NCBI GenBank assembly: GCA_945903645.1
Contig: CAMDOM010000022.1
Coordinates: 1 to 45,080, forward strand
DNA length: 45,080 bases
Source of the DNA: Chryseobacterium gleum
GTDB taxonomy: Bacteria; Bacteroidota; Bacteroidia; UBA10329
Reading direction: 5' to 3'
The position numbers were made by a program, and so were the translations under genes. Below are positions 1 to 45,080 of the stretch, one piece after another (position 1 is the stretch's first letter; every line of letters begins with the position of its first letter). The notes beneath the pieces were generated by a model that saw only the letters and a program-made list of their open reading frames with translations, had not been told where the DNA came from and ran no database searches.

Positions 1-108
1 CTTATTCATCATCCCCTTCTCATATTCCTTTACAACCATGCGCCTAAACGCATCACTGTAGGTTCGAGGTCGGGCTAATGGCTTTTTTCTAATTGTTTCT
101 TCTGACAT
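1..108 (-). CDS. IS3-family transposase OrfA, N-terminus (partial at window edge)
   Basis: The first 36 codons are visible on the minus strand, beginning MSEETIRKKPLARPRTYS and continuing with DAFRRMVVKEYEKG. The motif Y-S-x-x-F-(K/R)-R-x-V-V-x-x-Y-x-x-G is typical of the N-terminal helix-turn-helix of IS3-type OrfA proteins, which bind the IS ends. The gene runs off the window, so neither OrfB nor the element's other end can be seen. The start at 108 is the only ATG near the motif. A short inverted repeat lies directly upstream. The assignment rests on one short motif, so another HTH protein is possible. Confidence 0.5.
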   Translation of the reverse strand, partial: MSEETIRKKPLARPRTYSDAFRRMVVKEYEKGMMNK

Positions 109-110
109 AT

Positions 111-137
111 GTTGACTGGATTTTAGTCAACTTTTTT
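111..137. other. 7-bp-arm inverted repeat followed by T-run
   Basis: GTTGACT (111-117) and AGTCAAC (125-131) form a perfect inverted repeat with a 7-nt loop, followed on the plus strand by six T residues (132-137). It lies immediately upstream of the OrfA-like start codon. It could be an operator or part of an IS end for the minus-strand gene, or a weak intrinsic terminator reading in the plus direction. Confidence 0.35.
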
Positions 138-166
138 CAGGACTAGACAACCGCCCAATACCCCCC

Positions 167-325
167 CTAATTCTTCACCCCCCTCACCTGCAATACGATG
201 CCTTTGGCGATGCTGTCTTCATATTCCTCGCGGATAGCCTCGATGGTAATGGCCAGTTTCATTTCGTCTAGCAAGCGTTGGATTGGGGGCGTGGGGTCGA
301 AGCCTGTGGAGTGACTAGGCAATAA
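167..325 (-). pseudogene. C-terminal remnant of an unidentified gene
   Basis: An open stretch on the minus strand ends in TAG at 167-169 and is preceded in frame by TAA at 326-328. The peptide contains PIQRLLDEMKLAITIEAI and ends in IVLQVRGVKN. It reads like ordinary protein (a charged helix and then a short strand), but no good start codon precedes the coding-looking part. It sits between a transposase fragment and a kinase-like gene typical of mobile DNA, so I read it as the tail of a truncated gene. The family is not recognised. Confidence 0.3.
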
Positions 326-333
326 TTACTTTT

Positions 334-993
334 GTGTGGATGCAAAATCTGCTAAAAAAAGAAATTCAACATGTCATTTCAGGAAAGAGCCAAGTTAGGT
401 TTGGAGCAGCTATCCAAACAGTTGCCAGTTACCTTAGCACAGGCACGAAGCCAAGCACAAGCGTTGAAGGCACAAAGTCGCTCAAGCAACAAGAAACAAA
501 GAGATTAGAAACCTTCGCTACTGAGCACAATCTGTGGATAACGGATATTGATTTCACACAATATGTGAGCGAAGGTGCAGAGCAACGGGTGTATTTAAAG
601 GACACGAATCATGTTCTTAAACTGAATGACTCCATTTATTACAACAGTTGGGTAGATTATTTTCACAATCTACTGCTGCACAATTTCTTCTTTGAAGACA
701 CTGCCTACACATTGAGGGGATTTGCCAAAGAGGACCAAGTGCTTTACGCGGTAGTTGAACAGGCCTATGTTTCGATGACTGACAAAACAGATTTGGGTCA
801 GTTAAAGAAGTTCTTACATGAAAATGGGTTCATGAACACAAGAAACAATGATTATTTCAATCACGATTTGCAGGTAATTCTTGAAGACCTGCATGATGAA
901 AATGTACTGACGAGAAACAATGTGCTTTACTTCATAGACACCGTATTCTATCTTACCGAAGAATTCTGGCTAGACATGAAACTCGAAAAATAA
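334..993 (+). CDS. Putative polyvalent-protein-type kinase (PolyVal kinase-like)
   Basis: This is a soluble protein of about 219 residues. The middle carries EGAEQRVYLKD followed by HVLKLND, resembling a glycine-containing nucleotide loop and the beta-3 lysine. Near the C-terminus DLHDENVL and then YFIDTVF look like the catalytic loop (D-x-H-x-x-N) and a DFG-like metal site. This arrangement matches the small kinase domains found in polyvalent proteins of phages and conjugative elements. The N-terminal 60 residues are a charged linker, as if cut from a larger protein. The reading frame opens with GTG at 334; ATG at 340 is an equally good start, and a stop lies in frame at 316. The substrate is unknown. 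Its neighbours are transposase debris, which supports mobile-element origin. Confidence 0.55.
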   Translation: MWMQNLLKKEIQHVISGKSQVRFGAAIQTVASYLSTGTKPSTSVEGTKSLKQQETKRLETFATEHNLWITDIDFTQYVSEGAEQRVYLKDTNHVLKLNDSIYYNSWVDYFHNLLLHNFFFEDTAYTLRGFAKEDQVLYAVVEQAYVSMTDKTDLGQLKKFLHENGFMNTRNNDYFNHDLQVILEDLHDENVLTRNNVLYFIDTVFYLTEEFWLDMKLEK

Positions 994-1187
994 ACCCAGC
1001 TACATTCCCCTAACCCCCACAGCCATCCCGCAGAATCACTCCCAATTCCGAAGTTTGGGAATTCAGGATGCAACCGCCCAATTACCCCATGCAATTTCCC
1101 CCAAGCGCACAACCCTGCCCACCATTTACCGTTTACATTTGCGCTGTGGTTACAATTTCTTAACTTTAATTTCTTACTCTCTTAAAG
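994..1187. other. Intergenic spacer before the VTC operon
   Basis: No gene is recognised here. A small imperfect hairpin (AATTCC and GGAATT arms, around 1041-1063) has no following T-run. The spacer separates mobile-element debris from the operon that starts at 1188 and probably contains its promoter, but no clear TAnnTTTG element was found. Confidence 0.4.
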
Positions 1188-2825
1188 ATGAAAAGACTTT
1201 ACGTAACGCTAGTGCTCATCACCAGTGTTTTGTCATCACAGGCCCAATGGGTAACCGACCCCGCCATCAACAATCTTATTTGCTCCCAACCGCAAGACCA
1301 GCAAGACGCCCGCCTTGTTAGCGATACCAAACACGGGGCAATTATTACGTGGGTCGATTTTCGTGACGACCAAAACGAGCTGGTTGCCGATATCTACGCC
1401 CAGCGCATCAATGCCAGTGGTGTTACCATGTGGGGAACAAATGGCATGGCGGTGTGCACCAACGCTACCGACCAAACAGCTCCTGTTCTTATAGAAGATG
1501 GTGCGGGCGGCACCATAATCGCTTGGCAAGACTGGCGCAGTGGCAACCGCGACATCTATGCCCAGCGCATCGACTCGCTTGGCAATGTGCTGTGGACAGC
1601 GAACGGCATTGGTGTAGTGGTGAAAAACACCAACCAAAGCAGCCCCAAAATAGTAAGTGATGGTGCCGATGGTGCCGTCATTGTGTGGGAAGATTCCATT
1701 AATGGCAACCTCGATATTTTCGCCCAACACATTTCGGGCAATGGCACCTCCACGTGGACGGCAGGTGGCGTGGCGGTATGCACTGCTGCGGACAAGCAAA
1801 CCAACCCAAGGGTAGTAGTAGATGCAGCAGGCGCGGCCTATTTCACATGGCAGGATAGGCGCAACGGCAACGATTACGATATCTATTGCCAAAAACTAAA
1901 TGCTGCTGGTGACCCGCAATGGACCGCAAATGGCATTGCTATAAACACCGCTACAAATTCGCAAATCAACCCTAAAATGAAACTAGATGCCAGTGATGCC
2001 ATCATCATAGCCTGGCAGAACTACATTACCGGAGCAGGCTACGATGTGTATGCCCAACGGGTTGATGCAGCAGGTGCTGCCCAATGGACTGCGGGAGGCA
2101 TACAAGTATGCGCCCTCAACGGCAACCAAAGCGCCATCGACATCACCACCGAAAACATCACCGATGGGGCCATCATCGCATGGAAAGACGGACGAAACAC
2201 CAATGTGAACATCTATTGCCAAAAAGTAGACTTCAACGGAAACCGTCTGTGGACTTCTAACGGAGTTTTGATTTCCGAAGCATCACGCAATCAAATCAAT
2301 CCCAACATTGTGGGCGATGGCATAGGTGGCGGCATCATAGCGTGGCAAGATTCGGTGGCAGGCATTTGGGATGTATTTGCGCAGCGCATCTCTAGCGCAG
2401 GCGAATCGCTTTGGACTGCTGGAGGCACTGCCATTGGCATTGCTACCGACAACCAAACCAGCCCTAAGAATATTAGCGATGGCATAGGCGGCAGCATCTT
2501 CTCGTTTCAAGACAAACGCTCGGGCGATTTCGACATCTATGCCTACAAAATTGCGGGCGACACCACCACGGGCATTGCTCAGGCAGATGCGAGTTTAAGC
2601 GTAACCGTTTTTCCCAATCCGTTTTCAAGCGCTACCACCACTCGTCTTCCCGAAGGTGTAAAACAAGTGCGCGTGTTCGATACCGTAGGCCGCCAAGTGC
2701 ATCAGGCATCCCACATTTCGGGCACCAGCTATACGCTAAATAGAGCGAACCTAGCCAGCGGCACCTACGTACTTTCGGTGCAGGTATCTAACGCCCAATA
2801 TTCCACGCTTCTCATCATCGAATAA
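1188..2825 (+). CDS. Secreted eight-repeat beta-propeller-like protein with T9SS sorting domain
   Basis: The 545-residue protein begins with a signal peptide (MKRLYVTLVLITSVLSSQAQ). About eight repeats of 50-55 residues follow. Each has a core such as GGTIIAWQDWRSGN, then DIYAQRID, then a LWTANG-like turn, a pattern expected of propeller blades. The C-terminal 75 residues (from VTVFPNPFSS through LASGTYVLSV) are a type A T9SS sorting domain, so the protein should cross the outer membrane and be attached to or released from the surface. It is the first gene of a tightly packed operon, and its stop codon overlaps the next start by one base. The binding partner is unknown. Start choice is secure because the signal peptide begins at this ATG. 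Confidence 0.85.
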   Translation: MKRLYVTLVLITSVLSSQAQWVTDPAINNLICSQPQDQQDARLVSDTKHGAIITWVDFRDDQNELVADIYAQRINASGVTMWGTNGMAVCTNATDQTAPVLIEDGAGGTIIAWQDWRSGNRDIYAQRIDSLGNVLWTANGIGVVVKNTNQSSPKIVSDGADGAVIVWEDSINGNLDIFAQHISGNGTSTWTAGGVAVCTAADKQTNPRVVVDAAGAAYFTWQDRRNGNDYDIYCQKLNAAGDPQWTANGIAINTATNSQINPKMKLDASDAIIIAWQNYITGAGYDVYAQRVDAAGAAQWTAGGIQVCALNGNQSAIDITTENITDGAIIAWKDGRNTNVNIYCQKVDFNGNRLWTSNGVLISEASRNQINPNIVGDGIGGGIIAWQDSVAGIWDVFAQRISSAGESLWTAGGTAIGIATDNQTSPKNISDGIGGSIFSFQDKRSGDFDIYAYKIAGDTTTGIAQADASLSVTVFPNPFSSATTTRLPEGVKQVRVFDTVGRQVHQASHISGTSYTLNRANLASGTYVLSVQVSNAQYSTLLIIE

Positions 2826-3220
2826 TGAAAAACACGAGCATCGGTTTCCTTTTCCTAATTATTTGCGGGCTGGGCTTCGCGGCCTGCGAGAGCATTCCTG
2901 GAGAAGGAGGCACTTCTACCATCACAGGCAAAGTTTTCGTGCGCGAATATTCGTCCGTAGGCAATTTGCTTGGCGAATATTATGGTGAGGAAGAACGTGT
3001 GTATATCGTGTATGGAAGCGGCAACACCTTCGATGATGATACCCGAACCAGTTTCGATGGTTCTTACAAGTTTCAATACCTCAACAAAGGCAACTACCGC
3101 GTATTCGCCTACTCGAGATGCGATACTTGCGCATCGGGGCAACTAGCGGTTATTCAAGATGTAGAAATCACATCGAGCAACGAAACCCTCGAACTGGAAG
3201 ACCTTATTGTGCGCAAGTAA
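2825..3220 (+). CDS. Small lipoprotein with a carboxypeptidase-regulatory-like fold
   Basis: This 131-residue protein has an N-terminal hydrophobic segment ending in the lipobox-like GFAAC (Cys about residue 21), so it should be a membrane-anchored lipoprotein. The rest (TITGKVFVREY, FDGSYKFQYLNKGNYRVFAY) resembles a single transthyretin-like carboxypeptidase-regulatory domain: a conserved G-x-V, then DGSYxFxxLxxGxYxVxAY. A CxxC pair lies at DTCAS/RCDTC. Its ATG overlaps the preceding stop and its TAA overlaps the next ATG, implying translational coupling. The function is unknown; these domains often give structural support to surface proteins. Confidence 0.7.
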   Translation: MKNTSIGFLFLIICGLGFAACESIPGEGGTSTITGKVFVREYSSVGNLLGEYYGEEERVYIVYGSGNTFDDDTRTSFDGSYKFQYLNKGNYRVFAYSRCDTCASGQLAVIQDVEITSSNETLELEDLIVRK

Positions 3221-4011
3221 TGGCCATGGAATCTGAGCATAGCGCACTTGCGGTAACCCAACAATTTCGACCCATCACCTTGGCCGAAATGGATGGCGTG
3301 CAATTGCTCAATCGCATGGATACCAAGTATGTGATGCCTATTGGCAAACTAGCGCCTTTTCTGGAAATGGTGAAAAACGGCTACCGCATATTGTACACCA
3401 ATCCGCTGCGCTATACCGACTACGATTCGCTCTACTTCGATACCCCCGACTTTCAACTCTATGCTATGCACCACCGCGGCAAAGCAGGCAGATACAAGGT
3501 AAGATGCCGTGGCTATGCCGATACCAAGATGTTTTTTCTCGAAATAAAACACAAGAACAACAAGGGGCGAACTGATAAATCGCGAAGCCAACGCTTGGGC
3601 ATCGAGCAGCAGCTATCGTCCGAGTCATTGGCGTTTATTGCCCGCAAAACAACGCTAAACCCACGCATACTAGAGGCCAAGTTGCAAGTGCAGTTTTCGC
3701 GCATGACGCTGGTAAACAATGCAGAAAATGAACGGCTTACCATCGACTTTAACCTCAGTTTTACTGGCAATGGCACCACCTATGCCATGCCGGGCATTGT
3801 GGTGGTAGAAATAAAGCAAAGCAGTTTTTCGTCTAAAAGTGATGCCATTGCAGCGCTTCGCGAATTGCGCGTGCGAGAAAGCAACATGAGTAAATACTGC
3901 ATTGGCGCGGCCAAAATATATCCTCACCTGCGCAGCAATAATTTTAAAGAAGTGATACACACCATAACCAAACTACAAAACAATGGAACTGCTGGGAACC
4001 AAGCTGCTTAA
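3220..4011 (+). CDS. VTC-domain protein (polyphosphate polymerase-like)
   Basis: The 263-residue protein matches the VTC domain family, whose eukaryotic members synthesise inorganic polyphosphate from ATP in a basic tunnel of the triphosphate tunnel metalloenzyme type. Visible motifs, in order, are RMDTKYVMP, YDSLYFDTPDF, GRYKVRCRGY, FFLEIKHKNNKGRTDKSR, RLTIDFNLSF and VVVEIKQ. These are the alternating basic and acidic strands expected to line the tunnel. There is no membrane segment, so it should act in the cytosol, probably held at the membrane by the DUF4956 protein encoded next. I chose the ATG at 3220, overlapping the previous stop (alternative ATG at 3226); a longer open frame upstream only shadows the lipoprotein gene. 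The 3' end overlaps the next gene by 29 nt. Confidence 0.85.
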   Translation: MAMESEHSALAVTQQFRPITLAEMDGVQLLNRMDTKYVMPIGKLAPFLEMVKNGYRILYTNPLRYTDYDSLYFDTPDFQLYAMHHRGKAGRYKVRCRGYADTKMFFLEIKHKNNKGRTDKSRSQRLGIEQQLSSESLAFIARKTTLNPRILEAKLQVQFSRMTLVNNAENERLTIDFNLSFTGNGTTYAMPGIVVVEIKQSSFSSKSDAIAALRELRVRESNMSKYCIGAAKIYPHLRSNNFKEVIHTITKLQNNGTAGNQAA

Positions 4012-4633
4012 CGAAAAAGACTTCTTCGAACTGGTGCTCCGGTTCTTTTTCGACTTCGCCTTTCTGTTTATTGTGGTGCGCTGGTTGTACTACCCCACCC
4101 ACAAGCGCAAAGACTACCTCTTTACGTTTATCATCTTCAACATTCTCATTTTCTTCTTGAGTTTCTTGCTCAGCAGCGTGAAGTTGCAATTGGGCTTTGC
4201 CTTCGGGTTGTTTGCCGTGTTCAGCATTTTGCGCTATCGCACCGAGGCGCTACCTATTAAGGAAATGACCTACCTGTTTATCGTTATTGGCATAGCGGTA
4301 ATCAATGCTGTGGCCAACAAGAAAATAAGCTGGGCCGAACTCGTGTTTACCAATGCGGCTATTGTAGGCGCTGTTTATGTGCTCGAACGCATGTGGCTGC
4401 TGCGCCACGAAACCCAACGCTTGGTGGTGTATGACAATATCGAACTGATAAAACCCGAAAACAGCGCACAGCTTATTGCCGACCTTAAGAACCGAACTGG
4501 CCTGCTCGTCACGCGCACCCGCATAGACAAGATAGACCTGCTGCGCGATGTGGCATTTCTCTATGTGTATTACTATGACGACCAAAACCAATGTGATGTG
4601 CCTGTGAACGATGATGGAGACGATGATGACTAA
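3983..4633 (+). CDS. DUF4956 membrane protein
   Basis: This 216-residue protein has three or four hydrophobic segments in its first 130 residues (for example FFFDFAFLFIVVRWLYY, LFTFIIFNILIFFLSFLL, YLFIVIGIAVINAVA). A soluble C-terminal domain of about 85 residues ends in a very acidic tail (DDGDDDD). The core LFAVFSILRYRTEALPIKEMTYLF is the conserved centre of the DUF4956 family, which is regularly encoded beside VTC-domain proteins. It overlaps the VTC gene by 29 nt and the DUF2490 gene by 23 nt, so the three are probably translated together. The likely role is a membrane platform for the VTC enzyme; this is inferred from gene neighbourhood only. Confidence 0.85.
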   Translation: MELLGTKLLNEKDFFELVLRFFFDFAFLFIVVRWLYYPTHKRKDYLFTFIIFNILIFFLSFLLSSVKLQLGFAFGLFAVFSILRYRTEALPIKEMTYLFIVIGIAVINAVANKKISWAELVFTNAAIVGAVYVLERMWLLRHETQRLVVYDNIELIKPENSAQLIADLKNRTGLLVTRTRIDKIDLLRDVAFLYVYYYDDQNQCDVPVNDDGDDDD

Positions 4634-5384
4634 GCAGCTCTGGGCTAGCATTATTTCGTTAAGCGGTCGTCTGGGTGCTGTGGCGCTTGCCTTGGCTTGG
4701 TTCTCGCCCGCCTTTGCTCAAACCAACGATTTTCAAATGTGGTCTTCCGCAGGCATCAAAACAGACATCAGCAAGAGTTTCACCGTAGGGTTTCAAACGC
4801 AACTGCGCCTAACGGACAACTCCACCAAAGTAGGTTCCATTTTGCTCGAACCGGAAGCGAGCTTTCGGGTAAATAAATACCTAAAACTGGGCTTGGGCTA
4901 TCGGTTCACCATTCGCCCCGGCAGCGACAATATTAACAGCACCGCCCACCGCGTGAACTTTGATGTGGAAGGCAAAAAGAAATTTGGAAACCTAGGGCTC
5001 TCCCTACGGCTGCGCATTCAGCAGGGGTTTCAAGACCCGTATGTAAACGAAAATCGCGCGCCATATTCTGCTCCCACCTACAACCGCAACAAGCTTTCGG
5101 TGGAATATAAAGTGAGCAAACTATGGACGCCCTTTGTAGAAGGCGAACTCTTTTTTCCCCTCACCGACCCGCGCCATCTTGGCCTAGACCGCTATCGCGT
5201 TACGGTGGGTTCGGCTTTCAACCTCAAAAACCGCAACGCAGTAGATGTCTTCTTTCGCGTGCAGCAAGAAGTGAACACCGCCAACCCCCAAACTGCCTAC
5301 ATCCTAGGCCTTGGCTACACCTACGACCTCAAACTGCCCAAGAAGAAAAAGAAGAAAAAGGATAAGGAGAAAGTGAAGAATTGA
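4611..5384 (+). CDS. DUF2490-family outer-membrane beta-barrel protein
   Basis: The 257-residue protein starts with a signal peptide ending near SPAFAQ. Amphipathic beta strands with aromatic girdles follow (MWSSAGIKTDISKSFTVGFQ, YLKLGLGYRFTIRPG, GNLGLSLRLRIQQGF, KLWTPFVEGELFFPL, YILGLGYTYDLKL). This matches the DUF2490 family of small outer-membrane barrels. The C-terminus is unusual: after the last strand come about 20 residues rich in lysine (PKKKKKKKDKEKVKN), probably facing the periplasm. It is the last gene of the operon. Partnership with VTC and DUF4956 is common in Bacteroidota but its meaning is not established. Several ATGs crowd the start (codons 1, 2, 5 and 6); I kept the first. 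Confidence 0.75.
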   Translation: MMETMMTKQLWASIISLSGRLGAVALALAWFSPAFAQTNDFQMWSSAGIKTDISKSFTVGFQTQLRLTDNSTKVGSILLEPEASFRVNKYLKLGLGYRFTIRPGSDNINSTAHRVNFDVEGKKKFGNLGLSLRLRIQQGFQDPYVNENRAPYSAPTYNRNKLSVEYKVSKLWTPFVEGELFFPLTDPRHLGLDRYRVTVGSAFNLKNRNAVDVFFRVQQEVNTANPQTAYILGLGYTYDLKLPKKKKKKKDKEKVKN

Positions 5385-5544
5385 GTTGGGTTTGTTAATG
5401 GCATTGTCGCCCGAGCACGCGCAAAGCCTCGCGCTGGCATGTACGGCTTGATGTAAATGATAAAAGTTATCAATACATGTGTCGAGTGTTCGTTTATTTT
5501 ATTGAGGTTTGCAACTGTCACATCCATTTCAAAACATTCATCGC
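5385..5544. other. Spacer with structured short repeat
   Basis: No gene is seen. A 32-bp GC-rich element at 5410-5441 can fold (CGCG arms around AAAGCCT) and resembles, at 24 of 32 positions, an element at 8802-8833 on the far side of the AT-rich cassette block. Confidence 0.4.
5410..5441. repeat. Dispersed structured element, copy 1
   Basis: The sequence runs from cccgagcacg to gctggcatg and has arms CGCG/CGCG flanking an AAAGCCT loop. It aligns without gaps to 8802-8833 with 24 of 32 matches. The central AGCCTCG is shared, while the arms differ in a partly compensated way. The two copies bracket the cassette region 5545-8583. Confidence 0.35.
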
Positions 5545-6258
5545 ATGGCTATCGTATTCTACAATCCTTATAATGTACTAGCGCAACAGTTTAAAACTGG
5601 GCTTGATACCATTGGAGCAGCTCTTCCATTGCCTCCACCACCTCCGCCTGTTAAACCACCTATGCCTCCAACGATTGAAGAGCTCATCAATCAAATCATT
5701 GACTATGTAATCCTAGTATATGGTGCTGGAAGTTCGAACCCAGTAGTTGAGTTGGAACTAAGCATAGTATTGAGTGAAACCATTAATGGATACATCAACT
5801 CGGCATCGGGTAGCCCAGTATACTATGATACACGGCAGCAAGAATTTATTTTTCAACTTGTAGAGGGTATCAAGGGTTTGCCCATGGCAAATATCCACGG
5901 ACGTATTGAAAATATTGAAGAAAACATTGCCACCTCGGGCATGAGTAGCGAATTGCAAGCTCCTTTGCTAATGGCTGCGGCAATGGGCAAGGCCGCCACT
6001 AATTATTGGCTAAGTCAATCGGATGGTAGCCCATGGGTGCCATTTCTTACTGAAGATGCCAATTACTTAGCGTTTTTAGTTTCGGCTACTATGGAAGGAA
6101 CATTAATAGGAGCCAAACTAATGACCTTGAAAGGAACTGCTATTGATAATGTTTCTAAATCTGGCGTAAATGCAATATCTGCCTTGGCATCCACGCTTGT
6201 TATCTCCTCGGGTAAGGTATTGTACAACTGGCAGCCGAGAGTTGTAGAGGTGAAATAA
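5545..6258 (+). CDS. Unknown proline-linker protein heading the cassette array (family A)
   Basis: The 237-residue protein starts MAIVFYNPYNVLAQQFKTG. A proline stretch (LPLPPPPPPVKPPMPP, about residues 26-41) separates this short head from a mostly helical body. The body ends in a small-residue-rich amphipathic region (GTLIGAKLMTLKGTAID, SALASTLVISSGKVLYNW) and the tail QPRVVEVK. There is no signal peptide and no recognised domain. I chose ATG 5545; the frame opens 36 nt earlier only with a TTG. The last 30 codons and the downstream spacer are duplicated at 7413-7542, in front of a second paralogue of the next gene. That suggests this 3' end is a recombination seam. A secreted effector or adaptor is possible but unproven. 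Confidence 0.6.
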   Translation: MAIVFYNPYNVLAQQFKTGLDTIGAALPLPPPPPPVKPPMPPTIEELINQIIDYVILVYGAGSSNPVVELELSIVLSETINGYINSASGSPVYYDTRQQEFIFQLVEGIKGLPMANIHGRIENIEENIATSGMSSELQAPLLMAAAMGKAATNYWLSQSDGSPWVPFLTEDANYLAFLVSATMEGTLIGAKLMTLKGTAIDNVSKSGVNAISALASTLVISSGKVLYNWQPRVVEVK

Positions 6259-6345
6259 AATTTTCAAACTAATTTCTGAAACGCCATAAAATGGATAAGA
6301 ATTATTTGCTCTATGGGAATAAATACCCGTTTCTGTTTGAACATA
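6165..6345 (+). repeat. Cassette seam repeat, copy 1
   Basis: This covers the end of gene A, the spacer and the first 17-18 codons of B1. It aligns with 7413-7595 over about 180 bp, including an identical run TTGGCATCCACGCTTGTTAT. Identity is high in the coding parts and weaker in the spacer. Confidence 0.7.
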
Positions 6346-6779
6346 CAAAATGTTCACGTACAAACATTCTTTTAAATCAGCATGGCTCACTCTTGCCTAA
6401 TGCGGAACAAACTGGGAGAAAATTGCATTTGTTTCAATCTTTTGATTTCCATGGAGCAAAAGTGAGCGTGTTTATAGATACGTTAGACAATCAATATGTT
6501 AAGATGAGTATTGCTTCAGAAATATTTACTGGAATAATTCAATTTAACGTTTTTGACAGTAATAATTTTGATCTGTTTAATGAGAATAGTCAGAGAATTT
6601 TTAGTACAAAAGGGAATCCAGTGGTTGCTGGCCACCCACTTCTTAGGGATAATTTTGGAGATTGCTTTTTAAAAACGATTAAAGACAATTTCACGGAAGA
6701 TGTTGTAGGGTTTCTAACCCTGACATTTTTTCCTCGAATTACTTGTTCAGTTGTAGCTGTTCATTGTCTGCTATCATAA
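6291..6779 (+). CDS. Unknown cassette protein B1 (MDxNYLLYG family)
   Basis: The 162-residue protein opens MDKNYLLYGNKYPFLFEHT. That start is shared with the gene at 7543 at both protein and DNA level. A beta-rich middle (KVSVFIDTLDNQYVKMSI, FTGIIQFNVFD) is followed by a second shared patch: STKGNPVV, then DNFGDCFLKTI (STKTNTPVV and DRWDNCMRKQI in the paralogue). The last 35 residues (from NFTEDVVG through FFPRITCSVVAVHCLLS) are hydrophobic, cysteine-containing and unrelated to the paralogue's end. A conserved front with a variable hydrophobic tail is what polymorphic toxins or bacteriocin-like precursors show. A small membrane protein gene follows 40 nt downstream. No known family was recognised. 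Confidence 0.6.
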   Translation: MDKNYLLYGNKYPFLFEHTKCSRTNILLNQHGSLLPNAEQTGRKLHLFQSFDFHGAKVSVFIDTLDNQYVKMSIASEIFTGIIQFNVFDSNNFDLFNENSQRIFSTKGNPVVAGHPLLRDNFGDCFLKTIKDNFTEDVVGFLTLTFFPRITCSVVAVHCLLS

Positions 6780-6818
6780 TTTATCTCTTCAAATAATTGC
6801 TTACAGAAGCAAATCCCA

Positions 6819-7109
6819 ATGAAATCTTTGAGTAAATCACTGTACCTAGTGCATCTCTTCATTATCGTTATAGTCATTGCTTGTTTTTTGTTTTATGACT
6901 TGAATTTTTATGATATGGACGTGTTAATTTATATTATTGGGTATTTGATTGTGATGGGAGGTATGAGGATTATATATATGTATCATTTGTTCTTCATCAA
7001 TAAGTCTCTTAGTAATGAGGTTAAGAAAAGTTATTTTTTTCAGATGCACCTTAGTTTCATACCATTCAGTATTGGATATTGGTATCGTTACATACTACCT
7101 AATCGGTAA
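6819..7109 (+). CDS. Small membrane protein C1, candidate immunity partner of B1
   Basis: The 96-residue protein has two clear membrane segments (LYLVHLFIIVIVIACFLFY and VLIYIIGYLIVMGGMRIIY) and a weaker third near the C-terminus (LSFIPFSIGYWYRYIL), with basic loops between. It lies directly after B1 in the same orientation. It shows no similarity to the membrane protein that follows B2. Position, size and topology suit an immunity protein or a channel-inhibiting partner, but nothing in the sequence proves that. The region is markedly AT-rich compared with the VTC operon upstream. Confidence 0.55.
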   Translation: MKSLSKSLYLVHLFIIVIVIACFLFYDLNFYDMDVLIYIIGYLIVMGGMRIIYMYHLFFINKSLSNEVKKSYFFQMHLSFIPFSIGYWYRYILPNR

Positions 7110-7243
7110 AGAGATTTTCTATTGGACACGCATGCAACCTAAAGTCGCGCAAGAGTTCCTCAGGATTTTTCCCACGAGTATTGTGGACGTGGTTTGTCGG
7201 CTTTATTATTGGTTTCATGGCCCTAGATTGTGCAGGTGGATAG
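7103..7243 (+). pseudogene. Hydrophobic C-terminal remnant, possible third B-type tail
   Basis: After an in-frame stop (7100-7102) the frame stays open to TAG at 7241-7243 but has no usable start. The peptide ends SGFFPRVLWTWFVGFI, then IGFMALDCAGG. The FFPR-(I/V) start and the cysteine near a hydrophobic end recall the tail of B1 (FFPRITCSVVAVHC). It is followed seven bases later by another small membrane-protein gene. I read it tentatively as the surviving end of a third cassette gene whose front has been lost. A different overlapping frame (7015-7263) is open too but looks less protein-like. Confidence 0.3.
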
Positions 7244-7249
7244 AAAACC

Positions 7250-7402
7250 ATGGACGGACTTAAATTACTTATAGGTGCAATTTTGGTTACAGGTGTATTG
7301 TTAAATTCTCAATCCACTTGGTTCAAGCTACTCTGTGTCCTAATCTATGCGGTGGGAATATTGATTCAACTATACCAAAGGCACAAGAAAAAGGCTCAAT
7401 AG
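7250..7402 (+). CDS. Fifty-residue two-helix membrane protein (D)
   Basis: ATG at 7250 opens a 50-codon gene ending in TAG at 7400. The protein starts MDGLKLLIGAILVTGVLL and has a second hydrophobic segment, WFKLLCVLIYAVGILIQLY, and a basic tail (QRHKKKAQ). The two-helix hairpin with a positive C-terminus is convincing for a real small membrane protein. It follows the hydrophobic remnant at 7103-7243 just as C1 follows B1 and C2 follows B2, so it may be the partner of that lost gene. Its family is not recognised. Confidence 0.5.
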   Translation: MDGLKLLIGAILVTGVLLNSQSTWFKLLCVLIYAVGILIQLYQRHKKKAQ

Positions 7403-7412
7403 AACCCCCAAG

Positions 7413-7508
7413 GGTTCTGGAGGCATAACAGCTTTGGCATCCACGCTTGTTATTTCTTTGGGAAAAGTTTTGTACAATTGGCAGCCGAGGGTTGTGGAGG
7501 TGAAGTAA
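7413..7508 (+). pseudogene. Duplicated C-terminal stub of family A gene
   Basis: In-frame codons read SGGITALASTLVISLGKVLY, then NWQPRVVEVK and a stop. They match the last 30 or so residues of the protein ending at 6258 almost exactly (SALASTLVISSGKVLYNWQPRVVEVK). The DNA similarity continues through the spacer into the next gene's start. No start codon or upstream part of gene A is present. This is a truncated copy, probably left by recombination between tandem modules. Confidence 0.75.
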
Positions 7509-7595
7509 TATTATTTCAAACCAATTTCTAAAACACATTAAAATGGATGCAAATTATTTATTGTACGGGAAGAAGTATCCGTTTCTCTTTGAGAA
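7413..7595 (+). repeat. Cassette seam repeat, copy 2
   Basis: This is the second copy of the A-tail / spacer / B-start segment and lies in direct orientation to 6165-6345. The intervening unit (B1, C1, remnant, D) is therefore bounded by direct repeats and could be lost or gained by homologous recombination. Confidence 0.7.
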
Positions 7596-8115
7596 TACTC
7601 CTGAAGAATCAGGAATTCTTTTAAAAGATAGCTGTAATTGTCATGGAAGTACTTCGAGATTATATACTGAACCAGCTACTGCTGAATTGCTAGCAAAGTT
7701 TGGTTTCGGCATGAAATCTCGATTTGACTTCATTTTAAAAAATAAAAGTCATCCTGAGTTTGTTCTATATCTCCCGAATGAACAACTTGGATTTAGAATT
7801 TTGGCTATTCAAAATAATCTTATTGTCAAGGAATTGTCGTTGAAGATAATACTCGAAAATGACTTAATCACAGTTCGCACCACCCTTCCAGGTGGCGCCA
7901 TAAGTAATATTGTACTCTCAACAAAGACAAACACGCCTGTAGTCTTTGAGCCAGTAGTTCCCACATCCCGCCTTAGTTGGGATGACCGTTGGGATAATTG
8001 TATGAGAAAGCAGATTCCAAGTGAAGGCCCCTTTTCAGTTTTTAATTGGGTTGTGTCAGGTGAGTCTCTGCGCGATGCTGGAGATTGTATTGGTAGAGTA
8101 AGTGGTTGGTGGTGA
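7543..8115 (+). CDS. Unknown cassette protein B2 (MDxNYLLYG family)
   Basis: The 190-residue protein starts MDANYLLYGKKYPFLFENT, paralogous to the gene at 6291. The middle is beta-rich and diverged. Similarity returns at STKTNTPVV and at SWDDRWDNCMRKQI, after which the last 35 residues (from PSEGPFSVFNWVV to DAGDCIGRVSGWW) differ completely from B1. A glycine-, cysteine- and tryptophan-containing C-terminus after a conserved front is suggestive of a bacteriocin-like or toxin tail. There is no signal peptide or double-glycine site that I can defend. A membrane-protein gene starts 18 nt after the stop. The function is unknown. Confidence 0.6.
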   Translation: MDANYLLYGKKYPFLFENTPEESGILLKDSCNCHGSTSRLYTEPATAELLAKFGFGMKSRFDFILKNKSHPEFVLYLPNEQLGFRILAIQNNLIVKELSLKIILENDLITVRTTLPGGAISNIVLSTKTNTPVVFEPVVPTSRLSWDDRWDNCMRKQIPSEGPFSVFNWVVSGESLRDAGDCIGRVSGWW

Positions 8116-8133
8116 TACCTAAAAAAAAAGAAT

Positions 8134-8583
8134 ATGAAACCAATATCCATTATTTATATCAAGTGGCTTTTTTGCTCTGCGATTGTGTTGGCAGTGCTCA
8201 GGCTGTTACAAATTCCATTCACTACAGCGCTTTATTCATTAATTATTGGACTCGTTGGATTCCTATTTTCCCCTGTGCAGGTGATTGTCGCATTAGTTGA
8301 TAGCCGCCTAAATGGCAATGGCAAAGTGTTTTCCATGCTGGTATGTTTTTACGTAGCCATGATTTGTGGGCACTCGGCCATTTTTCATTTACTACCAGAT
8401 ACTTCACTTGCTTACCAACTGTTTTCGCCAATTTTGTCAGTATTGCTTTTCGCTGCCTCGGAGTTTATGTGGAAACGGAGCAACGCTGCTTCCAAAATGG
8501 AAACAACTAATCTAAGGACTTTCGGTTGGTGGTTTCTTCCTTTGGTAGCTTATCCGCTTTTATATCGCTTCATAGTCAATTAA
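8134..8583 (+). CDS. Four-helix membrane protein C2, candidate immunity partner of B2
   Basis: The 149-residue protein has about four membrane segments (IKWLFCSAIVLAVLRLL, ALYSLIIGLVGFLFSPVQVI, FSMLVCFYVAMICGHSAIF, and LAYQLFSPILSVLLFAA), with a possible fifth at the C-terminus (WWFLPLVAYPLLYRFIV). It is transcribed with B2 and occupies the same place relative to B2 as C1 does to B1, without sequence similarity to C1. An immunity or transport partner role is inferred only from this arrangement. It is the last gene of the cassette block. Confidence 0.55.
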   Translation: MKPISIIYIKWLFCSAIVLAVLRLLQIPFTTALYSLIIGLVGFLFSPVQVIVALVDSRLNGNGKVFSMLVCFYVAMICGHSAIFHLLPDTSLAYQLFSPILSVLLFAASEFMWKRSNAASKMETTNLRTFGWWFLPLVAYPLLYRFIVN

Positions 8584-8623
8584 GCCCTAAGCAAAAAATG
8601 CGTCAATGGTGGCCTTTCAGTTG

Positions 8624-8771
8624 CCCACCCGCGCCAAGCTATGCCGTTGCCCGGGCGAGCGTCTTTCGCTCGTCCGTTGTATGTGGTGGGCTGTTGTCCA
8701 CCCAATAGTTGGGTCTTCATGGCGCATGTTCATTTGATATTCACCAAAGAACAACAATTTTAAGTTCACAA
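8624..8771 (+). repeat. 148-bp dispersed repeat, copy A
   Basis: It matches 9455-9602 in direct orientation at 140 of 148 positions. It contains a hairpin (GAGCG, TCTTT loop, CGCTC at about 8656-8670). The last 67 bp are identical between copies. In this copy the second hairpin seen in copy B is broken (GGTGGGCTGTTGTCCACC). There is no coding potential of note; it behaves like a REP- or MITE-like element. Confidence 0.8.
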
Positions 8772-8801
8772 TTGGGGTGTGCGCTGCTGTGCAAATAATG
8801 G

Positions 8802-8833
8802 CCCGAACACAGGCATAGCCTCGTGTTGTCGTG
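8802..8833. repeat. Dispersed structured element, copy 2
   Basis: This is the counterpart of 5410-5441. Here AACAC...GTGTT and AGGC/GCCT arms can pair around an ATA loop. It is similar to copy 1 mainly in the CCCGA start and the central AGCCTCG. Confidence 0.35.
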
Positions 8834-8895
8834 AGGTGGTTTATTTGGTGGTTTGCGAAGTTGTTTGACAGAAAGATGTAACTTGATAAGAACGC

Positions 8896-9330
8896 TTAAG
8901 GAACCGGTATGTACCGTTCAATAACCGAGTAGCCCGAAACATCGAATTTCAGTTTCAACTCGCCAGCTGCAATGCTTTCGATGTTGTCTTCGTAGCTGCC
9001 TACGCCTGGGAAGTTGATGGCTATTTTGGTATCGTTGCTAGTGAGCTGCCACGTGCCAATAAGGCCCGTTTCGCCAGCTTGGCAGAGGTTGGTGCCCACC
9101 AGAATTTTAAACGTTCCATCGGCTTCGTAACGAAACACGTTATCGAGACGGCAGGGATTTACAGGTTCAGGACTGTTGCCGGTGCTGGTTCTGCGTTCGG
9201 CCGAAACGAGTATCCATTCATTGGCGGTAAGATTGTCGAATGCGGTAGCATCTTCCTCTTCACTGCAACCAACTAGTGTAGTTAGGGATATTGAAAGAAC
9301 AAGGAATGATTTTAGGAATGGTGTTTTCAT
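8896..9330 (-). CDS. Lipocalin-like lipoprotein
   Basis: The 144-residue protein has a signal peptide with lipobox LVGC (Cys about residue 22) followed by acidic residues (SEEEDAT), so it should be a lipoprotein. The body has the order WILVSAERR, FRYEADGTFKI, GTWQLTSNDTKIAIN and ELKLKFDVSGYSVIERY, which fits the small eight-stranded lipocalin-like domain common in Bacteroidota. The gene stands alone between two copies of a 148-bp direct repeat, so it may have moved as a unit. The ligand is unknown. The ATG at 9330 gives a complete signal peptide. Confidence 0.7.
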   Translation of the reverse strand: MKTPFLKSFLVLSISLTTLVGCSEEEDATAFDNLTANEWILVSAERRTSTGNSPEPVNPCRLDNVFRYEADGTFKILVGTNLCQAGETGLIGTWQLTSNDTKIAINFPGVGSYEDNIESIAAGELKLKFDVSGYSVIERYIPVP

Positions 9331-9630
9331 GGAAGCAGATTTCAGGATAAATGTTTTGATTAAAAGTTGATTTTGGTAGGTCTAGAGTTGCACCAGCAAG
9401 CCTTCTTTAATAAGTCATTTCACAAAAACCACTTTGCCTTTGCTGTCTATGCAACCCACCCGCGCCAAGCTATGCCGCTGCTCGGTCGAGCGTCTTTCGC
9501 TCGTCCGTTGTATGTGGTGGGCTCCAGCCCACCCGATAGTTGGGTCTTCATGGCGCATGTTCATTTGATATTCACCAAAGAACAACAATTTTAAGTTCAC
9601 AAACGCCTACCAAGGCAAGGATTTGGTTTT
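9331..9630. other. Spacer with repeat copy B
   Basis: Nothing coding is supported. It contains copy B of the 148-bp repeat (9455-9602). The minus-strand open frame over the repeat (9415-9600) has the same composition as the repeat and no recognisable protein features. Confidence 0.45.
9455..9602 (+). repeat. 148-bp dispersed repeat, copy B
   Basis: Direct repeat of 8624-8771 with 8 mismatches. It carries two hairpins: GAGCG/CGCTC with loop TCTTT, and a GGTGGGCT/AGCCCACC stem of 8 bp with a 2-nt loop (about 9517-9534). The element ends in TTTTAAGTTCACAA in both copies. Confidence 0.8.
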
Positions 9631-9660
9631 TTTGCACCCTGCGGCTGTTACGTATATTTA
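9631..9660 (+). promoter_or_regulatory. Bacteroidota-type promoter for the YgiT-like gene
   Basis: TTTG (9631-9634) and TATATTTA (9653-9660, one mismatch to TAnnTTTG) are separated by 18 bp, close to the 19-21 bp expected. Transcription from it would begin near 9667, which favours ATG 9680 over GTG 9665 as the gene's start. Confidence 0.45.
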
Positions 9661-9679
9661 AAGCGTGACGAAAAAAGCC

Positions 9680-9907
9680 ATGAACTGTTCCCTATGCCAC
9701 ACCGGAAATTGTGAAGAAGGCCACGTAACTACCACGTTAACTCGAGGAGAGGCTATCCTTATTGTCAAAAACGTACCAGCAATGGTGTGCGAACAATGCG
9801 GGCATTATTATCTATCAGCCGCCACCACCAAAGAAATACTCAAAAAGGGCAATGCGGCCATTGCCAATGGCAGCGAACTGGAGGTTATCAACCTAAAAGC
9901 TGCATAA
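9680..9907 (+). CDS. YgiT-type zinc-finger protein (orphan antitoxin-like)
   Basis: The 75-residue protein begins MNCSLCHTGNC and has a second CxxC in VCEQCGHYYLS, the two-knuckle zinc-binding module of YgiT/MqsA N-terminal domains. In many bacteria such proteins are the small partner of a DUF4258 or MqsR toxin encoded just upstream. Here only 60 bp and a repeat precede it, so the toxin is missing. There is no C-terminal helix-turn-helix, so it would bind metal or a partner rather than DNA by itself. The start at 9680 matches the usual position of the first CxxC; a GTG five codons earlier also opens the frame. It may be a relic of a toxin-antitoxin pair. Confidence 0.7.
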   Translation: MNCSLCHTGNCEEGHVTTTLTRGEAILIVKNVPAMVCEQCGHYYLSAATTKEILKKGNAAIANGSELEVINLKAA

Positions 9908-10302
9908 CGCAAGTCGTTTATAAAAAGTGCTTTAGTTAGCTTCCGCTCGCCTTTAGGTTTGCCTTTGAACTAACCCTACAGCCATATCGCCTTGCATAAG
10001 GCAAATAATTCATTGGCAAAGCCTCCAAATCTATGGACAAAGAACCAAGATCAACAGGCAAATCCCATGAATTCATTGCCAAAGCCTACTAACCTATGGG
10101 CAAACTTCCCTAAGTCCCAAAATACTGGGCAAGGCTTACTGTGTGTGGCATCAAACTCCCCCAATCGATGAGCCGAAGTGCCAATGTGAGAACAATCGTT
10201 TTCAAAAGCCATGCGCTTACCGCTAATCACCACTACTAATACATCCTTAGTTTCGCCTTACTATCCTATCTTATCTTTACAGCCCTTTTCTAACGTCTGT
10301 TT
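9908..10302. other. Spacer with degenerate tandem repeat
   Basis: No gene is supported. It holds two 35-bp repeat units 63 bp apart (10007-10041 and 10070-10104). The end of the spacer (TATCTTTA at about 10274-10281) could be a -7 promoter element for the large gene at 10303, but no TTTG lies at the right distance. Confidence 0.4.
10007..10104. repeat. Degenerate tandem repeat, 63-bp period
   Basis: Units at 10007-10041 and 10070-10104 agree at 30 of 35 positions (core AATTCATTG-CAAAGCCT, then CTATGG-CAAA). The period is a multiple of three, and on the minus strand both units read a similar peptide (VHRFGGFANE and AHRLVGFGNE). It could be a relic of a coding repeat. Confidence 0.5.
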
Positions 10303-13300
10303 GTGCTAAGAACGCTGTCCATCCGCCATTCCATTTTTCTCTGCACTGTGGCGGTGATGCTATTGGGTATCGTTATTTCACCATCGGCTCAAGCTCAGTT
10401 CTACAATGGTTCGCAGATGGAGTTTGGCAAAAACCGTTTACAATACGAAGTAATCGATTGGCAACTCTACCGCTTCGATCGCTTTGATGTGTACTTCTAT
10501 CTTGGTGGAAACGAGCTTGCCGAATACACCATGCGCAGCAGCGACCGCATTATGCGCGACCTCGAAAAAACCCTCGACTTTACCCTCGACAAGCGCATCG
10601 AAGTGGTTATCTACAACAAACTCTCGGACCTCAAGCAAAGCAACATTGGCTTGGTCACCGACCAGCAATACAACATTGGCGGAGTAACCCACATTGTGGG
10701 CACCAAGCTGATGATCTACTTCGATGGCGACTACGTAGAGTTCGAAAAGCAATTGCGTGCAGGGTTGGTTCGCGTAATGGTTGACCAAATGATGTATGGA
10801 GGCAACCTGCGCAACGTGATTCGCAATAGCACTTTGCTCAACATACCAGCTTGGTTCACCGAAGGCTTGGTATCGTACCTCAGCCGCGATTGGGACAACG
10901 AAATCAACAACCGTGTGAAAGACGGTATCCTCTCTGGTCGCTGGAAACAATTCAACCGATTGGAAGGTGCCGATGCCCGCGATGCTGGCCATGCCATTTG
11001 GAAATACGTGATAGAAACGTACGGCCAAAGCGTACTGAGCAACATTCTCTACATGACCCGAGTGAGCCGCAATGCCGACAATGGTTTCCTTTTCGTTATT
11101 GGCGTTTCGCTCAAAAACCTTGCTGCCGAGTGGTTCAATTTTTATGATTCGATGTATTACCGTGCCGATGGCAAACTAAGCTTGCCCGAAGGCAAACCCA
11201 TCAATAAAGTGCGCAAAAAACCGCGTCCTATGATTTTGATAGACGAACCGCGCTTGAGCAGAAATGGCGAATTCTTGAGCTACGTGCGTAACGATATGGG
11301 TCGCATTCGGGTGCGGTTGCGCTCCATCGACAGCAAAAAAGAACGCAACATCTACCGTCAGGGATTTAGAACCCACACCAAGATGGACGAGAGTTATCCT
11401 ATCACGGCTTGGCACCCAAGTTCGGAGTTAATCAGCATTATCACCGAGAAAAAAGGCAAAATCTGGTTGGTGCTCTACAATACACGCACCAAGAAAAGCG
11501 AGAAGCGCGAACTGTTCAATTTTGAAAAAATCCTATCAGTAGACTATTCAGACGATGGTCGTGAGTTCGTGTTTACCGCAGTGCAAAAGGGTCGCAGCGA
11601 TGTATATATCTACAACATTGTCTCGAACACGTACCAAAAAATAACAGACGATATATTTACCGATGTGGATGCGCGATTCATGGACCGCAGTCGCAAAGTG
11701 GTGTTTAGTTCCAACCGCACCAACGATACCATCAAGCAGTTTGACGAGAAGTTGCTCACTCCCGGAATCGACCTCAATATTTTCATCTACGACCGCAAAA
11801 GCGATGATATGCTACTGCGCAGAGTGACATCCACGCCTTTTGTAAACGAGACATTGCCTTTGGAATACGATGGCAAGCGGCTTTCGTACCTGAGCGATGC
11901 CAATGGCACCCTAAACCGCTATGTAGCTGAGTTGGACAGCGCTGTTGCTTATATCGACACTACGGTGCATTACCGCTATTTCACCCGCAGTTCGCAAGCC
12001 AGCCAATACCCGCGCAACATTGAAGACCACGATGTTGACACTACCAAAGGCCGAATTGCCGAAGTGATTTTTGCAAACGGAAATTATCGCCTTACGCTAA
12101 AGGACAGAACCACCGAACTGGCTGCAAAGCGCATCGAAACTGGATATTCTGGATTCCAACCCAAAGGAAGCATTGCAGTTCCACCCAAAAAGATACGCGT
12201 TCCATCTGCGCCACTTCCGGGCGAAGAAGACAAGAAGAATGTGCTGCAAACCCAATCGCGCCCGCAAGCAGAAAAGCAGGACAGCGGTGTAATTGATATT
12301 TTCAATTACCGGTTTGATGTTCCCATAGCAGACGAAAAGAAAGCGCCCGAAACCCCTAAAGAATCTCCGAAGCCCTTTGGAAATAAAAAGGATAAGCGAA
12401 ACGATAAGGCCATGACGCGCATTGACAGCCTAAATCAGGCACTGCAATCGGTGCAACTTCCGCCAGCCGATTTCCAACTGCCCAAGCAACGCAACTACGA
12501 TGTGGCTTTTAAGGTGGAGGATGTGACCACCCAGCTCGATAACAACTTTGTGAATAGTCAGTATCAGCGGTTTACGGGTGGAGGTGGGTTCTATAATCCT
12601 GGGCTCAATGGCTTGTTCAAGTTTGGAATCGCAGATATTTTGGATGATTACAAGGTGACGGGCGGGTTTCGCATTACAGGCAATTTGGGTAGCAATGAGT
12701 TCTTCCTTTCGGCACAGAATTACAAACGAAGACTCGATAAACAACTCACATTCAATCGGCAAACCTTCGAAAATTTGGTTGAACAATCCACATTGGCGAA
12801 GGTGTATACCCATTCGCTTACCTATAAAATGAACTGGCCATTTTCCGATTTCTCCGCCATTCGTGGGGCAATTATTGGGCGTAATGATAGAACGGTAATT
12901 AAAAGCACTTCTGATAGAAACCTGGTAGAGCCCGATGTACATAAATGGATGACGGGGCTAAAGGCGGAATATGTTTTTGACAACACGCTGTCGATGGGGG
13001 CCAACCTTTTTCGTGGCACTCGGCTGAAGGTTTTTGCCGAATACTATCAAGATTTGAATGCAGAAGCAGGGAATCTTTTTGTGTTAGGAGCGGATGTGCG
13101 CCATTACATAAAAGTGCATCGCGAATTGATTTGGGCCAACCGTTTTGCTGCAAGCACTTCGTTTGGTACACAGAAACTTATCTATTTCCTTGGTGGTGTG
13201 GATGGTTGGATAGCTCCCGAATATGATGCCTCCATTCCTATCGACTATTCGCAGAACTACGCTTTTCAGGCATTGGCTACCAACATGCGCGGTTTCCCGC

Positions 13301-13677
13301 AGAACATTAGAAATGGAAACAGTTTTGCCGCCATTAATAGCGAATTGCGCTGGCCCATATTCCGTTATCTGTTCAACCGACCTATCAAATCAGACTTCCT
13401 CTACAATTTCCAAGTGGTTGGTTTTGGCGATATTGGCACTGCTTGGACCAGCACCTCGCCCTTCTCCGAAGAAAACTCGTTGAATCGTGAAGTGATACAG
13501 CAGGGTTCGGTTACCATTACGCTTAACAACAGACGCGAACCAGTGATTGGAGGTTTTGGCGTGGGAATACGCACCAAGCTTTTTGGGTATTTTCTTCGGT
13601 TGGATCGAGCTTGGGGTGTAGAGAATTACGCGGTGAATGATGGTATGTGGTATTTCTCCCTTAGCCTCGATTTTTAA
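10303..13677 (+). CDS. Peptidase-MA-like / TolB-propeller / outer-membrane barrel fusion
   Basis: The 1124-residue protein has a signal peptide (cleavage near AQAQF). Residues of about 40-280 resemble a peptidase-MA-like (gluzincin) domain with the familiar segment LNIPAWFTEGLVSYLSRDWD. However, the place where HExxH should stand reads VRVMVDQMMYGG, so the zinc site seems lost. Residues 300-560 contain PD40/TolB-like blades (DEPRLSRNGEFLSYVRND, YSDDGREFVFTAV). After a charged linker rich in Lys, Pro and Glu (about 640-700), the C-terminal 400 residues are a barrel of the surface-antigen (BamA/SAM50-like) type, ending in the aromatic WYFSLSLDF typical of BAM substrates. The start is GTG 10303, which alone gives a full signal peptide. 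It is a conserved Bacteroidota architecture of unknown function, probably acting in outer-membrane protein handling. Confidence 0.75.
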   Translation: MLRTLSIRHSIFLCTVAVMLLGIVISPSAQAQFYNGSQMEFGKNRLQYEVIDWQLYRFDRFDVYFYLGGNELAEYTMRSSDRIMRDLEKTLDFTLDKRIEVVIYNKLSDLKQSNIGLVTDQQYNIGGVTHIVGTKLMIYFDGDYVEFEKQLRAGLVRVMVDQMMYGGNLRNVIRNSTLLNIPAWFTEGLVSYLSRDWDNEINNRVKDGILSGRWKQFNRLEGADARDAGHAIWKYVIETYGQSVLSNILYMTRVSRNADNGFLFVIGVSLKNLAAEWFNFYDSMYYRADGKLSLPEGKPINKVRKKPRPMILIDEPRLSRNGEFLSYVRNDMGRIRVRLRSIDSKKERNIYRQGFRTHTKMDESYPITAWHPSSELISIITEKKGKIWLVLYNTRTKKSEKRELFNFEKILSVDYSDDGREFVFTAVQKGRSDVYIYNIVSNTYQKITDDIFTDVDARFMDRSRKVVFSSNRTNDTIKQFDEKLLTPGIDLNIFIYDRKSDDMLLRRVTSTPFVNETLPLEYDGKRLSYLSDANGTLNRYVAELDSAVAYIDTTVHYRYFTRSSQASQYPRNIEDHDVDTTKGRIAEVIFANGNYRLTLKDRTTELAAKRIETGYSGFQPKGSIAVPPKKIRVPSAPLPGEEDKKNVLQTQSRPQAEKQDSGVIDIFNYRFDVPIADEKKAPETPKESPKPFGNKKDKRNDKAMTRIDSLNQALQSVQLPPADFQLPKQRNYDVAFKVEDVTTQLDNNFVNSQYQRFTGGGGFYNPGLNGLFKFGIADILDDYKVTGGFRITGNLGSNEFFLSAQNYKRRLDKQLTFNRQTFENLVEQSTLAKVYTHSLTYKMNWPFSDFSAIRGAIIGRNDRTVIKSTSDRNLVEPDVHKWMTGLKAEYVFDNTLSMGANLFRGTRLKVFAEYYQDLNAEAGNLFVLGADVRHYIKVHRELIWANRFAASTSFGTQKLIYFLGGVDGWIAPEYDASIPIDYSQNYAFQALATNMRGFPQNIRNGNSFAAINSELRWPIFRYLFNRPIKSDFLYNFQVVGFGDIGTAWTSTSPFSEENSLNREVIQQGSVTITLNNRREPVIGGFGVGIRTKLFGYFLRLDRAWGVENYAVNDGMWYFSLSLDF

Positions 13678-13732
13678 GAAACGATTGGCCAAAGACTGCC
13701 TGCACCAACTTCATTTCTTCATCTTACAAAAA

Positions 13733-14101
13733 ATGGAAACTTCTTCAATACTGATTCTTTTAGTTCTTGGCGTGTGTGCTGGAATGTTGTCTGGCTTTGT
13801 AGGTGTTGGTGGCGGTATTGTAATTGTGCCCGCTCTAATTTTCTTTTTAGGATTTACGCAGCATCAAGCGCAAGGCACTAGCTTGGCTATGATGATACCG
13901 CCAATAGGTTTTTTGGCAGTGTACAACTACTACAAAGCGGGCCAAGTAAATATGACAGCCGCAGCCATTTTGTGCATCACCTTCTTTGTGGGTGCATACT
14001 TCGGTAGTAAACTTTCCATAGCCCTTGACCCTAAAGTGGTGAAAAAAGTATTTGCGGTCGTGATGATAGCTGCTTCGGTAAAGCTGCTTTTCGGAAAGTA
14101 A
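13733..14101 (+). CDS. Half-size TauE/SafE-family permease
   Basis: The 122-residue protein contains one TauE/SafE repeat: LLVLGVCAGMLSGFVGVGGG, then VPALIFFLGFTQHQAQGTSL, then two more membrane segments. The G-x-G-G-G and Q-A-x-G-T-S motifs are characteristic of this family of anion (sulfite, sulfonate) exporters. Family members usually have two such repeats and about 250 residues; this gene encodes just one and must dimerise to form the full fold. I chose ATG 13733; the frame extends upstream into the preceding gene's end, but those codons are not family-like. It converges on purN with only 2 bp between the stops. Confidence 0.75.
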   Translation: METSSILILLVLGVCAGMLSGFVGVGGGIVIVPALIFFLGFTQHQAQGTSLAMMIPPIGFLAVYNYYKAGQVNMTAAAILCITFFVGAYFGSKLSIALDPKVVKKVFAVVMIAASVKLLFGK

Positions 14102-14103
14102 CC

Positions 14104-14673
14104 TCAGTTTCTTAGCGCGAAATCGAGCACCACGTTTGGGAAGTGTTTATGCTCCAGTTTATGCACTTTGAAGGCGATATCTTCAGCAGTATCGTTGGGT
14201 GTTACAGCGCAACTTGCCTGGAAAAGTATTTCACCTTTGTCGTACTCAGCACTGACCAAATGAATGGTGATTCCTGATGTTGTATCGCCACAAGCTTTTA
14301 CTGCGCGATGCACATGCATGCCATACATGCCTTTTCCTCCGTGCTTTGGCAACAATGCAGGGTGAATGTTGATGATGCGATTGCTGTATGCTTGCACAAG
14401 TTCATCTGGAATCAGCAAAAGAAACCCGGCCAATACAATCAAGTCGATGTGATTGTCCTTTAGCAACCGCAGCACATTACCAGTAGAATTCAGGTCCACT
14501 TTTGTAAAACCCACAGTAGGCACGCCCAAATGTTTTGCCTTTTGGAGCACCGCAGCATCAGGATTGTTGCTCAACACTAAGGTTACTTGCACCTCAGAAT
14601 TAACCTCCAAATGGCGAATAATTCGTTCTGCATTTGTCCCTGTTCCCGATGCAAGAATGGCTATGCGCTTCAT
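14104..14673 (-). CDS. purN: Phosphoribosylglycinamide formyltransferase (GAR transformylase)
   Basis: The 189-residue enzyme transfers a formyl group from 10-formyltetrahydrofolate to glycinamide ribonucleotide in step three of purine synthesis, in the cytosol. Diagnostic sequences are the N-terminal ILASGTGTNAERII, the catalytic NIHPALLPKHGG (Asn102, His104) and HLVSAEYDKGEIL (Asp145). All expected catalytic residues are present and the length is normal. It stands alone between a convergent permease gene and the large adhesin-like gene, which has the same direction but lies upstream with a 24-bp gap, so the two may be cotranscribed. No other purine genes are in the window. Confidence 0.93.
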   Translation of the reverse strand: MKRIAILASGTGTNAERIIRHLEVNSEVQVTLVLSNNPDAAVLQKAKHLGVPTVGFTKVDLNSTGNVLRLLKDNHIDLIVLAGFLLLIPDELVQAYSNRIINIHPALLPKHGGKGMYGMHVHRAVKACGDTTSGITIHLVSAEYDKGEILFQASCAVTPNDTAEDIAFKVHKLEHKHFPNVVLDFALRN

Positions 14674-14697
14674 TCAGCGAAAGTAGCGCGCATTCCT

Positions 14698-17600
14698 TTA
14701 TTGCACCACCACTTTAGCCGCCCTGCGCAAGCCTTGGTCGTTAGTCACCTCGAGGAAATAAATGCCGTTGGGCAATGTTCCACGGTCTACAATCAATGCG
14801 CTATTTCCGCTCAAGGCGCTCTCAGTAACAACCTTCCCGTCAATGCCCAACACGCGATAGCCTGCAGCCACTCCAAAGTTTGCAGGAAGAATCACCGTCA
14901 TGCGGTCGTGCATCGGGTTGGGTAGAAGTTTCATTTCATCCACCACCGTCAATCCTTCAGCTACACCATTCGGATTGTTGATATAGATAAGATTATCATC
15001 CAAATCGAGGTAAAAATCAAGCTGTGTAAAAGCAGTGTCCGAAGGGTTTACATCAATAGAATAGGTATCGAACATTGGAATTCCTGGGACGGAAACATAA
15101 ATTCTATAGCGATCGCTAGGCAAAGGAAGCACTGGCATGTCCTCGAATCTATAGCGTCCTAAGGCATCTGTTGGGCCATAGGTAAAGGCATTTCCGGGAG
15201 GGACTTTCTCCACGACTACATCTACTCCCGGAATGGGGTCTTCTGCAGCCATTTTGCCACCAGTCACGTCTATCACGGTTCCGCTTATGGAACAAATACC
15301 ATCTAAAACACCAGAGGTAGTTACCATAGCAATGTCTTTCACATGCACACCACCGCAATCACTTATCAAAGCATAGGTAAGCGCATCATTGTCCCATTGG
15401 TAGTTCGAACCTTCTTGTGCGTAATAGGAAGGAACGCATGTAGGGAAAGCACTATTGTTCGCCACAGCTTTAAGAATGAAGGGAAGACCGTAGATGGGGA
15501 GCTCGGCAAACAAATATGAACCATCATTTCCTATTGCCGCAGAATCTACCTTTTCCCATCCTTCTACTCCATCCACTAATTGCTTCAATACAAACACCCA
15601 ACCAGAGGTAACTGCATCACCATTAATGGTCACAGTGCCCGAATAGGTAGAGAAGTTTGGATTTACAGCCACATTTAAGGTTTGCTGCGAGCTGCTGCCA
15701 CAACCGTTATTGGCGGTTATTGCTATAACACCTCCTGTAGTTCCAATCGAGGCATTTATGGCATTGGAAGTGCTTGTGCCTGACCATCCAGCAGGTAGCG
15801 TCCATGTATAGCTAGTAGCGCCAGCTACATCGGCTACATCATACGATTCTGCGCCATCTTCACACACAACTGTGCTACCCGTAATGGAAATTGGCGCAGC
15901 AGGAATGGCTACCACCGTCATGGCAAGCGCTTCGGAAGTAACAGCGGCAGGCACGGCACAAGCATCAGTGTTGGTAAGGATACACTCTACTGATGCATCT
16001 GCAGTTAAGGTGTTGGTAGCGTAGGTGTCTGTCGACACGCCTACATCCACTCCATCTACCAACCAAGCGTAGGTGGGTGCTGTGCCTGCATTGGCTACAG
16101 CAGCACTAAAGGTGACAACCGCATTTTGGCAAATTGTGCTTCCTACATCAGACAACACAAAAATCGTGGGTGTGATATTGGGGGCAATGTCAACCGTTAG
16201 GGAATTGCTAATCGCAAATGTTGGATTGGCGCAAGCAGAATTGCTGGTTACTGTACAGCTAATCACATCGCCATCGGCAAGCAAAGCACTTGCAAACGTA
16301 GGCGAGTTGCTTCCAATTGGAATAGTGTTTAATTCCCAAGCGTAAGTTGGATTTACCCCCGAACTAATTGCATCTGCTGTGAAGGTGATGGTAGCGCCAT
16401 CGCAAACTTGGCCAGCAGCGTCAGATGAAATGGTGATAGAAGGAACTTCTGTAGCTGTAATTACAATCGTGATATCGTTGCTACTGGCGCTAATCACAGC
16501 TGGACAAGCGGCATTGCTGGTTACGGTGCATTGCACCACATCATCATTCACCAATGTAGCATCGCTATAGGTTGGAGAATCGCTTCCAACAGCATTGCCA
16601 TTCACTGTCCATTGATACGTTGGTGTAACCAAAGCACTTGGCGCATCAGCCATAAACGTAATGTTTGTCCCAATACATACAGGGCCAGATGGGCTCGAAG
16701 AAATGCTCACCGCGAGTGTTTCAGTCGCATCAAATGCCATTGTGATGGAATTGCTTGTGGCGCTTGGTGTGCTAGGGCATGGGGCATTGCTTGTAATGGT
16801 GCAGGTTACAACCGCATCATTGATTAGCGTAGCATCAGCGTACGTGTCAGAATTGGTTCCTATGATGTTTCCATCCACTTCCCATTGATAGGTTGGGCTT
16901 AGGCCAGCATTATCGGCCGTAGCTGTAAAAGTTACGTTGGTGCCTTCGCAAAGTGGAGTTCCAGCATCTGATGAAATACTCACCGTTGGGGTCACAATAG
17001 GAATTATATCCACAGTAATGATATTGCTGTTTACAGGAGGACTAGGACAAGGAGCTGTGCTTGTAACTCTGCATTTTACCGAATCACCATCGAGCAAAGC
17101 GGCATTAGAATAGTTCGGAAGATTAAGACCAATGTTCATATCGTTCACACTCCATTGATACGACACTGTTCCAGCACTTAATACCGATACGGAAAACACG
17201 ATAGGAGTTCCCGCACAAACGGAACCACTAGGGGAAGTGGAAATACTAACAGCAGGCACATCAATTGCCGTAACCGTCATATCAATCAAATTGCTGAGAA
17301 CAGGTGTGTTTACAGCGCACAAATCAGTGTTGGAAACGCTAAAACTCACTTGATCACCATCTTGCAATGATGCAGTGTTGAACGTTGTAGAAGGCACGCC
17401 TTGATCAACGCCATTGATGCGCCAAGAGTGCACTGGAGAGCCTCCTTCTCCTGTGGTTACAGCAGTAAATGTAACTGCAAGGTCAGCACAAATACTTGAA
17501 CCCAAGTCGGAAGAGATACTTACTGTTGGGGTCACAATAGGAATCATGTTTACCGTTATCGTATTACTGTTTACGGCAGCTTGGCTTGGGCATGCCGCTG

Positions 17601-19554
17601 TGCTCGTAACCCAACATTTAACCTGATTGCCATTCACTAAAGTAGCATTCGTATAGCTTGAAGAGTTCGTCCCAACGTTCACATTATTCAATTTCCACTG
17701 GTAGATGGGCGTAACTCCAGCATTCAAAGCCGCGGCTGTAAACGTGACGGAAGTACCATCGCACAATTGCCCCGCGGGATTCGCGGTTACAGTTGCCGAT
17801 GCCGTTGTAGTTGGATTTACTGTCATAAAAATACTGTTGCTGGTAACCATTGCTGGAGACGCACAAGTGGCGGTGCTCGTAGCTTCACAATATATTTCAT
17901 CGCCCTGCGCGTGCATATTATCAACGTAGGTGCTAGAATTCGTGCTAATTGGAACACCATTCCTAAACCAAACATAAGAAGGCGTCCCTCCGTTAACAAC
18001 AGTTGCCGTGTAGGTTACGGAAGTAGTGCTACATACTGCACCCGATGGGATGGCGGCAATGGAAACCGATGGTATTGTAGCAGTAACCTCCAACCCACTG
18101 AATAACGCCAACGGATCTTCGCTAATGGCTGGCGGGTCGGTACTTAAAATGCGTACGGCATATCCAGTTCCAAGGGCTGTGCCGGGAGGTATAGTGGAAT
18201 ACATGCTTCCACCACCTGTACCTGGTGAAATTCCAATGCTTGTTGGGGTTAAGAAATTTCCGTTGACATCACTCAACTCCACACTAAATACATTGCTTGC
18301 GTTGAACGTTCCGGAAACAGAATAGATGAATTGAACCGAGGAACCAGCGCACCACGGAGCAGTTGGATTTGTACTCTGTATCGTTATAGAGTGATTTAAT
18401 AATCGTGCAATAAAGTTTCGCGAAGTTCCATCAAATGTGGTGAATAAACCTCCTGCCACCACTCTTCCATCTGCTGCCATCAGTGAAATCGAATTCACAT
18501 GATTATTAAATCCACTGCCCGGATTAAATGTAATATCCAGCGACCCTTCAGCATTTATGCGAGCTATGCATTTCCGACTAATGGTGCTATTCACTAATTG
18601 AAATTTTCCTCCAACAACGACTTGCCCATTGGATTGAAGCGCCATCGAAAGGATGCTGTTATCAAAAGAAATTCCGCTAGAAAAGCCTGTTTCCAAAACT
18701 CCAGTGGTTTCTAACCTACAAATACGGGCGGTTGAAGTTCCATCATAGGAGGTAAAATCTCCACCTACTACAATTTTATTTCCCGGCTGAATTACAATGG
18801 CATTTACTGCAGCATCGAAACCAGAGCCAGAACTGAAAGAACCATCATAAGATCCATCGGCTTTCAAACGCGCAATGCGTTTGGTAGGGAAACTAAGAAT
18901 TGATGTAAATTCTCCACCAACCATGATTTTTCCATCCGATTGCACAGCAATGGCATTTACTTGGGCCAGCGAGTTAAACGCAGCAGGATTAAATAAATTA
19001 TCTATTAGTCCATCCACTTTAAGTTTTAAAATTGGGGCAATTGCATTGCTTTGTAATGCTGAAAAAGATCCGCCCAGTAATATCTCATTCGATGGCAAAA
19101 CCACTACTACTTCCACGTCATTATTTAAGTCGCCATTAACGGGTTCGTAGAAAGAAGCATCCCTTGTTCCATCTGCATTAAGACGAACATAACGCCCTGC
19201 GTTTAATCCTTCGTACGAAGTGAATTTTCCTCCTACAATGATTTTTCCATCCGACTGCAGGGCAATGCAATTCACATCATTGTTAAATCCCTGTGTTGGA
19301 TTGAAGGTCAAATCGAGGGTGCCATCCACGTTGAGGCGCACTATGCGGTTTCTCAACGTTCCATTATAGCTAGTAAAAGAACCGCCAATAAGTACTTTCC
19401 CATCAGGCTGCACTACTACTGTATTCACCTGAGCCGAAACCCCAGTACCCGTTGGAGCAAAGGATGCATCGATGGCCCCAATCTGCGCAAAGCTTGTGCT
19501 GGTCTTTACCGCTAGGGTAAAAATTAAAAATAGCGTACCGTAAATTTTTCTCAT
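14698..19554 (-). CDS. Giant secreted adhesin-like protein: delta-60 repeats, Ig-like repeats, T9SS tail
   Basis: The 1618-residue protein has a signal peptide (cleavage near SFAQ). Residues of about 35-395 hold seven delta-60 repeats, each like VVVQPDGKVLIGGSFTSYNG followed by RIVRLNVDGTLD, which should form a propeller. Eight Ig-like repeats of about 88 residues follow (about 490-1190). Each has C-x-G-T-x-V-T-F-T-A, a Y-x-W-x-x-N strand and a second cysteine in TSTAxCP, so each may carry one disulfide. A PKD-like domain and two carboxypeptidase-regulatory-like domains come next. The last 85 residues (LLPNPMHDRMTVILP through LPNGIYFLEV) are a type A T9SS sorting domain. It should be exported across the outer membrane as a surface or secreted adhesin. 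Internal repeats make this gene prone to recombination and to assembly error. Confidence 0.85.
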   Translation of the reverse strand: MRKIYGTLFLIFTLAVKTSTSFAQIGAIDASFAPTGTGVSAQVNTVVVQPDGKVLIGGSFTSYNGTLRNRIVRLNVDGTLDLTFNPTQGFNNDVNCIALQSDGKIIVGGKFTSYEGLNAGRYVRLNADGTRDASFYEPVNGDLNNDVEVVVVLPSNEILLGGSFSALQSNAIAPILKLKVDGLIDNLFNPAAFNSLAQVNAIAVQSDGKIMVGGEFTSILSFPTKRIARLKADGSYDGSFSSGSGFDAAVNAIVIQPGNKIVVGGDFTSYDGTSTARICRLETTGVLETGFSSGISFDNSILSMALQSNGQVVVGGKFQLVNSTISRKCIARINAEGSLDITFNPGSGFNNHVNSISLMAADGRVVAGGLFTTFDGTSRNFIARLLNHSITIQSTNPTAPWCAGSSVQFIYSVSGTFNASNVFSVELSDVNGNFLTPTSIGISPGTGGGSMYSTIPPGTALGTGYAVRILSTDPPAISEDPLALFSGLEVTATIPSVSIAAIPSGAVCSTTSVTYTATVVNGGTPSYVWFRNGVPISTNSSTYVDNMHAQGDEIYCEATSTATCASPAMVTSNSIFMTVNPTTTASATVTANPAGQLCDGTSVTFTAAALNAGVTPIYQWKLNNVNVGTNSSSYTNATLVNGNQVKCWVTSTAACPSQAAVNSNTITVNMIPIVTPTVSISSDLGSSICADLAVTFTAVTTGEGGSPVHSWRINGVDQGVPSTTFNTASLQDGDQVSFSVSNTDLCAVNTPVLSNLIDMTVTAIDVPAVSISTSPSGSVCAGTPIVFSVSVLSAGTVSYQWSVNDMNIGLNLPNYSNAALLDGDSVKCRVTSTAPCPSPPVNSNIITVDIIPIVTPTVSISSDAGTPLCEGTNVTFTATADNAGLSPTYQWEVDGNIIGTNSDTYADATLINDAVVTCTITSNAPCPSTPSATSNSITMAFDATETLAVSISSSPSGPVCIGTNITFMADAPSALVTPTYQWTVNGNAVGSDSPTYSDATLVNDDVVQCTVTSNAACPAVISASSNDITIVITATEVPSITISSDAAGQVCDGATITFTADAISSGVNPTYAWELNTIPIGSNSPTFASALLADGDVISCTVTSNSACANPTFAISNSLTVDIAPNITPTIFVLSDVGSTICQNAVVTFSAAVANAGTAPTYAWLVDGVDVGVSTDTYATNTLTADASVECILTNTDACAVPAAVTSEALAMTVVAIPAAPISITGSTVVCEDGAESYDVADVAGATSYTWTLPAGWSGTSTSNAINASIGTTGGVIAITANNGCGSSSQQTLNVAVNPNFSTYSGTVTINGDAVTSGWVFVLKQLVDGVEGWEKVDSAAIGNDGSYLFAELPIYGLPFILKAVANNSAFPTCVPSYYAQEGSNYQWDNDALTYALISDCGGVHVKDIAMVTTSGVLDGICSISGTVIDVTGGKMAAEDPIPGVDVVVEKVPPGNAFTYGPTDALGRYRFEDMPVLPLPSDRYRIYVSVPGIPMFDTYSIDVNPSDTAFTQLDFYLDLDDNLIYINNPNGVAEGLTVVDEMKLLPNPMHDRMTVILPANFGVAAGYRVLGIDGKVVTESALSGNSALIVDRGTLPNGIYFLEVTNDQGLRRAAKVVVQ

Positions 19555-19593
19555 GACGTGTAATTTTTGGAACTGATAATCCTAGTAAAAACC

Positions 19594-20832
19594 TTAGAAA
19601 GTGATTCGCTCACCAAGTAACTCGACCAAGAGCAATTCTGTCCGATTTGAGAAATCGATGTAATATTGGCCAGTGCCCGGTCCGGAGAATCCTGTATGTA
19701 TGCGTCTCACTTTCATTTTTCTGTCCACAATAATTGTGGTTGGAAACGACAATACGCGATTAAGCATAGGAAGTTTCTCCGAAGCTTCAACTTTGCTCGA
19801 ACTTCCTGCTAACAATATGGGATAGGGAATGGAAAAGTGCGTGCGCATCCGGCTAAGATTTCGAATAGTACTTAGTTCATCCGACTCGCGCTCAAATGCT
19901 AACGCAATCACCTCCAAACCTTGAGCATGATACTGCTTGTAAATATCCACCAAATAAGCCGTTTCGTCCATACAGTTGGGGCACCAACTACCCATCAATT
20001 GCACAATGACTACTTTGTTTCTAAAGCGCTCGTCAGATAGGCTTACCACATTACCCTCAATATCCTTAAACGAAAAGGCGAGTCGTTTAAAGCCGGGATT
20101 CAGGAATGTGAGCGATTCAGGATTGGGCAAGGTGGCTTTTTCGTTGCGAATGCCAATCCAAGGCTCCTGCCAGTGTTTGCCCGACCAAAATCCTCCAAAT
20201 ATGCTATCGCCTAAAATGCGTGCTTTAAACAGCAAGGCATGAGCCCCATCAAACGCAGATAAAAATACACTATCGCCCGACACGGTTCCTTCTAAAAAAC
20301 GGAAGTCGCCAGTAGTGGTTAGAAATGTACCTTCCACATAATTGCCGTTTTGCTTAAACTCACCAACGGCCGGATAACCATCATCAGTGCCCGGACTAAA
20401 CCCAACCGCCCAACGCCCAGACAACGAAACGCGAGCAGAATCCGTTTGCACAAATCGCGGCATGCCCTTTCTACCCACCAACGAAATGCTATAATCTTTG
20501 CGCGAATAATCGACAAACGACCCGCTCAACGTGCTATCCGAAAGAAATTTAGCCTTTATAACCGTGTTGAAAACCGCCAATTGCACAATTAGCGAATCAT
20601 CTTTCACCTCCACCACACCGGCTTTAATGCGCTCAGCACCGTTTTGCATCCAAAATTTGACCCCTACACTATCACTTTCAATTTTTGCATGAAACGGAAT
20701 GGTGTGGCCTTCAATCACCAATTCAAACAACCAATCGCCATTGGTTTGCAATGGGATGATTTCGGATAGTTTTGTTTCGCAACCGCTCCAAAGAATCCCT
20801 AGCGCAGAAACAAAAAGTAGAATTCTAGCCAT
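19594..20832 (-). CDS. TlpA-like thioredoxin-fold lipoprotein
   Basis: The 412-residue protein has a lipobox (LWSGC, Cys18). Residues 30-240 form a beta-rich N-terminal region with repeats of the GSFVDYSRKDYSISLVG and VEGTFLTTTGDFRFLEG type, which resembles the DUF4369/lipocalin-like front of Bacteroidota disulfide reductases. Residues 250-412 are a TlpA/ResA-type thioredoxin domain with the redox motif WCPNC (283-287) and the cis-proline segment LSFPTTIIVDRKMKVRRIHTG. It should act in the periplasm as a thiol-disulfide oxidoreductase. It overlaps the upstream lipoprotein gene by 8 nt, so the two are co-translated. Confidence 0.85.
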   Translation of the reverse strand: MARILLFVSALGILWSGCETKLSEIIPLQTNGDWLFELVIEGHTIPFHAKIESDSVGVKFWMQNGAERIKAGVVEVKDDSLIVQLAVFNTVIKAKFLSDSTLSGSFVDYSRKDYSISLVGRKGMPRFVQTDSARVSLSGRWAVGFSPGTDDGYPAVGEFKQNGNYVEGTFLTTTGDFRFLEGTVSGDSVFLSAFDGAHALLFKARILGDSIFGGFWSGKHWQEPWIGIRNEKATLPNPESLTFLNPGFKRLAFSFKDIEGNVVSLSDERFRNKVVIVQLMGSWCPNCMDETAYLVDIYKQYHAQGLEVIALAFERESDELSTIRNLSRMRTHFSIPYPILLAGSSSKVEASEKLPMLNRVLSFPTTIIVDRKMKVRRIHTGFSGPGTGQYYIDFSNRTELLLVELLGERITF

Positions 20833-21382
20833 CGATAAACGTGCTTTCTACCGCATATTCCGATTCGAAGAGAAACAACACTTTCAATTGTCCTTTCACC
20901 GTGTAGCCCTCTCCGGGCGTAAAGAAAAGCTTTTGCAACGAAGAATAAAGGAAGTTGTCCGTTTGGCGGTCTATGGTCAATCTAAGGCATTGCTTGTTCT
21001 GCTTGTCTAGTGTTACCACCACATTTTTCACTGGAATTTCAGCGTTCTCTGTCTTGTAGGTTATCACCAGCATTTGGTCCAAATGCACCGTATCGGTCTT
21101 AAACGAACCCCGCCATGCTGGTCTGTTAATGTCTGATTCCAAAAACAATTCCAACTCTTCCTGCCAGTTTACATCGCCTTTTTCCACCACCTGCGACTGT
21201 CCGTCTTTCGTAAGCTTTTTGCGCACATGCTTGCCCATTTTGGTCAAAGCATCCACTTGGTGGCGCATGCACGAAGGCAAATCGTAGTAGTTCCTGTCGT
21301 CCTCGTAATACACCTCCGTTGGATCTTGCGAACAAGAACTCCAAACAGAAGCAACTATTAGAAGGGGAAGGATGTGTTTCAC
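20825..21382 (-). CDS. Lipoprotein of unknown function, partner of TlpA-like gene
   Basis: The 185-residue protein has a signal peptide with lipobox VWSSC (Cys about 17), followed by a YYEDDRNYYDLPSCMRHQVD segment. The rest is mixed alpha/beta with no recognised family. The C-terminal half (VHLDQMLVITYKTENAEIPV, CLRLTIDRQTDNFLYSS, VKGQLKVLFLFESEY) looks like a compact beta sheet. Its stop overlaps the start of the thioredoxin-fold lipoprotein by 8 nt. A function linked to that protein is plausible but not shown. Confidence 0.6.
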   Translation of the reverse strand: MKHILPLLIVASVWSSCSQDPTEVYYEDDRNYYDLPSCMRHQVDALTKMGKHVRKKLTKDGQSQVVEKGDVNWQEELELFLESDINRPAWRGSFKTDTVHLDQMLVITYKTENAEIPVKNVVVTLDKQNKQCLRLTIDRQTDNFLYSSLQKLFFTPGEGYTVKGQLKVLFLFESEYAVESTFIDG

Positions 21383-21393
21383 CTGTTCAAAGT

Positions 21394-22953
21394 TCAGATA
21401 TCGAATTTAATACCTTGAGCCAAAGGTAACTTCTTACCATAGTTGATGGTGTTGGTCTGCCTGCGCATATAAACCTTCCATGCATCAGAGCCCGACTCGC
21501 GCCCACCTCCAGTTTCTTTTTCTCCTCCAAAGGCACCACCTATTTCCGCACCCGAAGTGCCGATGTTGACATTGGCAATGCCACAATCAGAACCACCAGC
21601 CGATAAGAAAAGTTCAGCTTGGCGCATATCGGTAGTCATTATTGCAGACGAAAGTCCTTGCGCCACGCCATTTTGCATGGCAATAGCCTCGTCCAAATCA
21701 CTGTATTTCAACAGGTATAGAATAGGAGCAAAAGTTTCTTGCTGCACAATAGCAAAGTGGTTTTTTGCCTCGGCAATAGCAGGGCGCACATAGCATCCAC
21801 TTTCATAGCCTTCTCCAGTAAGTACACCACCTTGCACCAATACATTGCCGCCTTCGGCCACCACGCGTTCCAATGCTTTTAGGTAGGCATCTACCGCCAA
21901 ATGGTCGATAAGTGGCCCCACGTGGTAGCGCTCGTCCAGCGGATTTCCAACCCGCAATTGGCTGTAAGCCTTGGTTAGGCTTTCCTTCACTTTATCATAC
22001 ACACTCTCGTGAATTATAAGCCTGCGGGTGCTTGTGCAGCGTTGTCCACAAGTACCAACAGCACCAAACAACGCCCCAACTATCGAAATATCCAAATCGG
22101 CATTTTCGGTGATGATGATGGCATTGTTACCGCCCAATTCAAGTAACGAACGTCCAAGTCGCTCGGCCACAGTAGCCGCCACTTTTTTGCCCATTCGCGT
22201 TGAACCCGTAGCCGAAATCAACGGCACACGATGGTCGTTGGTTAGCCATTCGCCCACACGATAATCACCTTGCAGAATGCAACTCACCCCTTCGGGCACA
22301 TCATTAGCAGCAAATACTTCTTTAATGATATTCTGGCAAGCTACGGCAGATAACGGTGCTTTTTCTGATGGTTTCCAAACGCAGGTGTCGCCACATATCC
22401 AAGCCAAAGCACTGTTCCAAGCCCACACCGCCACAGGGAAGTTGAATGCCGATATAACGCCAACTACACCCAACGGATGGTATTGCTCATACATGCGGTG
22501 AAAGGGCCGTTCCGAGTGCATGGTTAACCCATACAACTGTCGCGACAACCCCACCGCAAAGTCGCAGATGTCAATCATTTCTTGCACCTCGCCCAAGCCT
22601 TCTTGCAGGCTCTTTCCCATTTCATACGACACTAATCGGCCAAGGGCATCTTTCTTTTCGCGCAGCGCATCGCCCACTTGGCGCACCACTTCGCCACGCT
22701 TGGGTGCTGGCCATGTGCGCCATTGTTTAAACGCCTCTTCGGCCTTGGCCATCACTGCGTCATAATCTTCTTTGCTGCATTCGCCCACCGAGGCTATAAA
22801 TGCTCCATCCACAGGCGAATGCGATGCAAACTCACTTCCTCCACCTTTCCAATCATTTGCCCCAGTAGAAGCAGCAGGGTTTTGCGCAACCAATCCAAGT
22901 GCGTGCAGCACAGGTTGCATTTCAGTTCGGGTATCTAGGGCAGTAGCGTGCAT
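21394..22953 (-). CDS. Aldehyde dehydrogenase, ALDH7 (antiquitin / alpha-aminoadipic semialdehyde dehydrogenase) family
   Basis: The 519-residue protein oxidises an aldehyde with NAD(P)+; in the family the usual substrate is alpha-aminoadipic semialdehyde / piperideine-6-carboxylate in lysine catabolism. Visible features are the substrate-side FNFPVAVWAWNSALA, WKPSEKAPL for cofactor, the general base in LLELGGNNAI (Glu272), the nucleophile in GTCGQRCTSTRRL (Cys306), and the family-specific end GGGRESGSDAWKVYMRRQTNTINY. All catalytic residues are present. The N-terminal extension (residues 1-36) and the -7 promoter element are repeated at 30033-30177, 7.2 kb upstream. This indicates an insertion directly at the 5' end of this gene. 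The gene itself is intact, but its -35-equivalent region now comes from inserted DNA. Confidence 0.9.
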   Translation of the reverse strand: MHATALDTRTEMQPVLHALGLVAQNPAASTGANDWKGGGSEFASHSPVDGAFIASVGECSKEDYDAVMAKAEEAFKQWRTWPAPKRGEVVRQVGDALREKKDALGRLVSYEMGKSLQEGLGEVQEMIDICDFAVGLSRQLYGLTMHSERPFHRMYEQYHPLGVVGVISAFNFPVAVWAWNSALAWICGDTCVWKPSEKAPLSAVACQNIIKEVFAANDVPEGVSCILQGDYRVGEWLTNDHRVPLISATGSTRMGKKVAATVAERLGRSLLELGGNNAIIITENADLDISIVGALFGAVGTCGQRCTSTRRLIIHESVYDKVKESLTKAYSQLRVGNPLDERYHVGPLIDHLAVDAYLKALERVVAEGGNVLVQGGVLTGEGYESGCYVRPAIAEAKNHFAIVQQETFAPILYLLKYSDLDEAIAMQNGVAQGLSSAIMTTDMRQAELFLSAGGSDCGIANVNIGTSGAEIGGAFGGEKETGGGRESGSDAWKVYMRRQTNTINYGKKLPLAQGIKFDI

Positions 22954-22989
22954 GCGAATAAGTTGGCTAATCGGTCAAAGATAGAAATT
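22845..22989. repeat. 145-bp island-flanking direct repeat, left copy
   Basis: It covers codons 1-36 of the ALDH7 gene plus 36 bp upstream. It aligns without gaps to 30033-30177 with 5 mismatches. Similarity stops sharply at both ends. Confidence 0.9.
22976..22983 (-). promoter_or_regulatory. -7 promoter element of the ALDH7 gene
   Basis: On the minus strand TATCTTTG matches TAnnTTTG exactly and lies 22 bp upstream of the ATG at 22953. No TTTG is present at the expected -33 distance, because the repeat with the original upstream copy ends at 22989 and different DNA begins. Confidence 0.5.
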
Positions 22990-23057
22990 TCACTCGCCAT
23001 GGGCTAATCTGTGCAGCAACATCTGCTTTGGTAACCGCACTGGCGTCTGCGTTCAGA

Positions 23058-23473
23058 CTCACAAAGATTTCAGAAAAATTTATCTGGAGCTACCAAAAAG
23101 TTCACGCTCATTTTACATCTAGTTACGCAGAGTTCAAGTTTCCGAAAGACGGAAAGATTTGGTATCGAATATCGGAGGAACACAAGACGGTTGTTAGGGT
23201 CGACTTTGAGAACTGCAATCTAACCGCAGTATCTCCGTCCAACCCCCACTCACATCGGCTAGTGAGATCGACAAGAATGCTTGATTTCTGGGTAATAGTG
23301 TGCGCTGGTTTTATATTGCGGTAGTGCTGCCCCCTTCGGTATACAAACCTTTGGTCATGGCGCTGTGGATCAGCGCTTTGGCTCTATTCTTTCGGAATTA
23401 CGAAAAGCGAGAATCATCGCGAGTATCTGTTCGCCCGAAATTTGCTGAATCAGGTGCATTTGGTCGGTGATTA
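23058..23473 (+). pseudogene. Frameshifted gene remnant at left end of the inserted block
   Basis: Frame one reads KVHAHFTSSYAEFKFPKDGK, then IWYRISEEHKTVVRVDFEN, up to a stop near 23322. A second frame continues with WFYIAVVLPPSVYKPLVMAL, WISALALFFRNYEKRE and SGAFGR, stopping near 23473. Together they look like one protein with a C-terminal membrane segment, broken by a frameshift around 23280-23300. No good start codon precedes it. The family is not recognised. Confidence 0.35.
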
Positions 23474-23687
23474 TATGCACCTAGACATACATCCGCTTTG
23501 CCTCTTCCATCCACTTCTCGTTTTAGTCGGACATCTAAATCTGAGAGGCGAACCCTGTCTCCATAATGTTCCTCAGCAGATTCGTTCTCAGAATCCACAC
23601 CCTATCAATCTGACGGGTATGTTAAATATTCGGCTTTATGGATGCCCAAAGCGTCTTGAACGGAACACGTTTTTTATTCTGTTGAAC
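23474..23687. other. Non-coding or degenerate stretch in the inserted block
   Basis: Open frames exist on both strands here (plus 23442-23795, minus 23398-23598), but they overlap each other and a better gene, and neither shows a recognisable motif. I see no RNA or repeat structure. Confidence 0.35.
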
Positions 23688-24269
23688 TCATCTGACATAC
23701 CGCTTGCCGTTTCGGGGCTTCTGGTTCTCCAGGAAATCGGACACTGCAGCATCGGTTTTCTGTCTCTTTACTTTGGATGTCTGCGTCAGCAATGAACAAA
23801 GGCCCTCGATCCTCTCCAGTGTCAAATCATCCTGTCGTCTCGCATAATGCAGACGGACAACACGTGACGCATTGTTATAAAGGGTAATTTCGATAACGTG
23901 CCTGTCAGAATGATGTTCGTGCCTCAGCTCGCGGGCACCGTAAAGTTCAATGTAGTAAAGTGCGAGTGCGACAATGCGCTTTGCCCCAAAAGTGCTGTCT
24001 TCCATATCTCTAGCAAAATGGGCATTCCAAGGCTGGTTGGTACATTGCCATTGATTGCTCAGGAAGTTCTTGAGCTGCACGGACATGCTATGGTCGGTGC
24101 AGCTAGAATCAGCGTGGCATAGCAATAGGTCAACGGCCTTTGTTTCTATGGCTTCTTGCTCTCGCGTACTGGACGTTAAGTTAATTCCACGCAGATGCAA
24201 GAACGTTACCGCCCAGAAAACAACCACCAAAAAGGCTGTGAAATAGGTTATTATGGTGTGCCGCTCCAT
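23688..24269 (-). CDS. Single-span membrane protein of unknown function
   Basis: The 193-residue protein has one N-terminal membrane helix (IITYFTAFLVVVFWAVTFL) and an extracytoplasmic domain with several cysteines (LLLCHADSSCTDHS, NQWQCTNQPW) and a basic C-terminus (KPRNGKRYVR). It is the last gene of the inserted operon, and its start overlaps the end of the polytopic membrane protein by 19 nt. No family is recognised. Its coupling to the upstream gene suggests a partner role in the same envelope process. Confidence 0.55.
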   Translation of the reverse strand: MERHTIITYFTAFLVVVFWAVTFLHLRGINLTSSTREQEAIETKAVDLLLCHADSSCTDHSMSVQLKNFLSNQWQCTNQPWNAHFARDMEDSTFGAKRIVALALYYIELYGARELRHEHHSDRHVIEITLYNNASRVVRLHYARRQDDLTLERIEGLCSLLTQTSKVKRQKTDAAVSDFLENQKPRNGKRYVR

Positions 24270-25741
24270 GCTGCTGCGTTCATTGTAAGTTTGGTCAACG
24301 TGTCATTCTTCAATCTTGCCTCATCAATTCCAAAATAACGCTCATATGCTCGGTTCCAACTTTGCATGCTCCTGTTCGGAAGAATTTCAGGTGGATAAAA
24401 GTTCGTGGTTGGAGGAGAAGATAAAGGCTCGAACACAGCCTCGGTCCATTCCGAGCCGTCCTTCGCCAAAGCGAGAATCCTATAGCGTTCTCGCATCTTT
24501 GTCTTGTAGCGTTGATATGTGCCATCAGTATATTCTCTGCGGATGTTGTTGATATTGTTCTCTGATAGCACTATTGATGACAGCGCAACTATACCAAGCA
24601 GCGCAATGAAGACTCGGCTTAAGCGAGGGTGTGTCCCGATTCGTTCGGTCATTCCGATTCTATCCGAGACATATGCAAAAACAGCGATAATCCATATTTG
24701 AAAGCCATAAAGCACACTGGCAAAGACCCTTTCGGGAATTCCAGTAAACGTTCCCATCGCCACATAGTAGGCCCATGTCATAAGCCACAACACTGCCAGA
24801 CCGGCAAACGCAATTCCAAAAGCTCGCCAAGGCGAAATGGATTTCAGCAACCCAAACCCGCGGGGCACTGAAATGAGTAGCATCGATACCACTGCCAAAG
24901 GTATAAGTATCGTATTCGTGGTCAACCATTGCCCCACAAAGAATATAAGGTCAGAAGCACTAGCATAGGGTATGCCCAACAGATAGCTCATGTTGCGTTC
25001 TAAATGCTGTTCGGCCATCCTGTTATGAATGCCGGGACAGGTGATGAAGAAAAGGATGCTTGAAAGGCCGATGACCATCAGCGGTAACAGCCTTCTCCAT
25101 CTTTCCACTCCTCCACTCCAACCATAAACGGCCATGATCAGCAAAAGCACTCCGTTCAGCACCAGGAACATCTCGTTCATCCCTAAGGAACAAATCAGCC
25201 CGAATGCGGCCACAATGAACCACACTAATTGCTGAGAACGCTGGTAACGGACCAATGCGCCTATCCACAACAGGGTGAATGTCCAAGGCCACATATAGAC
25301 GAAGCTGCTAATCATCCAATAGAGGTCGTGGGGCAGGGAAGGTGAAATTGCCATGTGACACGTGATGAAGAGCAGCGAGACCAGCAGCGCATCGCCATTT
25401 TGCCAAGTGCCGTTTGCAACAGTGGCAATGAAGAATGCCCCTGCCCCCGCCAGCAGCACGATTCCCAGCAAAGGCATCAGCCAATACCCCTCTATTGCGC
25501 CAAAGGCCAGCGGATTCAAGGCATGAAGCAGATTGGTGAAATATCGCCCATCATACTCTTGCAGAAGCTTGACAACAGAATTGACTACGCCCATGTCGCG
25601 CGGCCCATAGGAAATGGACAGGTCCTCAGCGTTCGGAAAGCTGAACCATGCGCCTATAGTCAACCAGCACATGCACCAGATTATGAACAACCATAGCGGT
25701 AACTTAGATAAATGAGCGTACAAACTATGGACTACAGCCAT
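24251..25741 (-). CDS. Polytopic membrane protein, DUF6056 / GT-C-like
   Basis: The 496-residue protein has about 10-11 membrane segments. After the first comes an acidic loop (FPNAEDLSISYGPRDMG) and then YDGRYFTNLLHALNPL, the pattern of a periplasmic first loop with an acidic residue followed by a G-R-Y-F-(S/T)-N motif that I associate with DUF6056 and related GT-C-fold glycosyltransferase-like proteins. A further conserved-looking segment is LGMNEMFLVLNGVLL. The C-terminal 110 residues are soluble. It probably transfers or moves a polyprenol-linked sugar. It lies within the operon of SGNH and radical SAM genes, 23 bp after the preceding gene. Confidence 0.55.
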   Translation of the reverse strand: MAVVHSLYAHLSKLPLWLFIIWCMCWLTIGAWFSFPNAEDLSISYGPRDMGVVNSVVKLLQEYDGRYFTNLLHALNPLAFGAIEGYWLMPLLGIVLLAGAGAFFIATVANGTWQNGDALLVSLLFITCHMAISPSLPHDLYWMISSFVYMWPWTFTLLWIGALVRYQRSQQLVWFIVAAFGLICSLGMNEMFLVLNGVLLLIMAVYGWSGGVERWRRLLPLMVIGLSSILFFITCPGIHNRMAEQHLERNMSYLLGIPYASASDLIFFVGQWLTTNTILIPLAVVSMLLISVPRGFGLLKSISPWRAFGIAFAGLAVLWLMTWAYYVAMGTFTGIPERVFASVLYGFQIWIIAVFAYVSDRIGMTERIGTHPRLSRVFIALLGIVALSSIVLSENNINNIRREYTDGTYQRYKTKMRERYRILALAKDGSEWTEAVFEPLSSPPTTNFYPPEILPNRSMQSWNRAYERYFGIDEARLKNDTLTKLTMNAAAWSGTP

Positions 25742-25764
25742 TTGGGGGGAATAAAGTAGGCAGA

Positions 25765-27030
25765 CTATTGAACTGGCAGGGAAGGAGTCAGTAAAGAGAA
25801 GTGCTCATCATAGACAATGTTGGCCATTTTAGCATAACCCACTGGTGTGAAGTGGCGATCGGTGGGCCAATATAGTTCTTCGATATTGGGCGCATGCATA
25901 ATTGGTGCAAATGTGTCAGAAAATTTGATTCGGCTGTCTAGAGAATCCAGCGCTTCGACCAGTTGTGGATAAGGCCCTGCATCGCTCGATAATTCATGTT
26001 GAATGGGGTGCAGTACAACATGCATTACAATATCATGCTGAATTGTATATGGCAGCACGACATCGTTCAAAAGATTGCTCAAATCTTTAAGGGATTCCTG
26101 TCTAGTGCGATAGTCCTCATCGGTAGTCATTAGATTCATCCCTCTGCCCATTGGGCCATGCACAAATAGTCGACTCACGTGGCTTATGGCATAGATTGGT
26201 TCCCACCAAGGCCCTTTTCTGTAACTGAGCCCTCCATTTGGAAGAAAGCGTTCAAGACCTCCACGCATCTGGAGGTCATTTAGGTCGGTCGTATTAATCA
26301 TAAAGACCACATGCCTTATGTCAAACCTGTCTCTTAGTTTCCGAAGCATCATCCAATCGAAAAATGGGTCGTTGCCGCTCACTCCGGCATTCATCACAGC
26401 ATAAGTGGTGTCGTGTTGTTCGATCAGATGTTGCAGCAGTGCAGGGAAGGTGCTGTCTGAAGGTGCTCCTGCTCCCTCCGCGAACGAATCACCCAATATC
26501 AGAATAACCTTGCGATTATTAGGGGGCAGTTCGCCCCTGAGTCCAATAGAATTACAGGCAAAGTCCGGATAATACTTATCGCTTGAGGCATTTCCCCTCA
26601 TTTCAAACGGATGGAACTCAAGGGTGTGAAGACTCTTTCTGTTTGGCAGTAAGTCGAACAGCAAGTTGTCTACAGCAAAAGACCTGTATAGCGACCCATA
26701 GCCTCCAGTGTGCTGCTCGCTGTAGGTCAAATGGTTCCGCAGTACGAATCGGAACGTCAGCTCACCCATGAAAAGGACGCATAGCGTAGAAAGTAATGCC
26801 AGAGCCAAGTTGCCCGTACGTTTTCCACCCCTTCGAACGACCATGACACAAACAACAGCCGGAATCATGTATGTGAGTACGGTGGTTCCGAAATCGCACG
26901 ATCCAAGAAAGAGGGAAAGATAAATGACGGAAACATAAAAGAAGACTCCGATAAATGCAATCACTTTCAATGGTCGCCAAATTGGGCTGGAAAGGAATGG
27001 CCTTCGCATCAGGTCAGACATCCTTGGCAC
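25765..27030 (-). CDS. Membrane-anchored SGNH/GDSL-family hydrolase or acyltransferase (1)
   Basis: The 421-residue protein has three N-terminal membrane helices (residues about 20-95) and then an SGNH-fold domain. Block I is ILGDSFAEGAG (Ser182), block II NAGVSGNDP, block III FMINTTDLND, and block V WPTDRHFTPVGY (Asp391, His393). The catalytic triad and oxyanion residues are therefore in place. Such membrane-anchored SGNH domains often add or remove acetyl groups on exported polysaccharides. The start overlaps the radical SAM gene by 17 nt. It is only distantly similar to the other SGNH gene (28465-29799). The substrate is unknown. Confidence 0.75.
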   Translation of the reverse strand: MPRMSDLMRRPFLSSPIWRPLKVIAFIGVFFYVSVIYLSLFLGSCDFGTTVLTYMIPAVVCVMVVRRGGKRTGNLALALLSTLCVLFMGELTFRFVLRNHLTYSEQHTGGYGSLYRSFAVDNLLFDLLPNRKSLHTLEFHPFEMRGNASSDKYYPDFACNSIGLRGELPPNNRKVILILGDSFAEGAGAPSDSTFPALLQHLIEQHDTTYAVMNAGVSGNDPFFDWMMLRKLRDRFDIRHVVFMINTTDLNDLQMRGGLERFLPNGGLSYRKGPWWEPIYAISHVSRLFVHGPMGRGMNLMTTDEDYRTRQESLKDLSNLLNDVVLPYTIQHDIVMHVVLHPIQHELSSDAGPYPQLVEALDSLDSRIKFSDTFAPIMHAPNIEELYWPTDRHFTPVGYAKMANIVYDEHFSLLTPSLPVQ

Positions 27031-28441
27031 CTTTGAGTCCCGAGATTACAAACTTACCGTCCCAAGCCAAATAGCGCATCAATCCAAGTCCCATGCTTAA
27101 TACTTCGCCAACATGTTCTGGTATATTCTTCAGATTCCAAAGCACAAAGCCTGGACGGAGATAGAATCTGCGATAGAACCGTTTCTTTCTCACAGTAAAA
27201 TCATCATAGATTGAAGGGTCTTTCCATTGGTTCCTGTAAGGATAAATAGAGAAGTCAATTCGATTGCTGAGTTGGTTGAAAAGAGGTGTTCCAGGATACG
27301 GTGTCAAAGGATTGAACGATGCGAAGTTCAAGCGTGCATCAATGGCAAAATCCAGTGTGAGTTGAAAATCAGTGTCCGTCTCATCGGGATGACCGGACAT
27401 GAAGAATGCTGCTGATTCGATACCAGCCTTTCTGCACAGATGCAGTACCTGCATAGCGCTACTGACATCCATGCTCTTGTGGTAAAGATCAAGCATCCGT
27501 TGGCTGCCCGATTCCATGCCGAAGTAAATCCGTTTGCAGCCAGCCGCCTTCATTCGGGCAAGCAAATCAGCGTCCAGATTGTCTGTCCTGCTTAGGCAGG
27601 CCCATTCCACATTGACCTGTTCTTTCACCATCAGCGCGCATATCTCCACGACTCTTTGTCGGTTTATGGTGAAGGTGTCGTCTATGAAACGTATAGATTT
27701 GATACTGAATAGACGCTTCCATTCGCTTATTTCTGTCACGATTCTTTGAGGAGACAGAGCGGTCAGTTTAGTTCCATAGGATTTAACGCAGTAGTTGCAT
27801 TGATAAGGACAGCCACGGGCGGTCTGAATCATGCCGAACGGTCGGGCCAAAAGGGGTTCGTGATAGCTTCCTTCGGGCAGCAGGTCGTAGGCGGGCATGG
27901 GAAGCGCATTCGGGTCGGGAATACGGTTACCGCTTCCCTGAATGATCACCTCATCACCGATGCGTCTAGCAATCCCAGAAACCTCGTCCATTTCCATTGT
28001 TCCGTACAACGCATCATACAGGTCAGAGAATATTAGCTCCGGTTCTCCAAGAATAACGAAGTCTGCGAGCGAGTTCTTAAGAGTTTCAAGTGGAAAGTGA
28101 GTGGCGTAATGACCAAACAGGACTACAATAGGGTCAGGGAATTCTAATCGGATGTCTCGTAAGTAATCTATATCTTCCTGAAAACATTCGAATCCAGTTA
28201 TGGATACTATGATATTGGGACCGAACTGTGCAATGGTGTCATGTATATCTTTTGAACTGGCGTTCTCTGCAATCGCATCAAGAAGCATAATCTCGGAATC
28301 CTTCCAATCGCGCGCCACAGCCCCGATGGAAATGAGCTCAAGGGGAGGTAAGAGGCTCTCGGGCGAGATATAGGAACACATATATCGCCTAGTAATCTTC
28401 TCCCTGTTGGGAAGATTGAGCAAAAGGATTTTTTTGACCAT
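27014..28441 (-). CDS. B12-binding-domain radical SAM enzyme
   Basis: The 475-residue protein has an N-terminal Rossmann-like cobalamin-binding-type domain (residues 1-145; SIGAVARDWKDSEIMLLDA, VLFGHYATHFPLE, VILGEPELIF) without the DxHxxG base-off motif. It is followed by a radical SAM barrel with the cluster motif CPYQCNYC (Cys211, 215, 218) and IYFGMESGSQRMLDLYHK, SAAFFMSGHPDET and FNPLTPYPGTPLF. The class includes methyltransferases and C-C or C-P bond-forming enzymes that modify lipids, glycans and antibiotics. Lying between two SGNH hydrolase genes, it probably modifies an envelope molecule. It is the second gene of the inserted operon. Confidence 0.85.
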   Translation of the reverse strand: MVKKILLLNLPNREKITRRYMCSYISPESLLPPLELISIGAVARDWKDSEIMLLDAIAENASSKDIHDTIAQFGPNIIVSITGFECFQEDIDYLRDIRLEFPDPIVVLFGHYATHFPLETLKNSLADFVILGEPELIFSDLYDALYGTMEMDEVSGIARRIGDEVIIQGSGNRIPDPNALPMPAYDLLPEGSYHEPLLARPFGMIQTARGCPYQCNYCVKSYGTKLTALSPQRIVTEISEWKRLFSIKSIRFIDDTFTINRQRVVEICALMVKEQVNVEWACLSRTDNLDADLLARMKAAGCKRIYFGMESGSQRMLDLYHKSMDVSSAMQVLHLCRKAGIESAAFFMSGHPDETDTDFQLTLDFAIDARLNFASFNPLTPYPGTPLFNQLSNRIDFSIYPYRNQWKDPSIYDDFTVRKKRFYRRFYLRPGFVLWNLKNIPEHVGEVLSMGLGLMRYLAWDGKFVISGLKGAKDV

Positions 28442-28464
28442 TGAACAAATTCCTTTTTTAGTGG

Positions 28465-29799
28465 TTAAAAGTAAGGCTTTATCTGTCCATTCTGCAACTT
28501 ATTTTGGATAAGGCTGTCCAAAAAATTCGCGAACTTAAGGCTGCCCTCATTGTTGAAATGGCAGTCTCCTTTTGGAAAATGTAGTCGGGCATCCAACCCA
28601 ACTGGTAAGTGATAGGGTCGTCCTTCAAAAAGCCGAAGAAAGGCCAGGCGGTCATCGACTGTTACTTCTTGCATACTCTCTCCGCTAATGTTTACAACAG
28701 GAATAATCGTTGTAATGCAAGGTACTTTTGACATTTCGACCGTCCTGTAAAATCGGTCCATGTAAGTTTTTGTTATCTCAACACGTTCTGACTGATCAAT
28801 CCTCCGTGTATTTTCATACTGCTCAACTACGTCTTGCTTAACCAGTCCTAATCCATAGAGACTGCCCCACAACAGACTCGAAATTGAACTGGTTCTGCAG
28901 AGATTCCCGAAGGAAGTGGAGCGTGGAATGGAGACCAAAGACAAGTAGTACTCATAGGCTTCTTGAGCTACTAAGTAGATCCCCTCGGGACTACTGTCGA
29001 AAAAGCCTGCATTTGTCATGTGCTCGTGTGGCTTCTCAAAATGCGGCTCTCTTGGGAACGGCATCAGGTCGTTGGCAGGATAGAAACAGAGTACCACCAG
29101 ATCGGGCATCAGTATGGGCATATACTTTTGGGCAATAGCAGCGTATTGAGCCGGGTCCGTTCCCGGAATTCCAGCACTATATACCATATAACCCCTTGCC
29201 AAAAGGCGGTCGGTAAAGCTGTTGAAATGCGGGCTGGCAGTCATCCCATACACAAAGGAATCACCAATGACCAATATTCTTGGCCTGTCAGTAACGTGCC
29301 TTTTGAATGGAATGCTACGAAAACCTTCTTTGTTGTATGGTCTTCGTAAGGATTCAATTAGGACGCGTTCCCATTCGTTCCTTGGTCCATTGAGTTTTAT
29401 ACGGTCATGTACCCCCACAAATTCGGTGTCCCACTCCTCATTGCCGAAAGTTGTCGAAAACCACTTTCTGACAGTGGATTGGCCGTTGAGCAGTTCGTGA
29501 GCAACACCATATATCTGATCCCAATTGTCGGCACTTTTGAGATGGCCATCGAGATTCTGCCTGAAAGCACGGTCATCGGCATGCTCCATTAAAGAGGCCA
29601 CCGAATCTGTTATCCATGAACTGAACTTGTAGATTCCTGCTTCATCTGTAGAGAAATTCTTATAAACTATTAGGCTATCAACAGGCTCAAATCCTTCCAA
29701 TTTTCTGAAACTGCCCGGTCGATGCCCCGAGATGCGAAGTCCCGCCTCAACCGCCAGGAGCGTTAGAATAGTGGCGGCCATGACCAATATCCAACGCAT
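28465..29799 (-). CDS. Membrane-anchored SGNH/GDSL-family hydrolase or acyltransferase (2)
   Basis: The 444-residue protein has one N-terminal membrane helix (MRWILVMAATILTLLAVEAG) and an exported SGNH domain. The first 170 residues after the helix are family-variable. Block I is LVIGDSFVYGM, block II AGIPGTDPAQY, block III CFYPANDLMPF, and block V GDCHFNNEGSLKFA, so the Asp-x-His pair is intact. It is the first gene of the inserted operon (order: SGNH, radical SAM, SGNH, polytopic protein, single-span protein). A role in O-acyl modification of a surface glycan is inferred from this setting. Confidence 0.75.
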   Translation of the reverse strand: MRWILVMAATILTLLAVEAGLRISGHRPGSFRKLEGFEPVDSLIVYKNFSTDEAGIYKFSSWITDSVASLMEHADDRAFRQNLDGHLKSADNWDQIYGVAHELLNGQSTVRKWFSTTFGNEEWDTEFVGVHDRIKLNGPRNEWERVLIESLRRPYNKEGFRSIPFKRHVTDRPRILVIGDSFVYGMTASPHFNSFTDRLLARGYMVYSAGIPGTDPAQYAAIAQKYMPILMPDLVVLCFYPANDLMPFPREPHFEKPHEHMTNAGFFDSSPEGIYLVAQEAYEYYLSLVSIPRSTSFGNLCRTSSISSLLWGSLYGLGLVKQDVVEQYENTRRIDQSERVEITKTYMDRFYRTVEMSKVPCITTIIPVVNISGESMQEVTVDDRLAFLRLFEGRPYHLPVGLDARLHFPKGDCHFNNEGSLKFANFLDSLIQNKLQNGQIKPYF

Positions 29800-29813
29800 C
29801 TAAATTTGGTGTG

Positions 29814-29954
29814 TTACAGTGAAACCCATAGGCTTAGGGGCAGAGCTAATGCTGTGAACGCGAGAAAAGCTTTAAATTTCAACTTATCCTTCATGTTTCG
29901 ATAAGTTTTAGCAGTATTCCCACCCACAAAAAAGGCTGGGACGTTTATCTGCAT
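29814..29954 (-). CDS. Possible 46-residue membrane peptide or truncated gene
   Basis: From ATG at 29954 the frame reads MQINVPAFFVGGNTAKTYRN, then MKDKLKFKAFLAF and a hydrophobic end (TALALPLSLWVSL). The frame remains open upstream into the repeat at 30033, where it is out of phase with the dehydrogenase codons. It could be the tail of a truncated gene at the island border or a short leader peptide 15 bp before the SGNH gene. Confidence 0.3.
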   Translation of the reverse strand: MQINVPAFFVGGNTAKTYRNMKDKLKFKAFLAFTALALPLSLWVSL

Positions 29955-30032
29955 CACCGTTTCAGAATCGTTGCACGGTGAGTGCGTTGCCCTTAACAAA
30001 TCCCAATTGGTAGATATCACTGCAGAGGCCAT
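29955..30032. other. Right border of the inserted block
   Basis: A short spacer without a gene, joining the island's operon upstream region to the right copy of the 145-bp repeat. The junction is at 30032/30033. Confidence 0.4.
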
Positions 30033-30033
30033 C

Positions 30034-30141
30034 TTTCCAATCATTTGCCCCAGTAGAAGCAGCAGGGTTTTGCGCAACCAATCCAAGTGCTTGCAGCACA
30101 GGTTGCGTTTCAGTACGGGTATTTAGGGCAGTAGCGTGCAT
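30034..30141 (-). pseudogene. Truncated 5' fragment of ALDH7 gene
   Basis: Codons 1-36 read MHATALNTRTETQPVLQALG, then LVAQNPAASTGANDWK, as in the intact gene with five residue changes. After that the frame runs into unrelated sequence and stops about 24 codons later. It is preceded by an intact TATCTTTG element, so it may still be transcribed towards the inserted operon. Confidence 0.85.
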
Positions 30142-30163
30142 GCGAATAAGTTGACTAATCGGT

Positions 30164-30171
30164 CAAAGATA
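30164..30171 (-). promoter_or_regulatory. -7 promoter element duplicated with the ALDH7 fragment
   Basis: TATCTTTG on the minus strand matches the Bacteroidota -7 consensus exactly. In this copy the sequence further upstream is presumably the ancestral promoter region. Transcription from here would run through the truncated fragment into the SGNH / radical SAM operon. Confidence 0.45.
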
Positions 30172-30177
30172 GAAATT

Positions 30178-30315
30178 CCCTACATCAGAGGATAAAATGA
30201 AAGTCACCAACTGTGATAACGAAAGAAGTAACGCCACATTCAAAAAGCGTTCAATCAAACACAGAATGTCCCAAAATACTTAAAGGGAAAACACAGAAAA
30301 AGAGCCCACAAGCGT
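30178..30315. other. Spacer between repeat and PAS gene
   Basis: No gene is seen. It is probably the original upstream region of the dehydrogenase gene. Confidence 0.35.
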
Positions 30316-30720
30316 CTATTCCTGCAAATAGGTAAACGCCAAAATCTCGTGGATGCTCAACTTCAAGTTTACCACCGCTTTGCTTTGCGTAGTCACACAC
30401 TTGTAGGTACCATCCTTGCAGCGCATGCCATAGCTCACAGTAGTCACATCTGCTTGCACCGCAACTTGCGCGTGTGATGCCATAATGGCCTCAAAATCGA
30501 GCGCTAGGAAATAATCATAAGCCGAATTTCCAATCAAATCTTCGGGCAAATACTGCAGCAAATCCGTCACGCTTTCCGACATAGCAATATACTTTCCATC
30601 CCGCGTGTGCAACGATACAAACGCATTGGGCGCATCCGTAGCATCGGCTATTAGCGCATAGGCGCAGTCCGTTTCAGTACACTTCAAAAACAAAGAATGC
30701 AGTTCGTCTATCGGTTTCAT
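30316..30720 (-). CDS. Single PAS-domain protein
   Basis: The 134-residue protein is a lone PAS fold (PAS_3-like). It shows FVSLHTRDGKYIAMSESVTD, then LLQYLPEDLIGNSAYDYF, and the closing strands VSYGMRCKDGTYKCVTTQSK. No kinase, cyclase or DNA-binding part is attached, so it would act as a small sensor or dimerisation module with an unknown partner. I chose ATG 30720 (MKPIDELHSLF); an in-frame ATG 12 codons earlier adds residues that are not PAS-like. It is divergent from the PhoH gene, with about 126 bp between starts. Confidence 0.75.
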   Translation of the reverse strand: MKPIDELHSLFLKCTETDCAYALIADATDAPNAFVSLHTRDGKYIAMSESVTDLLQYLPEDLIGNSAYDYFLALDFEAIMASHAQVAVQADVTTVSYGMRCKDGTYKCVTTQSKAVVNLKLSIHEILAFTYLQE

Positions 30721-30846
30721 ATGTCGGTAAAGTAACTGAAATTGAAACAAACACACAGATGTTGAAAAAACAACTTCTTTTTCATGCTTTCTGCCACACC
30801 ATGGCCTGTTCTAAACTGTAATTTTCGAAAATCAACCGAACCCTTC

Positions 30847-32190
30847 ATGGCCAAGAAAAAAGCAGAGAAGAAGATATTTGTTTTGGACACATCTGTCATC
30901 ATCTACGACCACAATTCGCTCCATCAATTCAAAGAGCACGATGTAGCCATTCCCATCACAGTGCTAGAAGAGCTCGATAACTTCAAGAAAGGTAACGACA
31001 CCAAAAACTTTGCAGCCCGCGAGTTTATCCGCATGGTTGATGGCCTAGCAGCTGGAGCCACACTTCAAAACTGGATACCGTTAGGAGGCGCACATTCGGG
31101 CTCGTTCAAGGTAATAATGACAGGCCATTTGGGCAAAATGGAAGTGGACGCCAACCGCGTATTTGGCGAGGCAAAACCCGACCACAACATCCTGAATGCC
31201 GCCTTGCAGGTGCAAAAAGACCATCCCGATAGAAAGGTGGTTTTGGTATCGAAAGACATCAACCTTCGCCTCAAAGCCAAAAGCCTCAATGTGAATGCCG
31301 AGGATTACGAAACAGGCAAAATAAAAGATGTTAGCGCCATCAATAAAGGCGAGAGCGTTATCAACGGTATAGACAGTGCCATCATCAACGACTTGTATCA
31401 AGCGGGGTCGTGTACAGCCGAACAGGTAGGCCTCACTGACCCGCAAAACAATCATTACTACGTGCTCAAAAACGGCAAGAAATCGGCCCTCGTGCACTAC
31501 AATGGCGACACAAATTTGCTCGAGCGAATTGATAAAACAGAAGCCTATGGCATTCGCCCGCTAAATGCCGAGCAAATGTTTGCCCTGCATGCCATATTAA
31601 ACCCGAAAGTGCGGTTGGTAACATTGCAAGGCGTGGCCGGAACGGGTAAAACCCTCTTAGCCTTGGCAGGTGCATTAGAGCAAAAGCGTGATTTCCATCA
31701 AATCTACCTTGCCCGCCCCATTGTGCCCCTTAGCAACCGTGATATTGGCTACCTACCAGGCGATATTAAAAGCAAGATAAACCCCTACATGGAGCCCCTT
31801 TGGGACAACCTAAAGTTTATTCAAAGCCAGTTCTCCGACAAAGGCAAAGAGGTAAAGCAAATACAGCAAATGGTGGAGCAAGAGAAGCTGATGATTACGC
31901 CACTTGCCTACATCCGAGGGCGCAGCCTCAGCAATATCTTCTTCATTATTGATGAAGCCCAAAACCTTACGCCTCATGAAGTAAAAACCATTATTACCCG
32001 TGCGGGCGAAGGCACCAAAATCATCTTTACAGGCGATATTTTCCAAATAGACACGCCCTACCTCGACACTCAAAGCAATGGCCTATCCTATCTTATAGAT
32101 AAGGTAAAAGGCAATCGCCTATGTGCGCATGTTACCCTCGAAAAAGGCGAACGCTCCGAGCTGGCCAACTTGGCAAACGAGCTGCTTTAG
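30847..32190 (+). CDS. PhoH-family ATPase with N-terminal PIN domain
   Basis: The 447-residue protein starts with a PIN ribonuclease domain (LDTSVIIYDHNS with the first catalytic Asp14, ITVLEELDNFKKG, DPDHN-like EAKPDHNIL and VVLVSKDINL). A PhoH ATPase domain follows, with Walker A GVAGTGKT (262-269) and Walker B FIIDEAQNL, then a GEGTKIIFTGDIFQID motif. PIN-PhoH proteins are thought to couple RNA unwinding to cleavage. I chose ATG 30847 because the PIN domain begins right after it; the 21 codons upstream are not family-like. It is convergent with the lamin-tail gene (17 bp between stops). Confidence 0.9.
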   Translation: MAKKKAEKKIFVLDTSVIIYDHNSLHQFKEHDVAIPITVLEELDNFKKGNDTKNFAAREFIRMVDGLAAGATLQNWIPLGGAHSGSFKVIMTGHLGKMEVDANRVFGEAKPDHNILNAALQVQKDHPDRKVVLVSKDINLRLKAKSLNVNAEDYETGKIKDVSAINKGESVINGIDSAIINDLYQAGSCTAEQVGLTDPQNNHYYVLKNGKKSALVHYNGDTNLLERIDKTEAYGIRPLNAEQMFALHAILNPKVRLVTLQGVAGTGKTLLALAGALEQKRDFHQIYLARPIVPLSNRDIGYLPGDIKSKINPYMEPLWDNLKFIQSQFSDKGKEVKQIQQMVEQEKLMITPLAYIRGRSLSNIFFIIDEAQNLTPHEVKTIITRAGEGTKIIFTGDIFQIDTPYLDTQSNGLSYLIDKVKGNRLCAHVTLEKGERSELANLANELL

Positions 32191-32207
32191 GCTGATAGCG
32201 GCATCCC

Positions 32208-34829
32208 TTAAAGTCTTCCACCCAACACGGTGGTAAGCTTGTAGGTTTGGGTGGTGCCTCCAGGCTCAAAGGTTTCGAATAGAATGATGTAGGCACCAAT
32301 GCGGGCTTTGCGGCCATCATCCATTGTGCCATCCCATGTAAACACACCTTCGCTAGCCAGCAACACATTGGCCGCCACGAGTCGCACCTCGCGCCCGTTG
32401 CTATCAAATATCTTTAACGTTCCCACAACATCCGTTTGTTCAAACTGGTAGTTAATGTTCAGTATGTCTTGATATCCATCGTTGTCGGGCGAAAAGATGG
32501 CCGGATCCGAACTCACTACGCCTGTTGCACCTGTGGTCAAATAGAATTGGGAGTTTCGTAGGCCCGGTGTGGCGCCTCCAATATTTTGTGCAGCCGAATG
32601 CCAATTGCCCCAGTCGTTCACATCGCGATCAGGGTCCAAGCGCTCCAATGAAAATCCCTTACTATCACTAAGCAGCGAAAAATGCATGTCTTCATTGTAG
32701 GCAAACCGTTCCAAAACCAGCGAATCCATCCCCAACAAAAACACCGTTCCTGAGTCGATATTGTATGGTGGAAACGACTCCATTTGCAGCAAGTTTCCAA
32801 TGCCGTGGGTAATATAGGTTGTGGCAATGTTCACGGTGTCCTGTGTTAGGCACACATAGCCTTGGGGCGGCATGGTATAGTTTAGTTCGGTAATTATCCG
32901 TAGGTCAGAAATGATGTCGTCCGAGAAATTAGCAAGCATGGCGTTTTTCAAGTTCACGGGCCTATCCGACCTATTGTAGAGCTCCACAAAATCTCTTCCT
33001 CCAGTTACGGGGTCGGCCAACACCTCATTTATAATCACATCGCCCGGGCGCAAATCATAAGGGATAGTAAACACTGCCGAACCATTGCCCGCTTGTGTAT
33101 TGCCTTCGCAATCGGCCAACCCGCTTATGCCAATGCTGTATTCAATAGCTGTGTCCAGAGGCGTGGTAAAAATGAGTTCCACCTGCATCAAATCTGGCAG
33201 TACGCCCACCGCGCTTTGCACTATAGCAGTTGGCGAAACAGTTATCAAACTTGGGTTTATGGAAGCTTCAGAAATTGGTTCGCTAATCAATAACACCACG
33301 CGGCTCGAGTCCATTATCTGCACTCCAGTCACAAACGGACCTGTCGCATCGGGCGTGGTATCATACAGCGAATTCACCGCTCCAGGTGTGCCGCCATTGG
33401 GGTCGTTGCTTGCTTTCCAGTTCGATGCTACGGTGCAACTGCGGTACGGATTTATCTGCTCAATGCTAAATCCACCATCTTCCTTAAACGAATCACCATA
33501 CCACGCTGTGGTGTAGGCTAGGCGGTCAATAACCACATCGCCTGTGTCACTTAGCACCAAGTCATCACCCGTATTATTGGGCGATGCCCACGATGTAACG
33601 CCAGCAACGCGTTGGGTAAATGGAAACAACTCCACGCCTCCGGTTGGCACCAAAACGCCAAACTCGCCCGGGCCCAACACCAATACTCCTAACGTTCCTG
33701 ACGAACTGTTGTCAGACAATTTCCATCCCGTAAGGTCTATAAACTTGGTGCTGGCGTTAAAAACCTCCACATACTCCGTTAGTGGCAGTCCTTGGCTCGG
33801 GTCTTCATCGGCCATAAACTCATTGATTACAATATCGCGATAGTTAGCAGCCTCTGTCACCACATACTGAAAAGGTAGTGCAACGGTAACAAGCACATTA
33901 TTCGCCAAATCGAACACATTACTTATCGTGATTTCGTGTACAACTCCATTCGCAAACGTGCCAGCAAACACGAGATGCACCAACGTGGCATCTACACCAT
34001 CTAACACTGCCGAACTGGGTCCATTGATGCCATTATTAACTGCATAATTCGCCAAGTTTTGAGCTGAATTGATTTCGACTGGTTCCGAAAAACGAACATC
34101 CACAGCATTGGCCGAAATTGCTTGCACCGATACCACTTCGGGCGCGGTGAGGTCTACGATGTAAGGTCCCAAATAAATGTTATCGTAGTAATACTTGGTA
34201 GCATTGCTCGAAGTATAGGTACACAGCATCCCAAAATTCGTTGTGGAAGTGTATGTTGCGTCTGTGCCCGAGGCCTGGGGCGCAAACGAAGTTCCTCCTG
34301 CGGGGTCAATGCTCACATCCCAGTTGCCGCTGGCATCGCGTCTCACCCGAATTCGCATATTAACTCCATTAGCAATCAATCCATCGGTTCCTCTACAAAC
34401 AGATACCGAACTTCCGCCATCTTGCCTAAATAGCTCTATTGCATCAGTCGACAATGCTTCACCAAATTGAAGGTAATAGCCATTCAACACTCCTGTTAAC
34501 GTGCTTTGGTCGCTTGCCAAATACACCCGACCAAAATTGCTACTGGAACCTGCAAACGCTTGCCGAATGTTAAACTGCCATTCTGCATTATCAAGCGAAT
34601 AAGCACTGCCAAATGCCGTGCTCAAATAAGAAGCGCCTGCATCTGTGTCGTTCAATTGCAATGCGGTGTCAGCATTCACAATAAACCGAGCTACATCACC
34701 CGTCCATGTAGGGTTGCTCGAAAAATCCAAATCGGTAAAGTCATCGCTAAACTGAGCGCGGGCCTCATTACAAACCATCATCAGAACAATGGTAAACAGA
34801 AGGAGAATTGGTCGGATATACGAGGTCAT
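32208..34829 (-). CDS. Secreted lamin-tail-domain protein with T9SS-type C-terminus
   Basis: The 873-residue protein has a signal peptide ending near EARAQF. A concanavalin-like front (residues about 30-220; NAEWQFNIRQAF, NGYYLQFGEA) is followed by a Big/SbsA-like domain (VQAISANAVDVRFSEPVEIN). Two lamin-tail domains are separated by another SbsA-like domain (first: DIVINEFMADEDP, YVEVFNASTKFIDLTGWKLS; second: DVIINEVLADPVTG, FVELYNRSDRPVNLKN). The end (FSPDNDGYQDILNINY, LKIFDSNGREVRLV, DGRKARIGAYIILFE) is FlgD-like and serves as a C-terminal export or anchoring domain in this phylum. I chose ATG 34829, which gives the signal peptide; the frame extends 98 codons further but overlaps the asd gene. 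It is probably a surface or secreted structural protein. Confidence 0.8.
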   Translation of the reverse strand: MTSYIRPILLLFTIVLMMVCNEARAQFSDDFTDLDFSSNPTWTGDVARFIVNADTALQLNDTDAGASYLSTAFGSAYSLDNAEWQFNIRQAFAGSSSNFGRVYLASDQSTLTGVLNGYYLQFGEALSTDAIELFRQDGGSSVSVCRGTDGLIANGVNMRIRVRRDASGNWDVSIDPAGGTSFAPQASGTDATYTSTTNFGMLCTYTSSNATKYYYDNIYLGPYIVDLTAPEVVSVQAISANAVDVRFSEPVEINSAQNLANYAVNNGINGPSSAVLDGVDATLVHLVFAGTFANGVVHEITISNVFDLANNVLVTVALPFQYVVTEAANYRDIVINEFMADEDPSQGLPLTEYVEVFNASTKFIDLTGWKLSDNSSSGTLGVLVLGPGEFGVLVPTGGVELFPFTQRVAGVTSWASPNNTGDDLVLSDTGDVVIDRLAYTTAWYGDSFKEDGGFSIEQINPYRSCTVASNWKASNDPNGGTPGAVNSLYDTTPDATGPFVTGVQIMDSSRVVLLISEPISEASINPSLITVSPTAIVQSAVGVLPDLMQVELIFTTPLDTAIEYSIGISGLADCEGNTQAGNGSAVFTIPYDLRPGDVIINEVLADPVTGGRDFVELYNRSDRPVNLKNAMLANFSDDIISDLRIITELNYTMPPQGYVCLTQDTVNIATTYITHGIGNLLQMESFPPYNIDSGTVFLLGMDSLVLERFAYNEDMHFSLLSDSKGFSLERLDPDRDVNDWGNWHSAAQNIGGATPGLRNSQFYLTTGATGVVSSDPAIFSPDNDGYQDILNINYQFEQTDVVGTLKIFDSNGREVRLVAANVLLASEGVFTWDGTMDDGRKARIGAYIILFETFEPGGTTQTYKLTTVLGGRL

Positions 34830-34902
34830 GCAGCGAAATGAAAGAGGGTAAATGTAGTAGTTTTGCCCAACGCTGTATGCTAAGTCTGCGTTAAACAACA
34901 TA

Positions 34903-35901
34903 ATGAGAATAGCCTTAGTTGGTGCCACTGGTATGGTGGGCCGAATCATGTTAAAAGTGCTAGAAGAGCGCAACACGCCCTGCACAGAACTAATCCCTGT
35001 TGCATCAGAGAAATCTGCGGGCACATTGGTCACCTTCAGAGGCAAGCAATATCCTGTTATCGGTATGGCCCAAGCGGTGTCTTTGCGCCCCGATGTGGCG
35101 CTGTTTTCGGCAGGAGGAAACACCAGTTTAGAGTGGGCACCGCGCTTTGCAGAGGTCGGTTGCTATGTAATTGATAATTCTTCGGCATGGCGCATGGATT
35201 CTGCCATTCCTTTGGTGGTTCCAGAGGTAAACGCCTCGGCTCTTGACGGCAAAAGCAGAATAATTGCCAATCCAAATTGTTCTACTATTCAGTTGGTGGT
35301 GGCGCTGTGGCCATTGCACCAAGCTTTCGGAATAGAGCGCATGGTAGTTAGCACCTATCAGTCTGTAACAGGAACAGGAAAACGCGCCATGCAGCAGTTA
35401 GAAAGCGAACAAGAAGGCGCGCCACTTGCCAACGGTCCGTATGCGCACCCAATACACCGCAATGTGATACCGCAATGCGATGTGTTTCTAGAGAATGGCT
35501 ACACCAAAGAGGAAATGAAAGTGGTGAACGAAAGCCGCAAAATAATGAGTCTGCCTAAGCTCAGAGTTACAGCCACAGCGGTGCGCGTACCTGTAACAGG
35601 CGGTCATTCGGAAGCAGTAAATGTGCGTTTTTCCAAACCGGTAAGTGTTGCCGAAGTGCGCACCATTCTATCCGCTGCACCGGGAGTTGTTGTGCTTGAC
35701 GAACCTACCAATTCCATCTATCCCATGCCGCTAATTGCCGAAGGTAAAGACGAGGTATTTGTAGGCAGAATTCGAATGGACGAGAGCGAAGACAACGCCA
35801 TCAACCTTTGGATTGTATCAGATAACTTGCGGAAAGGTGCCGCTACAAACACGGTTCAAATTCTTGAGGAATTGCTCCGAAAAGGATTGCTCACAGCTTA
35901 A
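34903..35901 (+). CDS. asd: Aspartate-semialdehyde dehydrogenase
   Basis: The 332-residue enzyme reduces aspartyl phosphate to aspartate semialdehyde with NADPH, the branch point to lysine/diaminopimelate, threonine and methionine. Motifs are the N-terminal VGATGMVGRIML nucleotide loop, FSAGGNTS, the catalytic cysteine in IIANPNCSTIQ (Cys126), the YQSVTGTGKRAM segment and the catalytic histidine in VTGGHSEAVNV (His235). The length is normal. It is divergent from the lamin-tail gene with a 73-bp spacer. No neighbouring lysine or threonine genes are present. Confidence 0.93.
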   Translation: MRIALVGATGMVGRIMLKVLEERNTPCTELIPVASEKSAGTLVTFRGKQYPVIGMAQAVSLRPDVALFSAGGNTSLEWAPRFAEVGCYVIDNSSAWRMDSAIPLVVPEVNASALDGKSRIIANPNCSTIQLVVALWPLHQAFGIERMVVSTYQSVTGTGKRAMQQLESEQEGAPLANGPYAHPIHRNVIPQCDVFLENGYTKEEMKVVNESRKIMSLPKLRVTATAVRVPVTGGHSEAVNVRFSKPVSVAEVRTILSAAPGVVVLDEPTNSIYPMPLIAEGKDEVFVGRIRMDESEDNAINLWIVSDNLRKGAATNTVQILEELLRKGLLTA

Positions 35902-35951
35902 TTAACGTACGATAAGCGTTCTATATATTCAGATAAAACACAGCTTTTCAA

Positions 35952-36152
35952 ATGAATGTAACTTCAGGCCATTGGACATTCGCAGCGATGTTTGTTGTTG
36001 TTTTTATTATCGGTATCGCTTGGGCGTATCGCAACGACCTGCGCAAATCTCCCGATTTATTCAAGGGTTCATCCAAGTTTCTACTTGGCGTGGTGCTCGT
36101 AATCATGATTCTTGTGGTGGGAAAAATGATTCACCGCATGGGCGCGCACTAA
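35952..36152 (+). CDS. Small two-helix membrane protein, Bacteroidota-type
   Basis: The 66-residue protein has helices FAAMFVVVFIIGIAWAY and FLLGVVLVIMILVVGKMI, separated by a charged loop (RNDLRKSPDLFKGSSK). I have an impression that similar short proteins occur across the phylum, but no function is known to me. It lies 50 bp downstream of asd and may be cotranscribed with it. The two-helix hairpin and regular codon pattern support a real gene. Confidence 0.6.
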   Translation: MNVTSGHWTFAAMFVVVFIIGIAWAYRNDLRKSPDLFKGSSKFLLGVVLVIMILVVGKMIHRMGAH

Positions 36153-36172
36153 CCGCGTAAACTCCTGTTCCG

Positions 36173-37993
36173 TTATTCTGTCAGGGTGATGACTTCGTAG
36201 CGAATATCGTCTACATAAATATCATGTTCGCCAGTAGTGTACGGATACACAATCCAAACATCTGTGGCCAGTTCAGAACTAGGCAATTCGGCCACCACGC
36301 GCACTGCCGTCCACGTGTTTTTTTCCAAAATCTGGTCGCCACAACCGATGTAATCATGCCCATAGTGCCGCTCATTTTGGTTAAACGAATAAGCAAGCGT
36401 TAGAGCGGGCATCTCTTCTTCTGACCATGCCATAAACGTAGCCAACACAATCTTTTTCCCAGCCACACCCATCTCCGAAAACGGAATTCCAATAGTAGCA
36501 CCATACGGATTGGCAGCACTTATTTTGGACGAATGCGTGCCAGAATAGGCCAACTCAGAAGTACGCCCTTGTGTTCCCCATTTCACCGTTACTACTTCCA
36601 AGTCAGTAGAAACTTCCCATCGGCTTGCAATGAGTTCCTCTGCGGGAATCAACTCTGGTTTGGCTTCGCGATAAAATATTCCATCGTACTTCTTTCCAGT
36701 TTGAAGAAAGATTTGCCAGTAGCGCTCTTGGTTCATATCAATCCAATGCAGAATAAACTTGTTGTATTGGTAGGATTGAATAAGATTTAGGGGAATAGCC
36801 GCCAGAGACACCAACACCACAATCACTTTACCCCAAACAGGGAGTGTATGAATAAGATAGGCCATCAATAGGATGAAAAAAGGAAGGTATTCCACCAATG
36901 CCCGCATGCCAAAACTGCACCCATAATACCACGACCACCACGAAGAAATAATGTAAATCGCTCCACCGAGAAACACCAACAACCAAGCTGCCGCAGCTTT
37001 CGAACGAAGGAACAATGCAACCAAACCCACCGATGCCAGAATTGCCCAAGGATAGTACACGAAAAAACCTTTCTTATAACTGAACAGCACATTGATGATT
37101 TGCGGATCACGGAAATTGAATCCCTCTCCGCTATACGACCATACCAAAGGTTGCCCCACTTGTATCCAATACATCAACGGTTGAAACGAAACAATGGCCA
37201 CTGCAACAGCAAGAGGAATAATAACCTTGGTGCTCATCAACACTTTTTTAGCAAACGCAAAGCAGGGCTTCCATCCACCAGCAATAAAAGGAAAGCTGAG
37301 AACTATAACTGCATTTGATGGACGCACCAAAACGATTAGCCCTAATACAGCTGCCAACAGCCCAAGGTTTTTTCGCGTTGTTTCCGTAATGGATTTGTCC
37401 GCAACATAGATAAAGGCAGAGAAGAGAAAGAAGCTGTACACATGCGACATGGCGGGTTCCATCACCGTGTAATAAAACAGCCCCGTGCCAGCAAATCCTC
37501 CTAAAGTGGCCCACGAAATGCTACTCCAACCGATACCTTTCTTATGAATATACTTGCTCAATAAAAACAGCCCAGCAAGAACATAAAACAGCGCGCCAAG
37601 CATTATTCCAATATGAAAAGGTTCGGAATATCCATCCACAGGAACCTTCATAATCCAAGCAGCCAAGCAGGATAGCAGAAAGAAAGGAAGCATTAGCAAC
37701 GCGGATCCTACATAGTATTTATTCACCCTTCCCGCATCAGTCATGACCGTAAAATCTGCTGCGCCACCTCCAAAATACGTAGCGCTGTAGCTCGAAATAA
37801 CCTGTTCCCAATCGAAAGAGCGCTCAAGGAATGCGGCCACCAAATAGCCATAATATCCTTGGGCATCGGCATGAATTATTCCATACATAGCCAGATTGTG
37901 CCATTCTCTTTTCAGCTCGAAAAAGATAGCAAGCGCCCCGCAACACAGAAGCGTAACCCACCAAAGCCATTTGTTGGAACCGTTATCGCGCAT
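36173..37993 (-). CDS. GT-C-like membrane protein with C-terminal beta-sandwich domain (paralogue 2)
   Basis: The 606-residue protein has about 11-12 membrane helices. The first periplasmic loop carries IHADAQGYYGYLVAAF, an acidic motif typical of GT-C glycosyltransferases of the ArnT/PMT kind. Shared landmarks with the next gene upstream are GRVNKYYVGSALLMLPFF, MEPAMSHVYSFF, VRPSNAVIVL, WSYSGEGFNFRDP and SWWSWYYGCSFGMRALVEY. The C-terminal 170 residues are exported and end in a jelly-roll-like domain (YSGTHSSKISAANPYG ... VDDIRYEVI), possibly sugar-binding. Its start overlaps the preceding gene by 11 nt. It is the last gene of the five-gene glycosyltransferase operon. Confidence 0.7.
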   Translation of the reverse strand: MRDNGSNKWLWWVTLLCCGALAIFFELKREWHNLAMYGIIHADAQGYYGYLVAAFLERSFDWEQVISSYSATYFGGGAADFTVMTDAGRVNKYYVGSALLMLPFFLLSCLAAWIMKVPVDGYSEPFHIGIMLGALFYVLAGLFLLSKYIHKKGIGWSSISWATLGGFAGTGLFYYTVMEPAMSHVYSFFLFSAFIYVADKSITETTRKNLGLLAAVLGLIVLVRPSNAVIVLSFPFIAGGWKPCFAFAKKVLMSTKVIIPLAVAVAIVSFQPLMYWIQVGQPLVWSYSGEGFNFRDPQIINVLFSYKKGFFVYYPWAILASVGLVALFLRSKAAAAWLLVFLGGAIYIISSWWSWYYGCSFGMRALVEYLPFFILLMAYLIHTLPVWGKVIVVLVSLAAIPLNLIQSYQYNKFILHWIDMNQERYWQIFLQTGKKYDGIFYREAKPELIPAEELIASRWEVSTDLEVVTVKWGTQGRTSELAYSGTHSSKISAANPYGATIGIPFSEMGVAGKKIVLATFMAWSEEEMPALTLAYSFNQNERHYGHDYIGCGDQILEKNTWTAVRVVAELPSSELATDVWIVYPYTTGEHDIYVDDIRYEVITLTE

Positions 37994-39770
37994 GGATGAA
38001 CGTTATTTCCATATCATCCAAACATACCTCATGTTGGTCTTCTTTCATAATGTATAACACAAACGTATCACTTGCATGGCGCACAGCTCCGCAAAAAAAC
38101 ACAGCCGAACATTTATTCCACTCAGATCCAAAACTAAACTGCGGTCGCAGCGGTTTTTTGCGCCAGAAATAAGCCGCCTCAGTAGAATCTTGAATGGTAC
38201 ACACAAACGAAACATCAGACAGCCACGAGCTAGAATTTATCATGCCGCTAATACGAACAACGTTGGCGCTAACGGGAATGTCTTTTGCCTTAATGCGAAG
38301 CGTGATGCCAAAGTTGTCTTGCTTCAAGCAGCTTGACTTTGTGCCAGAGTACGCTACCGAATCCGAAATTTGCTGTTCGCCACCCCAATCATGCGATGCT
38401 TCCATGTCATGAATAAGTGTCGTGCTATCCATTCCTGCATAACTATCCTGACCTAAGTTTCCTGGATAATACCATTGCAAATCCTCGCCAGTGCGTAAAA
38501 AAAGACTGCGATATTTGATACGGTCTATGCCATCAAAAGGCAAAATGTGATGCACGTATTGATAGGTTTGAACGCCTTGAATACTAACGCACATCAACCC
38601 CAAAAACACAACAAACGATGGCCTAAGAATTCCCCATCCAAACTGAATTAAGTGTACAAGGCCGATAGCAAAAAATGGGATATACTCAATAAATGCCCTG
38701 TGTCCGAAGGCACCGCCATAGTACCACATCCACCAAGAAGAGATAACCCAAGTTATGGCCAAAAGGAACAAAAGCAATGCATTTGCCTGCGCTATATTTC
38801 GCTTGCGCATAACGAAAATGCCAATCACAGCTAGCAGAAGTATGGGTGCATACACAAAGAGTCCTCTACGATAACTAAATAGTACATTAAAAAACTCAGG
38901 CGAGAGAAAATTGAACCCTTCTCCTTGATATGACCAAAACATGGGTGCTCCCACTTGAATGAGATACAGAATGGGTTGTAGGGCCACAATTCCAACAAAA
39001 ACAACAACGGATAGGAACAACACCACTGGTTTCTGAATCAACCGTTCTATACTAATTACAATAGGAAAAACCCCACTAGCAACTACTGGTAGTGCCAAAA
39101 CAACCAGGCCATTTGTAGGACGAATTAGCGCAACCAACCCCAATGCAAATGCAGCCAATATCCATAACCGCTCTTGCTGGCAGATTATAGCTCTTGCCGA
39201 GAAATAGAGAAATGCCGACACCGAAAAAAATGAATACACATGTGACATTGAGGGTTCATACAGGGCATAGAATAGCAAATTGGTGCCAAAAACCAGCATA
39301 AGTAAAGCAGGAAGAATAGCTTTCCTTTTATATCCCAACAATTGAAGAAATAGCTGCAGAAATAGCAAGCCTAGCGATAGATAAAACAGCGCAGCAACGC
39401 CAATGGCAATTTGAAATGGGGGCGAAAAGCCATCCAACACATGTCCAGTGAAACTCGCTACGGCTAGTGCTACCCCGAAGAATGGTGCCATTAGCAAGGC
39501 AGTGCCTACGAAATACTTGTTCACATTACCTTTTTCGGTGACATGGAAAAAATGAACCCATTCGCCCTCAGGATAGTGTAAGTTATCTATATTCTGTACA
39601 AACCCATAGCTAAAATCGTGAAAAATGAACGCAGCCGGCAAATAGCTGTAGTAGCCTTTTCCATCTGTAATAATGAGTGGCTCTTCGACAATGGTTTGCC
39701 AACGCGTTTGAGAGGCAAATACAAGCAGGCCAATGCCCACCAAAAGTGCTAATGCTCCATTTCGCAGCAC
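37983..39770 (-). CDS. GT-C-like membrane protein with C-terminal beta-sandwich domain (paralogue 1)
   Basis: The 595-residue protein is a tandem paralogue of the following gene. It has a long N-terminal membrane part with TDGKGYYSYLPAAFIFHD in the first loop, then GNVNKYFVGTALLMAPFF, YEPSMSHVYSFFSVSAF, IRPTNGLVVLALP, WSYQGEGFNFLSPEFF and SSWWMWYYGGAFGHRAFIEY. The C-terminal 150 residues form an exported domain (SVAYSGTKSSCLKQDNFG ... CLDDMEITFI). It probably transfers a sugar from a polyprenyl phosphate donor to an exported acceptor. It lies 4 bp after the GT2 gene that could make such a donor. Confidence 0.7.
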   Translation of the reverse strand: MLRNGALALLVGIGLLVFASQTRWQTIVEEPLIITDGKGYYSYLPAAFIFHDFSYGFVQNIDNLHYPEGEWVHFFHVTEKGNVNKYFVGTALLMAPFFGVALAVASFTGHVLDGFSPPFQIAIGVAALFYLSLGLLFLQLFLQLLGYKRKAILPALLMLVFGTNLLFYALYEPSMSHVYSFFSVSAFLYFSARAIICQQERLWILAAFALGLVALIRPTNGLVVLALPVVASGVFPIVISIERLIQKPVVLFLSVVVFVGIVALQPILYLIQVGAPMFWSYQGEGFNFLSPEFFNVLFSYRRGLFVYAPILLLAVIGIFVMRKRNIAQANALLLFLLAITWVISSWWMWYYGGAFGHRAFIEYIPFFAIGLVHLIQFGWGILRPSFVVFLGLMCVSIQGVQTYQYVHHILPFDGIDRIKYRSLFLRTGEDLQWYYPGNLGQDSYAGMDSTTLIHDMEASHDWGGEQQISDSVAYSGTKSSCLKQDNFGITLRIKAKDIPVSANVVRISGMINSSSWLSDVSFVCTIQDSTEAAYFWRKKPLRPQFSFGSEWNKCSAVFFCGAVRHASDTFVLYIMKEDQHEVCLDDMEITFIHAR

Positions 39771-39774
39771 GCGC

Positions 39775-40497
39775 TTATTTGCTAACGAGGTTGTACTTCA
39801 AAATGCAATAGATAGCACGGAAGCCATCGCGCCATCCTATTTTTTTTCCATCCTCATAGGTACGTCCGTAATACGAAATGCCCACTTCGTAGATGCGCAC
39901 TTTGGGTATGCGTGCAATTTTGGCGGTTACCTCTGGTTCAAATCCAAAGCGTTTCTCTTTCAGCGCTAAGGATTTTACCATTTTGGCATCAAACAGCTTG
40001 TAGCATGTTTCCATGTCTGTAAGATTCAAATTGGTGAACATATTGCTCAGTGCAGTAAGAAACTTGTTGCCTATGGTATGCCAAAAAAACAGAATGCGGT
40101 GCGGGTTTCCTCCCATAAATCGCGAACCGTACACAATATCTGCATTGCCTTCAACTATCGGTTTCAAGAGGTCGTTGTATTCGCGCGGGTCATATTCCAA
40201 ATCGGCATCTTGAATTAGAATATAATCTCCAGTAGCAAGTTCGATGCCTTTGTGCAATGCGGCTCCTTTACCCATATTTACTGGCTGCGAGAAGAAACGA
40301 ATATCCAATTCAGTGTTTTGCGCCATGTAGCGATTCACCGCTTCTACGGTGTCATCCTTCGAGCAGTCGTTAACTATGATAAGTTCTTTGGTAATGCCAT
40401 TCATCAATTGAACCGCTTTGATGCGATCCAAAATCATGTGAATAGTTCTTCCTTCGTTGTATGCAGGTATAACGATGGAAAGTTTAGTAATGCTCAT
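39775..40497 (-). CDS. GT2 family polyprenol-phosphate sugar transferase (DPM1-like)
   Basis: The 240-residue soluble enzyme of the dolichol-phosphate-mannose-synthase type has [53 protein letters not shown], the metal-binding [10 protein letters not shown] and YGSRFMGGN, and [12 protein letters not shown]. It lacks C-terminal membrane helices. It should load a nucleotide sugar onto a polyprenyl phosphate, giving the donor for the GT-C proteins encoded on either side. Its start overlaps the end of the upstream membrane gene by 4 nt. Confidence 0.85.
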
Positions 40498-41714
40498 TGA
40501 CCGGCTGTTGAGGGGATTTTGCAGGGAATTGATAATGTTGTGGAGTCTGTTTCGATTGTCTCTTCATTCATAAGTAGACCATCAAGCTGTTCTGCTTCGT
40601 CCATTATGGCGGCTTTACGATACATCGCCTTGTTGGAATTAACAATTACCAAAGTGGGGAGCAGTGCAATAAGAACCATCATTCCCTTCCTGTAGAGCTG
40701 TGACACTTGCCCATAACCATTGAATAAACCTTCGGACACAGCCATAATGATAAATGGAGTTATAAAAACGAGCGTTCGCGCTGGAGGTATTGTGCCCGAA
40801 AGGCCAACATATGCGGCACTTATGGCAATCATAAATAGCGCTTGGGTCATAAAAACGCCTTTCCATCCCTTTTTTAACCAAATGGCAATAAGAGCCAACG
40901 GAATGAATAGGGCAGCAATTAGGGGATCAAAATAAGTCAGAGTTTCCGTGGCATGATTGGCAATGCGTTCAAGGGTAAAATTTCCCAAATCATAGTTGCG
41001 AATAATCCAGTTGTCGGTAAGTGAAGTAATTGGATTGTGCCGAAGTACTGGCAGATATAAAAGTGCGGTGAGTCCTAACGACAACAGGATGTTTATTCCA
41101 TTCAGGGTAAAAAGTTTTTTGTCGCGCTGCATTAGGTATTGAACCACTATGGCAAGCACAAATCCTAAAAAAGGCAGTAAAAACGTAGGAACGGCTAAAA
41201 ACCCAAACGCAATCGACACCACAAATGCAATCGACCATCTTATGGTATTGGGTGTATTGTTCGAGATTTGACGTAGCGCGTAAAACGCAGTTAGCGACAA
41301 CAGCGCTACAAGTGCATATCCTCGCGACACAGACCCAAAGTAGAGCCCTCCCAACGAAGCAACCCAAACGCCAGCAGAGAAAAAAGCAAAGCGAGCACTT
41401 TGCGCATCGAGCACCAATTTAAAAACTATCAGTATGGAGGCTAACGATGCGAGGAGTGAGGTTAGTCGAATTGCCACTGTGTCTGATAGCGGCAATTGCA
41501 AAAAAAACGAAGACAATAGCGAGTTTAGAATATGATTATTTGGAGAAGAATAGTCCGTTGCCGCAACTTTCCATCCGTTTCCCATAAAGTGTTGTAATGA
41601 AAAAAGTTCATCACCCGATAGCGGCAATTGCGTGATAAACCACATGCGATTGGCAAAAGCAATCAACAGCAACAAAGTAACTCCTAATCCAAGACGTCTT
41701 TTTCCTCCTATCAC
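40494..41714 (-). CDS. GT39/ArnT-like membrane glycosyltransferase
   Basis: The 406-residue protein has about 10 membrane segments. The first loop carries the acidic pair in [14 protein letters not shown] and then [18 protein letters not shown], the D-E ... (P/N)-H pattern of ArnT/GT39-type enzymes; [20 protein letters not shown] also fits. The C-terminus is short and soluble. It probably transfers a sugar from a polyprenol carrier on the periplasmic side. The 4-nt overlaps with both neighbours imply a single transcript and coupled translation. Confidence 0.7.
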
Positions 41715-42649
41715 GTGGTTTTAATTTGATGTGATTCTTCTCGAATTAAATACAAGGGACGCTGCTTCACATTTGTGCTAATTCTACCTATGTATTCTCC
41801 TATTATTCCAACGGCAATAAGTTGAATTCCTCCGATAAAAAGCACACTCAAAATTAGTGATGTCCACCCTGGCTCGTACACTTTCCAAACAAACCGCGAC
41901 CAAAGGGCGTAAATCATGAGCACAAAGGAAATGAAAGACACGATGAATCCCGATATGGTAGCCACTTTGAGGGGAAAATTAGAAAACGAGGTAATTCCAT
42001 CCAAAGCGAATCCAATCATTTTGCGGTAGGTGTACCCCGTATCGCCCGATTGACGAGCAGCTCTAACATAAGGCACAGAAGCCTGATTGAATCCCATCCA
42101 CGCAATCTGCCCACGAAGAAATTTTTCGCGTTCCGGCATTTGACGCAACACTTCAACTACTCTTCGCGAAACGATTCTAAAATCGCCAGTATCTACTGGT
42201 ATTTGCACCGCAGTTATGCGCGTCATTATTCTGTAAAAAATGCTTGCGGTCCAGCGTTTTGCGGCACTTTCGCCTTCACGACTACTGCGTTGGGCATACA
42301 CTACATCATTGCCATCGGCCATCTTTTGTAGCATGTCAGGTATGAGTTCTGGCGGATCTTGTAGGTCGCAATCAATAATGACAACACAGTCTCCCGAAGC
42401 ATGGTCCAGCCCAGCTGTTACGGCCACTTGATGCCCGAAATTCCGGCTTAAATCGATGTAACTCACATGCGAGTCAGTAGCGGTCAACCCTTTAATAATT
42501 GCCAAACTATTGTCATAGCTTCCATCATTCACAAACAACAATTGGTAATCTTCCAATTGCAACCCAGCCATCACCGCAGAAAGGCGGTGATGGATAGAGG
42601 CCAAATTCCCCTCTTCGTTGAATACTGGAATAATGGTACTAACACGCAT
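41711..42649 (-). CDS. GT2 family GtrB-like bactoprenol glycosyltransferase
   Basis: The 312-residue protein has a GT2 catalytic domain (STIIPVFNEEGNLASIHHRL, FVNDGSYDNSLAII, NFGHQVAVTAGLDHASGD, the metal motif IIDCDLQDPPELI, VYAQRSSREGES, and DTGDFRIVSRRVVEVL). Two C-terminal membrane helices (ISGFIVSFISFVLMIYAL and LSVLFIGGIQLIAVGIIGEY) complete it. This is the GtrB/DPM architecture that transfers glucose or a similar sugar to undecaprenyl phosphate. It is the first gene of the five-gene operon 42649-36173. Confidence 0.88.
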   Translation of the reverse strand: MRVSTIIPVFNEEGNLASIHHRLSAVMAGLQLEDYQLLFVNDGSYDNSLAIIKGLTATDSHVSYIDLSRNFGHQVAVTAGLDHASGDCVVIIDCDLQDPPELIPDMLQKMADGNDVVYAQRSSREGESAAKRWTASIFYRIMTRITAVQIPVDTGDFRIVSRRVVEVLRQMPEREKFLRGQIAWMGFNQASVPYVRAARQSGDTGYTYRKMIGFALDGITSFSNFPLKVATISGFIVSFISFVLMIYALWSRFVWKVYEPGWTSLILSVLFIGGIQLIAVGIIGEYIGRISTNVKQRPLYLIREESHQIKTT

Positions 42650-42748
42650 ATTTCACAGGGCGGTAGTCTATAGGATGGTTCACCACAAATTAACGGGGAT
42701 TATCTCAAAGAATACCAACGCGTGCTTGTTTACTTTTTCGAAGCTGTT

Positions 42749-44464
42749 TTATACACGGGGCACGCGTATCCCCATTAAAGACACATCATCCATTTGTTCG
42801 TTGCTGCCCATCCACTCAAGAAAGTTCTGGGCAATGGCAACATGTTGCTCTTCTGAACTAAGATGTGCAATTGAAAGCAAAAGATCAGTCAAACCTTTAG
42901 TTCGTATTTTCTTGTTTTCTGGTCCCCCAAACTGGTCGGCAAATCCATCACTAAAAAGATAAAGCATATCTCCTGGAATGACATCGGTTTCTTGGCAGCT
43001 GAATGGTTTTTCCATCACCCAATTTCCTACGGGTTGTCTATCGCCCTTAAACACAATGTGTTCCTCTCCACGGAAAATCCATAGAGGATTATGCGCTCCA
43101 GAATATTGTAGTTTTCTGAACTGCTTGTCCATCCGAATCAAGGTGATATCCATTCCGTCCATCACGTCCACACCAGAGTTTCCAAAGGCATCCTTCACCA
43201 AGGTTCGTGCAGTGTCCAAGATTTCATTGGTTGTTTGGGCGCCAAGTTGTACGGATTGGGTAAGCGCGTTGTGGCAAATCATACTCACCATTGCGCCAGG
43301 AACCCCATGCCCGGTGCAATCGGCAATGGCCATGTATGAAAAATCATCTGACGACATGGCCCAGAAAAAATCGCCTGCCACCACATCTTTGGGCATAAAA
43401 AGCATAAAATGATCAGGCAGGATACTGCGCAAAAATGCAGATGCTGGCAAGATGGCTTCTTGCAACCTTCTGGCATAGGCTATACTGTCTGAAATATGTT
43501 TGTTTTTTTCCGCAAGTACATTTCGCTGTTCGGCAATACGATTGTTGGCATCAACTAATTTGATGTTCTCCAGTTCAAAGATTTCGCGTTTGCGCTTTGC
43601 GTCCAACAATTCTGTTTTCACTTGCATTGCCACCATACGCATTTCGGCACGTTGCAAATTCCATTTGCGCTCTCGTTCCATACGTTGTTGCAAGTAGCCG
43701 TATGCAGCACTGTGGTCACCAAGTTCAGCACAAATTGTTTCTAAGTCTTTGAGAATAAGTTGCTCTGCATGTAGATAGGAACCTAGGCCTAGAGCCTGCT
43801 CAAGCAATGCTCGAGCCTGTGTTGGATTCTTACCGAAATAGTAATAATACTTCGCAAGACTTTTTAAGATGCTGGCTTTACGTTCGGGCAGTTCGCCAGC
43901 AGGAAAAACTTCCAATGCTTGTTCGAGAAGCCGAACTGCTTCTTCAGGTTTTTGCAGTTTGCCTGCTATAATTGCTTGATTGGCATATATGAGATGGCGA
44001 AATTCGGGTTGGAATCCCATTTCCCCATTCAAGAACAAGAGTTCATCTAAAATGACACTGGCACGATTTAAATTTTCTGAATCCACAGTGTCTAGGGTGA
44101 TTAACAGAAATGCCTTTGAAAGCGTGGCGCTGGCTAATCGAGGCAAATCGCCCAATTGGCGAGCGTCTAAAATCGCACTTTCAACAAAGGTCAATCCATT
44201 AAGTCGTGCCTTCTGCGAATTTTCACCGGCCAAACGATTCAATTCATAAAGCCGTATCAGGGCATCAAAGCGCGCTACAGAAGCATGTCGCTGCCTTTTT
44301 AATATGCGATATGATTTGGTGAGCCATTCCAACTCGTCTTCTGGACTCTCAAGTGTCCGGTAATTGGATGCCAACTCGCTATATGCGGCTAACCGTTCAA
44401 CAGAGTTTTTGGCCGTATCAGCCAGTAGATGTAGTTTTTTGATACGACTCAGAAGCTTCTTCAT
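42749..44464 (-). CDS. TPR-containing SpoIIE/PP2C-type serine phosphatase
   Basis: The 571-residue protein has tetratricopeptide-like helices over residues of about 15-290, a coiled coil (about 270-325; RMVAMQVKTELLDAKRKREI and NNRIAEQRNVLAEKNKHI), and a C-terminal SpoIIE phosphatase. Metal-site motifs are VVAGDFFWAM, IADCTGHGVPGAMVSMI, LYLFSDGFADQFGG and NEQMDDVSLMGIRV. There is no membrane helix or signal peptide, so it works in the cytosol. Family members dephosphorylate anti-sigma-factor antagonists or similar regulators, often under control of their sensor part. No such partner is encoded nearby. It is preceded by a long spacer. Confidence 0.88.
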   Translation of the reverse strand: MKKLLSRIKKLHLLADTAKNSVERLAAYSELASNYRTLESPEDELEWLTKSYRILKRQRHASVARFDALIRLYELNRLAGENSQKARLNGLTFVESAILDARQLGDLPRLASATLSKAFLLITLDTVDSENLNRASVILDELLFLNGEMGFQPEFRHLIYANQAIIAGKLQKPEEAVRLLEQALEVFPAGELPERKASILKSLAKYYYYFGKNPTQARALLEQALGLGSYLHAEQLILKDLETICAELGDHSAAYGYLQQRMERERKWNLQRAEMRMVAMQVKTELLDAKRKREIFELENIKLVDANNRIAEQRNVLAEKNKHISDSIAYARRLQEAILPASAFLRSILPDHFMLFMPKDVVAGDFFWAMSSDDFSYMAIADCTGHGVPGAMVSMICHNALTQSVQLGAQTTNEILDTARTLVKDAFGNSGVDVMDGMDITLIRMDKQFRKLQYSGAHNPLWIFRGEEHIVFKGDRQPVGNWVMEKPFSCQETDVIPGDMLYLFSDGFADQFGGPENKKIRTKGLTDLLLSIAHLSSEEQHVAIAQNFLEWMGSNEQMDDVSLMGIRVPRV

Positions 44465-44838
44465 GAAGCGAAGGTCGCAACGACTAGGACATTTTCAAAT
44501 TCAAAGCGAAATAATTATTGAATGGTCAAATTATTTCAGATTTTTCGAGAATAATCATTAGTCTGTCATTCGCTAAAAAATCCTTTCATTTGTACTGAAA
44601 TTTTGAAGTGTCAGGTTTTGCGATGTTGAGTGACTTTGTGTATTAAGGTTCCTATATTCTTGGTTACCAAACGGAGAGAGGACTAAAGATTGTATTTTGT
44701 CAAATTTCTTTACTCAGACTTTTTGGCTAACTAGTAACGAATAAGCGTAAAAACCAATGGCCAAAAACAGTAACTTTTTTAAGATTCAAATCGTCTAAGT
44801 AATCAACATTTTAATTCGAACGTGTAATACAAATTGTC
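44465..44838. other. Divergent intergenic region
   Basis: The 374-bp AT-rich spacer lies between divergent genes. On the minus strand a TTTG and a TCGCTTTG-like element (about 44499-44527) could form the phosphatase gene's promoter, but one base of the -7 motif differs and the spacing is short. No gene, repeat or RNA structure is evident. Confidence 0.4.
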
Positions 44839-45080
44839 ATGAAAAATAAGCTTTTAGTTGTTTTTTTAATTGGTTCTGTTGCTACAGGCTACGGGCAAGC
44901 CATAACCGATGACGGCACCAATGTGGGTATAGGCAATGCCGCACCTGCATCCAAACTGGATGTAAATGGCAATATAAACCTAAGTGTGGGCAATCGGTTA
45001 ACCATTGGAGGTGTAGGAGCGCTTTCTGCACCTAACAATGGACAGAACATCGCCATTGGCAATGGAGCAGGGCAGTTGGT
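44839..45080 (+). CDS. Secreted head/fibre-like protein, N-terminus (partial at window edge)
   Basis: Eighty codons are visible. A signal peptide (MKNKLLVVFLIGSVATGYGQ) is followed by ITDDGTNVGIGNAAPASKLD, VNGNINLSVGNRLTIGG and then NNGQNIAIGNGAGQL. The pattern VGIGxxxPxxKLDVNGxI is the usual beginning of large Bacteroidota proteins with tail-fibre or adhesin-head repeats, often ending in an intramolecular chaperone (peptidase S74) or a T9SS domain. The C-terminus lies outside the window, so the type cannot be fixed. Confidence 0.7.
   Translation, partial: MKNKLLVVFLIGSVATGYGQAITDDGTNVGIGNAAPASKLDVNGNINLSVGNRLTIGGVGALSAPNNGQNIAIGNGAGQL

Follow-up and report, generated by a model that had tools for sequence, protein, structure and literature searches.

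The described enzymes closest to the radical SAM protein of the locus analysed here (rSAM-A), and to a second radical SAM protein of the same genome (rSAM-B), are the oxidative cyclase BchE and the hopanoid enzyme HpnJ, two non-methylating radical SAM enzymes with which both proteins have the B12-family radical SAM architecture in common, although in rSAM-A the B12 part is only a diverged, B12-binding-like domain. BchE was the best curated (NCBIfam) model for both proteins, and HpnJ ranked third for rSAM-A and second for rSAM-B, but the scores of 143–166 bits for rSAM-A and 115–153 bits for rSAM-B compare with cut-offs of 481–578 bits. The best solved relative of rSAM-A was AprD4 (5.6e-32), the radical SAM diol-dehydratase of apramycin biosynthesis, whose substrate is a sugar (PMC5461906). 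For the membrane protein encoded in the same locus, the nearest described systems are the GT-C enzymes that use polyprenyl-linked sugars (OST/PglB, AftB, ALG12, PMT, ArnT and PimE), which it resembles in fold (a Z-score of up to 13.3 over 349 residues) and in an acidic pair in the first loop, at a sequence identity of only 5–14%. Literature searches brought up no published description of the gene set.

The locus lies in a window of 45,080 nucleotides, by which we mean the whole stretch of DNA analysed, and consists of five ORFs that were all confirmed on the minus strand. SGNHa (28465..29799, 444 aa), a membrane-anchored SGNH/GDSL enzyme, is followed by rSAM-A (27014..28441, 475 aa), by a second SGNH/GDSL enzyme, SGNHb (25765..27030, 421 aa), whose N-terminal region is multi-span, by a GT-C glycosyltransferase that is a remote DUF6056 relative (24251..25741, 496 aa), and by a small protein with one N-terminal span (23688..24269, 193 aa). 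rSAM-A and SGNHb overlap by 17 nt and the GT-C and small-protein genes by 19 nt, while the two remaining intergenic gaps are 23 nt each. The block is operon-like, and the single unit proposed in a sequence-only reading of this DNA was supported. Scans for promoters (9 sites versus 11.2 in shuffled sequences) and terminators (6 versus 7.2) showed no excess of either. In our estimate there is an even chance that these genes form half of a rare, split pathway for making an unusual sugar and attaching it to a surface glycan, the other half being encoded around rSAM-B on another contig.

rSAM-A is a member of the radical SAM superfamily (PF04055, 1.2e-21; 78.1 bits against a cut-off of 29.5), and the cysteines of its CxxxCxxC motif (C211, C215 and C218) were invariant in nine sequences. 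Its designation as a cobalamin-type enzyme holds only indirectly: the B12-binding model PF02310 gave no match to the window copy at E<=1, whereas it matched seven of the nine sequences in the rSAM-A alignment, the window copy not being among them (best 8.9e-8), and the N-terminal domain is best described as diverged and B12-binding-like. rSAM-A reached none of three equivalog cut-offs, its scores and cut-offs being 166.1/481 bits for BchE, 142.7/578 for HpnJ and 111.5/500 for AprD4. C-methylation, which had been given as an example of the modification, is only one of the candidate reactions; an oxidative cyclase, a hopanoid enzyme and a diol-dehydratase are among these nearest curated models, all far under cut-off. 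The same genome also encodes B12 enzymes of other kinds, namely methionine synthase and methylmalonyl-CoA mutase.

In rSAM-B, by comparison, the B12 domain was clear (PF02310, 6.7e-21; 74.8 bits against a cut-off of 32.1). Among 395 genomes of the class, three carried rSAM-A and the same three carried rSAM-B (G000, G004 and G049), although two of them belong to one genus and G000 and G004 contributed sequences to both query alignments, leaving G049 as the only case in this sample that is independent of them. The cut of 1e-130 applied to rSAM-A falls in a natural gap of this sample, between the third best match at 1.2e-170 and the fourth at 7.1e-71; relaxing it to 1e-60 raised the count to 10 of 395 genomes. 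As the two genes are on different contigs in G000 and G049, their co-occurrence is not explained by linkage alone. Over all distinct genomes with rSAM-A, rSAM-B was present in eight of nine, the exception being the genome of locus L017.

The neighbours of rSAM-B on its contig in the window's genome are a Gfo/Idh/MocA dehydrogenase, a GT2 glycosyltransferase and a third SGNH gene (SGNHc). The best curated model for the dehydrogenase was that of UDP-GlcNAc 3-dehydrogenase (NF040723), reached with 151.6 bits, far under the cut-off of 450, and the same locus carries a WbuX N-acetyl sugar amidotransferase (220.5 bits against a cut-off of 203.2), a marker of sugar loci. It is unlikely that the radical SAM pair alters a membrane lipid of hopanoid-, sphingolipid- or ornithine-lipid-like type whose head group the glycosyl and SGNH enzymes complete. 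Such a pathway is favoured by the presence of HpnJ, HpnR (hopanoid) and a ladderane-type model among the nearest curated models of both radical SAM enzymes, by the OlsC/LpxO-like hydroxylase gene that adjoins rSAM-B in G000, G004 and G049 and by the UbiA and LPG_synthase_TM genes of the rSAM-B locus, but every such model score was far under its cut-off, the loci are dominated by sugar enzymes (Gfo/Idh, GT2, GT-C and WbuX), and AprD4, to which rSAM-A is closest in sequence among solved proteins, has a sugar substrate.

By the fold of its predicted model (AlphaFold pTM 0.81), the membrane protein belongs to the GT-C glycosyltransferases. On comparison with solved structures the best 46 rows were all GT-C enzymes or PIG-U, with Z-scores of 6.8–13.3 before a drop to 4.4, in agreement with its earlier description as GT-C-like. 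The acidic pair of its first loop is conserved. Its designation as DUF6056-like stood at the profile level but not for the window protein itself, which had no Pfam match, PF19528 included; that model matched two of the seven proteins of its close group and eight of the 10 sequences of a comparison group, and profile–profile alignment of the close group with the DUF6056 group gave a probability of 100 (E 2.3e-47, 453 columns). The DUF6056 group as a whole was present in 33 of the 395 class genomes.

This fold also bears on two further explanations. That the two loci form a natural-product cluster for a secreted small molecule, with the GT-C and SGNH enzymes acting in late tailoring or export-side steps, would be in line with the many cobalamin radical SAM enzymes that are enzymes of natural-product pathways (PMC13331322), and with the carbamoyltransferase, PhyH and aminotransferase genes that recur in the loci. 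We consider it decidedly unlikely, since the proteins scanned in these loci, which cover part of the ORFs, included no recognisable NRPS, PKS or RiPP precursor, and since the GT-C fold and SGNH anchors suggest periplasmic use of a lipid-linked sugar. Alternatively, the radical SAM and GT-C enzymes could act on exported proteins in the manner of an oligosaccharyltransferase. OST subunits were indeed the nearest GT-C folds, protein O-mannosyltransferases were among the rows, and proteins that we take from their sequence to be TMTC-like recur near the relatives; however, fold likeness does not give the acceptor of a GT-C enzyme and the operon encodes no obvious substrate protein, which makes protein modification very unlikely.

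The small-protein gene follows the GT-C gene in seven of seven close relatives, whereas the 21 more distant relatives examined have no such partner gene. In a leave-one-out profile test five of the seven small proteins ranked first, including that of the window (E 1.1e-6), while two of locus L010 ranked 17th and 37th, and homology is thus demonstrated for five of the seven only. The predicted model of the small protein was weak (pTM 0.58), and most of the listed structural rows were NTF2-like at Z-scores of only 5.1–7.1; on this modelling the protein probably consists of an anchored NTF2-like, periplasmic domain.

In SGNH enzymes, conserved block I contains the GDS motif and block V the DxxH motif. 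Both blocks were found in SGNHa (GDSFVYG and DCHFNNEG) and in SGNHb (GDSFAEG and DRHFTPVG), even though their matches to PF13472 remained under the cut-off of 32.9 bits, clearly for SGNHa (E 0.0042, 18.0 bits) and narrowly for SGNHb (1.8e-7, 32.3 bits). The view of both as membrane-anchored enzymes with intact triads is upheld as to the catalytic blocks and needs correction for SGNHb, in which three spans were predicted by a simple hydropathy count. An SGNHa ortholog in locus L018 was 46% identical, with N243 and D244 invariant between the two, and SGNHa is a probable glycan O-acyl esterase or transferase. For SGNHb the best curated model was the LA_2490 family SGNH esterase (NF047475, 5.2e-8), with only 32.6 bits against a cut-off of 325. 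An MBOAT/SGNH O-acetylation pair was also considered and rejected, no MBOAT match being found in the five proteins or the neighbouring window proteins scanned.

The gene neighbourhoods of relatives gave a divided picture. In locus L018 a single row comprises SGNHa, three radical SAM genes and three GT-C genes together with the small partners of the latter. The locus unites the window half and the rSAM-B half, with orthologs of SGNHa, rSAM-A, GT-C and the small protein for the former and of SGNHc, rSAM-B, Gfo/Idh and GT2 for the latter; in locus L013, a GT-C gene and rSAM-A overlap directly. The families do recur together in clusters of glycan type, but the exact five-gene order had no second instance among the loci examined, and the genes occur separately elsewhere to some extent: SGNHa relatives are mostly found in clusters lacking rSAM-A or GT-C, beside proteins that we assume from sequence to be GT2-like and nucleotide-sugar-dehydrogenase-like, and most GT-C relatives examined likewise lack rSAM-A. 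Six of the nine rSAM-A genomes (G004, G049 and the four genomes of L014–L017) yielded no member of the GT-C family, which is hence not an obligatory partner. A chance rearrangement joining five functionally unrelated genes, to which the unique order and these separate occurrences would point, is highly improbable given the union of the families in other orders in L018 and L013 and the co-occurrence of the unlinked rSAM-A and rSAM-B.

The split sugar pathway is favoured by the co-occurrence of rSAM-A and rSAM-B, the union in L018, the GT-C fold, WbuX and the other B12 enzymes of the genome, and is weakened by the L017 exception, the absence of GT-C from six of nine genomes, the separate occurrence of SGNHa relatives and the low score of the Gfo/Idh protein. 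For its substrates, the order of its steps, its chemistry and the small protein as a partner we propose the following, on the basis of the linkage, co-occurrence, folds and catalytic blocks observed. The Gfo/Idh/MocA dehydrogenase and the adjacent GT2 would ready a sugar, probably on polyprenyl phosphate, and rSAM-A and rSAM-B, acting in the cytoplasm, would remodel the carbon skeleton of this sugar through C-methylation, deoxygenation or a rearrangement of its ring. Once flipped, the lipid-linked sugar would be transferred onto a surface glycan in the periplasm by the GT-C enzyme with its anchored NTF2-like partner, and the SGNH enzymes would set or remove O-acyl groups there. In a bolder and rather unlikely version, rSAM-A, with a degenerate B12 domain, and rSAM-B, with an intact one, would work as a pair on the lipid-linked sugar to yield a carbon-branched, deoxy or ring-rearranged residue, which a DUF6056-type GT-C enzyme complexed with a dedicated NTF2-like subunit would deliver. 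If so, this would be a new sugar chemistry of the bacterial surface, showing B12-family radical SAM enzymes as builders of a surface sugar, and the DUF6056 group, a widespread membrane family, would gain its first known role together with a partner subunit. Occurring together even where unlinked, rSAM-A and rSAM-B are an enzyme pair that lends itself to direct testing.

Horizontal acquisition of the block, as had been suggested, found no support. The G+C content (0.46–0.49) and GC3 (0.48–0.56) of its genes are inside or near the range of the flanking genes and give no signal, and the patchy presence of rSAM-A, in two of nine genomes of the genus, fits loss as well as gain; searches at family and order level covered the same nine genomes and added nothing. 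The source of the five linked genes is a freshwater Bacteroidota genome.

The block of five open reading frames described in the sequence-only reading proved to be real. All five lie on one strand (23688-29799, minus) and encode, in this order, the SGNH protein SGNHa, the radical SAM enzyme rSAM-A, the SGNH protein SGNHb, a membrane protein (GT-C) and a small protein, separated by intergenic distances of 23, -17, 23 and -19 nt. Both SGNH proteins contain the serine block and the Asp-His block, and rSAM-A carries a strong radical SAM domain (PF04055, 1.2e-21).

No Pfam family matched the GT-C protein itself, and a profile of its close group, i.e. seven near relatives including itself, matched none of the PDB sequences. 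An AlphaFold model built from seven sequences reached a pTM of 0.81. Foldseek returned weak E-values with this model (best 1.9e-3); in a second structural alignment the best 46 rows (Z 6.8 to 13.3) were all GT-C enzymes or PIG-U, a related subunit, and below them Z dropped to 4.4. Profile-profile alignment joined the close group to 10 more distant relatives (probability 100, 453 columns), eight of which matched DUF6056. At E<=1e-20 the family occurred in 33 of the 395 genomes of the class sample, and its neighbourhoods were inspected in 22 of these carriers (the window's genome, G001 and 20 others).

In all seven close-group members (one in the window, two in locus L010, one in L013 and three in L018), GT-C is followed by a same-strand protein of 161-203 aa with an N-terminal hydrophobic stretch. 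Leave-one-out profiles, tested against 135 similar-sized proteins, supported sequence homology for five of the seven, the window protein ranking first (1.1e-6). A weak model (pTM 0.58, Z up to 7.1) tentatively suggests a single span plus an NTF2-like domain. No such partner was seen next to 21 distant GT-C genes, and the three small same-strand neighbours read there were dissimilar to it. The literature searched yielded no description of the pair.

When 84,980 species genomes were scanned, 23 loci emerged, seven of which (L012-L018) contain rSAM-A orthologs at 49-65% identity. A second radical SAM enzyme, rSAM-B, in which the B12-binding domain is clear (its counterpart in rSAM-A being diverged and only B12-binding-like), lies immediately upstream of rSAM-A or of a tandem copy in L012, L013 and L018, and ∼7-9 kb away in L014, L015 and L016. 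In the 395-genome sample, rSAM-A (E<=1e-130) and rSAM-B were confined to the same three genomes, the window's own, G004 and G049, being on separate contigs in the first and last; the window genome's rSAM-B, on contig C17, is 68% identical to the L012 copy. With all sources pooled, and G004, the genome of L012, entered once, rSAM-B was present in eight of nine distinct rSAM-A genomes and was not found in that of L017. Pairwise identities of the two enzymes correlate over seven genomes (r 0.93), as shared genome descent alone could also yield. Separately, in L022-L028 (Acidobacteria, Terriglobia) radical SAM genes of the B12 family cluster in groups of three to five inside <=21 kb.

On C17, an OlsC/LpxO-like hydroxylase gene precedes rSAM-B, and genes for a Gfo/Idh/MocA protein, a GT2 and the third SGNH protein (SGNHc) come after it; the locus is surrounded by carbamoyltransferase, WbuX amidotransferase, UbiA and LPG-synthase-type membrane protein and SPASM radical SAM genes. 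G004 contig 38 carries much of this set plus rSAM-A and a protein distantly related to SGNHb (27% over 378 residues), G049 retains the hydroxylase and GT2 beside rSAM-B, and L018 unites in a single row orthologs of SGNHc, SGNHa, rSAM-B, rSAM-A, Gfo/Idh and GT2 with three GT-C/small-protein pairs. On this basis we interpret the window operon as one half of a pathway that is split in two. The proposed five-gene unit recurs in part: relatives of SGNHa, rSAM-A, GT-C and the small protein are joined in L018, and the five-gene order has so far been seen in the window alone. Three adjacent SPASM/twitch-type radical SAM genes lie at the edge of the rSAM-B locus (L094:1-4062, C17) and occur also in G004. 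Six PhyH-type dioxygenase-like genes run past that locus (C17, ∼35.9-42.0 kb; L136:10940-16968), and four such proteins are encoded at the end of L013.

Some results sit poorly with the split-pathway reading. Of 365 genomes, 19 carry SGNHa relatives, counting that of the window. Neither rSAM-A nor GT-C was present in any of the 12 neighbourhoods retrieved outside that genome, several of which, as read from their sequences, appear to be glycan clusters. In other Bacteroidia (L125, L127-L131 and L133) a repeated cluster combines an SGNHa relative with several ∼330-370 aa proteins, which in L125 and L130 we take to be GT2-like and nucleotide-sugar-dehydrogenase-like, and in most cases with a presumably TMTC-like membrane protein.

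GT-C of the window family was not found in six of the nine rSAM-A genomes, namely G004 and G049 (E<=1e-20) and the four of L014-L017 (E<=1e-10); the L012 genome, identical with G004 and not counted again, likewise lacked a match at E<=1e-10. GT-C is therefore accessory in some genomes and perhaps replaced in others, where large Pfam-less membrane proteins such as those of L014-L017 may substitute for it.

Judging from the protein families, Gfo/Idh and GT2 would make a lipid-linked sugar, the rSAM-A/rSAM-B pair would alter it, GT-C would transfer the product and the SGNH proteins would carry out acyl tailoring. The directly supported part of this mechanism comprises the operon, the folds, the catalytic blocks, the co-occurrence and the linkage of both halves in L018. 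C-methylation, the example given in the sequence-only reading, is one option among several, since non-methylating cobalamin radical SAM enzymes catalyse ring formation and rearrangement (PMC13142503) and AprD4 takes a hydroxyl off a sugar (PMC5461906). The system is real, rare and coherent; its general kind, probably surface-glycan tailoring, is a known one, and its set of enzymes, with the GT-C/small-protein pair, is out of the ordinary.

A second glycan-type cluster (36173-42649, minus) encodes an AglJ-like GT2, a PgfS/ArnC-like GT2, a 406 aa protein and two paralogous membrane proteins (33% identical) whose closest resemblance is to the putative glycosyltransferase model LA_3751/LA_3752; it may supply lipid-linked sugar to GT-C. 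Elsewhere the window encodes a Kinase-PolyVal protein (334-993, 1.4e-63) and a VTC-domain protein (3118-4011, 1.3e-25).
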